From: an uncultured Clostridia bacterium
GTDB taxonomy: Bacteria > Bacillota > Clostridia > Oscillospirales > JAAYOS01
Direction: 5' to 3'
NCBI GenBank assembly: GCA_947593925.1
Contig: CANQDU010000003.1
Coordinates: forward strand, 179,359-243,358
DNA length: 64,000 bases
In this document: one piece after another, positions 1 to 64,000 of the stretch
How positions within the stretch are numbered: position 1 is the stretch's first letter
Layout: each line of letters opens with the position of its first letter
Notes under the pieces: model-generated
Databases searched by the model: none
Told to the model about the DNA's origin: nothing
What the model saw: the letters and a program-made list of their open reading frames with translations, nothing else
Program-made: the position numbers and the translations under genes

Positions 1-326
1 AGACGGCAGCTGTGCGACTGTATCTCAAGCTGTGTGTCAACAAGCCGCTCGAGGTAGGCGTCGGTCTTCTCGGGGTTCTCCTGCATGAGCTCGGCGAGGG
101 TTTTGCCCGCGACATACTCCATGACTATCGCCCACTTGCCGTCAATGTTGGCGACCTCGAGGAGCTTCGGGACGCGCAGCCCCGCCTCCTCGATACGGGC
201 GTGGTTCAGCGCCTCATTGAGAACGTCCGACTTGGCGTAGCTCTCGTCAAAGACCTTTATCTTCTTGCCGTCCTCCTGATAGATGCTCTTTCTGCCGTCG
301 CTGTAAATAAGATTGTCGAGCTTCAT
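1..326 (-). CDS. Kinase/phosphotransferase-like protein (N-terminal part, truncated by window edge)
   Basis: Minus-strand translation MKLDNLIYSDGRKSIYQEDGKKIKVFDESYAKSDVLNEALNHARIEEAGLRVPKLLEVANIDGKWAIVMEYVAGKTLAELM resembles the N-lobe of APH/protein-kinase-like folds; ATG overlaps the adhE stop. Confidence 0.55.
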   Translation of the reverse strand, partial: MKLDNLIYSDGRKSIYQEDGKKIKVFDESYAKSDVLNEALNHARIEEAGLRVPKLLEVANIDGKWAIVMEYVAGKTLAELMQENPEKTDAYLERLVDTQLEIQSHSCR

Positions 327-2941
327 TTTGCTTCCTCCTCCCCGTAGTATGCCGCGAGATACATCTGCTTTATCTCGCTTATGAGCGGATAGCGCGGGTT
401 CGCGCCGGTGCACTGGTCGTCAAACGCCTGCTCGCACATCTCGTCGAGCCTGTCAAGGAAGTCCTTCTCGTCGATACCGTACTCGCGTATCGTCTTCTTT
501 ATGCCTATCGCGGCCTTCAGCTCCTCGATCTTTGCGATGAGGTTTTCGAGGCTCTCGTCATCGTCCTTGCCCGCGATGCCGAGGAACTGAGCTATCTCCG
601 CGTACCGCGCCTTGGTGTGCGGATAGGCGTACTGCGGGAAGGTACCCATCTTCGGCGGGACCTCCTCCGCGTTGAAGCGGAGGACGTGGCTTATCATCAG
701 GGCGTTCGCGATGCCGTGGGCTATGTGGTGGAACGCGCCGAGCTTGTGCGCCATCGAGTGGCAGACGCCGAGGAAGGCGTTCGCGAACGCCATACCCGCC
801 ATCGTGGACGCATCCGCCATCTTCGCGCGCGCCTCCGGGTCGGAGGCGCCGTTATTGTAGGCGCGCGGCAGGTAGTCGAATATCGTCTTTATCGCCTTGA
901 GGGCTATGCCGTCGGTGTAGTCGGTCGCCATCATCGAGGCGTATGCCTCGAGCGCGTGGGTCATGGCGTCTATGCCGGAGGCGGAGGTGAGTCCGCGCGG
1001 CATGGTCATCATCATGTCCGCGTCAACTATCGCCATGTTCGGCAGGAGCTCGTAGTCCGCGAGCGGGTACTTCACGCCGGTCGTCTCGTCGGTGATGACG
1101 GCAAAGGGCGTCACCTCCGAGCCGGTGCCGGCGGAGGTCGGTATCGCTATGAAATACGCCTTTTCGCCCATCTTCGGGAACTTGTAGACGCGCTTGCGGA
1201 TATCCACAAAGCGCATAGCCATATCCATGAAGTCCGCCTCGGGATGCTCGTAGAGCACCCACATTATCTTGCCCGCGTCCATCGCGGAGCCGCCGCCGAC
1301 GGCGATGATGCAGTCCGGCTCGAAGGCGTTGAGCACCGCCGCGCCCTTCTTCGCGCTCGCGAGCGACGGGTCGCTCTCCACCTCGAAGAAGGTGGTGTGG
1401 ACGATGCCCATCTCGTCGAGCTTGTCGGTGATGGCCTTGGTGTAGCCGTTTTTGAAGAGGAAGCTGTCGGTGACGATGAAGGCGCGCTTCTTGCCCATGT
1501 CGCGGAGCTCGTCGAGCGCGACCGGCAGGCAGTGCGGCTTGAGGTAGACCTTCTGGGGCGTGCGGAACCAGAGCATATTCTCTCTCCTTTCGGCGACGGT
1601 CTTGATGTTCAGCAGGTGCTTGGCGCCGACGTTTTCGCTCACCGAGTTGCCGCCCCACGAGCCGCAGCCGAGCGTGAGCGACGGGGTGAGCTTGAAGTTG
1701 TAGAGGTCGCCTATGCCGCCGTGCGAGGACGGAGTGTTCACGACGACGCGGCAGGTCTTCATCCGCGAGGCGTAGAGCTCCACGAGGTCGCGGCGGTTCT
1801 GCGTATCGACGTAGAGCGAGGCGGTGTGGCCGTAGCCGCCGTCCTCGACGAGGCGCTCGGCCTTCGCGCATGCGTCGTCAAAGTCCTTCGCGCGGTACAT
1901 TGCGAGCACCGGAGAGAGCTTCTCGTGCGCGAACTCCTCGCGCATCGACACGTCCTCGACCTCGCCTATCAGTATCTTCGTGTTCTCCGGGACCTCGACG
2001 CCCGCGAGCGCCGCTATCTCCGGCGCGCGGCGGCCGACTATCTTCGAGTTCACGGCGCCGTTTATGACTATCGTCTTTCTGACCTTCTCGAGCTCGTCCT
2101 TCTCGAGGAAGTAGCAGCCGCGCGCGGCAAACTCGCGCTTCACATCGTCATAAATTTCATTTGCGACTATGGCCGACTGCTCGGAGGCACAGATCATTCC
2201 GTTGTCGAAGGTCTTCGAGTGGATTATCGAGTTCACCGCAAGGCGGACGTCCGCGCTCGCGTCTATGACGGCGGGGACGTTGCCCGCGCCGACGCCCACC
2301 GCCGGCTTGCCGGACGAGTAGGCGCTCTTGACCATGCCGGGGCCGCCGGTGGCGAGGATGATGTCCGCCTCGCGCATGACGGTCTGGGTCATCTCGAGGG
2401 TGGGTATGTCTATCCAGCCGATTATCCCCTCCGGCGCGCCGGCGGCGACCGCCGCCTCGAGCACGACCTTCGCCGCGGCGATGGTGCACTTCCGCGCGCG
2501 GGGGTGCGGGCTGAAGATTATCCCGTTGCGGGTCTTGAGCGCGAGGAGCGACTTGAATATCGCCGTCGAGGTCGGGTTCGTGGTGGGTATGACCGCCGCA
2601 ACGACGCCGATAGGCTCTGCGTAACGGGTGATGCCGTACGCCTCGTCCCGCTCGATCACTCCGCAGGTCTTCTCGTGGCGGTATCTGTTGTAGATGTATT
2701 CGGCGGCAAAGTGGTTCTTTATCACCTTGTCCTCCATTACGCCCATGCCGGTCTCCTCCACCGCCATCTTCGCAAGCGGGATGCGGGCGCGGTTCGCGGC
2801 GGTAGCGGCGGCAAGGAAGATCTTATCCACCTGCTCCTGGGTGTAGGAGGCGTACTCGCGCTGTGCCGCGCGCACCGAGGCAATGGCTTCGGCAAGGCGC
2901 TCGGGCGTGTCTACCACCGGGTATGTCTTCTTTCCTTTCAT
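323..2941 (-). CDS. adhE: Bifunctional acetaldehyde-CoA/alcohol dehydrogenase
   Basis: ORF 323..2998; ALDH domain followed by iron-ADH domain (GGGSAMDAGKIMW, SGIDAMTHALEAY, CHSMAHKLGAFHHIAHG); ATG start (MKGKKTYPV) at 2941, the longer form would use TTG. Confidence 0.95.
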   Translation of the reverse strand: MKGKKTYPVVDTPERLAEAIASVRAAQREYASYTQEQVDKIFLAAATAANRARIPLAKMAVEETGMGVMEDKVIKNHFAAEYIYNRYRHEKTCGVIERDEAYGITRYAEPIGVVAAVIPTTNPTSTAIFKSLLALKTRNGIIFSPHPRARKCTIAAAKVVLEAAVAAGAPEGIIGWIDIPTLEMTQTVMREADIILATGGPGMVKSAYSSGKPAVGVGAGNVPAVIDASADVRLAVNSIIHSKTFDNGMICASEQSAIVANEIYDDVKREFAARGCYFLEKDELEKVRKTIVINGAVNSKIVGRRAPEIAALAGVEVPENTKILIGEVEDVSMREEFAHEKLSPVLAMYRAKDFDDACAKAERLVEDGGYGHTASLYVDTQNRRDLVELYASRMKTCRVVVNTPSSHGGIGDLYNFKLTPSLTLGCGSWGGNSVSENVGAKHLLNIKTVAERRENMLWFRTPQKVYLKPHCLPVALDELRDMGKKRAFIVTDSFLFKNGYTKAITDKLDEMGIVHTTFFEVESDPSLASAKKGAAVLNAFEPDCIIAVGGGSAMDAGKIMWVLYEHPEADFMDMAMRFVDIRKRVYKFPKMGEKAYFIAIPTSAGTGSEVTPFAVITDETTGVKYPLADYELLPNMAIVDADMMMTMPRGLTSASGIDAMTHALEAYASMMATDYTDGIALKAIKTIFDYLPRAYNNGASDPEARAKMADASTMAGMAFANAFLGVCHSMAHKLGAFHHIAHGIANALMISHVLRFNAEEVPPKMGTFPQYAYPHTKARYAEIAQFLGIAGKDDDESLENLIAKIEELKAAIGIKKTIREYGIDEKDFLDRLDEMCEQAFDDQCTGANPRYPLISEIKQMYLAAYYGEEEAK

Positions 2942-2980
2942 TCGGATCACTCTTTCTGCCGCACACGCGGCCGGGTCAGA

Positions 2981-2998
2981 TTGATAAAAATTTAACAA
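2981..2998. promoter_or_regulatory. Putative Rex operator, adhE proximal
   Basis: TTGATAA-AAAT-TTAACAA, one mismatch from the clostridial Rex consensus TTGTTAANNNNTTAACAA. Confidence 0.6.
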
Positions 2999-3015
2999 AC
3001 TGCTTGACTACGACA

Positions 3016-3044
3016 ATTATATCACCCGCCGTTCCGAATGTACA
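3016..3044 (-). promoter_or_regulatory. adhE promoter
   Basis: Minus strand TGTACA-N17-TATAAT. Confidence 0.6.
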
Positions 3045-3094
3045 GCGGAATTTTCGCCAAACCGACACTTTTTCTGTTTTTCACAAACATCTAA

Positions 3095-3112
3095 TCGTTA
3101 ATTTTTTAACAA
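3095..3112. promoter_or_regulatory. Putative Rex operator, adhE distal
   Basis: TCGTTAA-TTTT-TTAACAA, one mismatch from the clostridial Rex consensus. Confidence 0.6.
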
Positions 3113-3299
3113 TATGGCATGTTGAAGGCCTGACCTTACTCCAAGTCGGCACCGTGTTTCCATACTTTGGCAAACATCCATCCTTATTGGAAAAGACTTC
3201 TTATATTACTCTCCCCAGAAACTCACCCGGTCGGACGACAGATTTGTCTGAAACAGAGCGTCGTCCTGTTCTGGGGGTAATGGTGTTGTGTCTGTATTC

Positions 3300-3545
3300 A
3301 GGAGAGGGTTTATTAAGGGAGAGGGCGGAGCCCTCTCCCTTAATCGCGCTTTTTGGATACTTTTTGCGCGAGCAAAAAGTATCGCAGGGGTGCGGGGCGG
3401 CACAGCCCCGCGAAGGTGTCGGAACCGCTAGGTTCCGTATAAAACCTCGAAGTTTTACTTCGTATCAGTAAAGAGGTCGCGGGCTCCGCCCACTGACGGG
3501 ACGCGGGCGTTGCCCCGCGAATGCTCGCGGGGCTTCCCCGCTAGA
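3300..3545 (+). repeat. Modular multi-hairpin intergenic repeat, family R2
   Basis: Hairpin series (TAAGGGAGAGGG/CCCTCTCCCTTA, GATACTTTTTGC-GCGA-GCAAAAAGTATC, GGAACC..GGTTCC, CGAAGTTTTACTTCG); reverse complement of the same modules at 63781-64000. Confidence 0.75.
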
Positions 3546-3588
3546 TGGGTGTGGGCTCGCCCGCAGATTTGCTGCGACGCGCGGCGCT

Positions 3589-4305
3589 TCAGCGTGCCGC
3601 GTCGAGCACTTCTCCGACGAGTCCGTGTATGACGAGGTTCGCGCGGCCGTCGCGCGGGGTCGGGTCGCGATTAATTATGACGAGCCGGTCACCCGGATAG
3701 AACTCGAGGAACGCCGCCGCGGGATAGACCGTGAGCGACGTGCCCGCGACTATCACGAGGTCGGCGCGGCGAAGCGCCCGCGCCGAGGCGTCTATCACGT
3801 CCGAGTCGAGCGACTCGTCGTAGAGCACGACGTCCGGCTTTATCACCCCGCCGCACTCGCAGTGCGGCACGCCCTCCGTCGCCGCGATATACTCCGCGTC
3901 GTAGAACTTCCCGCACCTCATGCAGTGGTTGCGGTGGACAGAGCCGTGCAGCTCGAGGACGTTCTTCGAGCCCGCCGCCTGGTGCAGTCCGTCGATGTTC
4001 TGTGTTATCACGGCGGAGAGCTTCCCCTCCCGCTCGAGCTCCGCGAGGCGGATGTGCGCGCGGTTCGGGAGTATCCCCGGCACGAGCAGCTTATCCCGGT
4101 AGAACTCGAAAAACTCCTCCGTGTGCGACATGAAGAAGCTGTGGCTCAGTATCGTCTCGGGCGGATAGAGGCGCTTCTCAGAGTAGATGCCGTCCGCCGA
4201 GCGGAAGTCCTTCAGTCCGCTCTCGGTGGACACTCCCGCCCCTCCGAAGAAAACTATCCTGCCGCTTTCCGCTATCCAGTTCCGCAAGGTCTCGCGCGCG
4301 TCCAT
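3589..4305 (-). CDS. NAD-dependent protein deacylase, Sir2 family
   Basis: GGAGVSTESGLKDFRS, TQNIDGLHQAAG, CMRCGKFY..CECGG zinc cysteines; start at MDARETL. Confidence 0.93.
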   Translation of the reverse strand: MDARETLRNWIAESGRIVFFGGAGVSTESGLKDFRSADGIYSEKRLYPPETILSHSFFMSHTEEFFEFYRDKLLVPGILPNRAHIRLAELEREGKLSAVITQNIDGLHQAAGSKNVLELHGSVHRNHCMRCGKFYDAEYIAATEGVPHCECGGVIKPDVVLYDESLDSDVIDASARALRRADLVIVAGTSLTVYPAAAFLEFYPGDRLVIINRDPTPRDGRANLVIHGLVGEVLDAAR

Positions 4306-4428
4306 GCAGATGCCTCCCTTTGCTCTTTTTCTACTATTATACTCCGCTCCTCCGCGCGTTTCAAGCGCGGAGGGAGGCGAGAGCATGCGGCCGGCCATCG
4401 AAACCCTGCCGGCACACCCGAGCCGGTG

Positions 4429-5313
4429 TCACCGCCGGCGCTTGCCCGCGCGGCGGCGGAGGTACGCGCCGACGAGTCCGCGCTTCGGCGCGGCGATCAG
4501 AGCCGCGAGGAACACCAGTCCCGCCGCCGTCGCCATCGCCCCCGCGAACGACACGTCGAGCGCGAGCGCCGCGCGGACGCCGATGATGGCGCTTGCCGCC
4601 GCCGCGGTCACCGCCGCCGCGAGCATCTTCCCGAAGCTCTCCGCAAGGAGATACGCCGTCGCGGCGGGCGCCGCCATGAACGCCACGACGAGCACCGACC
4701 CCACCGTGTCAAACGATCCCACCGCCGTGAGCGAGACGAGCGCCATCATAAGATAGTGCAGAAGCGCGGGCGAAAATCCCATCACGAGCGCCGCCGTCCT
4801 GTCAAATGAGACGGTCTTCAGCTCCTTGAAAAGAGCGACGGCGAACAGAAGGTCGAGCGCGAGCAGTCCGGCGGACGTGTATATCCCCTTCGCGCCGATA
4901 TCCGCGCCGAAGAGCGTCATCCGCTCGAAGGGCGCGAACGCCAGCTCGCCGAGGAGCACCGTGTCGGTGTCGAGATGCACGGAGGACGCATACCGCGTTA
5001 TGAGTATCACCGCAAGCGCAAACAGGAGTGGGAAGACCACGCCGACCGCCGAATCCTCGCTCACGAGGCGGCTCTTTACGAGCATTTCTCCGAGGGCGAC
5101 CGTCACAAGTCCGACGGCGGCCGCGCCGAGGAAAAGCAGCGGCGAGTCGAGCCCGCCCGCCGCGAAGTATGCGAGCACTACCCCGAGAAGAATGGTGTGG
5201 CTCACGGCGTCCGCCGTCATCGTCATGCCGCGCACGAGCAGCAGCGAGCCGCACACCGCGCAGGACGCCGCCGTCATCACCGCGATAAGTCCTATTTCAA
5301 GCTCCGCCGGCAT
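4429..5313 (-). CDS. Metal (Zn/Mn-type) ABC transporter permease, ABC-3 family
   Basis: Multi-TM ABC-3 protein in an operon with a second permease, ATPase and substrate-binding protein. Confidence 0.85.
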   Translation of the reverse strand: MPAELEIGLIAVMTAASCAVCGSLLLVRGMTMTADAVSHTILLGVVLAYFAAGGLDSPLLFLGAAAVGLVTVALGEMLVKSRLVSEDSAVGVVFPLLFALAVILITRYASSVHLDTDTVLLGELAFAPFERMTLFGADIGAKGIYTSAGLLALDLLFAVALFKELKTVSFDRTAALVMGFSPALLHYLMMALVSLTAVGSFDTVGSVLVVAFMAAPAATAYLLAESFGKMLAAAVTAAAASAIIGVRAALALDVSFAGAMATAAGLVFLAALIAAPKRGLVGAYLRRRAGKRRR

Positions 5314-6451
5314 CGCTCCCGCCTCCTTTCCCGTCCTCGTCCGGCGCGGACGCGGCGGCGTGTTTCTCTCCGTCAGGCGGAGCGGCGGGGATTATCCGCT
5401 CGTTCTGTGGAGCGTTGGGACTTCCCTCTCCGTCCGGCGGAGCGGCGGGGCGCGCACTCTGCTCCGTAGTGGTGCTCGCGTCCGGCGGCGTCCTGTCAAA
5501 TCCTTCGGGAGCGCTCACGTTCGCCGCGAGCACCCGGCGGCGGAGACGCCTCCGCCGGACGAGCTTTGCCGCTATCCCCCGCCCCGGCGCGGCGAGGAGG
5601 CTCACCCCCGCGATGACGCTCGCCGTCACGACTATGGCGGGGCCGGTCGGGACGCCGTCGCGGAGCGAGCTGTACGCCGTCCCCGCGACGCCGCTCACCG
5701 CGCCGAACACCGCCGCGAGCGCGGTCATTCCCGCGAGGCTCCGCGTCCACTGCCGCGCCGCGACCGCGGGCGCTATGAGCAGCGCGCTCATCAGCACCGC
5801 GCCGACAGCCTGTATGCCGAGCACCGTCACGGCGACGGTCATCGCCGTGAGCGCGCCGCCCGCCGCGCCGGAGCGGAGGCCGGCGCTCGCGGCGTACTCC
5901 GGGTCGAACGCGGCGAGCTTGAACTGCCGAAAGAACACGCACACGAGCGCCGTAAGCATCAGCGCGAGCGCCGCCGAGGCGCACACGTCCCGCATGACTA
6001 TCGAGCTCGCCTCGCCGTAGATGAAGCGCGCTAGACCCGCCTTCGACGCCCCGGGGAGGCGCTGCGCATAGCTCATCAGCGCGAGCCCAAGCCCGAAGAA
6101 CACGCTCATCGCGACGGCGAGCGCGCTTTCAAACTTTATCCGCGTCCTGCGCGCGGTGAGCACGGTCGCGGCGGCGGCGAGGACGGCGCTCGCCGCCGCC
6201 CCCGCGAGCAGCACGGCGGCGTCTTTGCTCCCGGTGATGAGGTACGCCGCGACGACGCCGGGGAGCGCCGCGTGCGAGGCGCCGTCCGCAAGCAGCGCCT
6301 CGCGCCGCAGTACCGAAAAGCAGCCCACGACGCCGCTCATCAGTCCTATTATGGCCGCGCCGAGCGCGACGGTGCGGAAGGTGTAGTCCGAGAGCAGAGC
6401 CGCAAGTGTCCCCGCGGCGAGGCGCGGCATCGATCCGAGCGCCGCCGTCAT
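5297..6451 (-). CDS. Metal ABC transporter permease, ABC-3 family, with Pro/Ala-rich C-terminal tail
   Basis: MTAALGSMPRLAAGTLAALLSDYTFRTVALGAAIIGLMSGVVGCFSVLRREALLADGASHAALPGVV. Confidence 0.85.
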   Translation of the reverse strand: MTAALGSMPRLAAGTLAALLSDYTFRTVALGAAIIGLMSGVVGCFSVLRREALLADGASHAALPGVVAAYLITGSKDAAVLLAGAAASAVLAAAATVLTARRTRIKFESALAVAMSVFFGLGLALMSYAQRLPGASKAGLARFIYGEASSIVMRDVCASAALALMLTALVCVFFRQFKLAAFDPEYAASAGLRSGAAGGALTAMTVAVTVLGIQAVGAVLMSALLIAPAVAARQWTRSLAGMTALAAVFGAVSGVAGTAYSSLRDGVPTGPAIVVTASVIAGVSLLAAPGRGIAAKLVRRRRLRRRVLAANVSAPEGFDRTPPDASTTTEQSARPAAPPDGEGSPNAPQNERIIPAAPPDGEKHAAASAPDEDGKGGGSDAGGA

Positions 6452-7167
6452 ACCGCCGCCTCCGCCGCGCGGCGGCTGTATGCGCGGTCGATATTTCTCT
6501 CGCAGAAGACGTCCTCCACCGCGCCGGAGGCCACCACGCCGAGGTTTATGATGCTCACCCAGTCGAAGTAGTCCCGCACGGTTCGGAGGTCGTGGTGGAC
6601 CATGACGACGGTCTTTCCCTCCGCGCACAGTCCGCGCAGGATGGATATTATTGCGCGCTCGCTCACGGCGTCCACGCCTTTGAGCGGTTCGTCGAGGAAG
6701 TAGATCTCCGCGTCCTGCGCGAGCGCCCGCGCGAGGAACACCCTCTGCTGCTGACCGCCGGAGAGCTCGCCTATCTGCCGCGAGGCAAACTTCTCCATAC
6801 CCACGCGCCGCAGGCACTCCTCCGCCGCCGACTTATCCGCCTTCCCCGGACGGCGGAACCATCCGAGCGAGGCGTACCGCCCCATCAGCGCGACCTCGTA
6901 TGCGCTTATCGGAAAGTCGCGGTCGATGCTCTCGCTCTGCGGAACGTAGCCGACCGCGCCGCGCCGTCCCCGCGCGGGTATCCTGACCTCGCCCGCGAGC
7001 GGCTTCACAAGGCCGAGCATCGTCTTCATCAGCGTCGTCTTGCCCGCGCCGTTCGGGCCGACTATCGCGGCAAAGCTGCCGCGCGGTATCGTGAGGCTCA
7101 CGTCCACGAGAACCGGCTTCTCACCGTAGCTCACCGTGAGGTGGCGCACCTCCGCCGCAGCGTTCAT
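6448..7167 (-). CDS. Metal ABC transporter ATP-binding protein
   Basis: Walker A GPNGAGKTT, signature LSGGQQQR, Walker B EIYFLDEP; start MNAAAEVRHLTVSYG. Confidence 0.93.
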   Translation of the reverse strand: MNAAAEVRHLTVSYGEKPVLVDVSLTIPRGSFAAIVGPNGAGKTTLMKTMLGLVKPLAGEVRIPARGRRGAVGYVPQSESIDRDFPISAYEVALMGRYASLGWFRRPGKADKSAAEECLRRVGMEKFASRQIGELSGGQQQRVFLARALAQDAEIYFLDEPLKGVDAVSERAIISILRGLCAEGKTVVMVHHDLRTVRDYFDWVSIINLGVVASGAVEDVFCERNIDRAYSRRAAEAAV

Positions 7168-8117
7168 TCCGCCGCCCCCTCTCCCGAAAGCGCGGAAACT
7201 ATCGTGTCGATGTTTTTTCGGAACGCCGAACTGTAGGCCGCGTCCTCGCCGTCGCCGAGCGAGTCGGAGTAGAGCGAGCCGCCTATTTCGAGCGTTCCGC
7301 CGCGCGAGCGCACCGCCGCGATAAGCGCCTCGGCGCTCTTCTGCGGCACGCTCGTCTCGACGAACACCGCCCGCACTCCGCGCTCCGCTATCATATCCGC
7401 GAGCGCGGATATTTCCGCCGTGCCGGCCTCGGCGGAGGTGTTCATTCCCTGTATGCCGCGCACCTCGAAGCCGTACTCCGCGCCGAAGTACCCGAAGGCG
7501 TCGTGCGCCGTGACGAGCACGCGGCGCTCCGGCGGGAGCTCCGCCGTCCTCTCGCGGATATAGCCGTCCAGCTCGTCGATCTCCGAAAGGTAGTCCTCGA
7601 GGAGCGCCGCATACCCCTCGGCGTTCTCCGGGTCGAGAGATGCAAGCTCGGAGGAGACGTGCTCCGCCGCCTCCTTCCACAGCGGCACGCTGAACCAGAT
7701 ATGCGGGTCGGGCAAGCCGCCGATGTATCTCAGACTGTCCTCCCCTATCGCGTCGCCCGCGGCGACGACCGTCTTCTCCCCCTCGAGACCCCGAAAGACG
7801 TCGCTCATCCTCCCCTCAAGGCCGAGGCCGTTTACGAGTATCATGTCGGCGGAGCGCAGGCGGCGAAGGTCGCCTGCGCTCGCCTGATAGGTGTGCGGGT
7901 CCACGCCCTCGCCCATCAGAGTCTCTGCCGATATGTACTCCCCTCCGAGCACCGAGGCGAGGTCGCCGAGCATCGTGGTCGTCGCGACGACGCGCAGTCC
8001 GTCCCCCGCCGCAGGAGTATCCTCCCCCGCGCGGGCGCCGCCCGGCGAGCATCCCGCGCCCGCAAGCGCGGCAAGGGCGGCAAGCGCCGCCGCTGCCGCG
8101 CGAAACAGCTTTCTCAT
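7164..8117 (-). CDS. Metal ABC transporter substrate-binding lipoprotein (ZnuA/MntA-like)
   Basis: Lipobox LAGAGC; VVATTTMLGDLASVLGG, GVDPHTYQAS, DPHIWFSV. Confidence 0.9.
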   Translation of the reverse strand: MRKLFRAAAAALAALAALAGAGCSPGGARAGEDTPAAGDGLRVVATTTMLGDLASVLGGEYISAETLMGEGVDPHTYQASAGDLRRLRSADMILVNGLGLEGRMSDVFRGLEGEKTVVAAGDAIGEDSLRYIGGLPDPHIWFSVPLWKEAAEHVSSELASLDPENAEGYAALLEDYLSEIDELDGYIRERTAELPPERRVLVTAHDAFGYFGAEYGFEVRGIQGMNTSAEAGTAEISALADMIAERGVRAVFVETSVPQKSAEALIAAVRSRGGTLEIGGSLYSDSLGDGEDAAYSSAFRKNIDTIVSALSGEGAAE

Positions 8118-8220
8118 AGTCTTCTGTCCTCCGCTCATTTATTGGGCGCGCCGGACGCAGACATGCGCGGGCGCTATCCCTCGTTACAGAGTATTCGGCG
8201 CCCGCCGGGGTGTGACGGCA

Positions 8221-8258
8221 AAAAAATTCCGCCCGACCCGCAATGGGCCGGACGGAAG
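8221..8258 (-). terminator. Intrinsic terminator downstream of GH78 gene
   Basis: Minus strand TTCCGTCCGGCCC-attgc-GGGTCGGGCGGAA-TTTTTTT. Confidence 0.85.
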
Positions 8259-8285
8259 CATAACGCACGGTTTGCAAAGCCGCGC

Positions 8286-10928
8286 TCAGAACGTGAATTT
8301 CGGCATCTCCGCCACGGGGAAGCCGTGCACCGGCGTGTAGCGGTACTCGTACTCGCCGGGCTCGAGCTCGAGCACGGCGTTCTCCCCGGACTTCTTCGCG
8401 CCCTCTATCACCGACGCGGAGCAGGCGGGGAGAACGAGCGTCGCCGTCGATCCGAACGGCACCGCCGCCTTCACGGTGAGGACGCCGTCCTCAAGCCGCC
8501 ACTCGCTCATGACGCGGCCCATAGCCGTATCCAGCTCGGCGCGAGCCCAGCCGAGCGCGTCGCTTGGTTCGGGGGCTATCGCGAAATGCCGGTAGCCGGG
8601 CGCGTTCTCGTCCGGGTTTATGCCGCACATGTTGCGGTACATCCACTCGACTATCGAACCGTATGCGTAGTGGTTGAGGGAGTTCATGCCGGTGTCCGAG
8701 ATGTACCCGTCCGGCATGACGGAGTTCCAGCGCTCCCAGACGGTCGTCGCGCCCATCTTCACCTCGTAGAGCCAGGACGGATAGTCGTCGTTGAGGAGGA
8801 GCCGGTAGGCATATCCGCTCGCGCCCGCCATCGAGAGGGCGCGGCAGAGCCAAGGCGTTCCGATAAAGCCGGTGGTGAGGTGGATATTGTTCTTCAGGAG
8901 CGCCACGGTGAGCTCCTCGACCGTTTTTTTCGGATCGGGGGATATGCCGAGGAAGACGGCGACGACGTATGCGGTCTGCGTAGTAAGCGCAAGACGTCCC
9001 GTAGGCGTGAAATACTCCGCGCGTATCGCGGCGAGTATCTCGTCCGCGAGCTTTTCGTGCTCCTCCGCCTCGTCGGTCTTTCCGAGGACGCGCGCGGCCT
9101 TGGCCGTGAGCTGCGCGGAGTAGCGGTAGTACGCGGAGCAGAGGAAGGTGTTGTCGGTCGCGCCGATGGGCGCCTGCGGCATTGTGTAGTTGTCGAGCGA
9201 GAGCCAGTCGCCGAAGTGGAAGCCGGTGTGCCAGAGGCGCGTGTCGCCGCTGTTCCCGTCCTCGCGGCGTATCCACTCGACCCACGCCTTCATATTGCGG
9301 TAGCAGTCCTCGAGGACTCGGCGGTCGCCGTAGTGCAGGTAGACGTTCCACGGCACGACCGTCGCGGCGTCCCCCCACGCGACCGACCCGGACGCCGCGC
9401 CGGGGCCGAACTGCCCGATGACGTCCGGCACGACGTGCGGAACGCTTCCGCCGTTCTTCTCCTGCTCCGCCCACATGTCGCGCATGACCTTCATATAGAA
9501 AGCGTCGCAGTCGGCGTTCATGCAGGCGGTGCCGCTGAACACCTGAGTGTCGCCCGTCCAGCCCATGCGCTCGTCGCGCTGAGGGCAGTCGGTCGGCACG
9601 TCCACGAAGTTTCCGCGCTGACCCCAGAGCGCGTTGAGGAAGAGGCGGTTGAGGTCGGGGTTCGAGGTCTCGATGCGTCCCGTCTCCTCGATATCCGAGT
9701 AGAGGACGCAGCCCGCGAAGTCGTCGCAGGCGGGCTCGCCGTCCCAGCCCTCGACCTTGACGTAGCGGAAGCCGTAGAATGTGAAGTGCGGCCGCGCCTC
9801 GACAGGCCGTCCGTCCGAGATGTAGGTATACTCCGCCTTCGCCGTGCGGAGATTGTCGCGGTAGAAGCAGCCGTCCTGAAGTATCTCACCGAAGCTGAAC
9901 GTCACAACTCTGCCGGTCTCGGACGGCGCGGCGAACTTCAAAAAGCCCACCATGTTCTGCCCCATGTCGAGCACCGTCTCGCCCTTCGGGGTGTGTATGA
10001 CCTCGACGGGGCTTATCACGCGCTTTATCTTTACCGGTAGGCTCAGACGCTCCTCGAGCTCGCCGAGGCCGAGCGTCACTGTGTGTACGCCGCCCCACGC
10101 TGAGTCGTCATAATTTGCGCCGGAGGCGCCGGGAAGCGCCGCGCGCGCGTCGTACACCTCGCCGTCGTATATGCTCGCGGAGACTACCGGCGACCGTGTG
10201 CTTCTCCAGTCCTCGCCGGTGGTGAAGACCTCGTGCGAGCCGTCCTCGTAATCGACGTGCAGCTCGCAGGTGAAGGCGAGCTCCTTTGTGTAGTAGTGCG
10301 GAGTGTCCGCATTGAAGCCGAGACGCCCCGCCCAGCCCTGTCCGAGCATGGCGAGGGCGGCGTTCTTACCCGGCATGACGAGCTTCGTTATGTCGTAGGT
10401 CTGGTACTGTATCCACCTGTCGTAGGCGTTGTATCCGGGGGTGAGGTATTCGTCTCCGACGCGCGCGCCGTTTATCTCAAACTCGTAGAGACCGATGCCC
10501 GAGACGTAGGCGCGGGCGCGCACCGGCGCGCCGCGCAGTTCGAACGTGCCGCGAAGATAGGGCGGCTCGCCCTCGCCGAGGTCGGCGGCTATCCACGGAG
10601 CCGTCCACGGCTCACTCATCTTGCCGGTCTCGAACCACGCGGAGGCGGAGGCGCTGTCGCCCCCGTCGCCCGTGACCTTCACGCGCCAGTAGTAGCGGGT
10701 GCGCGGCTCGAGCGCGAGCTCCGGCTCAAAGGAGAGCGAGTCGATATCCGCGCGCTCGCCGCTCGAATAGACGACGTTGCCGAAATCCTCGTCGAGAGCC
10801 ACATCCACGCACGCGGACGCCTGCCGCTTCGAGGGCGTGTCCTCCACGACCCACGAGAGGCGCGGACGTCCGAGTCGGAAGCCGAGCGGGTTTGTTATCC
10901 TGTTTGTCTTGAGACGGGTGAGCTTCAT
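8286..10928 (-). CDS. GH78 alpha-L-rhamnosidase
   Basis: 880 aa; DCPQRDERMGWTGDTQVF, NHYAYGSIVEWMYRNMCGI. Confidence 0.93.
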   Translation of the reverse strand: MKLTRLKTNRITNPLGFRLGRPRLSWVVEDTPSKRQASACVDVALDEDFGNVVYSSGERADIDSLSFEPELALEPRTRYYWRVKVTGDGGDSASASAWFETGKMSEPWTAPWIAADLGEGEPPYLRGTFELRGAPVRARAYVSGIGLYEFEINGARVGDEYLTPGYNAYDRWIQYQTYDITKLVMPGKNAALAMLGQGWAGRLGFNADTPHYYTKELAFTCELHVDYEDGSHEVFTTGEDWRSTRSPVVSASIYDGEVYDARAALPGASGANYDDSAWGGVHTVTLGLGELEERLSLPVKIKRVISPVEVIHTPKGETVLDMGQNMVGFLKFAAPSETGRVVTFSFGEILQDGCFYRDNLRTAKAEYTYISDGRPVEARPHFTFYGFRYVKVEGWDGEPACDDFAGCVLYSDIEETGRIETSNPDLNRLFLNALWGQRGNFVDVPTDCPQRDERMGWTGDTQVFSGTACMNADCDAFYMKVMRDMWAEQEKNGGSVPHVVPDVIGQFGPGAASGSVAWGDAATVVPWNVYLHYGDRRVLEDCYRNMKAWVEWIRREDGNSGDTRLWHTGFHFGDWLSLDNYTMPQAPIGATDNTFLCSAYYRYSAQLTAKAARVLGKTDEAEEHEKLADEILAAIRAEYFTPTGRLALTTQTAYVVAVFLGISPDPKKTVEELTVALLKNNIHLTTGFIGTPWLCRALSMAGASGYAYRLLLNDDYPSWLYEVKMGATTVWERWNSVMPDGYISDTGMNSLNHYAYGSIVEWMYRNMCGINPDENAPGYRHFAIAPEPSDALGWARAELDTAMGRVMSEWRLEDGVLTVKAAVPFGSTATLVLPACSASVIEGAKKSGENAVLELEPGEYEYRYTPVHGFPVAEMPKFTF

Positions 10929-10992
10929 ACTGTTCCTCCATTCATTCTGTGATTATGCTGGCGGGACGGCGTCCCGCATGTATTCCGTGTAC

Positions 10993-11889
10993 TCAGCGCC
11001 GCGCCCTGTCCTTTGCGCGGTAGGGGTCATATTCCTTTGCCTCCGCGTAGATGCGGAGGTAGCTTTCGTAGCGGCTCGCGGGTATCTCCCCCGCCTCGAC
11101 CGCCTCCCGGACGGCGCAGCCCCGGTCGCTGCCGTGCGCGCAGCCGTGGAAACGGCACTTTCCGAGGTATGGCGCGAACTCCGGAAAGCAGTCCTCAAGC
11201 TCCTCCGGCGGGATGTGCGTCTCCTCGCCGTCGTCAAATGAGGAAAATCCGGGGGTGTCGGCGACGGTCGCGCCGTCGAGGTCGAACAGCTCGACGTGGC
11301 GCGTGGTGTGCCGCCCTCTGCCTATGCGCTCGTTTATCGCGCCGGTCTCGGCGCGCGCGGCGGGAAGTATTCGGTTGAGGAGGCTGCTCTTTCCCACACC
11401 GCTCACCCCCGCGAACGCGCAGAACCTTCCCCGGAGCGCGCGAAGGAGCTCATCCGTCCCCTCGCCGGTCGCGGCGGAGACGATGTGCGTCTCTATACCG
11501 CTGCGGCGGTAGATCTCAGCCTCGTCCTCCGCGCGGCGGAGGTCGCACTTGTTGAACACCACCACCGGCGTGACGCCCTTCCTGCGCGCGACGACCGTCA
11601 TGCGGTCGATGAGCGGCAGCGGCGTCACCGGCGGCGCGGCGGACGCGACTATCGCTAGCGTGTCGAGGTTTGCCACCGGCGGACGCTCGAACGCGGAGGA
11701 GCGCGGAAGCAGCTCCACCACATACGCAAGCCCGTCCTCGTGGGTCTCGACGCGCGCCATGTCACCTATCATAGGGGTTATGCCGTCTCTGCGAAAACGT
11801 CCGCGAGCGCGGCATTCCAGAATGCCGCGCTCGGTCTTTACATAATAAAATCCGCCTATGCCCTTGTATATCCTTCCGGTCTCTGTCAT
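10993..11889 (-). CDS. rsgA: Ribosome small-subunit-dependent GTPase A
   Basis: Circularly permuted GTPase motifs (NKCDL, GVSGVGKSSLLN, DTPGF) and Cys/His zinc motif. Confidence 0.95.
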   Translation of the reverse strand: MTETGRIYKGIGGFYYVKTERGILECRARGRFRRDGITPMIGDMARVETHEDGLAYVVELLPRSSAFERPPVANLDTLAIVASAAPPVTPLPLIDRMTVVARRKGVTPVVVFNKCDLRRAEDEAEIYRRSGIETHIVSAATGEGTDELLRALRGRFCAFAGVSGVGKSSLLNRILPAARAETGAINERIGRGRHTTRHVELFDLDGATVADTPGFSSFDDGEETHIPPEELEDCFPEFAPYLGKCRFHGCAHGSDRGCAVREAVEAGEIPASRYESYLRIYAEAKEYDPYRAKDRARR

Positions 11890-11890
11890 C

Positions 11891-14065
11891 TTATCTGCCG
11901 AAGGTCACGGAGTAGCTGTCGTGAAGAACGTCGTCAAAGTATATCTCGACCTGCTGGGTGCCGGTGCCGGATATGGCGACGGTGTACACCATTTCGGCTG
12001 TATTCACCGTCGCGTTGTGGACGGAGACGCCGCCGACGTATATCGTTACCTTGACGGTCTCGCGCCCGTCCTGCGGGAGCGTTATGCTGAGCATGCGGCT
12101 CGACGTCGCGGGAGTCGGGGCGGTCGAGGGCTCTGTGGACGGCGTGGGCTCGCTCGAGGCGGGTCCCGCCGGAACGTCGCTCGGTTCGCTCGAAACCGGC
12201 TCGGAGGACGCCGGAGCGGAAGGCTCGGTGCTCGGCTCTGTGGAAACGGGAGCGGACGGCTCGACGGACGGCTCCTCGGAGGGCTCCTCCGAAACCTCCG
12301 CGCTGGGATCGACGTAGAACGCGCCGTTCGAGACGTAGAGCACGACCTGAGTGCCCTTGTCCACATCCATACCGGCCGGGATGCTCTGGTTTACGACCTC
12401 GCCCGCGGGCTTGTCGCTCTCCTGCGTGCGGGTGCCGCCATAGGTGAGGCCGAGCGCCTCTATCGCGGATATCGCGTCCTGCTCGGTCCTGCCGACGAGA
12501 TCCGGCATGACCGACTGCTCGGTCTCCGGGCCGAGGGAGACATACAGCGTCACCGTCTCCCCCTCGCCGAGCGAGCTGAACGCCGGGGGATCGGTGCGTA
12601 TGACGTCGTTCTGAAGGACGGTCTCGCTGAACTCGTACTGCGTCTCGCCGACGTTGAGGTCGAGGCGGCGTATCTCGTTTTCGGCGTCACGGTACTCGTA
12701 GTCCGAGAGGTCGGGAAGCTCGATGGTGCGCGGCCCGCGGCTCACGGTGAGCGTCACCGTGGCTCCGGGCTCGACGCTCCGCCCCGCGCTCGGGCTCTGC
12801 TTGAGGACGGTGCCCGCAGGCTCGTCGGCATACTCCACCGTCGTCGATTCGACGATGGTGAAGTCGCCGCCGTTCGAGACGTCGTACTGCTCCATTACGT
12901 CGTCATAGAGCAAGCCCATCTCGACAAAGTCGGGCACGCTCACCTTGGTATTCTCCGGGTTTATCAGCGGGTCTACGACCTGCCACAGGAAGCGTATCAT
13001 CACCGCGACGAGCGCGAGCACGAGCAGTACCGCGAATATCATCGCGACGATGCCGAAGCGGCTCCTGCCGCGCGGTTCCTTCTTCTTTTTCTTCTTCACT
13101 TCGGGCTTTGCGGTGCGGACCGCCGCCTTCTGCTGCTGGGAGGTCTGATGCGGCTGCGCGTCGCTCACGGCGGGTATCTTTCGCGTAGGCTCGTCCGCGC
13201 TGTCGATATATCCGAAGACGGTGTTCGGATCCTTGCGGAACTGTTCGAGGTCCTGATACATCTCGTCTGCGGACTGGTAGCGGCGCTCGATATCGGGGCA
13301 CATCGCGTGCATCGTTATCTCCTCGAGGCCGACCGGTATCGACTCGTCTATCTCGCGCGGGTCGAGCGGCATCGAGTTGATGTGCTGTATGGCTATGGCG
13401 ACGGCGCTGTCCCCCTCGAACGGGAGACGACCCGTCAGCATCTCGTAGAGCACTACGCCCACCGAGTAGAGGTCGCTCCGCGCGTCGCACGCGCCGCCCT
13501 TCGCCTGCTCCGGCGAGATGTAGTGCACCGAGCCGAGCGCCTCCTGCGTGAGCGTGCTCTGCGCGGAGGCAAAGCGAGCTATGCCGAAGTCCGCGACCTT
13601 CACGCTGCCGTCCCGCAGGACCATGATGTTGTGCGGCTTTATGTCGCGGTGGATTATCCCCCGCGAATGGGCGTGGCTGAGTGCCCGCACTATCTGGGTC
13701 GTGAAGTGCAGCGCCTCCCGCCAGTTGAGACGGTCCTTCAGGCTCATGTAGTGCTTGAGGGTTATGCCGTCTATCAGCTCCATGACGAGATATTCGATAC
13801 CCTGCGAGCGGTTGACGTCATAGACCGCGACGATGTTCGGGTGGCTGAGCATCGCCACCGCCTGACTCTCCGCGTGGAAGCGGCGGCGGAACTCCTCGTC
13901 CCGCGCGTACTCGGGCCGCAGTATCTTTATGGCTACAAAGCGCCCGAGGCGGTGGTCCCTCGCCTTGTAGACGACGGCCATTCCGCCTTCCCCGACCTTC
14001 TCCACTATCTCGTAGCGGTTATCGAGCATCAAGCCGATGTAGCTGTCCTTTGCGTCCATAAACAA
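11891..14065 (-). CDS. prkC: PASTA-domain Ser/Thr protein kinase
   Basis: HRDIKPHNIMV, DFGIAR; TM helix; three PASTA repeats, S/E/P linker, extra C-terminal domain. Confidence 0.95.
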   Translation of the reverse strand: MFMDAKDSYIGLMLDNRYEIVEKVGEGGMAVVYKARDHRLGRFVAIKILRPEYARDEEFRRRFHAESQAVAMLSHPNIVAVYDVNRSQGIEYLVMELIDGITLKHYMSLKDRLNWREALHFTTQIVRALSHAHSRGIIHRDIKPHNIMVLRDGSVKVADFGIARFASAQSTLTQEALGSVHYISPEQAKGGACDARSDLYSVGVVLYEMLTGRLPFEGDSAVAIAIQHINSMPLDPREIDESIPVGLEEITMHAMCPDIERRYQSADEMYQDLEQFRKDPNTVFGYIDSADEPTRKIPAVSDAQPHQTSQQQKAAVRTAKPEVKKKKKKEPRGRSRFGIVAMIFAVLLVLALVAVMIRFLWQVVDPLINPENTKVSVPDFVEMGLLYDDVMEQYDVSNGGDFTIVESTTVEYADEPAGTVLKQSPSAGRSVEPGATVTLTVSRGPRTIELPDLSDYEYRDAENEIRRLDLNVGETQYEFSETVLQNDVIRTDPPAFSSLGEGETVTLYVSLGPETEQSVMPDLVGRTEQDAISAIEALGLTYGGTRTQESDKPAGEVVNQSIPAGMDVDKGTQVVLYVSNGAFYVDPSAEVSEEPSEEPSVEPSAPVSTEPSTEPSAPASSEPVSSEPSDVPAGPASSEPTPSTEPSTAPTPATSSRMLSITLPQDGRETVKVTIYVGGVSVHNATVNTAEMVYTVAISGTGTQQVEIYFDDVLHDSYSVTFGR

Positions 14066-14074
14066 AAACCTCCG

Positions 14075-14818
14075 CTAGATCTCGAGCAGTACGACGGTTA
14101 TGTTGTCTCTCCCGCCGCGCGAGTTTGCGATTTCCACAAGGCGCTCGCACGCGAGGCTCTTGTCTCCGCCGTGCAGTACCTCGTAAAGCATCTCCTGTTC
14201 TTCGACCATATTCGTGAGCCCGTCCGAGCAGAGCAGTATGTGCTCGCCGGGGTTCATTTCCCTGTAATACACGTCGCACTCGGTCTCCTTGTCCACACCG
14301 ACCGCGCGGGTTATCAGGTTCCTCGATGGGTGACGCCGCGCCTGTTCCGCAGTGATGTCCCCCTGTATCATCATATCCTCGACAAGCGAGTGGTCGCGAG
14401 TCAGGCGCTCGATCCCTCCGCTCGTGATGAGGTAAGCTCTGCTGTCGCCGATGTTCGTTATCACCATCCGCCGCCCGGAGGCGACGGCCGCGACAAGCGT
14501 GGTGCCCATTCCGCTGTACTCCGGCGAGGCGAGGCTGCGCTCGTAAACGTCGCTGTTCGCGCGCTCGCAAGCGTCCCGCGCGAGCGCCTTGAGAAACTCC
14601 GCGTCTCTCTCGCCGCCGGGCAGGCGCGAGCGCACCTCCTCGGCAAAGGAGCTCGCCGCGATGGCGCTCGCCACCGCGCCGCCCTTCGCACCGCCCATAC
14701 CGTCACAGACCACGCAGACAGTGTTCCCCTGTGCGTCCAGTTCGATGAAGTATGTGTCCTGATTTTCCGTTCGTACTTTTCCTATGTCGGTTTTCCCCCA
14801 TGCCCGCACGGGAAACAC
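14075..14818 (-). CDS. stp: PP2C-family Ser/Thr phosphatase
   Basis: VCDGMGGAKGG, LLCSDGLTN, GGRDNITVVLLEI. Confidence 0.95.
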   Translation of the reverse strand: MFPVRAWGKTDIGKVRTENQDTYFIELDAQGNTVCVVCDGMGGAKGGAVASAIAASSFAEEVRSRLPGGERDAEFLKALARDACERANSDVYERSLASPEYSGMGTTLVAAVASGRRMVITNIGDSRAYLITSGGIERLTRDHSLVEDMMIQGDITAEQARRHPSRNLITRAVGVDKETECDVYYREMNPGEHILLCSDGLTNMVEEQEMLYEVLHGGDKSLACERLVEIANSRGGRDNITVVLLEI

Positions 14819-14839
14819 CTCCCTTCCGCGTAGTCTTTT

Positions 14840-15880
14840 CTATCCTTCAGTCCGCTCCTCCGCACTCCTGCGGCGGCGGAGCTGTCCGCATGCGGCGTCT
14901 ATGTCCGCGCCCATCTTCCTGCGGACGGTGACGTTCACGCCGCGCCGCTCGAGTATCGACTTGAAGCGCGCCACCCGCTCCGGCGGGCTCGGCTCGAGCA
15001 TGGAGCCGTCCACGTGGTTGAGCGGTATCAGGTTGACGTGCCCGTCGCTTCCAGCAAGGAGCGACGCAAGCTCCTCCGCCTGCCTGTCCGAGTCGTTCAC
15101 GCCGTCCGCGAGCAGGTATTCGTAGCTTACGCGCCGGCCGGTCTTTTTGCGGTACTCCGCGCACCTGCGGATGAGCTCCTTCACGCCTCCGCCGGTGCGG
15201 TTCACCGGCATTAGGCGCGAGCGCGTCTCGTCGTCCGGGGCGTGGAGTGAGACAGACAGCGTCAGCTGAAGGTCGAGCTCCGCGAGGCGCTCTATGCCTC
15301 CCTCCGGGCCGCAGGTGGAAAGCGAGATGTGCCGCATTCCTATCCCCGCGCCCTTCTCCGCGCCGACGAGGCGAAGGAACTTTATGACGTTTTCAAAATT
15401 ATCGAGCGGTTCGCCTATCCCCATCAGAACGATGTTCGATATCTTCTCGCCGCTCTCGCGTTCGCTGTACTGCACCTCGTCAAGCATCTCGCCCGGCGTG
15501 AGGTCGCGCACGCGCCCGCCGCGTGTGGAGGCGCAGAAAGCGCACCCCATCCTGCATCCCACCTGCGTGGATATGCAGACGGTGCTGCCGTGTCTGTACC
15601 GCATGACGACGCTCTCGACGCTCGCCCCGTCGTGAAGTCCCCAAAGGAGCTTCACCGTCCCGTCCCGCGAAGTTTGCTTTGCAAGCACCTCCGGCGGGAA
15701 GAGCCGGCAGCAGCCCGAAAGCTTCTCACGGAGCGGCGCGGGGAGGTTTGTCATCTCCTCAAAGCTGCGTGCTCCGCCCGCCGTCCAACGCCAGAGCTGA
15801 TCCGCGCGGAAGCGCGGCTCGCCGAGCGACTGCATGAGTTCGGCGAGCTCGGTGCGGTCCATACTCCTTATATCATACAT
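14840..15880 (-). CDS. rlmN: 23S rRNA (adenine2503-C2)-methyltransferase
   Basis: Radical SAM CAFCAS; QVGCRMGCAFC; start taken at MYDIRSMDRTE. Confidence 0.95.
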   Translation of the reverse strand: MYDIRSMDRTELAELMQSLGEPRFRADQLWRWTAGGARSFEEMTNLPAPLREKLSGCCRLFPPEVLAKQTSRDGTVKLLWGLHDGASVESVVMRYRHGSTVCISTQVGCRMGCAFCASTRGGRVRDLTPGEMLDEVQYSERESGEKISNIVLMGIGEPLDNFENVIKFLRLVGAEKGAGIGMRHISLSTCGPEGGIERLAELDLQLTLSVSLHAPDDETRSRLMPVNRTGGGVKELIRRCAEYRKKTGRRVSYEYLLADGVNDSDRQAEELASLLAGSDGHVNLIPLNHVDGSMLEPSPPERVARFKSILERRGVNVTVRRKMGADIDAACGQLRRRRSAEERTEG

Positions 15881-17186
15881 CTTTTTCACCCAAAACGCAA
15901 ATAAAAAATCCGTCTCTTGTGCCTTTTTCGCTCCAAAGCGACGCCCGGCCGTCCGGGAAATCTCCCATACCGCCGGGAAATACGAAACTTTTTGTTTCGA
16001 AATTCGGATTGTTTGCAAGAAAATCGTCTACTATGCTGTCATTTTCTTCCTTGCGCCATGTACATGTGCTGTATACGAGCCTTCCGCCTTTTTTTACGCA
16101 TTTTGCCGCCGAAGCGAGTATTTCCCGCTGCAAACGCGGCAGCTCCGCGACGTCCTCGGGGGTCTTATAGCGTATGTCCGGCTTCTTGCGGATTATCCCG
16201 AGGCCGGAGCAGGGCACGTCGCAGATAACGCGGTCGAAGGCTCCGACCCACTCCGGCGGGACGTCTCTCGCGTCCCCCGAGCGCGTCTCTATGTCAAAGC
16301 CGAGCCGACGCGCGCCGTCCGCGACGAGCTTCATCTTCGCCTCGGATATGTCGCTCGCGGTGACCCGTCCTCCCCGCACGGCCGCGCCGAAGCTCTTGCC
16401 GCCGGGCGCGGAGCAGAGGTCGAGGACGCTCATGCCTTCCTTCACGCAGAGCGCTTCCCCCGCAAGCTGACTGCTCACGTCCTGCACCCAGAAAAGTCCC
16501 TCACGAAAGCTCGGAAGGCGCGATATGTCCCCTGAGCCGGTCATATCTATCGAACAGTCGAGCGCGCCGGGAGCGGCGTCCGCGTCCTCCTCGCGGAGGC
16601 GCGCGATGAGCGCGTCCCTCGTTATTCTTGCGGTGTTCGTCCTGAGTGTGACTGCGGGCGCGGTGTTGTCGGAGATAAGCTCCTCCTCCGCCTTCTCAAA
16701 ACCGCGGAGCGCGACGAGCTCGCGCACCATCCACTCCGGGTGCGACCAGCGTATCGAGAGCCGACGGACGGGGTCGGTCTCCTCCACGTCGAGCGGGCGC
16801 TCGATGCGGCTCGCCGCGCGGAGCACCGCGTTGACGTACCCCGCAGAGCGGCGGTCGTGCCCGCGCATGAGCGCCACCGTCTCGCCGACGGCGGCGTGGG
16901 CGGGTATGCCGTCCGCGAAGAACAGCTGGAACGCGCCGAGGCGAAGCGCCGCGAGGACGCGCCGCTCGAGCTTCCCGAGCGGTATCTTCGAGAGCTTTTC
17001 GAGGCGGTAGTCGAGCAGTATGCGGTTCTGCACCACGCCGCCCGCGAGGAAGGTCGCGAGCGCCGCGTCCCGCTTGTCCAACGCCGCCGCGCGTATCGCC
17101 TCCGAGAAGTGCGCGGCGTCCCACTCGTGTGTGCCGTCCCAACGGACGAGCTCCCGGAGCGCCGTCTCCCTTGCGCTGCTGCCCAT
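15873..17186 (-). CDS. rsmB: 16S rRNA (cytosine967-C5)-methyltransferase
   Basis: NusB-like N-terminus plus DLCSAPGGKS, CDVPCSGLG, YSTCT. Confidence 0.94.
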   Translation of the reverse strand: MGSSARETALRELVRWDGTHEWDAAHFSEAIRAAALDKRDAALATFLAGGVVQNRILLDYRLEKLSKIPLGKLERRVLAALRLGAFQLFFADGIPAHAAVGETVALMRGHDRRSAGYVNAVLRAASRIERPLDVEETDPVRRLSIRWSHPEWMVRELVALRGFEKAEEELISDNTAPAVTLRTNTARITRDALIARLREEDADAAPGALDCSIDMTGSGDISRLPSFREGLFWVQDVSSQLAGEALCVKEGMSVLDLCSAPGGKSFGAAVRGGRVTASDISEAKMKLVADGARRLGFDIETRSGDARDVPPEWVGAFDRVICDVPCSGLGIIRKKPDIRYKTPEDVAELPRLQREILASAAKCVKKGGRLVYSTCTWRKEENDSIVDDFLANNPNFETKSFVFPGGMGDFPDGRASLWSEKGTRDGFFICVLGEKDV

Positions 17187-17890
17187 CAGCTTCTCCTGTT
17201 TCTGTTCGACGTGATGGCGACGAGCCGCAGAAGCTGCGCGAGGCTCACCGCGAGCGCCGCGACGTAGGTTAAAGCGGCGGCGGTGAGAACCTTACGTGCG
17301 CCGCGAAGCTCCTCCTCGTCGAGCATCCCGCTCGAACGAAGCGTCTCCATGGCGCGGCGGGACGCGTTGAACTCCACCGGCAGCGTCACGAGCTGGAAGA
17401 CGACCGAGAGCGAGAAGCAGAGTATCCCCGCCGTCGCGAGCGCGGGGAAGGAGTATATCAGTCCGAGTATGACGAGCGGTATCGCGAGCGACGAGCCTAT
17501 CTGCGTTATCGGGATTATCGCCGCGCGCACCTTTATCGGGAAATATCCCGAGGAATACTGCGCGGCGTGACCCGCCTCGTGCGCCGCGACGCCGACCGCC
17601 GCGACCGTCGGAGCGGAGTACACCCCGTCCGACAGGCGTATCACGTTCGTCCTCGGGTCATAGTGGTCGGTGAGCTCGCCCGCGACGCGCTCCACCCGCA
17701 CTCCGTAGACGTTGTTGTACCTCAGAACGCGCTCGGCGGCGGAAGCGCCGTCCATGGCGCGGCGCACCGGCGTCTGAGAATACTTCCTGAACGTGCTCTT
17801 GACGCGCATCTGGCATATCAGCGATATGATAAGCGCCGGGACCACAAGGATGATATAGTAGATGTCGATATAGTAATATCCGAACGGCAT
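17186..17890 (-). CDS. Neutral zinc metallopeptidase (YugP-like)
   Basis: VGVAAHEAGHAAQYSSGY, membrane helices. Confidence 0.9.
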   Translation of the reverse strand: MPFGYYYIDIYYIILVVPALIISLICQMRVKSTFRKYSQTPVRRAMDGASAAERVLRYNNVYGVRVERVAGELTDHYDPRTNVIRLSDGVYSAPTVAAVGVAAHEAGHAAQYSSGYFPIKVRAAIIPITQIGSSLAIPLVILGLIYSFPALATAGILCFSLSVVFQLVTLPVEFNASRRAMETLRSSGMLDEEELRGARKVLTAAALTYVAALAVSLAQLLRLVAITSNRNRRS

Positions 17891-17942
17891 AGCTTACCCG
17901 GAGGGGACTCCCCTCCGACCTCCTTTTCGGGGAAAACCCGAT

Positions 17943-18860
17943 TTATTCGCCGAGCTTCGTCCCGGGCTCGATGCGGTGGCCGTTGAGCCACGCCTTCGCG
18001 CTCATCCGCTTGCCGCCGGCGGCGGCTATGTCGGTGAGGACGACCGAGCCCTCCGCGCATGCAACCTCTATTCCCTCCCGCGTCGAGACGACCGTGCCCG
18101 GCTCTCCCTCAGTATGTCCGAGCGAGGCGGCGTAGAGCTTCATCGGCGCGCCGGAATATATTGTGAATGCTCCGGGGTCGGGGTTCATGGCGCGTATGAG
18201 GTCGCGCACCTCGCGCGCGGGGCGCGCGAAGTCCACGCGGCAGTCCTCCCGCATTATCTGCGCGGCGTAGACCGCGCCCTCCTCCGGCTGAGGCGCGCGC
18301 GGCGCCGTGCCGTCCTCGATGGCGCGTATAGTCTTTATCAGCAGCTCGCCGCCCATCTTCGCGTAGCGGTCTCGGAGAGTGCCGCCGGTGTCGTCCGGGC
18401 TTATCGGGGTCTCCTCGCGGAAGATCATATCCCCGGTGTCAAGCCCCTCCGACATGTACATCGTCGTGACGCCGCCGAGCGTGTCCCCCGCCTCTATGGC
18501 GCGCTGTATCGGCGCGGCTCCGCGCCAGCGCGGCAGGAGCGATGCATGCATGTTGACGGCGCCGTACCTCGGGTAGTCGAGGACCTCCTTCGGGAGTATC
18601 CTGCCGTAGGCCGCAACGACGATGAGCTCGGGGTCTATCTCACGGAGCAGGTCGCCGCACTTCTTCAGGCGGGTCGGCTGGAAGACCTCAACGCCGCGCT
18701 CGAGCGCGAGCGTCTTTACCGGCGGCGGCGTGAGGCGCATCTTTCTCCCCTGCGGCTTGTCCGGCTGGGTAAACACCGCGCGGACGTCCATGCCCGCGTC
18801 GAGAAGCGCGCGCAGACACTCCGCCGCTATCTCCGGCGTACCCATAAAGAGTATCCTCAT
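17943..18860 (-). CDS. fmt: Methionyl-tRNA formyltransferase
   Basis: MRILFMGTPEIAAECL, NMHASLLPRWRGAAPIQRAI. Confidence 0.96.
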   Translation of the reverse strand: MRILFMGTPEIAAECLRALLDAGMDVRAVFTQPDKPQGRKMRLTPPPVKTLALERGVEVFQPTRLKKCGDLLREIDPELIVVAAYGRILPKEVLDYPRYGAVNMHASLLPRWRGAAPIQRAIEAGDTLGGVTTMYMSEGLDTGDMIFREETPISPDDTGGTLRDRYAKMGGELLIKTIRAIEDGTAPRAPQPEEGAVYAAQIMREDCRVDFARPAREVRDLIRAMNPDPGAFTIYSGAPMKLYAASLGHTEGEPGTVVSTREGIEVACAEGSVVLTDIAAAGGKRMSAKAWLNGHRIEPGTKLGE

Positions 18861-19351
18861 CAGCGCGGCTCCTCCTCGCGCATACGCATGACCTCTTCTG
18901 TGGTGAGGTGGCGCTTGACCTTGTCTACAAAGCAGACGCCGTCGAGATGGTCGGTCTCGTGGCAGAACGCGCGGGCGGTGAGGCCCGTGCCGCTCACCTC
19001 AAACGGCTTGCCGTTCCTATCCTGCGCGCGGACGGTGACGTTCATCGGCCGCTCGACAAGTCCCCATCTGCCAGGGAAGCTCAGGCAGCCCTCCGCGCCT
19101 TCATTCTTCCCGTCCGCCGCGATTATCTCGGGGTTGACGAGCTCGATTATGTTGTCGTCCGCGTCTATGACGAGCACGACGCGGCGGAGCACGCCTACCT
19201 GCGGCGCGGCGAGGCCAAGTCCCTCCGCGTCGATAAGCGTCTCGCGCATATCGTCTATCAGCTCGTGCAGGCGGCGGTCAAAGACCGTCACCTCTCTTGA
19301 ACGCTTGCGGAGAACGGGATCCCCGTCCTCAACTATCTTGCGCAGTGCCAT
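18860..19351 (-). CDS. def: Peptide deformylase
   Basis: GLAAPQVG, EGCLSFPG, CHETDHLDG; start MALRKIVEDGDPVLR. Confidence 0.96.
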   Translation of the reverse strand: MALRKIVEDGDPVLRKRSREVTVFDRRLHELIDDMRETLIDAEGLGLAAPQVGVLRRVVLVIDADDNIIELVNPEIIAADGKNEGAEGCLSFPGRWGLVERPMNVTVRAQDRNGKPFEVSGTGLTARAFCHETDHLDGVCFVDKVKRHLTTEEVMRMREEEPR

Positions 19352-19377
19352 TTTCTTTCTGCCCCTTTCTCTGTGTA

Positions 19378-21825
19378 TCAGATATCGTTGGGATTTATGT
19401 CTGCGAATACCGCGCACCCCTTTCTTTCGGACGCGCGGAACAGCCGTATCGCGTGGGTAATGACGAGCCGCAGCGTCCTGTCCGCCTTTCCCATGAGCGT
19501 CATCCTGTAGCGGTAGCGCCCCGCCATGCGGAACACCGCCGCCTGCGTCGGCCCGAGGACCTTCGTGTCCGGCGAGTGCTCCGAAATGAGCTCGCGCAGG
19601 AGGTCGCGCATGCGCATCGCTCCGTCGAGCGCGAGCGACTCGTCTAGCGCGCTCACCTCCACCGAGATGAGGTCGCAGAACGGCGGGTAGCCGAGCCGCT
19701 TTCTCAGCGCTATCTCCTCCGAGAAGAACCCCTCGTAGTTCTGCTCCGCCGCCGCGAGCAGCAGTGGGCTCGAGGGCGTGAAGGTCTGAAGTATCGCGTG
19801 GCCGCCGTCCTCGCCCCGTCCGGCTCTGCCGACGACCTGCGTTATTATCGAAAACGTCCGCTCGTTTGCGCGGAAGTCGTCCGCGTAGAGCGCGCTGTCC
19901 GCATTGAGGACGCCGACGAGCGTTACCTTCGGGAAGTCGAGTCCCTTCGCTATCATCTGCGTACCGAGCAGCACGTCCGCCTCGCCCGCGCGGAACTTCG
20001 AAAGTATCTCCTCGTGCGAGTGGCGCGCGGAGGTGGTGTCCGAGTCCATACGGAGCACCCGCACGCCGGGGATGAGGTCTATGAGCTCCCGCTCGACCCG
20101 CTGAGTTCCCGCGCCGACGAGCTTCAGCTCGCCGCCGCACTCGGGGCAGCGCTCCGGCTTCGGCTCGCTCGAGCCGCAGTAGTGGCACATCAGGCGGCCG
20201 TTCGCGGAGTGGTAGGTGTAGGCGGACGAGCAGTTGGGGCACTCGGGGGTGTACCCGCACTCGGCACATATCACGCGCCGCGCCGCGCCCCGGCGGTTGA
20301 GGAAGAGTATCGACTGCCGCTCCTTCGCCATCCGCTCCTCTATCGCGTGTCGGAGCGCTGCGCTTATCATGCCGGGGTTCGCCCGCCGCAGCTCCTCCCG
20401 CATATCGACTATCTCGACCGAGGGAAGCGGACGCGAGGCGTACCGCTCCTTCAGCGTGACGAGCTCGTATATGCCGCTCCTCGCGCGCTCGTAGCTCTCC
20501 ACCGACGGCGTCGCGCTGCCGAGCACAAGGAGCGCGGACGCGCTCGCGGCGCGCCTCCGCGCGACGTCGCGCGCGTGGTAGCGCGGCGTGCTCTCCGACT
20601 TGTAGCTTCTCTCCTGCTCCTCGTCTATGACGATGAGGCCGAGGTTTGAGATAGGCGCGAACACCGCCGAACGTGTGCCGAGCACGACGTCCGCCTCGCC
20701 CGCGCGGATGCGCTTCCACTCGTCCGCGCGCTCGCCGACGGTGAGCGCCGAGTGGAGTATCGCCACCCTGTCTCCGAAGCGTGCGCGGAAGAGGCGCATG
20801 AGCTGCGGCGTAAGAGCTATCTCCGGCGCGAGAATCATCGCGCCGCGCCCGCTCTCTATGACCTTTGCCGCAAGCTCGATGTACACAAGCGTCTTTCCCG
20901 AACCGGTGACGCCGTACAGCAGCGCGGCGGCGGGCTTCCCGCCGTCCGCGAGCGCCGCGAGGCGGTCGAGCGCCGCCTGCTGCTCCTCATTGAGTTCGGC
21001 GGGGCCGGACGGCTCCACCTGCTCAAGCTCCGGACGGCGGTAGGTCGGAAGACGCTTCTCCGCGATGAGCCCGCTCTTCTTCATGCCGGTCACCTGCTGC
21101 TTTGTCGCGCCGGTGAAGTAGGTTATCTCGCCGAGGGCGGCCTCGCCCGTGTCGCGCAGGAAGTTCAGCACGTCGCGGCGGTAGGGGTATTTGTCTCCGT
21201 TGCGCGCGATGTAGCGCCGCGCCTCCTCGTCGGTGACAGCGAGGCTGAATATCCTCACCGTCTTGTCGCCGACAACGCGGCTCGCCGCAGTCTCGCGGAC
21301 TATCACGCCGCGGCTCACGAGCGCGTCGAAGTTTTTGCCTCCCGCCGCCCGCTCGCCCTTCGCGACGCTGACGCCCTCCGCCGCAAGTTCTATCGCCGCG
21401 CGCTCCGCGTCGCTTTCCGCGAGTGCGAGCGCCGCGTCGCGGCTCATCTCCGGCGCGAGGCGGTACTCGTCGTCCACGGAGTACCATATACCGCTCGGAA
21501 GCATGGCCTTCACCGCGTCGTAGTATGTGCAGAAGCACCTGTCGCGGAGTGCGAGCGCAAGGCGGATAAGCTCCGGCGTGAACACCGGCTCGCGGTCGAG
21601 CACGTGGAGTACGGGCTTGAGCTTCCGTTCCCCCACGTCGTCGGTGATGTCGAGCACCATCGCCTCGGTACGGCGGTTGCGCGTTCCGAACGGCACGAGT
21701 ACCCGCGTCCCTACGGCTATCTGCTGCTCAAGTGACGCGGGTATCAGGTATGTGTATGTGTGATCGGCGGCGTACGCCGCGGCGCTGACCGCGACCTTCG
21801 CCGCCCGGACGGTCTCCTCGTACAC
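19378..21825 (-). CDS. priA: Primosomal protein N' helicase
   Basis: GVTGSGKT, zinc cysteines CAECGYTPECPNCSSAYTYH, helicase motifs. Confidence 0.95.
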   Translation of the reverse strand: MYEETVRAAKVAVSAAAYAADHTYTYLIPASLEQQIAVGTRVLVPFGTRNRRTEAMVLDITDDVGERKLKPVLHVLDREPVFTPELIRLALALRDRCFCTYYDAVKAMLPSGIWYSVDDEYRLAPEMSRDAALALAESDAERAAIELAAEGVSVAKGERAAGGKNFDALVSRGVIVRETAASRVVGDKTVRIFSLAVTDEEARRYIARNGDKYPYRRDVLNFLRDTGEAALGEITYFTGATKQQVTGMKKSGLIAEKRLPTYRRPELEQVEPSGPAELNEEQQAALDRLAALADGGKPAAALLYGVTGSGKTLVYIELAAKVIESGRGAMILAPEIALTPQLMRLFRARFGDRVAILHSALTVGERADEWKRIRAGEADVVLGTRSAVFAPISNLGLIVIDEEQERSYKSESTPRYHARDVARRRAASASALLVLGSATPSVESYERARSGIYELVTLKERYASRPLPSVEIVDMREELRRANPGMISAALRHAIEERMAKERQSILFLNRRGAARRVICAECGYTPECPNCSSAYTYHSANGRLMCHYCGSSEPKPERCPECGGELKLVGAGTQRVERELIDLIPGVRVLRMDSDTTSARHSHEEILSKFRAGEADVLLGTQMIAKGLDFPKVTLVGVLNADSALYADDFRANERTFSIITQVVGRAGRGEDGGHAILQTFTPSSPLLLAAAEQNYEGFFSEEIALRKRLGYPPFCDLISVEVSALDESLALDGAMRMRDLLRELISEHSPDTKVLGPTQAAVFRMAGRYRYRMTLMGKADRTLRLVITHAIRLFRASERKGCAVFADINPNDI

Positions 21826-21827
21826 CG

Positions 21828-22049
21828 TTATTCCTTGGCCGCGCTCTGGAAGCCGTCGCGCAGAGTGCCGCGGGTACGTCCCTCGTTTATGTCGTTGATA
21901 GCCATCTTGACCGGCTTCTCCTCAAGCTTCTCGCCCGCCTCGTCGGCCCGTCCGGCTATCTCACGCGCGCGGCGCGCGGTGAGGTTGACGAGCATATAGC
22001 GGTTGTCTACCTTCTTCAAAAGGTCCGTGATAGTGGGATAGAGCATCAT
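21828..22049 (-). CDS. rpoZ: RNA polymerase omega subunit
   Basis: [32 protein letters not shown]; between priA and gmk. Confidence 0.92.
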   Translation of the reverse strand: MMLYPTITDLLKKVDNRYMLVNLTARRAREIAGRADEAGEKLEEKPVKMAINDINEGRTRGTLRDGFQSAAKE

Positions 22050-22657
22050 ATTCCGAGTCCTCCTTTGACTGATTCGATGCACTTTGCCGCTTTGAGCCTC
22101 TCGGCGGCCATTATACTTTCTATGTCGCTTACCGCATGGGGCACGGTATCGTTTTTAACTATGTAGTCGTACTCGTCCATGTGAAGTATCTCGGCGCGAG
22201 CCTTCTCCATGCGCGCCGCTATCTGCTCCTCCGTCTCGGTGCCCCGCCCGCGAAGGCGGCGCTCCAGCTCCTCAAAGCTCGGCGGCACGAGGAACACCAG
22301 TACCGCGTCCGGGCGCTTCCGTTTTACGTTGTTCGCGCCGTTTATCTCGATGACAAGTATCATGTCCCGCCCGGCGGCGAGAGCGGCGTCTACCGCCGCC
22401 GCCGGCGTACCGTAGGACGCCGTGGTGTACTCCGCGTACTCCAGGAACTCCCCGCGCTCTATCATTTCGGCGAAGCGCTCCCGCGTGACGAAGTAGTAGT
22501 CCACCCCCTCCGTCTCTCCCTCGCGCGGAGCGCGGGTCGTCGCGGAGACCGAGAACGCCGTCTCGGGATGCAGGCGCAGCAGCTCGCGCACGACGGTGTC
22601 CTTTCCCGTCCCGCTCGGCGCGGAGACGACGTAGAGGGTGCCCTTCCGTTCACTCAT
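22046..22657 (-). CDS. gmk: Guanylate kinase
   Basis: [30 protein letters not shown]. Confidence 0.96.
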
Positions 22658-22913
22658 CCTCCTCGTCCTCCTCGTCTCCGCCGCTCGTGACGCGGCCGGC
22701 TATCGTCTCCGGCTGTATCGCGGAAAGGACGATGTGATCCGAGTCGGTGATGAGAACCGCGCGGCTCTTGCGGCCGTAGGTCGCGTCGATAAGCATGCCG
22801 CGCTCCCGCGCGTCCTGAACCATCCGCTTTATCGGCGCGGAATCCGGGCTCACTATCGCCACGAGCCGCGCCGCCGAGACCATGTTCCCGAAACCTATGT
22901 TTATGAGCTTCAT
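22650..22913 (-). CDS. remA: RemA-like regulatory protein (DUF370)
   Basis: [49 protein letters not shown]. Confidence 0.9.
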
Positions 22914-22959
22914 CCGATGAACTACCTTTCTTTTGCAAAACACGCTCAAAGCGCATTTT

Positions 22960-23859
22960 TTACTCTATGTTCTGTACCTGCTCGCGTATCTTCTCAATCT
23001 CGCTTTTCAACGCTACGACTTCGCGCGCGATGTCGAGGTCGTTTGCCTTCGAGCCTATCGTGTTCGCCTCGCGGTTAAACTCCTGAATGAGGAAGTCGAG
23101 CTTCCGTCCGACAGCGCCGCCCTCCGTGAGCAGCTTGCGGAGCTCCGCTATGTGACTACGGAGGCGCACCGTCTCCTCATCGACGGCGACCTTGTCGGCG
23201 TATATCGCCGCCTCGGTGACTATCCGCCCCTCGTCCGCGCTCGCGCCGAGCTTTTCGAGCGTGTCGTGAAGCCGCGCGAGCAATTTGTCAAAGTATCCCG
23301 CGACGCACTCCTTCGAGCGCTCCTCTATGCGTCCGACCGTCCGCTCTATCGTGTCCGCGCGCGAGAGAATGTCCTGCGTGAGGCGCTCGCCCTCCGCGCG
23401 GCTCATCGAAAGGAAGCTCTCCTCCGCCGCGTCGAGCGCCGCGAGGACGCCCGCCATCAGCTCGTCCCCGTCCGGCTCGTCCGCCTCGACCGAAAGCACG
23501 CCCTCGAGGCGCGAGAACGCCACGAGGTCGAGGTTTACCGCGAAGCCCGGCAGAGGCTTCGCCGCCATCCGCTTCAGCTCGTCCAGCGCCTGCATGTACT
23601 TCTCGGCCGCCGCCGCGTTCACCTTTATCTCAGGCGCGGAGCCCGGCTGTTTTTCGACGGTGACGAACACATCCGTCTTGCCGCGCGACACGTTCTGCGC
23701 GAGGCGGCTCTTTATCGCGTCCTCCATGTAGACGTAAACGCGCGGGAGGCGCACGTTGCAGTCGAAGTAGCGGTGGTTGACGGAGCGCATCTCGACGGTT
23801 ATGTCGCACCCCGCGGCGCTCGCCGTCCCGCGTCCGTAGCCGGTCATGCTCCTTATCAT
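22960..23859 (-). CDS. YicC-family endoribonuclease
   Basis: [11 protein letters not shown]; conserved C-terminus with [17 protein letters not shown]. Confidence 0.93.
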
Positions 23860-23862
23860 AGC

Positions 23863-24399
23863 CTATCCTCTCCTCTTTATATACTTTCCGAATTTGGATA
23901 TAAACAACGCGATGAGCCCCGAAAAGCCTATATCGTATATCACGAACGCGGCGTTTCCCGCGAGGTACACCGTCCATACCGCCCAATCGACGGCAAGGAA
24001 GTCGAAAAGCACCGCCCTTGCCGCAAGCAGGAGCACCGTGAGAAGCGCGTTGAACACCGCGAGCTTTACCGCCCACTCGAGCGGTTTTGCGCGCAGGCGC
24101 TCCGCGAGGCTCTTTATCATCGGGTAGTGCCCGAAGACCGCCGCGTACACCAGCGCCGCGCCCTTCGACGGCACGAGCAGCAGCGAGAGCGCCGCCGTCA
24201 CCGCATACACGGCAAACCCGGCGGGAAGTCCCGCCGTCAGCACTGCCGCCGCCGGGAGAAGTCCCGCGGCGGCGACGAGCGCGAGCCGCGCCGTCGGCAC
24301 CGTCCCCGCGAGGTACATCAGCACCGTTCCGAGCGCCGCGAGCACGGCGCAGAGCGCCGCGTCCCGCGCGGAAAACACGTTTTTCTTCTCCCCCGCCAT
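23863..24399 (-). CDS. Conserved hypothetical membrane protein
   Basis: MAGEKKNVFSARDAALCAVLAALGTVLMYLAG; several TM helices; compact operon position. Confidence 0.7.
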   Translation of the reverse strand: MAGEKKNVFSARDAALCAVLAALGTVLMYLAGTVPTARLALVAAAGLLPAAAVLTAGLPAGFAVYAVTAALSLLLVPSKGAALVYAAVFGHYPMIKSLAERLRAKPLEWAVKLAVFNALLTVLLLAARAVLFDFLAVDWAVWTVYLAGNAAFVIYDIGFSGLIALFISKFGKYIKRRG

Positions 24400-24400
24400 A

Positions 24401-25018
24401 CTAGCAGCAGCGGATGAGGTCGCCGCCCATGCACTCACAGCAGGTGTCCGCGCAGAGCAGGTCTCCGCAGAGGCCGCACCCGGTGAGTCCGCCGCCGGCG
24501 GCGGTCGTGCCCCGGTACATACCGCCGCCGCGCTGGAGCATCGCGAGCGCCTGACGGTATTCCATGTTGTTCGGGTCCATGTTGACGGCCGTGGCGATGT
24601 TGCGCATCGCCTCGTCATACATTCCCTTCTGGCGGCAGACTATGCCGTAGAGGAAGTACCACTCCGCGTTCCTGTCCGGAACGGAGTTCAGCAGCACCTC
24701 CGCCTGCGAGAGGTTCCCCGCCTGTATATACTGGCGTACGCGGGTGTAGACGCTGCTCTGCGCGCCGTATCCGCCGCCCCCGCCGTAGTTCGGAGAGGAC
24801 GAGCCGCCTCCGCCGTAGGAGGTCCCGTTCTGGCGCATCTTTGTTATCTCGTCATACGCCTCGTTTATCTGCTTCATCTTCTCCTCGGCGAGGTCGCCGA
24901 GGGGATTGTCGGCATAGTTGTCCGGATGATACTTGCGGGCGAGATCGCGGTACGCCCGCTTGACCTCCTCGTCCGAGGCCGAGGGGTCCACTCCCAGTAT
25001 CTTATAGGGGTCGTTCAT
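24401..25018 (-). CDS. J-domain protein with glycine-rich linker, TPR-like segment and Cys-rich C-terminus
   Basis: [35 protein letters not shown]-terminus [26 protein letters not shown]. Confidence 0.9.
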
Positions 25019-25040
25019 CTCAACAGCTCCTTAATCCAAC

Positions 25041-25904
25041 CTATAAAGTCCTTTTGGACTTCTTTGCCTTCCATCTGCCCGCGAGAACTTCGTCCGTCAC
25101 GGCGTAGAGGCCGAGACGAAGCGTGTTCTCAACGAGCGCCGCCTCGCGTCCGAGCTCCAGCTCCCGCGCAGCCTCCCAGGCGGCGTCGAGCGAGAACGCG
25201 AGCGTGCCCTCGAGGTGCGCCCTCGTCTCCTCGTCCGGCGGACCGGTGAGGCCGAAGCGTTCCGCCACGGGGTTGTATCGGCGCGCGGCGATATCCTCCC
25301 CGAGGTCGTCGCAAGCATCGACGATGTATATCCATCTGCCGATGTGGTAGAACATCCGCGCCGTCCGCTCGCCCGCAAGCTCCTCGCCCGCGGCGGAGAG
25401 TATCCGCGCGAACGCATCCGCGGGGTAGTCTATCGAAGCGCACCGCTCGACCTCGAGCTTTTCGAGCGCCGCGAGCGCTTCGTCCACCTTCAGACCGAGC
25501 TCGGGGCGGAAGCGCCTCGCCTTCCGGTAGTACGGCGTGAGGAGCAGGCGCAGGAAACGCGAGCCGAGACCTCGGAAAAACCCGGAGTCCCGCACCTCGT
25601 CGTCAAGCTTCTTATATCCGAGAAGCACGGTGAGGTCGGCGGCAAGCTCCATACCGTTCCCCTTGCAGAGGATGCACTTCTTTCGGAAGGGGCTCGCGGC
25701 ACAGCGCCGGAACTCCGGCGCGGCGGAGCCGTCCAGCCCGTCCGCAACTGCGGCGTAGAACGCGAGGTCGTAACTCAGCAGGAACCGCGCGCCGAAGCCG
25801 TACCGTCGGCTCAGCATATGGCAGAGCCCGCAGTAGACCGCTCGGAACCGCTCGAACTCGGAGACCTTCAGCTCTCCCTTCAGCGGACGCACATACCCGA
25901 ACAT
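25041..25904 (-). CDS. DUF5685-like protein
   Basis: MFGYVRPLKGELKVSEFERFRAVYCGLCHML, internal Cys residues; next to J-domain gene. Confidence 0.7.
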   Translation of the reverse strand: MFGYVRPLKGELKVSEFERFRAVYCGLCHMLSRRYGFGARFLLSYDLAFYAAVADGLDGSAAPEFRRCAASPFRKKCILCKGNGMELAADLTVLLGYKKLDDEVRDSGFFRGLGSRFLRLLLTPYYRKARRFRPELGLKVDEALAALEKLEVERCASIDYPADAFARILSAAGEELAGERTARMFYHIGRWIYIVDACDDLGEDIAARRYNPVAERFGLTGPPDEETRAHLEGTLAFSLDAAWEAARELELGREAALVENTLRLGLYAVTDEVLAGRWKAKKSKRTL

Positions 25905-25993
25905 CCCGAACCTCCCGCTCCGAAGAAGCCGCGCATCCTGCCCGGCGCACGGAAAATAACGAGTCCATAATAGCCTCATCTTATATTTTACTA

Positions 25994-26029
25994 CAAAAGC
26001 ACCCCAAAGCGCAAGCTTTTGGGGTGCTT
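25994..26029 (-). terminator. Intrinsic terminator after cdaR
   Basis: AAGCACCCCAAA / TTTGGGGTGCTT stem with minus-strand TTTT. Confidence 0.8.
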
Positions 26030-26072
26030 AAACGAAAAATTTACAGTTTGTTCATCATGAGGCTCGGCGGGG

Positions 26073-27314
26073 TCACTCGCCCGCCTCGTCCTCCGGCACA
26101 AGCTCCACCGAGACGTTGTACTCGCCGAGCACTCCGACGTCCGGGAAGCCGTCCACATAGACGTCCGCATCGACGGTGTAGCGTCCGCTCTCGGTTATGC
26201 CTGTGCCGCGCAGGTCGGCCACGACCCGCAGGTTGATAGGCTCTATCCCGTCAAGATCCTCAGCCTTGCCGCGCAGGGTGATGCTCCGCTCGTTCGTTAT
26301 GACCTTTACGGCGAGACCCTCCGGCTGGTTTATCGCGACGATGTTGTCACAGACTACCGACTTCACCGAAAGTCCCTCAAGAGTCACCGAGACGCTGCAC
26401 TCCTCCTCGCCGGAGAGGCTCTCCACGCCGTTCGGCAGGCTTATCGGGAAGGTGAACTCCGCCGTGCCGAGCACGTCCGCAAGGTCTATGGAGCCGACAT
26501 CGACCGAGTTGAGCGCGTCCACTATCGAGGGCTCGCCCGCGACCTCTATCTCTGCGGGCTCTATCGTCCACTTCGCGTCCGTCTCGACGGCGCCCGCGCC
26601 GCCCACTATCCTTATCGAGAGCGGCAGGGTCTTCATCTTCTGGACGGGCATTGTCACGCTGACCGTCTCGTAATTGACGTTCAGCTCCTCGGACTCAACA
26701 AGCCCCCCGTCGTCGGTATAGAGCGAATAGGCGACGTCCGCGGTGATGGTGCTGTCAACATTCTGCCTCGTCCAGACCGCTTCGGCATAGCCGATGCTGC
26801 TCACGAGCTCGCGCGGCCCGGTGACGAGTATCGACGCGGGCTCTATCACGGGCGTCTTTGTGATGAAGCCCTCGGAAACGCTTCCGTCGTTGCGGAGGCG
26901 CACCTCCACGGCGGTGGTTATCACGTTCTCAAGCGTGACGTTGAGGTAGTACGGGGACTGGTCGAGCAGCGTCACATCCTCGTCGGGAATGGTGACGGTG
27001 TAGCTTACCTGCTTTGTTCCGGCGCTGTTGTAGCGGCTGATGTCCGCCTCGACCGTTATCGACTCCTTGTGGGTGTTCAGCTCCGCAATGTCCCGTATGC
27101 TGCCCATCACAGTCAGGTCCACGGTGGCGTGCTTCTCGGAGGTCATCATGAGGTCGTAGTCCTCATAGATCTCATCCGCGCCGATAAACGTGACCGGAAC
27201 GCCGCTTATGACGTCCTCCTTCTGCGGGTTTTCCACGCCGACGACGTATATCCACAGCAGCACGGAGGCGACAAAAGCGATCAAAATATAGAGGATTCTA
27301 GTTCTCCCTGCCAT
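26073..27314 (-). CDS. cdaR: YbbR-domain CdaA regulator
   Basis: N-terminal TM then YbbR repeats; directly after cdaA. Confidence 0.88.
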   Translation of the reverse strand: MAGRTRILYILIAFVASVLLWIYVVGVENPQKEDVISGVPVTFIGADEIYEDYDLMMTSEKHATVDLTVMGSIRDIAELNTHKESITVEADISRYNSAGTKQVSYTVTIPDEDVTLLDQSPYYLNVTLENVITTAVEVRLRNDGSVSEGFITKTPVIEPASILVTGPRELVSSIGYAEAVWTRQNVDSTITADVAYSLYTDDGGLVESEELNVNYETVSVTMPVQKMKTLPLSIRIVGGAGAVETDAKWTIEPAEIEVAGEPSIVDALNSVDVGSIDLADVLGTAEFTFPISLPNGVESLSGEEECSVSVTLEGLSVKSVVCDNIVAINQPEGLAVKVITNERSITLRGKAEDLDGIEPINLRVVADLRGTGITESGRYTVDADVYVDGFPDVGVLGEYNVSVELVPEDEAGE

Positions 27315-28176
27315 TTTTCTTCCCCTTTATCTGCTGCATCACTTTCTTGACGCCCTTCTGCGGAGCCTCCGGCTCGCTCGGGATGAGCTCGCGGCGGAGC
27401 AGTGCCGCCAGCGTCTCGGTATTCAGGTGGCGCTTGAGCATGCCGCCCGTCGCCACGGATATGGCGCCGGTCTCCTCGCTGACTATTACCACGACGGCGT
27501 CGCTCACCTCGCTCATGCCGACGCCCGCGCGGTGGCGCATACCGAGGTCGGGACTGAGGTTGTTGTTCGTGGTGAGCGGAAGCATACATCCCGCCGCGCA
27601 GAGGCGGTCGTCCCGAATTATCACCGCGCCGTCATGCAGCGCGGCCTTCGGGAAGAAGATGTTCTTTATGAGCATGCTCGACACGGCGGCGTCCACCACG
27701 GTGCCGGTCTTTATCACGTCCTCGAGCAGCATCGAGCGCTCGAAGACTATCAGCACGCCTATCTTCTGCTGTGAAAGCGTGTTGCAGGCGCTGACGACCT
27801 GGGCAATGACGGCCTCGGTGTCCCGCGCGACGCGCTCGTCGTTCTTTGAAAAGAGGTTTGAGAGCTTGCTGCTGCCGACCGTCTCGAGCATCTTGCGGAG
27901 CTCCGGCTGGAAGAGCACGAGCAGCGCTATTATTCCGAGCTGGAGGGTGTTCGAGAGGATGAAGGTCAGCACGTCAAGCTCGAGGAGCGCGGCTATGGCG
28001 AGCATCACGACAAGCAGCGCGATACCCTTGAGTATCTGCGCCGCCGGCGTCTTGCGTATCAGGACCAGCAGCTTGTAGATGACAAACGTCATCACAAGAA
28101 CGTCCACCACGTCCGTCCAGCTTATGAGCTGGAGGTAGTTTATGACGTTTGAAAGCGCCTCACGAATCAGTTCCAT
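27298..28176 (-). CDS. cdaA: Diadenylate cyclase
   Basis: DAC domain LHDGAVII, LGMRHRAGVGMSE. Confidence 0.96.
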   Translation of the reverse strand: MELIREALSNVINYLQLISWTDVVDVLVMTFVIYKLLVLIRKTPAAQILKGIALLVVMLAIAALLELDVLTFILSNTLQLGIIALLVLFQPELRKMLETVGSSKLSNLFSKNDERVARDTEAVIAQVVSACNTLSQQKIGVLIVFERSMLLEDVIKTGTVVDAAVSSMLIKNIFFPKAALHDGAVIIRDDRLCAAGCMLPLTTNNNLSPDLGMRHRAGVGMSEVSDAVVVIVSEETGAISVATGGMLKRHLNTETLAALLRRELIPSEPEAPQKGVKKVMQQIKGKKNGREN

Positions 28177-28318
28177 AACCGCTCCATCGCTCTTTATAAG
28201 ACATATTCTGCCGTATTGATTTTACCACACCCACCCGGAATGTTAAATAGGCATTTGGAGAATTTACGAATTTGTAACAATTTTGTAACATTTCGACAGA
28301 GCCACCCGTGACGCCCGC

Positions 28319-31114
28319 TCACGCGAATTTAAACTCAACGAGATTGACGCTGTCTCCGAGCACTATACTGACGTCTCCCCTGCCGCTTACCGCCTCCACC
28401 GGGACCGTCGCCGCGGTGAACCCATCCTCGCCGGAGGTCGCGGGCACCGTCCCGCCGCCTATCTCCCGGCCGAGGGCGAATATCCTCACCGTCTCGCTCT
28501 TGCCCTGTGTGGAGCAGTGCAGCTCAACAGAAGTCTCTCCGCGCAGCTCCGCATCCCGGAATGTGAGTGTACCGCCGTGCATGTAGTTCCCTCCGAGCGA
28601 CCGCGAGAAGCGTATCTCGCTTCCCTCCTTCGAGTCGAAATTGACGGCGGGCGTCGCGCGGCCGAGGTCACGCGGAGGTATTACCTCTCCCTCGACCTTC
28701 ACCGTGCCGCGAAGGCGTATGTCCTCGCTCGACGCTCCGACCATGAATTCGTATTCTCCGCTCTCCACGCAGAACACGTCCCGCGTGACATCATAGAACC
28801 GCAGCTCCTTATCCGGCACGAGCTTTTCGATGTGCGCGGTCTCTCCCTGCATTATCTCCACGCGCTCAAAAGCGCAGAGCTGACGCCTCGGGCGCTTCAC
28901 GCGCGGGCTCACCGCGCGGAAGTACACCTGCGGCACCTCGGCGCCGTCCGCGCCGCCCGTGTTCTTCACGTCAAAGGACACCTTCGTGCCGCCCTCTGTC
29001 CGCTCGAGCGCGAGGTTTGAATACTCGAAGCGCGTGTAGCTGAGTCCGTAGCCGAACGGGTACAGCGGCCGGCCCTCGTAGTAGAGGTAGGTGACGCCGT
29101 TCGTTATGATGTCATAGTCGTTTATCGACGGAAGCTCGTCCTCGCTTACGTACCATGTCTGGGCGAGCCGTCCCGCGGGATCGAACTCTCCGAGCACGAC
29201 CTCCGCGAATGCCCGTCCGAGCTCCGGGCCGGCATGCGTCGTATAGAGCGCGGCGCGGGCGGCGGCCTCCTCCGCCTGTACGGCGTAGGGGTAGCTCGAC
29301 ACGACGGCAAGCAGGATATTCCGATTTGCTTCCGCCGCCGCGCGGACAAGCCCGCTCTCGTGCGGCGGGAGGCTGAGCGTCGTGCGGTCGAAGCACTCGC
29401 GCGCCACGATCATCGGCTGGTTGCCGACGCAGGCTATCACAATGTCCGCCTCGGCCGCTAGCTTCTTTCCGCGCTCGATGCCGGAGGAGACTGTCTCCTC
29501 GTCAAAGATCGTCGCGGGCGACGGGTTCTTCGACGCCGGTACCTGCGTGAGCGCGCCGTTCCCGTCCACGCCGAGGACGGTGTCCTCGAAGTAGGTGACA
29601 TAGCGCTTGCCGCCCTCGCAGTCCTTCGGACGGAGTATCTCGCGGTTGAACCAGCGGTAGGCGGTGTCCGAGTCGGCGCGCATGGTCTCGGTGGTAAAGA
29701 ACTTCCCGCTTGCCTTCACGGTGTAGGTCACTTCTCCGCCCCAGTCGGCCTTGATAAACGTGCTGGACGTGTCCGCGCTTTCCCCGTCCGCCGTGATATT
29801 GCCCTCCGCGTCCGCGCGGAGCAGACGCCCGGTGAGACGGCTGCGTATGGCGACGTGGTCGTGGCAGTCGTCAAAGATGACATTTTCCGCGCCGAAGCGC
29901 TCCTTCAGTCCCTCGACTATCGTCACGTCGTAGCTCGAGAAGCCGGTGTACCAGTCCATGTAGTTTGTCCCGGCGACGTCGCCGAGGACGGCTATCTTCA
30001 CGCCGGGCTTCAGCGGGAGCATGCCGTCGTTTTTCAGCAGCACGAACTGTTCGAGCGCCGCGCGGTGGTTTACCCGGCGGTGCTCCGCGCCGTCGAGGAG
30101 CGACGGGTCGGGCGAGGCAAACGGCACGCTCTCCGGCGGGTCGAACTCACCGAGCGCGAACCGCGCGGAGAGGCTGCACATGAGTGCGCGGTCGATGTCC
30201 TCCTCGAGTATCAGTCCCCGCGCGAGCGCCTCGTATGCCGCCTCGCGCACGACCTCGCCGTTGTCTGTCATGATATCGGTGCCGGCCTTCAGCGCGAGCG
30301 CAAGCGTCTCCGCGTGCGACTTAGTATAGTGGTGGCTGTCCACCGTCTGTGTAAAGTCGCCGCCGTCGGTGACGACAAAGCCGAGCCCCCACTTGTCCTT
30401 CACGACGTTCCGTATGTCCGGGTTCAGCATCCCCGGCACGCCGTTCAGCTCGTTGTAGCAGGCCATCATGGAGTCAGCGCCGCCCTCCTCTATGGCGCGG
30501 CGGAAGAACTCGTGATAGTATTCGTTCTTTGTGCGCGGGTCGATGTTGGAATTGCTCGACAGCCGCTCGCGCTCGTTGTTGTTTGCGTAGAAGTGCTTGA
30601 GCGTGGGGATGGTCATGCGGACGGCGCCGAAGTCTTTGCGCTCCTCCGCGCCCTCCGGGAAGGCCATACCCTTCGTGTATGCCTTTGTCATCTCGCCGGT
30701 GAGGAACGGGTCCTCGCCGTAGCTCTCCTCGTTGCGGCCCCAGCGCGGGTCGCGGCAGGCGTCCACCGTCGGTCCCCAGAGCATGAGGTGACCGCGCGGG
30801 TCGCGCGCATGGATGATGCGCGCCTCAACGCCGGCTATCCGCCCGAGCTTCTTCATAAGCTCCGGGTCGAACATTCCCGCCATTCCTATAGGCTGGGGCA
30901 GGACGGTCGTGGTGAGCTTCGGGTCGCGCGAGACGTAGCCGCGCGCGACCTCTCCCCCGATGTGCCACTCGCCGACGCCGAGGCGCGGCACGGCATGCTG
31001 CCACGTCGAGAGCATGTTCACCTTTTCGTCGAGGGTGAGACGCGCCACAAGGTCGCGCACCCTCTCCTCGCGGCTGAGCGCGGTGTCTCTGAACGGATAA
31101 TTCATCTTTTGCAC
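28319..31114 (-). CDS. GH3 glycoside hydrolase (beta-glucosidase/xylosidase type)
   Basis: 931 aa; GRNEESYGEDPFLTGEM, KHFYANNNE, GFVVTDGGDF, Fn3-like C-terminus. Confidence 0.92.
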   Translation of the reverse strand: MQKMNYPFRDTALSREERVRDLVARLTLDEKVNMLSTWQHAVPRLGVGEWHIGGEVARGYVSRDPKLTTTVLPQPIGMAGMFDPELMKKLGRIAGVEARIIHARDPRGHLMLWGPTVDACRDPRWGRNEESYGEDPFLTGEMTKAYTKGMAFPEGAEERKDFGAVRMTIPTLKHFYANNNERERLSSNSNIDPRTKNEYYHEFFRRAIEEGGADSMMACYNELNGVPGMLNPDIRNVVKDKWGLGFVVTDGGDFTQTVDSHHYTKSHAETLALALKAGTDIMTDNGEVVREAAYEALARGLILEEDIDRALMCSLSARFALGEFDPPESVPFASPDPSLLDGAEHRRVNHRAALEQFVLLKNDGMLPLKPGVKIAVLGDVAGTNYMDWYTGFSSYDVTIVEGLKERFGAENVIFDDCHDHVAIRSRLTGRLLRADAEGNITADGESADTSSTFIKADWGGEVTYTVKASGKFFTTETMRADSDTAYRWFNREILRPKDCEGGKRYVTYFEDTVLGVDGNGALTQVPASKNPSPATIFDEETVSSGIERGKKLAAEADIVIACVGNQPMIVARECFDRTTLSLPPHESGLVRAAAEANRNILLAVVSSYPYAVQAEEAAARAALYTTHAGPELGRAFAEVVLGEFDPAGRLAQTWYVSEDELPSINDYDIITNGVTYLYYEGRPLYPFGYGLSYTRFEYSNLALERTEGGTKVSFDVKNTGGADGAEVPQVYFRAVSPRVKRPRRQLCAFERVEIMQGETAHIEKLVPDKELRFYDVTRDVFCVESGEYEFMVGASSEDIRLRGTVKVEGEVIPPRDLGRATPAVNFDSKEGSEIRFSRSLGGNYMHGGTLTFRDAELRGETSVELHCSTQGKSETVRIFALGREIGGGTVPATSGEDGFTAATVPVEAVSGRGDVSIVLGDSVNLVEFKFA

Positions 31115-31143
31115 CTCCCATGAGTTAAGAACTTCGGTTTATC

Positions 31144-33042
31144 TCACTCCGCCGGCATCCAGACGCGCATCTGGTTCATGCCGCGGTTTGCCCATGTGTA
31201 ATACGGCACGGCGCGCGCCGTCACCGGCGTCCTTTCCGGCTCCTCCGAGGTGTAGAGCGCGCCGGCGTCCTCCGTGCGGAGCGCCTCGGCGGATATTGCC
31301 GCCGTGCCGCCGAGCATATTCGGGTCGAATTTCTCCGCGCGGAGGCGTCCCCCGCGACGGAGCGAGAGCGACAGCACGTCGCCGCCGTTGTCCGCTCCCT
31401 CGAAGCAGTAGACGAGCGGTCCGCGCTCGACGGCGGCCTTCCCCGAGAGCGCCGGGACCTTCGGCGAAGCGTAGACGTACCTCGGAGCATCGTCGAGCGT
31501 GACGGTTATGCGGTCGCCGTCCTCCGCGTCTATGTAGACGTAACCCTTCTCCGGCTCACAGACGAACTCCTGTCCGTTGAGCTCCACCATGAACTTATTC
31601 CGGCTCCAGCCGGGTATCCTTACCGCTATCCTGCCGCCGCTGCGGACGTCGTAGCGCACCTCGAAGCCGTAGGGGTATCCTGTCGAACACTCGAGCGATA
31701 CGCCGTTTGCAAACTCTGCCTCGCCCGCGAGGAACATATTACAGAACGCGGTGTCGTGCGTCTCGCCGTAGGCGTACTTTCCGAGCGACGCTATCAGCCG
31801 CGCCGCGTTCGGCGGACAGCACGCGCAGGGAAACCAGCCCGGCCGCTCGCAGAGGACGTGGCGCTCGGTCGCGGCCTCGCCGCTTATTCCCGGCACGCAC
31901 TCGAGCGGGTTGACATAGAAGAACCGCCTTCCGTCAAGCGACATCCCCGCAAGGACGGTGTTGTAGAAGGCGCGCTCCATCACGTCGGCATACTCTCCGT
32001 CGTGGTCGCGCTCGAGCATCCGCATGGCAAAGAAGATGAGGCCCACCGAGGCGCAGGTCTCCGCGTAAGCGGTGTCGCCGGGGAGATCGTAGTCAACGGT
32101 GAACGCCTCTCCGTGGACGGTCGAGCCGACGCCGCCGGTGACGTACATCCTCTTTTGTGTGACGCTCTCCCAGAGGCGGCGGCAGGCGGCGGAAAGCTCC
32201 GCGTCGCCGGTCTCGGCGGCGACGTCCGCCATGCCGCTGTAGAGGTACATCGCGCGGACGGCGTGACCCACGGCGTCACGCTGTTCGCGCACCGGCGCGT
32301 GGGACTGCTGGTACTCGCGGTCGGCGGCGTCGTTGCCCCAGACCTCCCAATCGCGCTCCCGTGCCTCGCGCTCGAAGTAGTACGGCTCGCGCCCGCGCGC
32401 GTCGATAAAGTGCTTCGCTAGCTCGAGGAGCTTTCTCTCCCCCGTCGCGCGGTACATCCGCACGAGCGCGAGCTCTACCTCCGGGTGGCCGGAGTATCCG
32501 TCGCGCCCCTCCTCGACAAAGTGCCGGTAGATGTGCATGGCGCACTTTGTCATGACGTCGAGGAGCTTCCGCTTGCCAGTCGCCTCGAAATACGCGGCGG
32601 CGGCCTCCATCATGTGCCCCATGCAGTAGAGCTCGTGCGCCTCAAGGAGGTCGGTCCAGCGCTTCTCGCGGTCGTTTATCGTGAAGCGCGTGTCGAGGTA
32701 TCCGTCCTCGTCCTGCGCCGCCGCTATGACGTCGATAAGCTCGTCCGCCTCGCGCTCGAGCTCGTCCGACGGAAATACCGCGAGCGAGTACGCCGCCGCC
32801 TCGAGCCACTTCGCGGCGTCGCTGTCCTGAAAGACCATGCCGCGGAAGCCGTCGCCCGTGTCCTCGCCGCGGAGCGCACGCCCGGCGTTGATGAAGTTCT
32901 TTATCGCGTGGCTCTCCTCCGCGCCGGGAACGGCGTCGCGGAGTATGTCATACTGGTAGGGTATGACGGTGTCCGCCACGAGCCTCTGGTACTTCTCCGC
33001 AAACCCCGCCGGGCGGTACGCCGAAATGTGTGTCTGTCTCAT
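31144..33042 (-). CDS. GH127-like beta-L-arabinofuranosidase
   Basis: CETCASVGLIFFAMRML-like region, GWFPCACCPPNAARLIASLGKYAY. Confidence 0.88.
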   Translation of the reverse strand: MRQTHISAYRPAGFAEKYQRLVADTVIPYQYDILRDAVPGAEESHAIKNFINAGRALRGEDTGDGFRGMVFQDSDAAKWLEAAAYSLAVFPSDELEREADELIDVIAAAQDEDGYLDTRFTINDREKRWTDLLEAHELYCMGHMMEAAAAYFEATGKRKLLDVMTKCAMHIYRHFVEEGRDGYSGHPEVELALVRMYRATGERKLLELAKHFIDARGREPYYFEREARERDWEVWGNDAADREYQQSHAPVREQRDAVGHAVRAMYLYSGMADVAAETGDAELSAACRRLWESVTQKRMYVTGGVGSTVHGEAFTVDYDLPGDTAYAETCASVGLIFFAMRMLERDHDGEYADVMERAFYNTVLAGMSLDGRRFFYVNPLECVPGISGEAATERHVLCERPGWFPCACCPPNAARLIASLGKYAYGETHDTAFCNMFLAGEAEFANGVSLECSTGYPYGFEVRYDVRSGGRIAVRIPGWSRNKFMVELNGQEFVCEPEKGYVYIDAEDGDRITVTLDDAPRYVYASPKVPALSGKAAVERGPLVYCFEGADNGGDVLSLSLRRGGRLRAEKFDPNMLGGTAAISAEALRTEDAGALYTSEEPERTPVTARAVPYYTWANRGMNQMRVWMPAE

Positions 33043-33066
33043 CCGTTTCTCCTCCGTGGAAAGCGA

Positions 33067-34335
33067 TTATTTTTTCTGCATCGAGAGCCATTCGAGAAGG
33101 CTCACTTCTTTTCCGTTCACCGTGACCGGACGCCCGTCGTAGTCCAGACGGCAGTCGTCGTTGAACACCGGTATCCACGCGAAGTGGCCGAGGTACTCGA
33201 ACGGCTTGCCGTCCGGCCCCTTAAATCCCTCGTGTATGTCCTCTATCTTCGGCCAGAAGGTGAAGTGTACGTTCTTCGCACCGGCGGCGACGAGGCGCTT
33301 GTATGTCGCCTCGACGGTCGTCTCCGGCTTCACGACGGGGTCGTTCTTCGCGTGGGTGAACCAGATGGGAAGATGCGCTATCTTTGCGAGCGCCTCGTCT
33401 GTTATCGTTCCGTCGTAGAGCGCTTCGCAGACCGGGAAGGCGGCGGCAAAGAAGTCGGGATAGTCGAGGATCATCCGCATCGTCATAAAGCCGCCGTTGC
33501 TGTCTCCGCCGATGTATATGCGGCGGCGGTCTATGGCCGGGTTCTTCTCGACGAACTCGTCTATGCACGCCTTCAGCGCTTCGACATACATGCTCTTTCC
33601 CGACTGTCCGTACTGCCCGGATCCGTCGTTCATCCAGAAGGTCTTCGTCTGCGGCACGAGAATGTAAGCGCCGCCGAAGAACTTCTGTATCTTCTCGCCG
33701 GCGAACGCCGTCACCTTGTTTGCGGTGTAGGCTATCGTCGCGTCTACGCCGCCCTCGCCCGCGCCGTGGAGCCAGACGATGAGGGGGTGCTTCTCCCCCG
33801 GCGTCTGCGGCACGAAATAGCCGTAGTTCAGCGGCTCGGGCTCGTAGGACGAGGTCGAATTGAGGAAGCCCTCCGCGTCCGGGCAGGAGTCGCCGAGGGG
33901 ATAGTCCCAGCGGAGCCCGCCGAGCGTTCCGGCGTCCGACTCGAGCTTTGCCGTCTGCGTGACGGTGTAGCGCATCTTCACGTAGACGTTGAGGCCGTTC
34001 GGCGCGGATATGCGGCTCGAGAGCTGTGCCATCGGGCCGTAGGCCGTCTCGAGCGCGACGAACTCACCGGCGTCCTTTTTGTTTCCTTCGATGTCCGACG
34101 GATACGCCGTGAGGACGGGGATGTAGCCCCGACTCGGTTCTCTGTCGTCCCGCGCCATCCAGCTCTTCGGCAGCAGGAGCGCGTCGCCCTTCTCGTCCAT
34201 CCGCTCGACGTAGACTGAGAACTTCTCCGGCGACGTCTCCTCCACCTTCACGCTGCCGGGGACCGGCAGTATCACCTTCGTCACATACGGCCCGTAATCG
34301 GTAACGCGCGTAAGAGTGTAGTAACCTCTGCTCAT
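33067..34335 (-). CDS. Alpha/beta-hydrolase esterase (prolyl-oligopeptidase/feruloyl-esterase-like)
   Basis: HPLIVWLHGAGEGG, nucleophile elbow GGDSNGG, acid KNDPV, His IHEGF. Confidence 0.75.
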   Translation of the reverse strand: MSRGYYTLTRVTDYGPYVTKVILPVPGSVKVEETSPEKFSVYVERMDEKGDALLLPKSWMARDDREPSRGYIPVLTAYPSDIEGNKKDAGEFVALETAYGPMAQLSSRISAPNGLNVYVKMRYTVTQTAKLESDAGTLGGLRWDYPLGDSCPDAEGFLNSTSSYEPEPLNYGYFVPQTPGEKHPLIVWLHGAGEGGVDATIAYTANKVTAFAGEKIQKFFGGAYILVPQTKTFWMNDGSGQYGQSGKSMYVEALKACIDEFVEKNPAIDRRRIYIGGDSNGGFMTMRMILDYPDFFAAAFPVCEALYDGTITDEALAKIAHLPIWFTHAKNDPVVKPETTVEATYKRLVAAGAKNVHFTFWPKIEDIHEGFKGPDGKPFEYLGHFAWIPVFNDDCRLDYDGRPVTVNGKEVSLLEWLSMQKK

Positions 34336-34410
34336 CAATAAAACCTCCTTGTCGGCGGTCATTCCGCCGGAAAATTCTTCGGGCACACGACCCGTATCTT
34401 ACTTGACCTA

Positions 34411-34439
34411 ATTATATCACTCGCCGCGCTGGCGCTCAA
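34411..34439 (-). promoter_or_regulatory. Promoter for esterase-GH127-GH3 operon
   Basis: Minus strand TTGAGC-N17-TATAAT. Confidence 0.5.
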
Positions 34440-34452
34440 TATCCGCGCATAC

Positions 34453-34485
34453 AAAAATGCGCGGGGAAGACGTTCCCCGCGCATT
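34453..34485 (-). terminator. Intrinsic terminator after DUF6379 gene
   Basis: AATGCGCGGGGAA-cgtc-TTCCCCGCGCATT followed by T tract on minus strand. Confidence 0.8.
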
Positions 34486-34491
34486 TCGCTT

Positions 34492-34932
34492 CTACACTAT
34501 GATGAGCGTCCGCTCGTTGACATGGTGACCGAACTCCGGCAGGATGACGAAGTTCTCCTTGTCCGGGTCGAGCGACTCCTGCATCATCGGCGGCATATAG
34601 CTCGAGGTGAAGCAGTAGCCGTACTTGAGGTGATGGTACCCCTGTGAAAGTCCGCCCGGCTTCTTCACCTTGAGGACGGCGAGCTCGGTGGGCGTCCAGT
34701 GCGTCCTGAAGTCGACGGCCATCTCCTCGTTCGTGTAGTCTTCTCCGCCGAGGCACCACACGATGTTCTCCTTCTCTATCCTCTCCCCGTCCACAAAGAG
34801 CGTTCCGGGACGGAGCTGACTGAGGTACACGCCGCGGTAGTACGGAAGGCGCACCTTGAATTGGAACCCGGTTATCTCGCCGTTCTCCTTTATGTTGCGG
34901 AAGCCTACCGACTGAATAACTTCTCTTTCCAT
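34492..34932 (-). CDS. DUF6379-like protein; putative C-glycoside deglycosidase beta subunit
   Basis: 146 aa, MEREVIQSVGFRNIKENGEITGFQFKVRLPYYRGVYLSQLRPGTLFVDGERI; follows TIM-barrel partner by 9 nt. Confidence 0.7.
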   Translation of the reverse strand: MEREVIQSVGFRNIKENGEITGFQFKVRLPYYRGVYLSQLRPGTLFVDGERIEKENIVWCLGGEDYTNEEMAVDFRTHWTPTELAVLKVKKPGGLSQGYHHLKYGYCFTSSYMPPMMQESLDPDKENFVILPEFGHHVNERTLIIV

Positions 34933-34941
34933 ACTCTCCTC

Positions 34942-35814
34942 CTAGTCACCGATGAGCCGCTTCAGCATGATGTGCTGCTTTCTGAGGGTCGCGCCGACCT
35001 CGTAACCGGGGTCGTACTTGTCCGCGCCCTCGTACTCGCTGAGCAGGTACCCGTCCCAGCCGTGATCCTGAAGTATCTTCACTATCTCGGGATAGGGTAT
35101 CGTCGTCTCCTCGAAGTCGTCCGACATGTGTATGAACTTCGCGTGGCAGCAGTAGATGTACGGTAGCAGAGGGATGATGTCCTCCGGCTCGTTTGCCTTG
35201 TACTGCGGGTCTACCCACTCTCCCTCGCCGAAGCGGCTGCGGAACACGCTGAAGTCGATGTTGAGGCCGAAGTTCTTCGTACCGGTCTTGTTGATGAAGT
35301 CGACGTACTCCGATACCATCTTTCCCCTGAGGTTCGAGGGGGTGTGTATCTCGGGGCACATCACTATGCCGAGCTCCTCCGCGAGCGGGAGCGCGGCGGA
35401 GATTATCTCGCGCCAGTTCTCCACCGGCTCGAGCGCGCCGTTTATGACAGGCATCTTCGTCCGCATGACGGTAAAGCCGAGGCGGTGCGCAAGGCGCAGG
35501 TCGCGGCAGAGCATCTCCACGCTCTCCTCCGTCGTGAGCTCGCGCCCGCCGAGGACGTGGCTGTCTATCCAATGGCCGTACTCGACCGGGACTATCTCAT
35601 ACTTGTCGCAGAGGCGGAACCACCTGTCCACCCACTCGTCGGTCGGGTAGGGGTAGTTCTCGATGTGGGTATTCGCGAGGATCTCGATGCCGTGCGCGCC
35701 CATGTCGCACACGTCCTCGAAACAGTCTTCGAGGTTCTTGGTAAGTCCGAACTCCGCCGAGTAGCTGTAAAGCGCCACGCCGCGCTTCGGACCCTTCCGG
35801 TCATAGCGGTACAA
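34942..35814 (-). CDS. Sugar phosphate isomerase/epimerase-type TIM barrel; putative C-glycoside deglycosidase alpha subunit
   Basis: [56 protein letters not shown]. Confidence 0.7.
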
Positions 35815-35945
35815 TCAGATCCCTCTCTTTCCTTTTTCGGCGGCGAAGCGCCGCCTCGGTTTCCGCGCACCTACGCGGGTCACGGTATAATGATATTATA
35901 CCCGACCGCGGGCCGTATGTCAAATCGTGGCAATCGTTTTGCGGC

Positions 35946-35976
35946 AAAAAAACCGGAAGCGCGGGGCTTCCGGTTT
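35946..35976 (-). terminator. Intrinsic terminator after trkH
   Basis: ACCGGAAGC/GCTTCCGGT with minus-strand TTTTTTT. Confidence 0.8.
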
Positions 35977-35979
35977 ATC

Positions 35980-37419
35980 TCAGAATTTCTGCCAGTTTTC
36001 CTTTGTGAAGAGCAGCAGGAGCGGGAAGAGCTCGAGGCGTCCCGCGAGCATGTCGAATATCAGCACGAGCTTCGAGAGCGCCGAGTACCCCGCGAAGTTC
36101 TGCGCGGGGCCGACCGCGCCGAGGCCGGGGCCGATGTTGTTGAGCGTCGCCGCGACGGCGGTGAAGTTCGAGGTAAAGTCGAACCCGTCAAAGGATATGA
36201 CGAGCACCGACACAACAAATATCAGTATATACGAGAACATGAAGACGTTCGTCGAGCGCACGACCTCGTGCGCTATCGACTTTCCGTCGAGAGCTATCTT
36301 CTTGACGCTCATCGGGTGCAGGAGGCGGCGGAGCTCCTTTCGCATCGTCTTGAAAAGGATGATGCAGCGGGACACCTTCACGCCGCCGCCGGTGCTTCCG
36401 GCGCAGGCGCCTATAAACATCAGCAGCACGAGTATCGCCTTGCTCGCCTCCGGCCAGAGATCGTAGTTTGTCGTGGTGAAGCCTGTGGTCGTGATTATCG
36501 AGCCCACCTGGAAGGAGGCGTGGAGCAGAGCCGTGGAGATGTGCTCGTAGAGCCCGCGTATGTTTATCGTGATGACGACTATCGCCGTGAGGATGATGCC
36601 GGCGTACACCCGCACCTCCTCCATCATGACCGCCCTGCGGAACTTCCGCATGAGCAGGAGGAAGTAGAAGTTGAAGTTTATGCCGAACATTATCATGAAC
36701 ACCGTGACGACGGTCTGGATGTATGGCGAATAGCTCGCTATGCTGTCGTTCCGAACGCCGAAGCCGCCGGTGCCCGCCGTTCCGAAGGATATCGTCACGG
36801 CGTCGAACGCGGGCATCCCACCCACGAGCAGGAAGGCTATCTCGAGGACGGTGAGGAAGATGTATATCCCGTAGAGTATCTTTGCCGTGGACTGCACCGT
36901 CGGCGCGAGCTTTTCCACCTGCGGGCCGGGGCTCTCCGCCTTCATGAGGTTGACGTGCGAGCCGCCGGAGAGCGACGTTATCGAGAGCAGGAACACGAGC
37001 ACGCCCATGCCGCCTATCCAGTGCGTGAAGCTCCGCCAGAACAGCAGGCCGTGGCTCATCGCCTCAACGTCGTAAAGTATGCTCGCGCCGGTTGTGGTGA
37101 AGCCGGACACAGTCTCGAATATCGCGTCCACCGGGTTTGCTATCTCACCGGATATGAGGAACGGGAGCGAGCCCACCACGCTTATCATTATCCACGCGAG
37201 CGCGGTGATGGTAAATCCGTCGCGGAGCTGGAGCACGCGGTTTTGCGGCTTGCGCCGCGAGAGCAGAAATCCCGCGGCGGCGCAGACGGCGATAGTGACG
37301 CCTATCGCCACGGCGCACCCCTCGCGGTAGATGAGCGCCGTCGCGAGCGGCAGGAGCAGCAGCACCGCCAGCGTCAGAAGCAGCCGTCCCAGTATGAAAA
37401 TTATCATCGAAAAGTTCAT
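35980..37419 (-). CDS. trkH: Trk-type potassium transporter membrane subunit
   Basis: TTTGASILYDVEAMSHGLLFWRSFTHWIGGMGVLVF; selectivity-filter-like segments. Confidence 0.93.
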   Translation of the reverse strand: MNFSMIIFILGRLLLTLAVLLLLPLATALIYREGCAVAIGVTIAVCAAAGFLLSRRKPQNRVLQLRDGFTITALAWIMISVVGSLPFLISGEIANPVDAIFETVSGFTTTGASILYDVEAMSHGLLFWRSFTHWIGGMGVLVFLLSITSLSGGSHVNLMKAESPGPQVEKLAPTVQSTAKILYGIYIFLTVLEIAFLLVGGMPAFDAVTISFGTAGTGGFGVRNDSIASYSPYIQTVVTVFMIMFGINFNFYFLLLMRKFRRAVMMEEVRVYAGIILTAIVVITINIRGLYEHISTALLHASFQVGSIITTTGFTTTNYDLWPEASKAILVLLMFIGACAGSTGGGVKVSRCIILFKTMRKELRRLLHPMSVKKIALDGKSIAHEVVRSTNVFMFSYILIFVVSVLVISFDGFDFTSNFTAVAATLNNIGPGLGAVGPAQNFAGYSALSKLVLIFDMLAGRLELFPLLLLFTKENWQKF

Positions 37420-37432
37420 TAAGACCCCTCTG

Positions 37433-38791
37433 TTATCTGGCAAGAATACCGCTTATGTCCTGCATTCCCTGCTCGAGGGTGACGACTATGACCGTATCCC
37501 CCGGCTTTATGACGTCGCGGCCGAACGGGATCGTCACCTTTCCGCCCCTGATGATACTGCATATACGGAGATTTGGCTTCAGCTTCAGCTCGGAGAGCGG
37601 CACGCCGGTGACGGCGGACTCTCCCTCCACGTTGAACTCGAGCGCCTCGACGCGATTGTCGAGTATCCGGTAGAGCGTCTTGACGTTGTTCCCGGCCCGG
37701 TTCTGGAGGGCGCGGACAGCCTGCACGATGTAGTCGCACACGAGGTACTTTGGATATACGACGCTGTCTATATCCATGCCGTCGAGCAGGTCGTCAAATT
37801 CGAGCCTGTTGACCTTCGAGACGACCTTCGTGAGGCCGAGCTTCCCCGCAAAGAACGCGAGCAGTATGTTCTCCTCGTCGATATTTGTAAGCGCCACAAA
37901 GGAGTCGGTCTGCGGAAGCCCCGCCTCTATGAGAAACTTCCTGTCGGTGCCGTCTCCGTGCAGTATCGTCGCCTTCGGCAGGAGCTCAGAGAGCCGCTCG
38001 CAGCGGCGGAAGTCGCTCTCCACTATCCGCACGCGGATGTCGTGGTCGAGAAGATCCTTTGCGAGGTAGTAGCCTATCGTGCCGCCGCCGACTATGAGCG
38101 CGCTGCGGACGGCGTGCGTCGGCATGCCGAGCTTCCCGAAGAAGCCTCCCGCCTTTCCGCTCTGGCAGAGTATCGTGACAAGGTCGCCCACTCTCAGCAG
38201 AAATTCGCCGTCCGGGATGACTACGCCGGTCTCGCGCTCGACGGCGCAGAACAGCGCGTCCGAGCCGAACTTCTTCGAGACCTCGCGCAGGCGCAGTCCC
38301 TCGAGTCCCTGACCGTGAGTGACGCGGAACTTGATAAGGCGCACCTTGTCGTCCGCAAAGCTGTCTATCTTACTTGCCGCCGGGAAACGGAGCAGGCGCG
38401 AGATCTCCTGCGCCGCCGCAAGCTCCGGGTTGATTATCGTGGCTATGCCGAGCTGCTGCTTGATGAAGTCGAGCTCGCGGCTGTAAAGCGGGTCGCGCAC
38501 GCGCGCTATCGCGTAGCAGTGCCCGGACTTCCGCGCGAACATACAGCTGAGGAGGTTCAGCTCATCCGAGCCGGTGACCGATATGAAAACGTCGGCGCGG
38601 TCCACCGCCGCCTCCATCAGCGTGTTTATCGAGCATCCGTTGCCGACGATGCCCATAACGTCGAGTTCTTCGCTTATCCGCTCTATTTTGTCCGCGCTGG
38701 TGTCTATGACGGTAACGCGGTGCCCTTCGTCGGTAAGCTGCGCCGCGAGCGCGGTGCCGACCTTGCCGCACCCGACAAGTATTACCTGCAT
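37433..38791 (-). CDS. trkA: Trk potassium transporter NAD-binding subunit
   Basis: Two RCK-N (MQVILVGCGKVGTALA; ALIVGGGTIGYYLA) and two TrkA-C domains. Confidence 0.95.
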   Translation of the reverse strand: MQVILVGCGKVGTALAAQLTDEGHRVTVIDTSADKIERISEELDVMGIVGNGCSINTLMEAAVDRADVFISVTGSDELNLLSCMFARKSGHCYAIARVRDPLYSRELDFIKQQLGIATIINPELAAAQEISRLLRFPAASKIDSFADDKVRLIKFRVTHGQGLEGLRLREVSKKFGSDALFCAVERETGVVIPDGEFLLRVGDLVTILCQSGKAGGFFGKLGMPTHAVRSALIVGGGTIGYYLAKDLLDHDIRVRIVESDFRRCERLSELLPKATILHGDGTDRKFLIEAGLPQTDSFVALTNIDEENILLAFFAGKLGLTKVVSKVNRLEFDDLLDGMDIDSVVYPKYLVCDYIVQAVRALQNRAGNNVKTLYRILDNRVEALEFNVEGESAVTGVPLSELKLKPNLRICSIIRGGKVTIPFGRDVIKPGDTVIVVTLEQGMQDISGILAR

Positions 38792-38981
38792 GATCCCCTT
38801 CTCTTTCCGCCCGCACGAGCGGGCTCTGTCATATATCTTTACGGATACAGTTATACCTTTTCGGAAAATCCACGCTCTATTATAGCACTTGGTTTCAAAA
38901 TGTCCATATCTTTTTCGATTTGTGCGGAAAACGAGGGTGCCGTTCGCCTCTTTATTTCCACACTTGTCCGGGTTTTTGTTG

Positions 38982-39010
38982 TTGCTTACGGATATTATAC
39001 GGTGTATATT
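38982..39010 (+). promoter_or_regulatory. Putative promoter of GH3 gene
   Basis: TTGCTT-N17-TATATT overlapping TATACggtGTATA palindrome. Confidence 0.4.
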
Positions 39011-39060
39011 TATGGTATGAACTAAGAACCCGGAACACCGAAACGAAAGGAGAAGACACT

Positions 39061-41451
39061 ATGGAAAAGTACAGAGACCCGTCACGGCCGATAGCCGAAC
39101 GAGTGGACGACCTCATAGGCCGTATGACCGTCCGCGAGAAGGTCATGCAGCTCACCTGCGTCTACGCCTTCGGAGGCATGCTCGACTTCTCCGAGCTCGG
39201 GGACGGCATCGGGCAGGTCGCCATGAGCCACGGCTCGCAGACGATAGAGCAGAACATTGAGCTTGTCAACCGCGTGCAGAAGCACCTCGTCGAAAACACG
39301 CGCCTCGGCATCCCCGCCCTCTTCCATGTGGAGACGCTGAACGGCGGCGCCCTCACCGGCGCGACGGTGTACCCCATTCCTCTCGGCCTCGCGGCGTCCT
39401 TTGACGACGCGCTCGTCCACAAGATGACCTCCGAGATACGCCGCGAGATGACGGCCTGCGGGCAGAAGCTCGCGCTCGCGCCGGTGCTCGACATCTCGCG
39501 CGACCCGCGCTGGGGCCGTCAGGGCGAGACCTACGGCGAAAGTCCGACGCTTGCCGCCGCCATGGGAAGCGCATACATAAGCGGCATACAGGGAGGACTC
39601 GGCGAGGACGGAATGGCCTCCTGCGCCAAGCACTTCCTCGGCTACGCTGCAAGCGAGGGCGGCATAAACATGGCGGGTGCGCACATCGGCCCGCGCGAGC
39701 TTCGCGAGGTGTACGCAAAGCCGTTTGCCGCCGCCATTGACAACGCCGGCCTTCAGGGCGTGATGAACTGCTACCTCGCGGTGGACGGAGAGCCGGTCAC
39801 CGGCACGAAGAAGTATCTGACGGAGCTTCTGCGCGGCGAGCTCGGGTTTGACGGGTGCGTCGTTGCCGACTACGGCTCGATAGACAAGCTCTTCGACGTC
39901 TACCACATCGCGGAGGACTATCCGTCCGCCGGGGCGATGGCGCTGTCGGCAGGTCTCGACGTCGAGACGCCGCGCCGCATCTGCCTTGACGACGAGTTCA
40001 TCCGCCGCGCGGAGGCGGGAGAAATTCCCATGGAAACCATTGATACCGCCCTCCGCCGCCACCTCACGCTCAAATTCAAGCTCGGACTGTTTGAAAAGCC
40101 TTACGCCGACCTCGAGGCGGCAAAGTCGCTCTGCGGCTCGGAGGCGCACACAGCAACGTCGCTCCGCCTCGCGCGTGAGAGCATGACGCTCCTGAAAAAC
40201 GAGCGCGGGATACTCCCGCTGCGGGACAAGAAGCGTATCGCCGTTGTCGGTCCCAACGCCGACAACGTGCGGGCGCTCTTCGGCGGGTACACCTATCCCG
40301 CCTTCTACGAGAGTATGCGCGACATCTTCCTCGGCATCAGCGAGAATATGGGTCTCGAGGGCGTCGGAGGGGACGACGAGCAGATGGCAGCCCTCAAGAA
40401 CATGATCTCGTCGCTTCCCGAAGTAAATGACCTCATCCGCCGCGATTACAAGGGCGTGAAAACCGTTCTGGAAGCGGTAAGGAGCGCCGCGCCGTCCGGC
40501 ACGGAAATAGTCTACGCCCGTGGGTGCGGGAACCTTGAGACCGACGACAGCGGCTTTGGAGAGGCCATCCGCGCGGCGGCGGAGAGCGAGGTCACGCTCT
40601 ACATCTGCGGCGGGCGGAACGGCTCCGCCGACGGCTGCACGATGGGCGAGAACGTGGACGCGAGCCACATCGGCCTGCCGGGATGTCAGGAACAGCTTCT
40701 GCACGCACTTGCGGAGACCGGCACGCCGCTCGTCGTCGTACACATGGACGGCAGGCCGCTCTCGAGCGTCTACGCCGCGGAGCACGCCGCCGCCATACTC
40801 GAGGCGTGGCACCCCGGACAGATGGGCGCGGAGGCCGTAGCGGATACGCTTTTCGGGAAGTCCAACCCCTCGGGGCGGCTCCCGGCGACGGCCGTCCGCC
40901 ACTCGGGTCAGGTGCCGATATATGCCGAGCAGAACCGCGGAAGCGGCGTCCTCGGACGCGGTCAGAGCAATAACAATATCACACAGGGGTATGTGGACGA
41001 GCCCGGCTTCCCGCTCTGGCCGTTCGGTCACGGTCTCTCCTACACGACGTTCGAAATATCCGACCTGCGCGTCTCCTCCGGCGAGATGCCGCCGGACGGC
41101 AGGGTCACGGTCTCCTGCACCGTGAAAAACACCGGCCATATGGCGGGCGCGGACATCGTCGAGCTCTGGTTCCGCGACAAGGCCGCGAGCGTCGTGCGGC
41201 CGAACAAGGAGCTCGCGGGGTTTGCGAGGGTCGAGCTCGCCCCCGGCGAGAGCCGCGAGGTCTGCTTTAACTTCTACGCCGACGAGACCGCGTTCCTCGA
41301 CAGCCGTCTCCGCTGGATAGTCGAGGTGGGCGAGGTCGAGCTTCTTCTGGGCGACACTACCGAGAGTCTCACGCCGGCGGGAACCGTTCGCATCACCGAG
41401 TCGAAAGCGCTCGCAAGCGGCAGGAGACACTACTTCGCGGAGCGCGCATGA
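39061..41451 (+). CDS. GH3 glycoside hydrolase
   Basis: ORF 38920..41451, start MEKYRDPSRPIAERVDDLIGRMTVREKVMQL; CVVADYGSIDKL; Fn3-like C-terminus. Confidence 0.92.
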   Translation: MEKYRDPSRPIAERVDDLIGRMTVREKVMQLTCVYAFGGMLDFSELGDGIGQVAMSHGSQTIEQNIELVNRVQKHLVENTRLGIPALFHVETLNGGALTGATVYPIPLGLAASFDDALVHKMTSEIRREMTACGQKLALAPVLDISRDPRWGRQGETYGESPTLAAAMGSAYISGIQGGLGEDGMASCAKHFLGYAASEGGINMAGAHIGPRELREVYAKPFAAAIDNAGLQGVMNCYLAVDGEPVTGTKKYLTELLRGELGFDGCVVADYGSIDKLFDVYHIAEDYPSAGAMALSAGLDVETPRRICLDDEFIRRAEAGEIPMETIDTALRRHLTLKFKLGLFEKPYADLEAAKSLCGSEAHTATSLRLARESMTLLKNERGILPLRDKKRIAVVGPNADNVRALFGGYTYPAFYESMRDIFLGISENMGLEGVGGDDEQMAALKNMISSLPEVNDLIRRDYKGVKTVLEAVRSAAPSGTEIVYARGCGNLETDDSGFGEAIRAAAESEVTLYICGGRNGSADGCTMGENVDASHIGLPGCQEQLLHALAETGTPLVVVHMDGRPLSSVYAAEHAAAILEAWHPGQMGAEAVADTLFGKSNPSGRLPATAVRHSGQVPIYAEQNRGSGVLGRGQSNNNITQGYVDEPGFPLWPFGHGLSYTTFEISDLRVSSGEMPPDGRVTVSCTVKNTGHMAGADIVELWFRDKAASVVRPNKELAGFARVELAPGESREVCFNFYADETAFLDSRLRWIVEVGEVELLLGDTTESLTPAGTVRITESKALASGRRHYFAERA

Positions 41452-41474
41452 CCTTCTCTTCCGTAAAACTTTCA

Positions 41475-41510
41475 GAGCCGCCTGTCACGAGACAGGCGGC
41501 TCCGCTTTAT
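41475..41510 (+). terminator. Intrinsic terminator after GH3
   Basis: GAGCCGCCTGTC-acga-GACAGGCGGCTC-cgctttat. Confidence 0.8.
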
Positions 41511-41598
41511 CCGTGGTCGCCGTCCGCGCGCCCGACGGGAGTCTGCGGCGCGAAGTCCGGGAATTAAGCGCCGTCCGTTCGTTTTGCGGCGGTTGCTC

Positions 41599-41627
41599 TT
41601 GCGCCAGTCAGATATATTTGGTAAAAT
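41599..41627 (+). promoter_or_regulatory. Putative promoter of flavoenzyme gene
   Basis: TTGCGC-N17-TAAAAT. Confidence 0.5.
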
Positions 41628-41638
41628 GGTGTAAACGG

Positions 41639-41664
41639 GCGGGACGGCGGATCCGCCGTCCCGC
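41639..41664. promoter_or_regulatory. Perfect 26-bp palindrome in 5' leader
   Basis: GCGGGACGGCGGATCCGCCGTCCCGC between -10 and RBS. Confidence 0.6.
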
Positions 41665-41685
41665 AAAACAGGGAGAGGTGAAAGC

Positions 41686-43680
41686 ATGAAAGCCGAACAC
41701 AGGATACTGTTTGAGGAAACAAGTGTCGGAAAAATGACGATGAAGAACCGCTTCGCTATGGCTCCGATGGGTCCGCTCGGGCTTGGGGACGCGGACGGCG
41801 GCTTCAACCAGCGCGGCATCGACTACTACACCGAGCGCGCGAAGGGCGGCACCGGGCTCATCATCACCGGCGTGACGTTTGTAGATAACGTCGTCGAGGA
41901 GCACGGTATGCCGAACTGCCCGAGCCCCACCTACAACTCCATCCAGTTTGTCCGCACCGCGCGCGAGATGACCGAGCGCATCCACGCTTACGGCTCAAAG
42001 GTGTGGCTCCAGATGTCCGCCGGATTCGGACGGGTGACTATACCCACAAACCTCGGCGAATATCCTCCGGTCGCTCCGTCGCCGATAATGCATCGGTGGC
42101 TCGACAAGGTCTGCCGCGAGCTCACAAAGGACGAGATTCACACCATCGTGAAGAGCTTCGGGGACGGCGCGTATAACGCCAAGCGCGCCGGCTTTGACGG
42201 CGTGGAGATACACGCCGTCCACGAGGGGTACCTGCTCGACCAGTTCGCCATATCCTTCTTCAACTACCGCACGGACGAGTACGGCGGCAGCCTCGAGAAC
42301 CGTCTGCGCTTCGCGCGCGAGGTCGTAGAGGAGATAAAGCGCCGCTGCGGGGAGGACTTCCCCGTCGCCCTCCGCTACAGCCCGAAAAGCTTCATCAAGG
42401 ACTGGCGCAAGGGCGCTCTGCCGGGCGAGGAGTTCGAGGAGAAGGGCCGCGACCTGCCGGAGGGTGTCGAGGCGGCGAAGCTCCTCACGGAGTACGGCTA
42501 CGACTGTCTCGACGTCGATGTCGGCAGTTACGACGCGTGGTGGTGGAGCCATCCCCCGATGTATCAGAAGAAGGGTCTCTACATCGAGTATGCAAAGCTC
42601 GTGCGTGACGCCGTCTCCGTCCCGGTGATATGCGCGGGACGTATGGACGACCCGGACATGGCGGCGCGTGCCGTCACGGACGGCGCGTGCGACATAGTGT
42701 CGCTCGGGCGTCCGCTCCTCGCCGACCCGGACTATGTGAACAAGCTCCGCGCGGGGCGTGTGGAGTCGATACGCCCCTGCCTCTCCTGCCACGAGGGCTG
42801 CATGGGAAGGATACAGGAGTTCTCCGCGCTGAACTGCGCCGTCAACCCAGCGTGCTGCCGCGAGCGTGCGGCGCGCCTCACCCCCGCAGCAAAGCCGAAG
42901 AAGGTCCTCGTCGTCGGCGGAGGTCCCGCCGGCTGCGAGGCGGCGCTCGTCCTCGCCGAGCGCGGGCACACTCCGGTGCTCTGCGAGGCGGGAAGCGTCC
43001 TCGGCGGCAACCTCATCCCCGGCGGCACGCCCGACTTCAAGGAGGACGACCGCGCGCTCGCAAAGTGGTTTGCGCACGAGCTCGCGGAGCGCGGCGTCGA
43101 GGTGCGGCTCAACACCCGCATGAGCGCGAAGGACATCCTCGCGGAGAAGTTTGACGCGCTCGTTCTCGCGACCGGTTCGCGTCCTAAGACTCTCCCGCTC
43201 GAGGGCGGACATGTCCTCACGGCGGAGGACGTGCTTCTCGGCAAGGCCGACCCGGGAAAGAAGACGGTCATCGTCGGAGGTGGACTTGTCGGGTGTGAGA
43301 CCGCGCTGTGGCTGAAGAAGAAGGGCGTCGCGGTGACGATAGTCGAGGCGCTGCCGAAGCTCCTCGCGGTCAACGGCCCCCTCTGCCACGCGAACAGCGA
43401 AATGCTCGAGGCGCTGATACCCTTCAGCGGGATAGAGACTGTCTGCGGCGCAACGCTCTCCGGCGTCGACGCAGATGGCGCTTCCGTCACGAAGGACGGC
43501 GAGAAGACGCACATCGATGCCGACTCGGTGATACTCTGCATCGGCTACCGGAGCGAGAATTCGCTGTATGACGCGCTCCAGGACAAGGTCGCGGAGATAT
43601 ATCGGATAGGCGACGCGAACCGCGTCGCGAACATCATGTACGCCATATGGGATGCGTATGAGGTGGCAAGCAACATATAA
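41686..43680 (+). CDS. NADH:flavin oxidoreductase/2,4-dienoyl-CoA reductase-like Fe-S flavoenzyme (OYE + FAD/NAD domains)
   Basis: OYE barrel, CLSCHEGCMGR..NCAVNPAC Fe-S cysteines, VVGGGPAGCEAA and VIVGGGLVGCETA Rossmann motifs. Confidence 0.92.
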   Translation: MKAEHRILFEETSVGKMTMKNRFAMAPMGPLGLGDADGGFNQRGIDYYTERAKGGTGLIITGVTFVDNVVEEHGMPNCPSPTYNSIQFVRTAREMTERIHAYGSKVWLQMSAGFGRVTIPTNLGEYPPVAPSPIMHRWLDKVCRELTKDEIHTIVKSFGDGAYNAKRAGFDGVEIHAVHEGYLLDQFAISFFNYRTDEYGGSLENRLRFAREVVEEIKRRCGEDFPVALRYSPKSFIKDWRKGALPGEEFEEKGRDLPEGVEAAKLLTEYGYDCLDVDVGSYDAWWWSHPPMYQKKGLYIEYAKLVRDAVSVPVICAGRMDDPDMAARAVTDGACDIVSLGRPLLADPDYVNKLRAGRVESIRPCLSCHEGCMGRIQEFSALNCAVNPACCRERAARLTPAAKPKKVLVVGGGPAGCEAALVLAERGHTPVLCEAGSVLGGNLIPGGTPDFKEDDRALAKWFAHELAERGVEVRLNTRMSAKDILAEKFDALVLATGSRPKTLPLEGGHVLTAEDVLLGKADPGKKTVIVGGGLVGCETALWLKKKGVAVTIVEALPKLLAVNGPLCHANSEMLEALIPFSGIETVCGATLSGVDADGASVTKDGEKTHIDADSVILCIGYRSENSLYDALQDKVAEIYRIGDANRVANIMYAIWDAYEVASNI

Positions 43681-43700
43681 AAAGTCGCGGGAAATCGCAG

Positions 43701-43733
43701 GAGCGGGCGGTCTGACGACCGCCCGCTCCTTTA
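43701..43733 (+). terminator. Hairpin/terminator after flavoenzyme gene, nested in R1 copy 1
   Basis: GAGCGGGCGGT-ctgacg-ACCGCCCGCTC-cttt. Confidence 0.65.
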
Positions 43734-43975
43734 CCAATTTCCCGCGAAGCCGCCGGACAGAGCGAAGCTCTGCCGGCGGCAACACTCCGCTACGCAATTC
43801 CCAAACGCTCCGTTGGAGCGTTTGGGAGCCCTTCCGATTGAAATGCTCGGCGGAAATGAATTCCGCCTGCGCAAATTCGGCGCTACACGCCGAATTTAAC
43901 CGCGCGAACAGGCGCGGACGCCGCCTTTGGCGGCGTTTACAGTCGGGCGCGGTATTGGTTCCGCACGGCACATTG

Positions 43976-44004
43976 TTGACAGCCCGCAAAAAGTATGATA
44001 TGAT
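43976..44004 (+). promoter_or_regulatory. Strong sigma-A promoter upstream of ECF-S gene
   Basis: TTGACA-N17-TATGAT. Confidence 0.75.
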
Positions 44005-44146
44005 AACTTTTGCCCGCCCAAGGCGGGCAAAATCCGATATTCAGAGGTGAAAAACTTAGAGTTCGCTCCAACTTATCCAAGCTGATGTCCAAGACACTGC
44101 TGCGCCGTCCAAGACGGTCAAACTACTACATATTTGAGGTGCAAAA

Positions 44147-44701
44147 ATGCGCAGCTATGTCAAAAATCTGACCCTTTCGGCCATGTTTATCGCTATCGGC
44201 TTTGTTCTTCCCTTCCTCACGGGACATATCCCGCAGATAGGGGCGATGCTCTCGCCGATGCACATTCCTGTCTTTCTCTGCGGACTGATATGCGGGTGGC
44301 CCTACGGCGCGGTCGTAGGATTTCTCCTTCCGCTCAGCCGCTCGCTCATCCTCGGGATGCCGCCGCTCTACCCGACGGCGCTCGCGATGTCGTTCGAGCT
44401 CCTTACCTACGGACTCGCGAGCGGCCTCATATACCGCCTTCTGCACCGCCGCGGAATGCTCGCGGTGTACATAGCGCTCGTGGGCGCGATGCTCGCGGGA
44501 CGCGCGGTCTGGGGCGTCGCGCAGGTGATACTTCTCGGTATCGGCGGGAACGCCTTCACCTGGCAGGCATTTATGGCGGGCGCGTTTATTAACGCCGTCC
44601 CCGGCATAATCCTCCATCTCATACTCGTACCCGCGATAATGTTCGCGCTCGACCGCACAAAGCTCGTACGCTTTGAAAGCGTCGCGGCAAATCGCGAGTA
44701 A
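44147..44701 (+). CDS. ECF transporter S component-like membrane protein
   Basis: 184 aa; MRSYVKNLTLSAMFIAIGFVLPFLTGHIPQIGAMLSPMHIPVFLCGLICGWPYGAVVGFLLPL; RBS GAGGTG. Confidence 0.82.
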   Translation: MRSYVKNLTLSAMFIAIGFVLPFLTGHIPQIGAMLSPMHIPVFLCGLICGWPYGAVVGFLLPLSRSLILGMPPLYPTALAMSFELLTYGLASGLIYRLLHRRGMLAVYIALVGAMLAGRAVWGVAQVILLGIGGNAFTWQAFMAGAFINAVPGIILHLILVPAIMFALDRTKLVRFESVAANRE

Positions 44702-44736
44702 AGCGACGAATTTTAGCGAAGTTTATTTGTAAATCA

Positions 44737-44773
44737 AAGCAGGTTCTCGAAAAATCGGGAACCTGCTTTTTTG
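44737..44773 (+). terminator. Intrinsic terminator after ECF-S gene
   Basis: AGCAGGTTC..GAACCTGCTTTTTT. Confidence 0.85.
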
Positions 44774-44789
44774 CTTCTGTCGGGGCGGG

Positions 44790-46520
44790 TCAGAGCCGCG
44801 CCATGTCCTCCGTGCGGAACTGGAGGCTGTAGAGCTTCGCGTATGTACCGCCGCGCTCCATCAGCTCCGCGTGCGTGCCCTCCTCGGTTATCCGTCCGCC
44901 CTCGACGACGACTATACGATCGGCGTTCTTGACGGTCGAGAGGCGGTGCGCTACGACGAGCGTCGTGCGTCCCTCGCACAGCTCGTCGAGCGCCTGCTGG
45001 ATAAGTATCTCGGTGGTGTTGTCGAGCGCGCTCGTCGCCTCGTCAAGAATGAGTATCGCCGGGTTCTTGAGGAACACCCGCGCAATCGACAGCCGCTGCT
45101 TCTGCCCGCCGGAGAGCTTCACGCCGCGCTCGCCTATCCTCGTCTCATAGCCGTCCGGCAGGGTCGCGACATATTCGTCGATGTTCGCGCGCCGCGCGGC
45201 CTCGAGCATCTCCTCGCGCGTGGCGGACGGACGTCCGTACATGATGTTCTCGGCTATCGTGCCGTCGAAGAGGAACACGTCCTGCTGGACTATGCCGATG
45301 TTGCGGCGGAGCGAGTCGAGCGTCACGTCGTCGATGTCCGTTCCGTCTATCGTGAGGCTCCCCTCGTCCCTGCGGTAGAAGCGCGGAATGAGGTGGCAGA
45401 GCGTAGTCTTTCCGCCGCCGGAGGGACCCACGAGCGCGACCTTCTGCCCGCGCTTCACGTCGAGCGTGATGTTGTGGACGACCTCGCCGTTCCCGTCGTA
45501 GGAGAAGGATACGTTGTCGAAGCGTATGTCCCCGCGCACGTCCCGAAGCTCCTTCGCGTCCGGCCGTTCCTGCTCCGGCTCCTCGTCCATTATCTCAAGG
45601 AAGCGCTGGAAGCCCGTGACGCCGTTCTGGAACTGCTCCACAAAGGATATGAGCGTCATCACCGGGCTGATAAAGAGGTTGATCGAGACGATGAAGGTCG
45701 AGTAGTCCGCAAAGTTTATTCTGCCGGCGTAGAGGAAAAGTCCGCCCGCGATGAGCACCACGACGTTGAAAACGTCGGTTATGAACGACGTGGAGGAGTG
45801 GAACTGCGCCATCACCTTGTAGCTCTTGCGGCGCGCCTCGACATACATCGAGTTGCCGACCTCGAACTTCTCGCTCTCTACGGCGGAGTTCGTGAACGCC
45901 TTCGTCACGCGGATGCCGGAGATGGAGCTCTCTAGCGCGGCGTTGACCACGGCGATGCTCTTCCGGCTCTCCATAAAGACCGCGTTCATCCTCTTGTTCA
46001 GCACGAGCGACACCGCGACGAGCAGCGGCACGCACGCGAATATTATAAGCGTCAGCACGACGTCTATCATGCAGAGGTACACAAACGAGCCGACAATGGT
46101 TATCGTGCAGATGAAGAAGTTCTCCGGGCCATGGTGCGCGAGCTCGGATATGTCCATGAGGTCGTTTGTCATGCGGCTCATTATCTTGCCGGTCTCGTTG
46201 TTGTCGTAGTAGGAGTATGGCAGCGTCTCGAGCTTGCGGAACATATCCGAGCGCATCTCCGCCTGCATCCTCACGCCGACGACGTGGCCCCAATACTGCA
46301 CGAAGTAGCGGAGCAGCATCCGTATGACGTACACCGCGAGCAGTCCGACGCCGAATATCACGATAAGCCGGTAGTTCCTGTTCGGAATGAGGTCGTTGAG
46401 CATCGTGCGCGTCATTATGGGATAGAGCATACCTATCACCGAGATGAGGAGCGACGCGAGCATATCGAGCGTGAAGAGCTTCATGTGCGGCTTGTAGTAA
46501 CTTATAAATCGTTTAAGCAT
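44790..46520 (-). CDS. ABC transporter, fused permease/ATP-binding (MdlB/MsbA type)
   Basis: Six TM region then GPSGGGKTTL, LSGGQKQRLSIARVFL, ILILDEATSALD. Confidence 0.93.
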   Translation of the reverse strand: MLKRFISYYKPHMKLFTLDMLASLLISVIGMLYPIMTRTMLNDLIPNRNYRLIVIFGVGLLAVYVIRMLLRYFVQYWGHVVGVRMQAEMRSDMFRKLETLPYSYYDNNETGKIMSRMTNDLMDISELAHHGPENFFICTITIVGSFVYLCMIDVVLTLIIFACVPLLVAVSLVLNKRMNAVFMESRKSIAVVNAALESSISGIRVTKAFTNSAVESEKFEVGNSMYVEARRKSYKVMAQFHSSTSFITDVFNVVVLIAGGLFLYAGRINFADYSTFIVSINLFISPVMTLISFVEQFQNGVTGFQRFLEIMDEEPEQERPDAKELRDVRGDIRFDNVSFSYDGNGEVVHNITLDVKRGQKVALVGPSGGGKTTLCHLIPRFYRRDEGSLTIDGTDIDDVTLDSLRRNIGIVQQDVFLFDGTIAENIMYGRPSATREEMLEAARRANIDEYVATLPDGYETRIGERGVKLSGGQKQRLSIARVFLKNPAILILDEATSALDNTTEILIQQALDELCEGRTTLVVAHRLSTVKNADRIVVVEGGRITEEGTHAELMERGGTYAKLYSLQFRTEDMARL

Positions 46521-46676
46521 GTGTCCTCCGTGTATTTTCCGTTTGCCGTGGTTTTCGGCGCTTTCGCGCCGTGAGTCCGGGCGTGTACGTGCGACCAACG
46601 CCCGCGCGGAGCATCCGCCGCCGGGGCACGCGAAACACCCGTGCTATTTTAGCACACAAATCGCCGCCGTGCAAAT

Positions 46677-46703
46677 AAAATCTGCGGGGCGTTGCCCCGC
46701 AGA
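46677..46703 (-). terminator. Intrinsic terminator after anSME gene
   Basis: ATCTGCGGGGC/GCCCCGCAGAT with minus-strand TTTT. Confidence 0.7.
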
Positions 46704-46709
46704 TAGTGA

Positions 46710-47816
46710 TCAGCGCCGCGCAAGCTCTTTCAGCCTCGGCATGGCGTAGTCGAAGAACTCCCGAAACGCCGGGCAGAAGTAGTTCCTCCGCGCCGCGCCG
46801 GGCGCGAGCGGCTCGCAGTCGCGGCGGCAGCCGCCGCGGCAGACCGCGAAGTACGGGCAGGACGCACACTCCTCCCCCTCCGCCGCCGACTCCTCAAGGA
46901 AGCGCTTCGCCGCGTCCGAAGTGCGAAGCGTATCAAAGTCGTCCTCTCGAATATTTCCCATCCGCCACTCGTCCAGACAGTAGAAATCGCATGGGTACAC
47001 CGACCCGTCCGACTCCACGACGTTCTGCACGGCGCAGTGTCCCCAGAGTGTGCAGGTCTCGGGCGCGCGGCCCATCAGCATCCCCACGAGGTTCTCAAAG
47101 TACCGTATGTAGATGAAATTCCTCGCTTTTATGTCCCGATACCAGAGGTCGAACAGCGTTTTCAGAAACTTTGCGTACTTCTCCGGCGTGAGTGAATACG
47201 GCGATAAGCCGCGCACCTCCCCCAGCGGGTCGAGGCAGGGTATGTACTGCTGATAGAGCAGGCCGGACCGCCGGAAGAAGTTGTATATCTTCGTTATCGA
47301 GTCCGCCGTCCTGCCGGTGACGACGGTGAGCACGTTGAAATCGACCCTGTGCGCCGTGAGCAGCTGCGCCGCGTGCAGGACGCGGGAGTACGTCCCCCTC
47401 CCCTCGGAGTCGATGCGGTTGAGGTCGTGGACGTCCTTCGAGCCGTCGAGCGACAGACCCACGAGAAAGCGGTTCTCGCGCAGGAACTCCGCCCACTCGT
47501 CGTCGATGAGGAGACCGTTTGTCTGGATGGCGTTCGATATATGCACGCCCCGGACGTTGTACTTCTTCTGAAGCTCCACCGCCTTGCGGAAGAAGTCCAG
47601 CCCGCGAAGCGTAGGCTCCCCTCCCTGAAAGCCGAAGGTGCAGTCCCGCGTCGCGTACCGGAGCGCCTTCTCGGCGAGTATCTCAAGCGTCTCCTCCGAC
47701 ATCTGCCCGTAGGAGAAGGTGTCGCGGTTCATCTGCTCGTCGTGGTAGAAGCAATACCGGCACCGCATGTTGCAGCCGCCGGAGGCGGGCTTTATAAGCA
47801 GGTTGAGAGACGGCAT
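46710..47816 (-). CDS. Anaerobic sulfatase-maturating enzyme-like radical SAM/SPASM protein
   Basis: MPSLNLLIKPASGGCNMRCRYCFYHDE; SPASM cysteines CASCPYFAVCRGGCRRDC; follows sulfatase. Confidence 0.92.
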   Translation of the reverse strand: MPSLNLLIKPASGGCNMRCRYCFYHDEQMNRDTFSYGQMSEETLEILAEKALRYATRDCTFGFQGGEPTLRGLDFFRKAVELQKKYNVRGVHISNAIQTNGLLIDDEWAEFLRENRFLVGLSLDGSKDVHDLNRIDSEGRGTYSRVLHAAQLLTAHRVDFNVLTVVTGRTADSITKIYNFFRRSGLLYQQYIPCLDPLGEVRGLSPYSLTPEKYAKFLKTLFDLWYRDIKARNFIYIRYFENLVGMLMGRAPETCTLWGHCAVQNVVESDGSVYPCDFYCLDEWRMGNIREDDFDTLRTSDAAKRFLEESAAEGEECASCPYFAVCRGGCRRDCEPLAPGAARRNYFCPAFREFFDYAMPRLKELARR

Positions 47817-47818
47817 GT

Positions 47819-49279
47819 CTATGACCTGCGGCAGTGCCGCGCGCGGAGGCGCTCCGCGCCCGCCTTCCGTCCGGTCTCCTCGAGACGGCGGAGATACGGC
47901 GGGAGCAGCTTGTCCGAAGCGTGGTACGGGCCGCCCTCCGCGAGCACCGTCCACATCGGGTCGGGCACGCCCGGCTGTTTTGCCATCTGCTCGTCCTGCC
48001 AGTCGAGGATTATCTTCGCGCCGGCGGCGCAGAGCTCCGGGTGCTCCTCCTTGAGGTCGTACTGCTCGTGCGGGTCGTCTGAGAGGTTGTAGAGCATCTC
48101 GCCGTCAAAGAGATGGAAGCCGTCGTGGTAGGTGCGGACGTAGAGCCAGTCCCCGAACCGCGCCGAGCGCTGACAGACGTGCGCCATCTGGCTGATGACG
48201 AGGCTCTCGCGCCCCGCGTCCTTACCGCTCGTCACGGCGTCCGCGAAGCCGACGCCGTCCCAGTTGCCGCATCGCTCCACCCCGAGGAGGTCGGCGACGG
48301 TGGGCAGAAGGTCGAGGTTGTAGTGAAGCCCTCCCGCGACGGCGCCGCTCGCGCCGCCCGGCCACTTGACGATGAGCGGGATGTGGCAGGTCGCCTCGTC
48401 CGCAAATCCGTGCTCGCAGTAGACGCCGAGCTCGCCCATGCTCTCGCCGTGGTCGGAGGTGACGATTATCGCTGTGTCGTCATATATCCCCTGACTGCGG
48501 AGCAGGTCGAATATCTCGCCCACGAGCTTATCCGCGTAGCTTATGCCGCAGTCGTATCCGTCGATTATCCGGCGGAGGCCCGCCATGTCCGAGGCGCTCC
48601 CCGGCATTCGCGGGCAGCCGGGTATCTCCGCGTCGTCGTACATGTCGAGCTCGTTTACCGAGTGTGGGCCGACGTGCGCGCGGTGCCGCTCGAAGACCTC
48701 CTCGGTTATCCATTCGGGCAGAGGGTCACCCGCAAACGGATCTCCGAAGTCCTCCGGCGCGCGGTAAGGCGTGTGCGGGTCCCAGAAGTGAACGTGCAAA
48801 AACCAGTTCTCGCGCCCGCGGTTCCGCTCTAGCCACCCGAGCGCCTCGGGAAGCACCTTCTCCCCCGACTCGAGGCCGCTTCCGCCGACGTTTATGCACT
48901 CGTGGAAGCCCGCGTTGAACCACCACGCGGAGTGCCGCTCGGCAAACGTGCTTATCGAGGCGGCGTACATCCCGGCTCTGCGGAAAATGTTGTGGAAGTT
49001 GTTAAGGTCCACGTAGTCCTTGAAGTCTCTGTCGCGGCCGGTGAGGCGGCGGTCCGCCGCCGTGCCGCCGTGACCGACGACTCCGCTGCGTATCCCGAAC
49101 ATCCCGCTCACGAGCGCGGCGCGGGACGGGAGGCAGGGCGCGTCGCTGCAATAGCAGCGGTCGAAGCGGACGCCCTCACGGCACACGCGGTCGATATTAG
49201 GCGTGGTGCGCCGCGCGTAGCCGTAGCAGGACATGTGGTCGGGGCGCAGAGTGTCTATGTCGATAAACAGAACTCTCAT
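47819..49279 (-). CDS. Cys-type sulfatase
   Basis: MRVLFIDIDTLRPDHMSCYGY; CLPSRAALVSG modification motif. Confidence 0.93.
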   Translation of the reverse strand: MRVLFIDIDTLRPDHMSCYGYARRTTPNIDRVCREGVRFDRCYCSDAPCLPSRAALVSGMFGIRSGVVGHGGTAADRRLTGRDRDFKDYVDLNNFHNIFRRAGMYAASISTFAERHSAWWFNAGFHECINVGGSGLESGEKVLPEALGWLERNRGRENWFLHVHFWDPHTPYRAPEDFGDPFAGDPLPEWITEEVFERHRAHVGPHSVNELDMYDDAEIPGCPRMPGSASDMAGLRRIIDGYDCGISYADKLVGEIFDLLRSQGIYDDTAIIVTSDHGESMGELGVYCEHGFADEATCHIPLIVKWPGGASGAVAGGLHYNLDLLPTVADLLGVERCGNWDGVGFADAVTSGKDAGRESLVISQMAHVCQRSARFGDWLYVRTYHDGFHLFDGEMLYNLSDDPHEQYDLKEEHPELCAAGAKIILDWQDEQMAKQPGVPDPMWTVLAEGGPYHASDKLLPPYLRRLEETGRKAGAERLRARHCRRS

Positions 49280-49409
49280 CTTTTCCTCCTTATCTCTGTT
49301 GTGAGTGTTTGCGCAGGCAGTATATATCTGCTTTGATTTTATCATCAGCCGCGTCGAAAGGCAATCACATTCCGGCGTAAAATCGGACAGAAAATCGGCG
49401 CAGAAGCAG

Positions 49410-49455
49410 AAAAAGCTCCCCGCACGGAGCCGTGTACACGGTTCCGCGCGGGGAG
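49410..49455 (-). terminator. Intrinsic terminator after GH3
   Basis: CTCCCCGCGCGGAACC/GGCTCCGTGCGGGGAG then TTTTT on minus strand. Confidence 0.75.
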
Positions 49456-49476
49456 TGCGGTCATATTCCCGCTATT

Positions 49477-52140
49477 CTACCTCGCGTACTTGATGACGAT
49501 GCGGAGCATGTCGCGGACGTTCGCGCGGAGGCGTTCGCGGTCGAGGCGTCCGTCGTTCAGCGCGTCGAGGATGGGCGTGACCTCGCGGTCGTCCATGCTT
49601 CCCGGCGCCACCCAAGAGAGACCCGCCTGCGCGGGCGCGCCGCCGGCGCAGCCGCTCGTGCCGCCCCAGTCGCTCATGACGTAGCCCTCAAAGCCCCACT
49701 CCTCGCGGAGGATGCCCTCGAGCAGCTCCTCGTCCTCGGCGCACCAGACGCCGTTTACGGCATTGTAGCCGGTCATGATCGTGTCCGGCATGTAGACCTG
49801 AAGCGCCTCCTCGAACACCCTGAGATAGATCTCGCGGGCGGTGCGCTCGGTCATTATCGCGTGATTGGTGTTTCGCAGATACTCGGCGTTGTTTGCAAAG
49901 AAATGCTTGAAGCTGCACGCCACTCCGCAGGACTGGAGTCCGCGTCCCTCTTGCGCCGCCATGCGTCCCGCGAGGACGGGGTCCTCCGAGAAATACTCGC
50001 TGTGGCGTCCGCAGAGCGGGTTGCGGTGGATATTCGCCGCCGGCGCGAGGATGCACGGAAGCGCCATACCTATCGCCTCCTCCGCTATCGCGCGTCCCTC
50101 CTCGTAGGAGAGTCGCTCGTTGAAGGTGGCGCAGACGACGTTCGAGACCGGGAAGCCGATGTTCGCGTCGTTCATGTTGAGGCCGTTGTTGCCGTCCGAG
50201 AAGTAGTACTCCTTCGGCAGTTCGTACTTCTCGAGCGCGCCCTCGGCGTAGAGCACGCCGGCAAAGCCGCTCTCTCCGTAGCCCCAGCCGACGCGCCCGC
50301 CGGCGGAGGCGCGGCAGAGCTCGTAGTCGCTCATCTGGAGGACGAAGCTGTCAAGGAGCGACGGGTCCTTCACGAGCATCGGATAGGTGATAACGCCCTC
50401 CGGCTTCTCTCCCCTGACCGGGCGAGCCTCCGGCGTGCGCTCACGCTCGCGGCGGTACGGAAGCTCCTTCGACTTCACGACGGCGCTGTGCTGTCCCTTC
50501 GGGTACGTCCCCTCCGGGTCGCGGCGGCTCAGCTCATGCACCTCTATCGGCGGCGTGACGCGGTTTGTCACCTTCGAGACGACTATCGTCTCCGGCACGT
50601 CAAAGGACGCGGCCTCGGCGGCCTCCGCCACCGAGCCGCCGAGGTACAGCTTCACCGTGCCCGGCTCGACTATCCAGCTCGCGGTCTCCTCGTCGTAGGA
50701 GTCGAAGCCGCGCGCCGTCACTCTCAGGTGAAGCGTCTCGCAGGCTCCCGGCGCGAGGGTGTCGGTCTTTGCGAAGTCAACGAGGCGGCGGCTCGGCTGC
50801 TCGAGCTTTCCCTGCGGCAGCTCCGCGAAGAGCAGGACGCTCTCCTTGCCCGGGCGCGCGCCGGTGTTCGTCACGCGGACGTCCATCTCGACCTCCGCGC
50901 CGCAGCTTGCAAACCGCACGCACTCGCGCTTGAATGTCGTATAGCTCAGTCCGTGGCCGAACGGGAACGCGACGCGCTTCCCGAAGGTCTCGAAGTAGCG
51001 GTAGCCGACGTACAGACCCTCCTCGTAGACCGTGACGTTGAAGTCGCGCTCCGCGCCGAAGCCCATCTGCGGGCCCTTGGGCGTCGCGCCGACGGCGAGG
51101 TTGTAGTTCTCGGAGGACGGTATGTCGCGGTAATCGACCGCCCACGTGTCCGGCAGACGTCCGGAGGGCGACACCGTGCCGTCGAGTATCTCGGCGAGGG
51201 CGCGTCCGCCCGCCATGCCGTTGAGGCCGGTCCAGAGTATCGCGTCCGCCGCGTCCGTCCAGCCCATCTCTATGGGATAGCCCGTGTTCAGCACGACGAC
51301 GAGCTTCTCGAACTTCGCACGGAGCGCCTTCATCAACGCCCGCTCGTCGTCGGAAAGGTAATACTCGCCGGGTTTGAGCGCGGTGTCCTCGCTCTCGCCG
51401 GTGGGACGGCTTATCACGAACACCGCCGTGCCGCTCGCGGCTCTCGCGCGCTCCACGGCGTCCTCCGACGGGAGGACGTCGCGCTCGCCGCGGTAGAAGT
51501 CCGCAAGCTCGCGGTTGAGCTTGAGGGACGAGTACTTCTCAATGCCCTCAATAAAGCGTATCCCGTAGCGGGGATTTATCTTGCCCGCGCCGACGCAGCC
51601 GAGGCGGTAGGTCGCGACGCCGCTGCCGAACGCATTGAGCGCGCTTCCCATCGGGAGCGGGAGCACGCCGTCGTTTTTCAGAAGAACCGCGCCCTCGCGC
51701 GCAGCCTGAAGGACGAGCGGATCGTGCTCGGGGTACACCTCGCCCGGCTCGACCTTCGGGAGCGTGTGGACCGTCGCCTCGAACGGAGGTATCTCGCTTC
51801 CGTCTGCCGCCTTCATGCCCTCGAGGCGGACGGTGTAGTCACGGTCGTACTCCGTAAAGCGGCTCCGCACGAAGACGCCGAGCATCGTGGTGCCGAACAT
51901 CTCGCCGCCGACGACCGGCGCGCCGATATACTCGCCGTCAACATAGAAGCGCCCGCCGGCGTCCTCCGCGAGCGGTCTGAGGGCTACAAGCCCGAGGCAG
52001 CCGCTCATGCGGTGGTCCATCATGTAGGACTTGCCGTCCACATCGTCGATGTTGTACACCGGCTCGCTCGAAAGCGATATGGCGGGCGCGTCCATGCCTC
52101 CCGCATGGCTCTCGTGAATGAGCTTGGATGTTTCGTCCAT
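49477..52140 (-). CDS. GH3 glycoside hydrolase with permuted domain order (C-domain and Fn3-like before TIM barrel)
   Basis: AAREGAVLLKNDGVLPL near N-terminus, FGHGLSYTTF mid-protein, TIM-barrel motifs KHFFANNAE and GYVMSDWGG near C-terminus. Confidence 0.92.
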   Translation of the reverse strand: MDETSKLIHESHAGGMDAPAISLSSEPVYNIDDVDGKSYMMDHRMSGCLGLVALRPLAEDAGGRFYVDGEYIGAPVVGGEMFGTTMLGVFVRSRFTEYDRDYTVRLEGMKAADGSEIPPFEATVHTLPKVEPGEVYPEHDPLVLQAAREGAVLLKNDGVLPLPMGSALNAFGSGVATYRLGCVGAGKINPRYGIRFIEGIEKYSSLKLNRELADFYRGERDVLPSEDAVERARAASGTAVFVISRPTGESEDTALKPGEYYLSDDERALMKALRAKFEKLVVVLNTGYPIEMGWTDAADAILWTGLNGMAGGRALAEILDGTVSPSGRLPDTWAVDYRDIPSSENYNLAVGATPKGPQMGFGAERDFNVTVYEEGLYVGYRYFETFGKRVAFPFGHGLSYTTFKRECVRFASCGAEVEMDVRVTNTGARPGKESVLLFAELPQGKLEQPSRRLVDFAKTDTLAPGACETLHLRVTARGFDSYDEETASWIVEPGTVKLYLGGSVAEAAEAASFDVPETIVVSKVTNRVTPPIEVHELSRRDPEGTYPKGQHSAVVKSKELPYRRERERTPEARPVRGEKPEGVITYPMLVKDPSLLDSFVLQMSDYELCRASAGGRVGWGYGESGFAGVLYAEGALEKYELPKEYYFSDGNNGLNMNDANIGFPVSNVVCATFNERLSYEEGRAIAEEAIGMALPCILAPAANIHRNPLCGRHSEYFSEDPVLAGRMAAQEGRGLQSCGVACSFKHFFANNAEYLRNTNHAIMTERTAREIYLRVFEEALQVYMPDTIMTGYNAVNGVWCAEDEELLEGILREEWGFEGYVMSDWGGTSGCAGGAPAQAGLSWVAPGSMDDREVTPILDALNDGRLDRERLRANVRDMLRIVIKYAR

Positions 52141-52200
52141 AGAAGTTGCTCCTCCCTTGTGTAAAAATTACGTCATATTGCTGACGTTCTCATTACATAC

Positions 52201-52230
52201 ATTGTAGCACTCCCGACACCCGCCTGTCAA
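52201..52230 (-). promoter_or_regulatory. Promoter of permuted GH3 gene
   Basis: Minus strand TTGACA-N18-TACAAT. Confidence 0.6.
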
Positions 52231-52263
52231 CAGAAAATCGCGATACCTGGAAAAATATTTTTG

Positions 52264-52293
52264 TTGACAGAGTCCTCCGCGTCGTGTTATGAT
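52264..52293 (+). promoter_or_regulatory. Promoter of LacI-family gene
   Basis: TTGACA-N18-TATGAT. Confidence 0.65.
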
Positions 52294-52305
52294 TTAACCG
52301 TGGTA

Positions 52306-52320
52306 TGAAAACTTTTTTCA
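52306..52320. promoter_or_regulatory. Candidate LacI-family operator
   Basis: TGAAAA-ctt-TTTTCA palindrome just downstream of the -10. Confidence 0.45.
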
Positions 52321-52335
52321 CAGGTGTGACCGACT

Positions 52336-53301
52336 ATGACAACTATCGAAGACATCGCAAAAGAAGCCGGCGTGTCTATAGCGACGGTGTCGCGCGTGCT
52401 GAACGGACGCGGGTACGTCGCGGAAGCGACGCGCGCCGCCGTCCTCCGCGCGGCAAGCAAGCTCGGGCGGAGCGTTGACCCGGAATTTCTCCGCAAGCGC
52501 ATACTCGTGGCGTGCGTTCCGTCCGGCCACGCGCTCGTCGAGCCGATAATGAAGGCGGCGGAGGGCTACAATCTCTCCCCGCTCTACAAAATGGTGTCCT
52601 CCGCGTCGCTCCGCGCGGACGACGTCGCCTTTGACGGCGACTTTGACGGCGTCCTGCTCATCGACGGCGTGATAAGCCGCGCCGAGCTCGAGAAGCTGCG
52701 CGCGCGCGTGCCGGTGGTGGAGTGCCGCAACTACAACGACGTCGAGCGCGAGGTCTCGGTGATGGTGGACGACGTCGCCATGGGCTACCGGCTCACAAAG
52801 CACCTCACCGACTCCGGCAAAACGCGCGTCGCGACGGTGCTCCTGAACGGCGGGATAAGCTCGCGGCCGCACGTTGTCGAGCGCATGCAGGGATACCGCG
52901 CGGCGCTCGCCGAGGCGGGGCTCTCCCCTGCCGTCTCCTACCGGCGCGATTTTCCCGGCGGCGCGGACGGGTTCCTCTCGCGGCTCCGGCGGGACGCCGG
53001 GCGCGAGTGGGACGCGCTCATATATCCCGAGCCGATGGACGAGCTTGCGGAGCTTCTGCGCCTGCTCCGCGAGGACGGGTTGGATGTCCCGGGAAATGTC
53101 GCGCTCGCGTCCTTCGGAGACTCGCCCGCGCTCGAGCGCGCCGGGATAACCGCAACGCGCCAGCCGCTCGAGGCGATAGCGGGCGCGTCGCTCTTCATGC
53201 TCGACGGACTGATGAGCGGACGTTTGGAGGTCGCCGAGTCTATGCAGCTTCGTCTGCGCCCGGAGCTCAGTATACGCGGGTCGTCGCAAACGCTCCTCTG
53301 A
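52336..53301 (+). CDS. LacI-family transcriptional regulator
   Basis: TTIEDIAKEAGVSIATVSRVLNGRGYVAEATRAAV. Confidence 0.94.
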   Translation: MTTIEDIAKEAGVSIATVSRVLNGRGYVAEATRAAVLRAASKLGRSVDPEFLRKRILVACVPSGHALVEPIMKAAEGYNLSPLYKMVSSASLRADDVAFDGDFDGVLLIDGVISRAELEKLRARVPVVECRNYNDVEREVSVMVDDVAMGYRLTKHLTDSGKTRVATVLLNGGISSRPHVVERMQGYRAALAEAGLSPAVSYRRDFPGGADGFLSRLRRDAGREWDALIYPEPMDELAELLRLLREDGLDVPGNVALASFGDSPALERAGITATRQPLEAIAGASLFMLDGLMSGRLEVAESMQLRLRPELSIRGSSQTLL

Positions 53302-53360
53302 GCGTTTAGCGCTCTCGCAAACGGCGCTGGTCCGCGCCTAAAACATCTATGCAAGGCCGG

Positions 53361-53395
53361 GAGCCGCCTGTCGCAGGACAGGCGGCTCTCTTTAT
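53361..53395 (+). terminator. Intrinsic terminator after lacI-family gene
   Basis: GAGCCGCCTGTC-gcag-GACAGGCGGCTC-tcttta. Confidence 0.8.
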
Positions 53396-53410
53396 TCTCC
53401 GTCACCCCGC

Positions 53411-53453
53411 AAAAAAAGGATAAAGCGGGAGGGGCTTTCGCCCCTCCCGCTTT
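53411..53453 (-). terminator. Intrinsic terminator after SLH protein gene
   Basis: AAAGCGGGAGGGG/CCCCTCCCGCTTT with minus-strand TTTTTTT. Confidence 0.85.
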
Positions 53454-53494
53454 GCCGCATTTTTTGTTGTGCCAAGATGTGCTATGTTGTGCGC

Positions 53495-56400
53495 TTACTT
53501 TACGATGTTCTCGCAGAAGCGCATGAGTATCGTCGCGATCTGCGCGCGAATCGCTCCGCCGGACGGTGCGAGCGTCGTCTCGGTCGTGCCGTTGATGAGC
53601 TCGGTTCCGACGGCCCAGCTCATCGGGGCGGTCGCGTAGCTCTGGACGCTCGCCGCGTCGGTGTAAGCCGTAAGCTCAGCGGTGGTCGTGACGTCGTACT
53701 TCTTGTAGGTCGCGTAACGATACAGGATAGTCGCGGCTTCCTCACGGGTGAGGTCGCGCTCCGGACGGAAGGTTCCGTCGCCGTAGCCGCCGACTATCTC
53801 GTTCGCCGCAGCCCAGTTGATCGCGTCGCTGTACCACTTGCCCGCCAGGACGTCGCTGAACGGAATGTCCTTCGTGACAGCGGGCTCACCGTCGAGACGG
53901 TAGAGGATAGTGACGAGCATCGCACGGTCGGTCTGATCGTTCGGCGCGAACGTTGTCTCGCCGGTGCCGCCCATGAGGCCCTTCTCGACGACGTAGTCGA
54001 TGGCGTCAACGTACCACGCGTCCTTGACAACGTCGGTGAACTTCGCGGACGGAGCGGGCTTCGTGCCCTCGACGAACGTGGCCTTGACGGTCGCGCCGCC
54101 GGCGGGCATCGTGAAGCTGTAGGTTCCGTCGGCGTTCTTCGTGACGGTGACAGCCGTGCCGGTGCCGTTCTGGGTGGCGGTGACGGTGTCAACCGAGTAA
54201 CCCTCCTTCGGCGTGACGGTGACGGTTATCGTCGTGCCCGCGGTCGCGCTCCTCGGCGAGACGGTGACGGTGCCGTTCGGGTTTGCCGGGACGGTCACGG
54301 TGTAGGTCGGGTTGACGCCGCTGCCGGTGTAGGTTACGGTGTAGGTCTTGCTTCCGTCGCTGTTTTTGACTTCGCTCACATTGTAGCCGGTGCCGGCCTC
54401 AATCTTGCCCGTGAACTTGCTGTCGGTATCGGTGAGGGTGAAGGTCACAACGCGGCTGACGTACACGTCATCCTTGATTTCCTCGGAGCTTTCGATCTTG
54501 ACCGTTCCGCCATTCGGGACAGCGTTCACGGCCTCCTGAAGCGTCTCGTAATAGGTGGTAGTACCGGTGCTATCGGCGACGCTGGCTGCAGGCTTCGCAT
54601 CCAGGCTGATGGTGAACGGGCTCAGACCGTCGTCAGATGTGAAGGTAATTGTATCACTAGAACTCGAGATAGTCTCAGACTTGTGGTAGTGGTTGCCATT
54701 CTTCTCATGCAGGACGTAAACGCTGGTATTGCCAACACTGTCAACAAATCCATCAGGCACGCCAACGGTCAGCTTGATGGGCTCGCTTACCGTAAGAGGC
54801 TGATTCTCCTTGATCTTGACAGCGTTCGCACTGCCTTGTTCAAAGTTAAGATTTTCAGTGCTACCTTCAGTCGTAGCAACCAAATCGTAGACCGCGCTGA
54901 TGTCCACGGAGAGAGTCTTGCTATCCGTGTCATAGCTATTGATCTCAAGCGTCAGATGCGGCTGTACGAAGAACTTGACACTCTCTGCATCAACAGTGCT
55001 ACCGCTACCCGCAGTGGTAAGCTGCTCCGCCGCTGTCTCCGGGTTAATGTCGCTCACATTGCCAGTAACAGCCTCGGTGGCTACATCGTTGAGCGTAGTA
55101 TCACCAGTCGCAGGCTGGGTTGCATTGGCAATCGTAGTCGCATCTGCCTCCTGAATGCCCGTCTCTTTAGGGTCATTCTTTACATTCGTATCGCCGGGGA
55201 CAACAGTAGCGTTGACAACCGTAATTTCAGACACAACGGTGAAGGCCTCGCCCTGCTTCAACAGCTTGAAGGTGGCGTCGCCGTTCTTAACCTCTGTGCC
55301 GTTGAGTTCCTTGACGGTGACCTTGTTGTCCTTGTCGATGGAAACCTTAACCTCGCCGGCGGTGTCGTCGATGGCGTTGCCGAGGGTCAGAGTGACCTCG
55401 ATCGTCTCGTTCGCGGCAAGGCCGGTTGCGCTGCCGGTGACGGTGATGGTGTGGTCGTTCACCGTCGCCTCGGCGGTGACAACGGCCTTGGTCGCCGTCT
55501 CGCTAGCCTTGACCTCCTTCACCTTGACATCGGTGATGGTGTCGGTGACGGAGACGGTCTTGGTGGTGCCGATGGCCTCGAACTCATGATCGGCAAGAGT
55601 CGGAGCGCCGGTCGTCTCGTCGCACTTAACATCATCAGAACCGGTAATACGGCTGCCGGTATAGGTGTACAGCTGAATGGTGTAAGTGCCAAGATCCATA
55701 CCGGTACCCGGCTTCGTCTGATTACCATTCAGGAAGCTGAACGCCTGAGTGTGGTACTGACCGTTAGTGGGAGTTGCAAAGAAATCCCAATATCCGTTGG
55801 GGCCGGACACGATGACAACATACTTGCCCGTGCTGACATCCTTCGTTGTCGGGAAACTCCAATACATGGTCTCGGCAACGCAGTCAGTCACGATGTTCTC
55901 ATCCTTGTTATACGTGAAGCCGACCTCGGAGAAGTCCATGGCGTCTATCTTCGCGCCGGTGAGGTCAACGTTGATGGTGGCGGTATCGACTACCTTGCCA
56001 TTTTCGGCCTTAAAGGTGAGGTTGATGATATCCTCCTTTACAGAAGCCAAATCGTAGTAGAAGGCAATGCCCTTAGCGTTATTACCGTCAACGTTCTCTT
56101 CAAGCGCAGCGTCTGTAACATCAGCACCTGCCCATGTGGCAGTCACTTTTTCCGCAGTCTCAGGAGCCGCGACATAGAAGCCGATCCAGTAGCCGCCTAC
56201 GCCGGTCGTCGCACCGTTCAGATGGTACTTGACCTCATCGGCAGTGACCTTAACATCGTAAGTGTTGGTGGCCGGGTCTACCGCAGTTACAACCTTACCG
56301 TTTGTAACCGGCGCGGTGATCGGGTCGGTCTTGCTGTGATCCCCAGTGGGAGCCAGACCGGTCTCCAAAATACCTTCGTCGGAGATGACCTTGCCGTCCG

Positions 56401-57700
56401 CATCGATAGTAAGACCATCGGCGAGATAAGCCGAGATGTCAGCCGGGTCGTCGCCGTCCATGAACTTGCCGCCGGAAATCTTTATTGTATTGTCGCCGGT
56501 AGGTGTCTTGCTGGTATCACCCATCTCGCTGTATGCAACAGCGGGGTTGCCGGTGACAACGGTGGTAGAACCTTCGGGAACAGTTACCTTAGTCGCGCCT
56601 GTGTAGCCTGTGTTCTTATCCAGCGTAATACCGGCTGCGGGAACAGGGTACCTCTCGCCATTCTGTATAGCATCACCTACGGTGACAGTACCGGTGGCGG
56701 TGGCGGTTATAGTGCCGCCAGCGACCGTCAGTTCGCCTCCGCGGACAACAATACCAGCGCCACCGCTGATTTTTGCGTCGTCTTTGACGGTCAACTTTCC
56801 GGCGGGCAGATAGATGCCGCAGGTACTGTCAGTGCCGGTGATAGTGCCGCCCTCAACGGTTATATTAACTTCGCCGCTATAATTATCAGTGTTCTGAGCA
56901 CTTCCGTTGGTTGAAAGGGCAAAACCATTAGGGTTGTTAATAACAGCGTTTTCCTTGACCGTCAGGTCGCTTTTACCATACACTGCTACCGAGCCGCTAA
57001 TGTTAACGGTTCCACTAATAGTGGCAGTCGTCTTACTTGTGTCTTTGCCGAAACCAACCTGAACTGCAGGATATTTGTCATTATCACCGCTGCTAGTTTT
57101 CGAAATTGTACCGCCGGTAATCGTACCGGTAGCAGCATCTTGGATATTCACTGCCGGCTTACCCTTGCTGGTTATTGTGCCGCCAGTGATGTTGAGCGTT
57201 GTGCCTTGTCCTATTGCAACAACAGAACCCTGACTACCATTTATAGCGGTAATCGTACCGCCTTGGATAGTTAGAGTTGCACCGTTCTGAGCCTGCACAA
57301 CTTTATCTGCAGTACTGCTGATAGTTCCGCTGCCAGTAATGATTAAATTGCCAGTGCTTTCCCCACTCTCAGTCTTTTTATCAACAATCAAGAGTTTTTC
57401 GCCCAAATCTAACTCGGCGCCTGTCTGTAAATTCAATGTTACTTCGGTGGCAATCCTCAGACTATCCCCATCTTGCGGATAGCTCACTTTGCCGGTGATG
57501 GTTACTGTAAACGGAGCAGTTTTTCCATCATTGCCAGAACCGTTGACCGCGACATTTTGCGCACTTTCGCCAAATGCGTCCTGAAGCTCATCAAGAGTCG
57601 TAAGGTACTTCTTTTCCGCACTCGCCGCGAACGCGGTTGTCGGCAGCAGCGTCAGCACCATGCAGAGCGCCAGCACAAGGGATAAAACTTTCTTGCTCAT
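53495..57700 (-). CDS. Large secreted SLH-domain surface protein with beta-helix-like N-terminal repeats
   Basis: Signal peptide MSKKVLSLVLALCMVLTLLPTTAFAAS; GGTIT-type repeats; three C-terminal SLH repeats (FTDVVKDAWYVDAIDYVVEKGLMGG...). Confidence 0.93.
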   Translation of the reverse strand: MSKKVLSLVLALCMVLTLLPTTAFAASAEKKYLTTLDELQDAFGESAQNVAVNGSGNDGKTAPFTVTITGKVSYPQDGDSLRIATEVTLNLQTGAELDLGEKLLIVDKKTESGESTGNLIITGSGTISSTADKVVQAQNGATLTIQGGTITAINGSQGSVVAIGQGTTLNITGGTITSKGKPAVNIQDAATGTITGGTISKTSSGDNDKYPAVQVGFGKDTSKTTATISGTVNISGSVAVYGKSDLTVKENAVINNPNGFALSTNGSAQNTDNYSGEVNITVEGGTITGTDSTCGIYLPAGKLTVKDDAKISGGAGIVVRGGELTVAGGTITATATGTVTVGDAIQNGERYPVPAAGITLDKNTGYTGATKVTVPEGSTTVVTGNPAVAYSEMGDTSKTPTGDNTIKISGGKFMDGDDPADISAYLADGLTIDADGKVISDEGILETGLAPTGDHSKTDPITAPVTNGKVVTAVDPATNTYDVKVTADEVKYHLNGATTGVGGYWIGFYVAAPETAEKVTATWAGADVTDAALEENVDGNNAKGIAFYYDLASVKEDIINLTFKAENGKVVDTATINVDLTGAKIDAMDFSEVGFTYNKDENIVTDCVAETMYWSFPTTKDVSTGKYVVIVSGPNGYWDFFATPTNGQYHTQAFSFLNGNQTKPGTGMDLGTYTIQLYTYTGSRITGSDDVKCDETTGAPTLADHEFEAIGTTKTVSVTDTITDVKVKEVKASETATKAVVTAEATVNDHTITVTGSATGLAANETIEVTLTLGNAIDDTAGEVKVSIDKDNKVTVKELNGTEVKNGDATFKLLKQGEAFTVVSEITVVNATVVPGDTNVKNDPKETGIQEADATTIANATQPATGDTTLNDVATEAVTGNVSDINPETAAEQLTTAGSGSTVDAESVKFFVQPHLTLEINSYDTDSKTLSVDISAVYDLVATTEGSTENLNFEQGSANAVKIKENQPLTVSEPIKLTVGVPDGFVDSVGNTSVYVLHEKNGNHYHKSETISSSSDTITFTSDDGLSPFTISLDAKPAASVADSTGTTTYYETLQEAVNAVPNGGTVKIESSEEIKDDVYVSRVVTFTLTDTDSKFTGKIEAGTGYNVSEVKNSDGSKTYTVTYTGSGVNPTYTVTVPANPNGTVTVSPRSATAGTTITVTVTPKEGYSVDTVTATQNGTGTAVTVTKNADGTYSFTMPAGGATVKATFVEGTKPAPSAKFTDVVKDAWYVDAIDYVVEKGLMGGTGETTFAPNDQTDRAMLVTILYRLDGEPAVTKDIPFSDVLAGKWYSDAINWAAANEIVGGYGDGTFRPERDLTREEAATILYRYATYKKYDVTTTAELTAYTDAASVQSYATAPMSWAVGTELINGTTETTLAPSGGAIRAQIATILMRFCENIVK

Positions 57701-57930
57701 TGCTATTTTTACTCCTTTCAAGTAAAGTTATTGTTATTTTGCGGGGGACTTTTTCGCGGCTGCCCGCCCCCTCTCTTGCTCCGCCCGGACAACGGCGCCG
57801 CAGGCTGCGGCAAGCCGGAGACACCGTTGTCCAAGCAGACTCTGAAAGGAGACGGAGAAGCCGTAAGAAAGCTCCTCCTCCCGACGCTTCGCCTTGCCCC
57901 GAAGCGCCGGGAGCAGCCGCTTTCACGGCG

Positions 57931-57958
57931 TTTGCGAAAAACTCTACTTTTTGGCAAA
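57931..57958 (+). repeat. Left arm of 28-bp imperfect inverted repeat
   Basis: TTTGCGAAAAACTCTACTTTTTGGCAAA; 24/28 match to reverse complement of 58068-58095. Confidence 0.8.
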
Positions 57959-57996
57959 TCACGGGACGGCTGAAAGAGACCGAAAATTCCCGAAAA

Positions 57997-58025
57997 TTTT
58001 TATGAAAAAGGACTAGCATTTTCAA
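57997..58025 (-). promoter_or_regulatory. Weak candidate promoter toward SLH gene
   Basis: Minus strand TTGAAA-N17-TAAAAA. Confidence 0.35.
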
Positions 58026-58033
58026 TTTAATGG

Positions 58034-58042
58034 TGATATAAT
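58034..58042 (+). promoter_or_regulatory. Extended -10 promoter facing away from SLH gene
   Basis: TG-A-TATAAT (TGATATAAT); weak -35. Confidence 0.5.
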
Positions 58043-58067
58043 TAGGCAAAACGATGTAAGGGTCGAG

Positions 58068-58095
58068 TTTGCGGAAAAGTAGAGTTTTTTGCAGA
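58068..58095 (-). repeat. Right arm of 28-bp imperfect inverted repeat
   Basis: TTTGCGGAAAAGTAGAGTTTTTTGCAGA; 15-bp core AAAAGTAGAGTTTTT is the exact reverse complement of 57937-57951. Confidence 0.8.
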
Positions 58096-58119
58096 TTTTT
58101 TCAGCCCAAAAATTATCAA

Positions 58120-58153
58120 ACCCGCCTGTCTCTCGCAGGCGGGTCTCGCTTTT
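58120..58153 (+). terminator. Terminator-like hairpin oriented +
   Basis: ACCCGCCTG-tctctcg-CAGGCGGGT-ctcgctttt; same CGCCTGTC style as other + strand terminators. Confidence 0.55.
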
Positions 58154-58179
58154 GCCGGAAAGCTCCGGCTTTTTTCGCG

Positions 58180-58217
58180 AAAAAAAGGATGCTGTCTAGT
58201 GACAGCATCCCTTTTTA
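58180..58217 (-). terminator. Intrinsic terminator after tsf
   Basis: GGATGCTGTC/GACAGCATCC with minus-strand TTTTTTT. Confidence 0.85.
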
Positions 58218-58228
58218 TAAGTTTTCGC

Positions 58229-59158
58229 TTACTTGCCGCCGACCATCTTGGCGACTTCCTCGGCAAGGTTGTCCTCGCGCTTCTCGATGCCCTCGCCGCG
58301 CTCCATACGCACGAAGCGGGTGACGGTTATCTTGCCGCCGAGCTCCTTTGCGACCTGCGCGACGTGCTGCGCGACGGTCTGCTTGTCGTCCTTGACGAAG
58401 GCCTGCTCGAGCAGGCAGTATTCGCTGTAGTACTTGTTCATACGTCCGTCTACCATCTTCTCGATGATGGCGTCCGGCTTCGGCTTGGCGGACTGCTCGT
58501 TCTCGTTCTTCGCCTGAGCGAGCAGGATCTCGCGCTCCTGACGGAGGGTCTCCTCATCGACGTCCTCCTTGCGCAGGAACTTCGGGCTCATCGCGCACGC
58601 CTGCATGGCGATGTCACGCCCGAGCTCGGTGACGGCCTCGGGGGCGACGCCCTCGAGCTCCATGCCGACGAGAACGCCGACCTTGCCGCCCGCGTGGATA
58701 TACGGAACGGTGACGCCGCCCTCATAGCGCACGAAGCGGCGGACCTTGATATTCTCGCCTATGACGAGGACCTTGTCGCGCTGCGCGTCGGCAACGGTGC
58801 CGCCCTCGGGATAGTCCATATTCATGAGCGCATCGACGTCGGCGGGGTTCTTCTCCGCGACGACCTTCGCGACGTTCGCGACGAACTTCTTGAACTCCTC
58901 GTTCTTTGCGACGAAGTCGGTCTCGCTGTTGACCTCGACCGCGACGGCGACGCCGTTCGGATAAGTCTCGGCAAGCACCATGCCCTCGGCGGCGACGCGG
59001 CCGGCCTTCTTCTCGGCGGCGGCGAGGCCCTTCTCGCGGAGATAAACTATCGCGGCGTCCATATCGCCGTTCGACTCGGTGAGCGCCTTCTTGCAGTCCA
59101 TCATGCCGACGCCGGTCATCTCACGGAGCTTCTTAACATCAGCGGCTGTAAATGCCAT
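58229..59158 (-). CDS. tsf: Elongation factor Ts
   Basis: MAFTAADVKKLREMTGVGMMDCKKALTESNGDMDAAIVYLREKG. Confidence 0.97.
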   Translation of the reverse strand: MAFTAADVKKLREMTGVGMMDCKKALTESNGDMDAAIVYLREKGLAAAEKKAGRVAAEGMVLAETYPNGVAVAVEVNSETDFVAKNEEFKKFVANVAKVVAEKNPADVDALMNMDYPEGGTVADAQRDKVLVIGENIKVRRFVRYEGGVTVPYIHAGGKVGVLVGMELEGVAPEAVTELGRDIAMQACAMSPKFLRKEDVDEETLRQEREILLAQAKNENEQSAKPKPDAIIEKMVDGRMNKYYSEYCLLEQAFVKDDKQTVAQHVAQVAKELGGKITVTRFVRMERGEGIEKREDNLAEEVAKMVGGK

Positions 59159-59194
59159 ATTTCAATTCCTCCAGAATTAGTTATTGTTGCGGGA

Positions 59195-59941
59195 TTACTC
59201 GGCTGCTTCCTCGGTCTCGGTCTCATCGGCGGGGGCGTTCTCGTCAAGAGTGACCTCCTCGCCCTGACGTCCCTCCTGGACGGCGTTGGCCATGGTCTGG
59301 CTGATGAGCTTGATGGCGCGGATAGCGTCGTCATTGCCGGGGATGACGTAGTCGATCTCGTCCGGGTCGCAGTTGGTGTCGACTATGGCGACGACCGGGA
59401 TGCCGAGCTTCTTCGCTTCGGCGATGGCGTTGCGCTCCTTGCGCGGATCGACGATGAACAGCGCGCCGGGGAGCTTAGACATATCCTTGACGCCGCCGAG
59501 GTAACGCTCGAGCTTCTCTATCTCGAGCTGGAGACCCGCGACTTCCTTCTTGGGGAGCATGTCGAACGTGCCGTCCTCCTGCATCTTTTTGAGCTGGTTG
59601 AGACGGGCGATGCGCTGACGCATGGTTTTGAAGTTGGTGAGCATACCGCCGAGCCAACGGGCGTTGACGTAGTACATGCCGACGCGGCTAGCCTCCTCGC
59701 GGATGGCCTCCTGCGCCTGCTTCTTGGTGCCGACAAAGAGGATGGACTCACCCTCCGCGGCGAGGTCGCGCACAAAGTAGTACGCCTCCTCGAGCTTCTT
59801 GACGGTCTTCTGAAGGTCGATGATGTAGATACCGTTGCGCTCGGTGAAGATGTACGGAGCCATCTTCGGGTTCCAGCGGCGGGTCTGGTGTCCGAAGTGG
59901 ACGCCTGCCTCCAGAAGCTGCTTCATGGATACGATTGCCAT
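59195..59941 (-). CDS. rpsB: 30S ribosomal protein S2
   Basis: [32 protein letters not shown]. Confidence 0.97.
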
Positions 59942-60104
59942 TCTGATTTCCTCCTTAAGGTTTTTCCTCCGCGCCCGCCATCAGGGCGGCCAACCGCTTT
60001 CCTGCGGACCTTACGCCCACGAGCGCGTGCGGACTTGCGCGACTTTGTCGCGCTTATGTAGGATAACACATTTTTACGGGAATTGCAAGAGAAATTTATA
60101 ATTT

Positions 60105-60500
60105 CGCGGGAAAAAGTTTGCGGGCTGCGCCCGCAAACTTTTTCCCGCGAAGCTGTCGGACAGGGCGGAGCATTCCCAAACGCTCCTTCGGATCGTTTGG
60201 GAGTCCTTTCAATTTAAATGCTCGGCGGAAATGAATTCCGCCTGCGCGAAGTTGGCGGCAAAGCCGCCAACTTCAACCGCGCGAACCGGCGCGGTTTCCG
60301 CCTTCGGCGGAAAATCGACGCACGCTCCGCGAGAGGAGTTTTCCTTCCATTAGCAGAAAGTAGGGACGTCGGCGCGAAGCGCCGAGGTCTGATGCGCCCG
60401 GTAGATGGTCGGATGCGGTATAGGTTCGAGGGCGCATTGTACACGCCGCCGGAAAAAACGGATTTGACCTTTTTTCGCCGCCTGCGGCGGCGAAACTCTG
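60105..60500 (+). repeat. Multi-hairpin repeat family R1, copy 2 (extended)
   Basis: Perfect 21-bp stem hairpin 60105-60149; R1 core; GAAGTTGGCGGC/GCCGCCAACTTC; TTTCCGCC/GGCGGAAA; TTTCGCCGCC/GGCGGCGAAA. Confidence 0.8.
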
Positions 60501-60596
60501 CGAGGCTTTGGTCGGGACGTCGGCGCTTCGCGCCTTCGTCCCGACATTGTAAAGCTGTCAGAACAGCCGCTTCTTCTCCTTCGGCGGCTTGGGTTT

Positions 60597-60726
60597 GAAG
60601 CTTTCCCAAAAAGTCCTGCGGACTTTTTGGGAGCCCTTTCAATTTAAATGCTCGGCGGAAATGAATTCCGCCTGCGCGAAGTTGCTTGCCTGTGGCAAGC
60701 AACTTCAACCGCGCGAACCGGCGCGG
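60597..60726 (+). repeat. R1 copy 3
   Basis: CCCAAAAAGTCC/GGACTTTTTGGG; R1 core; GAAGTTGCTTGCC/GGCAAGCAACTTC; CCGCGC/GCGCGG. Confidence 0.85.
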
Positions 60727-60770
60727 AAGCCTTAGAACAGTCTTTTCTTCTCCTTCGGCGGCTTGGGTTT

Positions 60771-60900
60771 GAAGCTTTCCCAAAAAGTCCTGCGGACTTT
60801 TTGGGAGCCCTTTCAATTTAAATGCTCGGCGGAAATGAATTCCGCCTGCGCGAAGTTGCTTGCCTGTGGCAAGCAACTTCAACCGCGCGAACCGGCGCGG
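60771..60900 (+). repeat. R1 copy 4
   Basis: Essentially identical to copy 3; abuts the ylmC stop. Confidence 0.85.
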
Positions 60901-60905
60901 AAATA

Positions 60906-61172
60906 TCAGAACAGCCGCTTTTTCTCCTTCGGCGGCTTGGGCTTGAAGTCGAAGTCTACGAGGACGATGTCGTCCCCGATGCGGCAGATGGACTCCCACG
61001 GGATGACGTACTCGTCCCCGCCGAAGAGCGAGAACCCGCCGCCCGGAACCGTCACCGCCACGACGCGGCCGCACTCGGTATCGACGAGCACGTCCATGAT
61101 ATATCCGAGCCGCGCGCCGTCGCGCACGTTTATTACTTCCTTGCAGCGCAGGTCAGCCACCTTGCAGTTCAT
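60906..61172 (-). CDS. ylmC: YlmC/YmxH-family PRC-barrel protein
   Basis: MNCKVADLRCKEVINVRDGARLGYIMDVLVDTECGRVVAVTVPG. Confidence 0.9.
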   Translation of the reverse strand: MNCKVADLRCKEVINVRDGARLGYIMDVLVDTECGRVVAVTVPGGGFSLFGGDEYVIPWESICRIGDDIVLVDFDFKPKPPKEKKRLF

Positions 61173-61204
61173 GCCATCGCCTCCCCGCCTATTATATGCG
61201 GGGA

Positions 61205-62419
61205 CTACTTAGTCATTACCGGCGAGCGGGTGAGATCCTCCCGCGCGGTGTGCAGCTCGGCGGACGGGCGTGCGAGCGCGTACAGGTCGCCCGCGAGCAC
61301 CTCCGCGCGGAAGATCCGCCGCGCATCCTCTCCGAGTGAGTTTATCTCCGCGCTCTTTGTTATGACCGGCAGCCGTGCCCTCGTCTTCATCTCGCGCAGC
61401 AGCTCACGCCCACGCGCGTTTGCGGCGAGGACGCGGAGGTACTGCGGCCTGAGCGAGGTCAGCTCCGCGTCTATACCGAGAAACGCCGCGAGGAGTATCC
61501 GGCGTATCCGCGCGAGGGCGTAGCGCTTGGTCTTGGCGTTCATCGCCGCCTCCGCCACCGTCCGTGCGGACGCGACGGCGCGCTCGAGACGGTTCTCCAG
61601 TCCCTCGCTCACGTCGCTGATCTTTGCGTAGTCGGCGGCGGTGAGGCGGCGGAGCGCGCTCATCATTATCGCGTCCGCCATGGCCGCGACGACCGGGCCC
61701 GCGCCGCGCGCCATCTCGCGGATGAACACCTCCGCCGCGCCGTCCGGGATGTACTTCATGGCGGAGTATGCCGCGCCGGAGCGCATCAGCTCGCGGATGT
61801 ACGCGGCGGAGGCGTTGCTCCCCTCCGCGTAGGAGCTGTCGTGCTCCGCGCCCTCGCGGCGGACGGTGCAGGCGTCGAGCTTGTACCCTCCGCGCTCTAT
61901 CGCGCGCAGGTACTCTATTGCAAGATTGTTGTTCGGCCCGCGAAGGAGCGCGGCGTCCGCGCCGAGCAGCTCGTCCGCCGCGCGCTGGCGCACCGCCGCG
62001 TAGCTCTCCCCCGAGTCCATCAGCTCGCCGACTCGGCGGCTGAACGCCTCGGCGTTCATCGCGTGCGCCGCGCGGCGGAGCGCCGCGACGTCGCCGCACT
62101 CGCTGCCGAAGCTCACGGTATCGCAGACGCCTGTGGCGTCGATGAGCTCCAAGCCCGCCGTCGCGAACCGCTCCGCCGAGCTTATCGCGTACGCCGCCGG
62201 AAGCTCTATGACGAGGTCGGCTCCGCCGGGCGCGGACACCGCCGCCTCCGCGCGGCTGAACTTGTCAAAGACCGCGAACTCGCCCCGCTGTACGAAGCTG
62301 CCGCTCATCACCGCGACTATCGCCGCGTCTCCGCCGAGCGCGCGCCGCGTGCTCTCTATGTGGAAAAGGTGCCCCGTGTGGAACGGGTTGTACTCCGCGA
62401 CTATGCCCGCCGCTCTCAT
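61205..62419 (-). CDS. tmcAL: tRNA(Met) cytidine acetate ligase (YlbM family)
   Basis: MRAAGIVAEYNPFHTGHLFHIESTRRALGGDAAIVAVMSGSFVQRGE. Confidence 0.93.
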   Translation of the reverse strand: MRAAGIVAEYNPFHTGHLFHIESTRRALGGDAAIVAVMSGSFVQRGEFAVFDKFSRAEAAVSAPGGADLVIELPAAYAISSAERFATAGLELIDATGVCDTVSFGSECGDVAALRRAAHAMNAEAFSRRVGELMDSGESYAAVRQRAADELLGADAALLRGPNNNLAIEYLRAIERGGYKLDACTVRREGAEHDSSYAEGSNASAAYIRELMRSGAAYSAMKYIPDGAAEVFIREMARGAGPVVAAMADAIMMSALRRLTAADYAKISDVSEGLENRLERAVASARTVAEAAMNAKTKRYALARIRRILLAAFLGIDAELTSLRPQYLRVLAANARGRELLREMKTRARLPVITKSAEINSLGEDARRIFRAEVLAGDLYALARPSAELHTAREDLTRSPVMTK

Positions 62420-62459
62420 ATAAAAACCCCCTTATCGGGAATAAACCGGCAATTTGGAG

Positions 62460-62488
62460 TTGCAAAGCCGCACGGTTTGTAGTAAAAT
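62460..62488 (+). promoter_or_regulatory. ackA promoter
   Basis: TTGCAA-N17-TAAAAT. Confidence 0.55.
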
Positions 62489-62512
62489 AACTGTTATGAA
62501 CCGCACGGTTTG
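62468..62512. promoter_or_regulatory. Two direct copies of CCGCACGGTTTG, 33 bp apart
   Basis: 62468-62479 and 62501-62512; the second forms the palindrome AACCG-CA-CGGTT. Confidence 0.5.
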
Positions 62513-62571
62513 GAATTATCTTATCACATTATATTGCGGAGCGCAAGCTCCGGGGAAAGGGAGTCTCTAAC

Positions 62572-63771
62572 TTGAAAATACTTGTCATCAACGCCGGCAG
62601 CTCCTCGCTCAAGTATCAGCTCTTCGACACGGCGGACGGAAGCGTCCTCGCGAAGGGTCTCTGCGAGCGCATCGGCATACCCGGCGGCCACGTCAAGCAC
62701 ACCCCCGCCGGCCGCGACACCTTTGAAGAGGACTACAAGATGGATTCTCATGCGGACGGTATCCGCCGCGTCATAGAGCTCATGACGACCGGCGACACCG
62801 CCGTCATCGGCTCGATGAGCGAGATAGACGCCGTCGGCCACCGCGTCCTGCACGGCGGCGCGGAGTTCAGCGGCTCGGTGCTCGTCACTCCCGAAGTTAA
62901 GGAAGCGATAAAGCGCTGCATCCCGCTCGGCCCGCTCCACAATCCCGCAAATCTCACCGGCATCCTCGCCTGCGAGGAGGCTATGGGTGACATTCCGCAG
63001 GTCGCCGTCTTTGACACCGCGTTCCACCAGACCATGCCGGACTACGCATATATGTACGCCATCCCCTACGAGTACTACGAGAAATATCAGATCCGCCGCT
63101 ACGGCTTCCACGGCACCTCCCACCGCTACGTCTCCGCGAAGGCGGCGGAGTTCCTCGGCCGTGACATCAAGGATCTCAAGATAGTCACCTGCCACCTCGG
63201 CAACGGCTCGTCGATAGCCGCCGTGGACGGCGGCAAGTGCGTCGATACCTCGATGGGTCTCACCCCGCTCGAGGGCCTGCCGATGGGCACCCGCTCCGGC
63301 AACCTTGACCCCGCGATACTTGAGTTCGTCATGAAGAACGAGGGCATTTCGGACATAAGCGAGATGCTGAACATCCTCAACAAGAAGAGCGGCATGCTCG
63401 GCGTCAGCGGCGTTTCGAGCGACTTCCGCGACCTCTTCGCCGCGCGGGACGCCGGCAACGCGCGCGCAAAGCTCGCCCTCAGCTGCTTCACCTACTCCAT
63501 ACGCAAGTTCATCGGCTCCTACGCCGCCGCGATGGGCGGGCTGGACGTCGTGGTGTTCACGGCGGGCGTCGGCGAGAACAACGCCGGTATCCGCGCCGAC
63601 TCTGTGAAGGGTCTCGAGTTCATGGGCGTGAAGATAGACGACGCGAAAAACAACACCCGCGGCACGGTGGACGTCACCGGCGAGGGTTCGCGCGTCAAGG
63701 TGCTCGTCATCCCGACCGACGAGGAGTTCGTCATCGCTTCCGACACGGAAGAGATAGTGAAGGCGCTGTAA
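62572..63771 (+). CDS. ackA: Acetate kinase
   Basis: MKILVINAGSSSLKYQLFD (TTG start), FHGTSHRYV, CHLGNGSSIAAV. Confidence 0.97.
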   Translation: MKILVINAGSSSLKYQLFDTADGSVLAKGLCERIGIPGGHVKHTPAGRDTFEEDYKMDSHADGIRRVIELMTTGDTAVIGSMSEIDAVGHRVLHGGAEFSGSVLVTPEVKEAIKRCIPLGPLHNPANLTGILACEEAMGDIPQVAVFDTAFHQTMPDYAYMYAIPYEYYEKYQIRRYGFHGTSHRYVSAKAAEFLGRDIKDLKIVTCHLGNGSSIAAVDGGKCVDTSMGLTPLEGLPMGTRSGNLDPAILEFVMKNEGISDISEMLNILNKKSGMLGVSGVSSDFRDLFAARDAGNARAKLALSCFTYSIRKFIGSYAAAMGGLDVVVFTAGVGENNAGIRADSVKGLEFMGVKIDDAKNNTRGTVDVTGEGSRVKVLVIPTDEEFVIASDTEEIVKAL

Positions 63772-63780
63772 TCCTTGCAC

Positions 63781-64000
63781 CCCCTTACGAAGTAAAACTT
63801 CGAGGGTTTATGCGGAACCTGGCGGTTCCGAGGGCATTGCGGGGCAAGCCCCGCGTCCTTGGTAGAGCAGAGCTCTACCGACACCTTACGGGGGCGCTGC
63901 CCCCGCACCCCTGGCGGGGCTGTGCCGCCCCGCACCCCTGCATTACTTTTTGCTCGCGCAAAAAGTAATCAAAAAGCGCGCTTAAGGGAGAGGGCTTTGC
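63781..64000 (-). repeat. Modular multi-hairpin repeat family R2, inverted copy (continues past window)
   Basis: Reverse complement shares modules with 3300-3545: AGCCCTCTCCCTTAA..CGCGCTTTTTG, ACTTTTTGCGCGAGCAAAAAGT, GCAGGGGTGCGGGGCGGCACAGCCCCGC, GGAACCGCYAGGTTCCG, CCTCGAAGTTTTACTTCGTA. Confidence 0.75.

Follow-up and report, generated by a model that had tools for sequence, protein, structure and literature searches.

The 165 bp at positions 57931 to 58095 of the window, by which we mean the whole stretch of 64,000 nucleotides analysed here, very probably form an invertible promoter, one of eight in the genome, which is flipped by a small serine recombinase encoded elsewhere and which switches a gene for an SLH surface protein. 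In the mechanism that we propose, the recombinase (G000:C9:36548-37195, G000 being the window's own genome) would bind the paired 28-bp sites, and strand exchange at the central CT dinucleotide would flip the ~137 bp between them. In the ON orientation the extended -10 promoter would transcribe through the left site and a structured leader of ~230 nt into the SLH gene; in the OFF orientation, which is that of the window, it would fire away from the gene into tandem terminators, both promoter activity and termination of the OFF transcript being predicted from sequence. Eight independent switches, eight SLH genes and one invertase would allow a population to present many combinations of surface coat. 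The features of the locus are as follows:

57931..57958, plus strand: left (gene-side) 28-bp recombination site, TTTGCGAAAAA-CTCTAC-TTTTTGGCAAA, conserved in 17 cassettes of four genomes
58068..58095, minus strand: right 28-bp recombination site, the inverted copy, read from the sequence and found by repeat search
57945..58081, no strand: invertible segment between the two putative crossover points (site centres), reversed in G004:C199 and G003:C2 between colinear flanks
58014..58042, plus strand: predicted promoter by consensus match, -35-like TAGCAT at 58014-58019, 17-bp spacer, extended -10 TGATATAAT at 58034-58042
57701..57930, minus strand: 230-nt 5' leader with a structured RNA core at 57780-57914, from homologous leaders and covariation
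57843..57851, minus strand: putative anti-SD sequence CUCCUUUCA in the leader RNA, complementary to the SD and conserved in all aligned leaders
57712..57720, minus strand: SD region UGAAAGGAG of the SLH gene, read from the sequence
53495..57700, minus strand: SLH surface-protein gene, 1401 aa, with signal peptide, three SLH domains and an InlB-type repeat domain, from domain search and translation
58229..59158, minus strand: conserved flanking gene that anchors orthology by alignment, which from its translated sequence we take to be tsf (elongation factor Ts)
58118..58146, no strand: terminator hairpin CCCGCCTG..CAGGCGGG from a hairpin scan, immediately outside the right site, facing the OFF-state promoter and the end of tsf
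58154..58169, plus strand: second terminator-like hairpin in the path of the OFF-state transcript (hairpin scan)
58187..58210, plus strand: third terminator-like hairpin in the same path (hairpin scan)

The inverted repeat, its promoter and its copies

The left arm of the repeat (57931-57958) is TTTGCGAAAAACTCTACTTTTTGGCAAA and the right arm (58068-58095), as its reverse complement, is TCTGCAAAAAACTCTACTTTTCCGCAAA; direct reading confirmed that the two match at 24 of 28 positions, share an identical core of 15 bp (AAAAACTCTACTTTT) and enclose 109 bp, as originally predicted, and a repeat search over a 1.5-kb region returned this pair as the longest inverted repeat. The extended -10 at 58034-58042 was likewise found where the original prediction had placed it, on the plus strand and pointing away from the SLH gene, whose start codon lies at 57698-57700 on the minus strand, and the strong-looking promoter is in the OFF orientation as had been anticipated. 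The locus accordingly has the inverted-repeat sites flanking a promoter that are expected of an inverton, the promoter being recognized by consensus only. Its -35 element, which reads TTGCAT in the paralogue on C15, is weak, and because of this an automatic promoter scan misses the window promoter; a promoter predicted by consensus match is kept in 16 of the 17 aligned cassettes. The weak TTGAAA-N17-TAAAAA that had been thought to face the gene did not hold up, as it is a bare consensus match within the flipping segment and turns along with it, and the scan finds TTGAAA-N18-AAAAAT in its place. A match of the promoter pattern in Saccharibacteria had no such inverted-repeat site around it and was taken as chance. 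The gene downstream, predicted to encode an SLH surface protein, indeed specifies three SLH domains and a signal-peptide-like start.

Searching G000 (1.87 Mb, 19 contigs) with the segment revealed seven further copies of the inverted repeat, whose occurrence elsewhere in the genome the original prediction had raised, giving eight 165-bp cassettes that each lie upstream of a gene encoding an SLH protein (8/8). In every one of them the distance between the site cores is exactly 138 bp (for C12, whose left site is degenerate, after alignment by hand), and since the genome has eight such cassettes with this invariable distance a chance origin of the repeat is excluded. About a third of the 27 SLH open frames in G000 carry a cassette and, judged by these copies, the window cassette belongs to a regulon of SLH genes. 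A hairpin of the GCCTGTC type stands in the right flank, directly outside the right site, in seven of the eight G000 cassettes, a recurrence that would be expected if its role is to absorb the OFF transcript. Seven of the eight promoters face away from their gene (OFF); the eighth is that of C12, where the segment is reversed relative to the right-flank terminator, which shares 90% identity with its C5 counterpart. This bias fits cells that are mostly OFF, and could equally mean slow flipping. As a separate observation, the cassette loci at G000:C3:140000-158000 and G000:C2:2000-20000 are 97.6% identical over 1.46 kb on different contigs, including short SLH genes of 463 and 520 aa, a near-identity that, from the sequences, is the mark of a recent duplication or gene conversion.

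Within the genus, cassettes were detected in G000 (eight), G004 (six), G001 (two) and G003 (one), a total of 17, to which follow-up searches contributed one divergent G004 copy; at the search sensitivity used they were absent from the congener G002 and from 54 genomes of other genera. Across the four genomes seven cassettes are ON and ten OFF, these being sequence states of MAG consensus sequences, called by the strand of the promoter relative to the leader or, for C12, relative to the conserved terminator.

Inversion between orthologous loci

Inversion had been proposed as an inference, and both orientations were found at the orthologous locus across related genomes. The tsf/SLH locus on G004:C199 is colinear with the window and 93.8% identical to it through tsf, the right flank and the leader, and its segment aligns to that of the window in reverse only, with ends at 57931 and 58093. 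In G003:C2 the segment is likewise reversed between colinear flanks, and the comparison of orientation across relatives that had been suggested at the outset therefore yields two inverted counterparts of the window locus; a third orthologous inversion distinguishes G004:C28 from G000:C4. Flipping the segment in silico raised its identity from 60.5 to 94.5% for one relative at the window locus, and from 56.2 to 78.8% and from 53.9 to 90.9% for the other two inverted pairs, and two control pairs of orthologues in the same orientation lost identity upon the same treatment. The presence of both orientations at one locus, as is characteristic of an inverton, is accordingly observed between related genomes, the differences being between species-level MAGs. 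Sequence comparison thus establishes the inversion, its boundaries, its multiplicity and its target genes; phase variation within one population is predicted.

These loci also bear on the possibility that the segment switches nothing and is instead a MITE-like mobile element, non-autonomous and dispersed, which was inserted either way round, as the eight copies in one genome, the terminal inverted repeats and the constant length might suggest. Orthologous loci, however, differ in the orientation of the segment without its gain or loss, an empty insertion site of the segment was not seen, and what recurs between paralogous loci is a whole unit of leader, segment, SLH gene and usually the terminator. 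The orthologous inversions largely refute this reading, which was dropped and is regarded as extremely improbable.

Site centres and the candidate recombinase

Over 17 site pairs, of which 16 were tabulated automatically and that of G004:C7, with its divergent promoter, was read by hand, the consensus of the invertible promoter's site is TTTGCGAAAAM-CTCTAC-TTTTTSGCAAA. Comparison of G001:C12 (ON) with G001:C56 (OFF) revealed that positions 1-13 remain with the flank and positions 18-28 travel with the segment, and the window and G004:C199 agree with this half-site exchange, outer halves staying and inner halves moving; the crossover therefore lies within site positions 13-18. The left and the right site have the same central dinucleotide (positions 14-15) in 16 of the 17 pairs and the same six central bases in only 10 of 17, G004:C1 for instance sharing TT/TT although the neighbouring bases differ. 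Serine recombinases require a matching two-base overlap between partner sites, and the identical central overlap expected for a small serine recombinase is found in 16 of the 17 cassettes; a match of the dinucleotide without a match of the six bases favours such an enzyme and is hard to reconcile with a tyrosine recombinase. The cassette of G003:C2, the sole one detected in G003, has unmatched centres (CA/CT), faces its gene and is predicted to be locked ON; G003 keeps its recombinase despite these centres, which points either to a locked cassette or to a centre rule that admits exceptions.

The supposition that a recombinase would have to act in trans proved correct in that a candidate is encoded outside the window, and the search of the genome that had been proposed yielded one shared small serine recombinase and four tyrosine recombinases. 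The former, of ~205 aa, belongs to the resolvase catalytic family (PF00239, 102.5 bits), a domain it has in common with the small serine recombinases Sin/Tn552 Bin3 and Hin/Gin, Sin in its best-known role being a resolvase. Its best match among solved structures is Sin (2r0q). In G000, G001, G003 and G004 it occupies the same gene neighbourhood with an open frame at 91-95% identity, and among the recombinases found it is the only one common to all four cassette genomes at >90% identity. In G002, which has no cassettes and is the sole cassette-free congener compared, the two neighbour genes are adjacent and the recombinase is cleanly absent. In the window's genus the neighbourhood of the recombinase gene yielded neither a cassette nor an inverted-repeat pair of this type, and because of this the link between enzyme and site rests on co-occurrence and on relatives.

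Homologues of the enzyme occur in 116 of 397 genomes of the order (29%). Those of other families, at 71-84% identity, are followed directly by a similar inverted-repeat pair in 11 of 16 larger neighbourhoods, with a gap of 74-123 bp, a centre that is mostly GTGTAC and arms resembling the sites of the window. After the pair there usually comes a gene of the same direction, for example one for a 1442-aa protein whose N-terminus reads like that of an SLH protein. A -10 that is perfect or nearly so occurs in most of these segments and usually faces back to the recombinase; in G196 it faces the next gene. Such promoters next to homologues would tie enzyme and site together independently of co-occurrence, and members of the family appear to serve a single promoter in cis outside the window's genus but many, in trans, within it. 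The identification of the serine recombinase as the flipping enzyme is strongly, if indirectly, supported by these comparisons, and one shared invertase probably flips all cassettes. Elsewhere among the homologues, those at G337:C6:33000-44000 and on G260:C3 are followed by an inverted-repeat promoter segment of ~170 bp, and the next gene after the former is, by eye, an NRPS-like open frame of 2348 aa which, if it is the NRPS it looks like, would be a phase-variable biosynthetic gene.

The four tyrosine recombinases encoded in G000 raise the alternative that the same invertible promoters are flipped by one of these, whose target would be two 11-bp arms enclosing a 6-bp spacer. The site can also be read as TTTGCGAAAAA-6 bp-TTTTTGGCAAA, resembling an Xer/dif-type site, the tyrosine enzyme RecV acts in trans on cwpV (PMC2784873), and a survey connects Clostridia inverton group 139 with tyrosine invertases (PMC11892184). 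Seven of the 17 cassettes, however, have mismatches between left and right 6-bp spacers, yet such loci occur in both orientations. The candidates are a 393-aa integrase (G000:C5:95990), a 278-aa enzyme (C1:311685) and an Xer pair on C2; the first two were not found in G001, whose cassettes show both states, the Xer pair is also present in the cassette-free G002 and in other genera, and none accounts for the inverted-repeat pairs beside serine homologues. A tyrosine recombinase is thus an unlikely agent of the flipping.

Two of these enzymes have neighbourhoods of interest in their own right. Within G000:C5:94500-106500 the 393-aa integrase, conserved in G000, G003 and G004 (933-2114 of that locus, plus strand), directly adjoins a convergent pair of SLH genes (2289-5171, plus strand, 960 aa; 5727-8507, minus strand, 926 aa) whose N-termini are nearly identical (inverted copies of about 680 bp, 94% identity), and the arrangement is possibly a second, gene-swapping inversion system for surface proteins. 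Within G000:C1:305000-319000 the 278-aa enzyme (6632-7468, minus strand) lies upstream of small HU-like and HTH-like genes, with a large secreted VWA-type protein also downstream and an adjoining large serine recombinase, these assignments being made by eye; G003 and G004 have several recombinases similar to it in size and score.

A further alternative holds that the switch is ancient, that flipping has ceased and that each lineage is locked in one orientation. The unmatched site centres of G003:C2 and the degenerate left site of C12 would agree with this, and the orientations are known from MAG consensus rather than from reads. It is nevertheless a distinctly unlikely account, given that the recombinase persists as a conserved open frame in all four genomes, that all site centres but one match and that strong conservation extends to the arms of the sites and to the constant length, which is what selection for flipping should produce.

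Known systems and the leader RNA

In Bacteroides fragilis the serine recombinase Mpi inverts 13 regions, seven of which are capsule promoters, according to a paper citing Coyne 2003 (PMC4747536). By analogy, the invertible promoters described here function like the Mpi regulon, with a single serine recombinase that would serve, in trans, many scattered invertible promoters of surface components. They are set apart by the phylum, by their targets, which are SLH proteins rather than capsule loci, and by the structured leader RNA that nearly every cassette has. Against the model of the Mpi master DNA invertase family (NF009949) the recombinase reaches 49 bits, where the cut-off is 272. Multi-locus master invertases are best known from Bacteroides, and the present system would be a sequence-supported counterpart in Clostridia that acts on surface-layer-type proteins, offering a route into coat switching in uncultured gut Clostridia, for which phage, immunity and adhesion are likely targets.

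Among Clostridia, the original prediction had invoked cwpV of Clostridium difficile, an analogy that was imprecise: cwpV shares an inverted-repeat switch upstream of a clostridial surface-protein gene and, with RecV, a recombinase encoded elsewhere, whereas its promoter lies outside the 195 bp of inverting DNA, with inverted repeats of 21 bp and inversion proposed to make or break a terminator, and the conserved promoter described here lies inside the segment (PMC2784873). The cassettes also resemble gut invertons of the PhaseFinder type in having short inverted repeats around an intergenic promoter near surface genes, as described in an inverton survey of a defined gut community (PMC11892184). 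In that survey the most significant Clostridia inverton-invertase pair uses tyrosine enzymes, and the main text does not mention a serine enzyme, SLH genes or a GTAC-centred site (PMC11892184). Our literature search was small and confined to open papers, and the system may already have been described elsewhere.

A homologous leader of 222-240 nt, measured from left site to start codon, is present at 14 of 15 tabulated loci, the sole exception being C12 with an unrelated leader of 90 nt; the C5 leader, outside the table, was recovered at a lower score by a covariance model, which brings the count to 15 of 16 checked cassettes, the 17th (G001:C56) running off its contig. Across 13 distinct leader cores there are three main hairpins with 41 pairs, 14 of which have changes on both sides. 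All five whole-structure measures exceeded all 500 shuffles and every slid control; as related sequences can exceed shuffles, the slid controls and the compensatory changes weigh more. Among 397 genomes the covariance model matches 15 cassette loci and nowhere else convincingly: four weak matches are the opposite strand of true ones, and a borderline match outside the genus in G152 (E 8.7e-4) was taken as chance. No Rfam 15 family came near its gathering cut-off over 57600-58250. On this comparative evidence the leader is a structured RNA, conserved and covarying, that occurs at cassettes only.

The leader may gate translation through pairing of CUCCUUUCA with UGAAAGGAG. Tentatively, and as a rather doubtful extension, the switch could have two layers, with inversion turning on transcription and the genus-specific leader RNA then gating translation, such that one invertase and one type of RNA would coordinate the SLH coat; if so, possibly few coat proteins would be made at once.

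Follow-up and report, generated by a model that had tools for sequence, protein, structure and literature searches.

A tandem array of ylmC gene ends and hairpin repeats, probably a record of earlier ends left by recombination

Downstream of ylmC, the last 43 nt of the gene are repeated twice, at spacings of 174 and 174 bp, and this array is probably a 'fossil record' that recombination has left of earlier ylmC ends, built up around a hairpin repeat, here termed R1. The window, by which we mean the whole stretch of 64,000 nt that was analyzed (G000:C3:179359-243358), belongs to a draft assembly of 1.87 Mb in 19 contigs; this source genome (G000) was compared within a set of five genomes of the genus, one per species (G000–G004), all of them MAGs or draft assemblies. 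The array itself is confirmed as a real feature of the sequence (Table 1): TRF detects it with a score of 719, each end copy, read in gene direction, encodes FKPKPPKEKKRLF followed by a stop codon, and the repeat unit consists of the 43-nt gene end plus 131 nt. The ylmC product matches PF05239 in a profile search (E=1e-14), the next gene downstream is presumably rpsB, encoding ribosomal protein S2, and the neighbor order around the array and rpsB is also kept in L002 and L008. Two extra end copies at an exact 174-bp spacing had been described in an earlier note made from the letters of this DNA, and both are indeed present; what the note called "R1 core units" between the copies is a stretch of 131 nt that represents one intact R1 element, not several.

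Table 1. Features of the ylmC array and its surroundings (positions refer to the window).
Feature	Position	Strand	Basis or detail
ylmC, 88-aa PRC-barrel protein, host gene	60906..61172	minus	ORF; genus orthologues
ylmC 3′ end at the gene	60906..60948	minus	last 43 nt
R1 hairpin element, unit 1	60775..60905	minus	CAAAAAGTC...GACTTTTTG terminal-hairpin subtype; strong hairpins
Middle displaced ylmC 3′ end	60732..60774	minus	FKPKPPKEKKRLF, stop TAA
R1 hairpin element, unit 2	60601..60731	minus	identical to unit 1 over 128/128
Distal displaced ylmC 3′ end	60558..60600	minus	stop TGA, then CAGC as in the G004 empty site
Third R1, same intergenic region	60169..60294	plus	without ylmC end copy; 84% identical to the array R1s
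rpsB (ribosomal protein S2, presumed), next gene downstream of array	59195..59941	minus	ORF translation

Whichever two of the three ylmC ends are compared, every difference is silent, as the earlier note had claimed: 6/6 between gene end and middle copy (TGA/TAA included), 4/4 between middle and distal copy, and 2/2 between gene end and distal copy. Under random substitution, 6/6 silent changes have a P between ~2.5e-5 and 5e-4, according to the transition bias assumed. A point absent from that note is where the differences lie. All 9 differences between the gene unit and the middle unit fall in 46 of the 174 positions and none in R1; the two 131-nt spacers are mismatched only within the first 3 nt after the stop codon, and the other 128 nt, R1 proper, are identical.

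The ends resemble alleles of different species. The middle copy is 2 nt away from the ylmC end of G001 and 6 nt away from that of its own gene, the gene end is 1 nt away from that of G004, and the body of the G000 gene is no nearer to G001 than to the remaining species. The distal copy is a mosaic, with G001-type variants on its 5′ side and G004-type variants, stop codon and CAGC on its 3′ side; a filled chromosome crossing over with an empty one would leave such a mosaic, which, with so small a number of sites, is weak evidence taken alone. The earlier suggestion of an exchange with diverged ylmC alleles is in line with all three patterns. Across the genus, G001 carries a single R1 flanked by two ylmC ends that are identical at 49/49 positions, with junctions common to G000, G004 has an empty site from which R1 is absent, and G003 contains both R1 junction sequences, the displaced copy being missing.

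Is this arrangement peculiar to ylmC? When direct repeats were sought around R1 sites, lysC, rplL, and a phage major-head gene proved to have the same order of gene end, R1, end copy, and native downstream sequence, and the portal gene next to the head gene carries 3′-end/R1 arrays in all four R1-bearing species, so that R1 stands beside other duplicated gene 3′ ends, an extension to which the earlier note had pointed. The 3′ ends of tRNA-Lys, tRNA-Val, and tRNA-Gly are likewise duplicated with R1 in between. Duplications measure 49 bp at ylmC (in G001), 66 bp at lysC, 61 bp at the head gene, and 112 bp at rplL, ranging overall from about 27 to more than 110 bp, and no core is common to the target sequences (ylmC, lysC, rplL, major head, portal, tRNA-Val, -Gly, and -Lys). 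Further empty sites were found at lysC in G001 and at rplL in G003 and G004. In G000, the sequence after the displaced lysC end is the native terminator, which in G001 comes immediately after the gene; both G000 copies share G000-specific variants over the first 45 nt, and their last 15 nt differ.

Several side observations concern these loci. Inserts at rplL (L100), tRNA-Val (L089/L203), tRNA-Gly (L257), and tRNA-Lys (L086) contain an 11–18 nt exact inverted copy of the target start, through which the insert would form a stem with the target; ylmC, lysC, and the head gene showed no such copy. The phage head/portal cluster (G000:C1:17.9-21.4 kb) is present in four species at ~95% identity, and differences in the head-gene body are almost all silent; a head-gene search returned no such cluster in G002. 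This cluster is possibly a domesticated phage or a gene-transfer-agent-like cluster. Moreover, short-read assemblies probably undercount gene-end/R1 arrays, because three G001 contigs (C46, C64, and C96) terminate within them.

When ten comparisons between gene ends and copies were pooled, 32 silent and 6 amino-acid differences were counted (17:2 without the portal gene), where ~9.5 silent differences are expected for random substitution with a transition bias of 2 (binomial P ~3e-14, the comparisons being partly non-independent). Because 32 silent differences stand against 6 amino-acid differences with ~9.5 silent ones expected, the displaced copies are, as judged from their sequences, not decaying duplicates, and plain decay after tandem duplication, already doubted in the earlier note, is disfavored both by this count and by the all-silent, end-confined differences at ylmC. 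Not counted among the ten are the portal copies of G000, with one silent and one amino-acid difference, and of G004, with a few silent differences and one amino-acid difference ahead of an alternative stop codon; these were read by eye. Amino-acid changes are present in some displaced copies, among them those of the portal gene in G003 and rplL in G001. Three of the six amino-acid differences correspond to residues of the functional G001 gene (portal K/R and L/S in G003; head S/G in G004), and displaced copies resemble G001 alleles at the head gene (LIGE, G004), the portal gene (REAES, G003), and lysC (AGA-GCG). Conversely, the final portal copies in both G001 and G004 retain the N-stop ending (AAT TAG CGCCGGA) used by the G003 gene, while the G001 and G004 portal genes themselves terminate in KQRG-stop.

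Gene ends next to R1 may also diverge faster than the genes they belong to. Between G000 and G003, the last 42 nt of ylmC differ at 7/42 positions and the body at 6/225 (P 0.001), and the corresponding values for the head gene are 7/42 and 5/288 (P 0.0002). For these two genes the faster divergence of the last 42 nt recurs in most pairwise comparisons; the effect is absent at lysC and weak at rplL. As a control, ends diverged no faster than bodies in 98 orthologue pairs that have no R1 within 150 nt. The automated orthologue-end comparison yielded one gene within 75 nt of R1, and four genes were compared by hand instead.

What, then, is R1? It is a non-coding dispersed repeat of ~130 bp with about four strong hairpins and conserved linkers, for which BLAST returned 79 matches in G000, 69–73 each in G001, G003, and G004, and none in G002. 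A core pattern has 50–64 exact matches per R1-bearing genome, and its reversed control none. Of 149 distinct cores, 141 have a perfectly paired central stem despite several different stem sequences, and the stems thus change in step. One or two exact core matches each in G089, G133, G213, G273, and G294, genomes from other genera of the same order, suggest a wider family that may persist there at low copy; the pattern had no match in viral contigs, and an Rfam search returned nothing above the gathering score, only sub-threshold hairpin matches. Most R1 copies have no clear target duplication, and most of those outside the terminal-hairpin subtype of the ylmC array are also without a displaced gene end; filled/empty alignments at other R1 sites display mosaic hairpin turnover and no clear junctions. 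A further R1 in the window (43782-43930) separates a gene for a 664-aa oxidoreductase-like protein (41686-43680) from a downstream gene that begins near 44147; a displaced gene end was not seen there. In the G001 rplL array (L168), terminator-hairpin triloops of consecutive units are mutually reverse-complementary (TGT / ACA), and R1 loops are similar, a pattern such as loop inversion or template switching across palindromes would leave. An origin from a retroelement, group II intron, or DGR finds no support, reverse transcriptase (PF00078) being detected in 0/5 genus genomes, although a helper encoded elsewhere or in missing parts of the assemblies may exist. Membership in the REP/RAYT class finds none either: Y1 transposase (PF01797, TnpA-REP) was found in 0/5 genus genomes, while the control genomes gave hits.

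How could gene ends accumulate around such an element? Filled and empty sites suggest that R1 would have inserted just after ylmC with a direct target duplication of ~49 bp, giving the order gene end, R1, end copy. Allele patterns suggest that the short end repeats would subsequently have recombined, between tandem units as well as with diverged alleles of the genus, whereby a second unit would be gained, the working end replaced, and former ends left downstream. The copies would differ almost only silently because each end diverged while it was part of a working gene. The same process would act at lysC, rplL, the phage head gene, and the portal gene, and such recombination would remove units as well as add them. 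Long duplications of variable length would result from capture at nicks spaced far apart or from template switching at hairpins, and the inverted target-start copies at rplL and the three tRNAs favor fold-back template switching as a putative route there. We infer both the order of events at ylmC and horizontal exchange from sequence comparison. As a counterpoint, the R1s are identical at 128/128 positions beside end positions of which 9/46 differ, and R1s of different strain origin would need a recent unit duplication or R1 homogenization to be identical. The amino-acid changes in some displaced copies, and the absent or weak acceleration of end divergence at lysC and rplL, likewise speak against this model. 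Horizontal exchange is also not separated from retention of ancestral ends combined with intragenomic conversion: the data, from a small number of independent loci, fit either.

Turnover within the genome alone, with one ancestral insertion followed by gene conversion that overwrites copies, would need no transfer between lineages. It is in keeping with the G001 ylmC pair, identical at 49/49 although its junctions are common to G000, and the shared 45 nt and differing 15 nt of G000 lysC are what a conversion tract would leave. We nevertheless consider it unlikely to be the whole explanation, as the middle ylmC copy of G000 is nearer to the G001 gene than to its own while the gene body is no nearer to G001, and as amino acids of G001 genes are found in displaced copies of G003 and G004.

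One R1 subtype is tied to gene ends, in support of the recombinational record. The terminal hairpin of the A5GTC subtype (CAAAAAGTC...GACTTTTTG) was first spotted at ylmC, rplL, and the head gene, and a search with this hairpin then revealed the portal arrays. With up to two mismatches allowed, there are 24 sites in the genus (9 in G000, 8 in G001, 4 in G003, and 3 in G004), and 24/24 lie within 3′-end arrays of four genes (ylmC, rplL, head, and portal). The R1 terminus beside the end copy is constant across targets in this subfamily (...TTTTTGGGGA or GGGAA). That A5GTC R1 is instead a distinct mobile element which is directed to the 3′ ends of genes and, each time it inserts, brings or copies in a synonymous substitute for the end, without a transposase-type target duplication or att site, appears to us a rather remote prospect; if true, it would be a gene-end-swapping element.

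A dedicated integrative element carrying a replacement 3′ end, site-specific like the tyrosine-recombinase islands at att sites of tRNA and protein genes, is very unlikely. In its favor, R1 adjoins the end that stays with the gene, the displaced end runs into native downstream sequence (the native terminator in the case of lysC), and tRNA 3′ ends are among the targets; yet the targets have no common core, duplications extend from 27 to over 110 bp, and the inserts are non-coding R1s with the same termini at unrelated targets and no integrase gene on their ~130 bp. Of the earlier note's proposal that an insertion reconstitutes the 3′ end of its target, the outcome thus fits, whereas the strict att-site element is not supported in view of the unrelated targets, the duplications of ~27 to >110 bp, and the ~130-bp non-coding insert. 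Direct selection on displaced ends, be it as donor cassettes for restoring or varying the 3′ end or as parts of an RNA structure, would account for their conserved coding content; we hold it to be very improbable, since most copies encode the same peptide as the gene and supply no variation, and close relatives lack displaced ends (ylmC in G004, rplL in G003 and G004, lysC in G001). Little credence can be given to an assembly artefact in which strain variants of the ylmC end were chained via a collapsed R1 repeat: the assembly is a draft, the 128-nt R1s are identical, and G001 contigs end in such arrays, but four assemblies share the architecture, which also occurs at several genes and is bordered by native sequence on either side. 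Slippage duplication followed by random substitution, although it would explain tandem units of exactly 174 bp, we reject as scarcely credible, given that the 9 differences between gene and middle unit all lie in 46/174 positions and leave R1 untouched, that all-silent change has a P of ~5e-4 or less, and that the pooled count is 32:6.

Among described systems, the closest behavior to that of R1 appears to be that of YPAL/RU-2 in Yersinia, a likeness in described behavior. In the review section that covers it, YPAL/RU-2 is a palindromic, mostly intergenic repeat of ~168 bp that has no TA ends and is not A+T-rich, duplicates targets of variable length (3–26 bp) located at or next to dyad symmetry, and is known by filled and empty sites (PMC2229807). 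R1 is similarly a short dispersed non-coding repeat with variable-length target duplication and both filled and empty sites. Unlike the 3–26 bp of YPAL, however, R1 duplications span ~27 to over 110 bp and include gene 3′ ends, and that section describes no arrays of former gene ends for YPAL (PMC2229807). The bacterial MITEs ERIC, RUP, and Correia are also short, non-autonomous dispersed hairpin repeats with target duplication (PMC2229807), but have terminal inverted repeats and TA ends, whereas R1 has an internal hairpin series and long, variable duplications. REP/BIME elements with RAYT share the extragenic hairpins and many copies, but in R1 about four hairpins, joined by conserved linkers, form a set series, and no Y1 transposase was found in the genus genomes. 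Integrative elements at gene 3′ ends likewise leave the gene with an intact end and shift the old end downstream, the two differing silently; R1 targets, by contrast, lack a shared core, and the insert is small and non-coding. Homology-facilitated illegitimate recombination (PMC3240628), with one homologous and one illegitimate junction, would duplicate a gene end beside new DNA; the R1 terminus, however, is identical at unrelated junctions, and the joint is therefore not random. Neither arrays of former gene ends nor hairpin-flanked silent end copies turned up in the open-access literature that we searched.

If the ylmC array is the recombinational record we propose, such arrays would constitute a readable archive of earlier gene ends and would allow allele exchange and gene conversion to be measured at single genes. 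They would also explain one route by which silent divergence becomes concentrated at gene ends. R1 would then stand for a family of repeats that duplicate the 3′ ends of genes, including ribosomal, phage-head, and tRNA genes, and leave their function intact.
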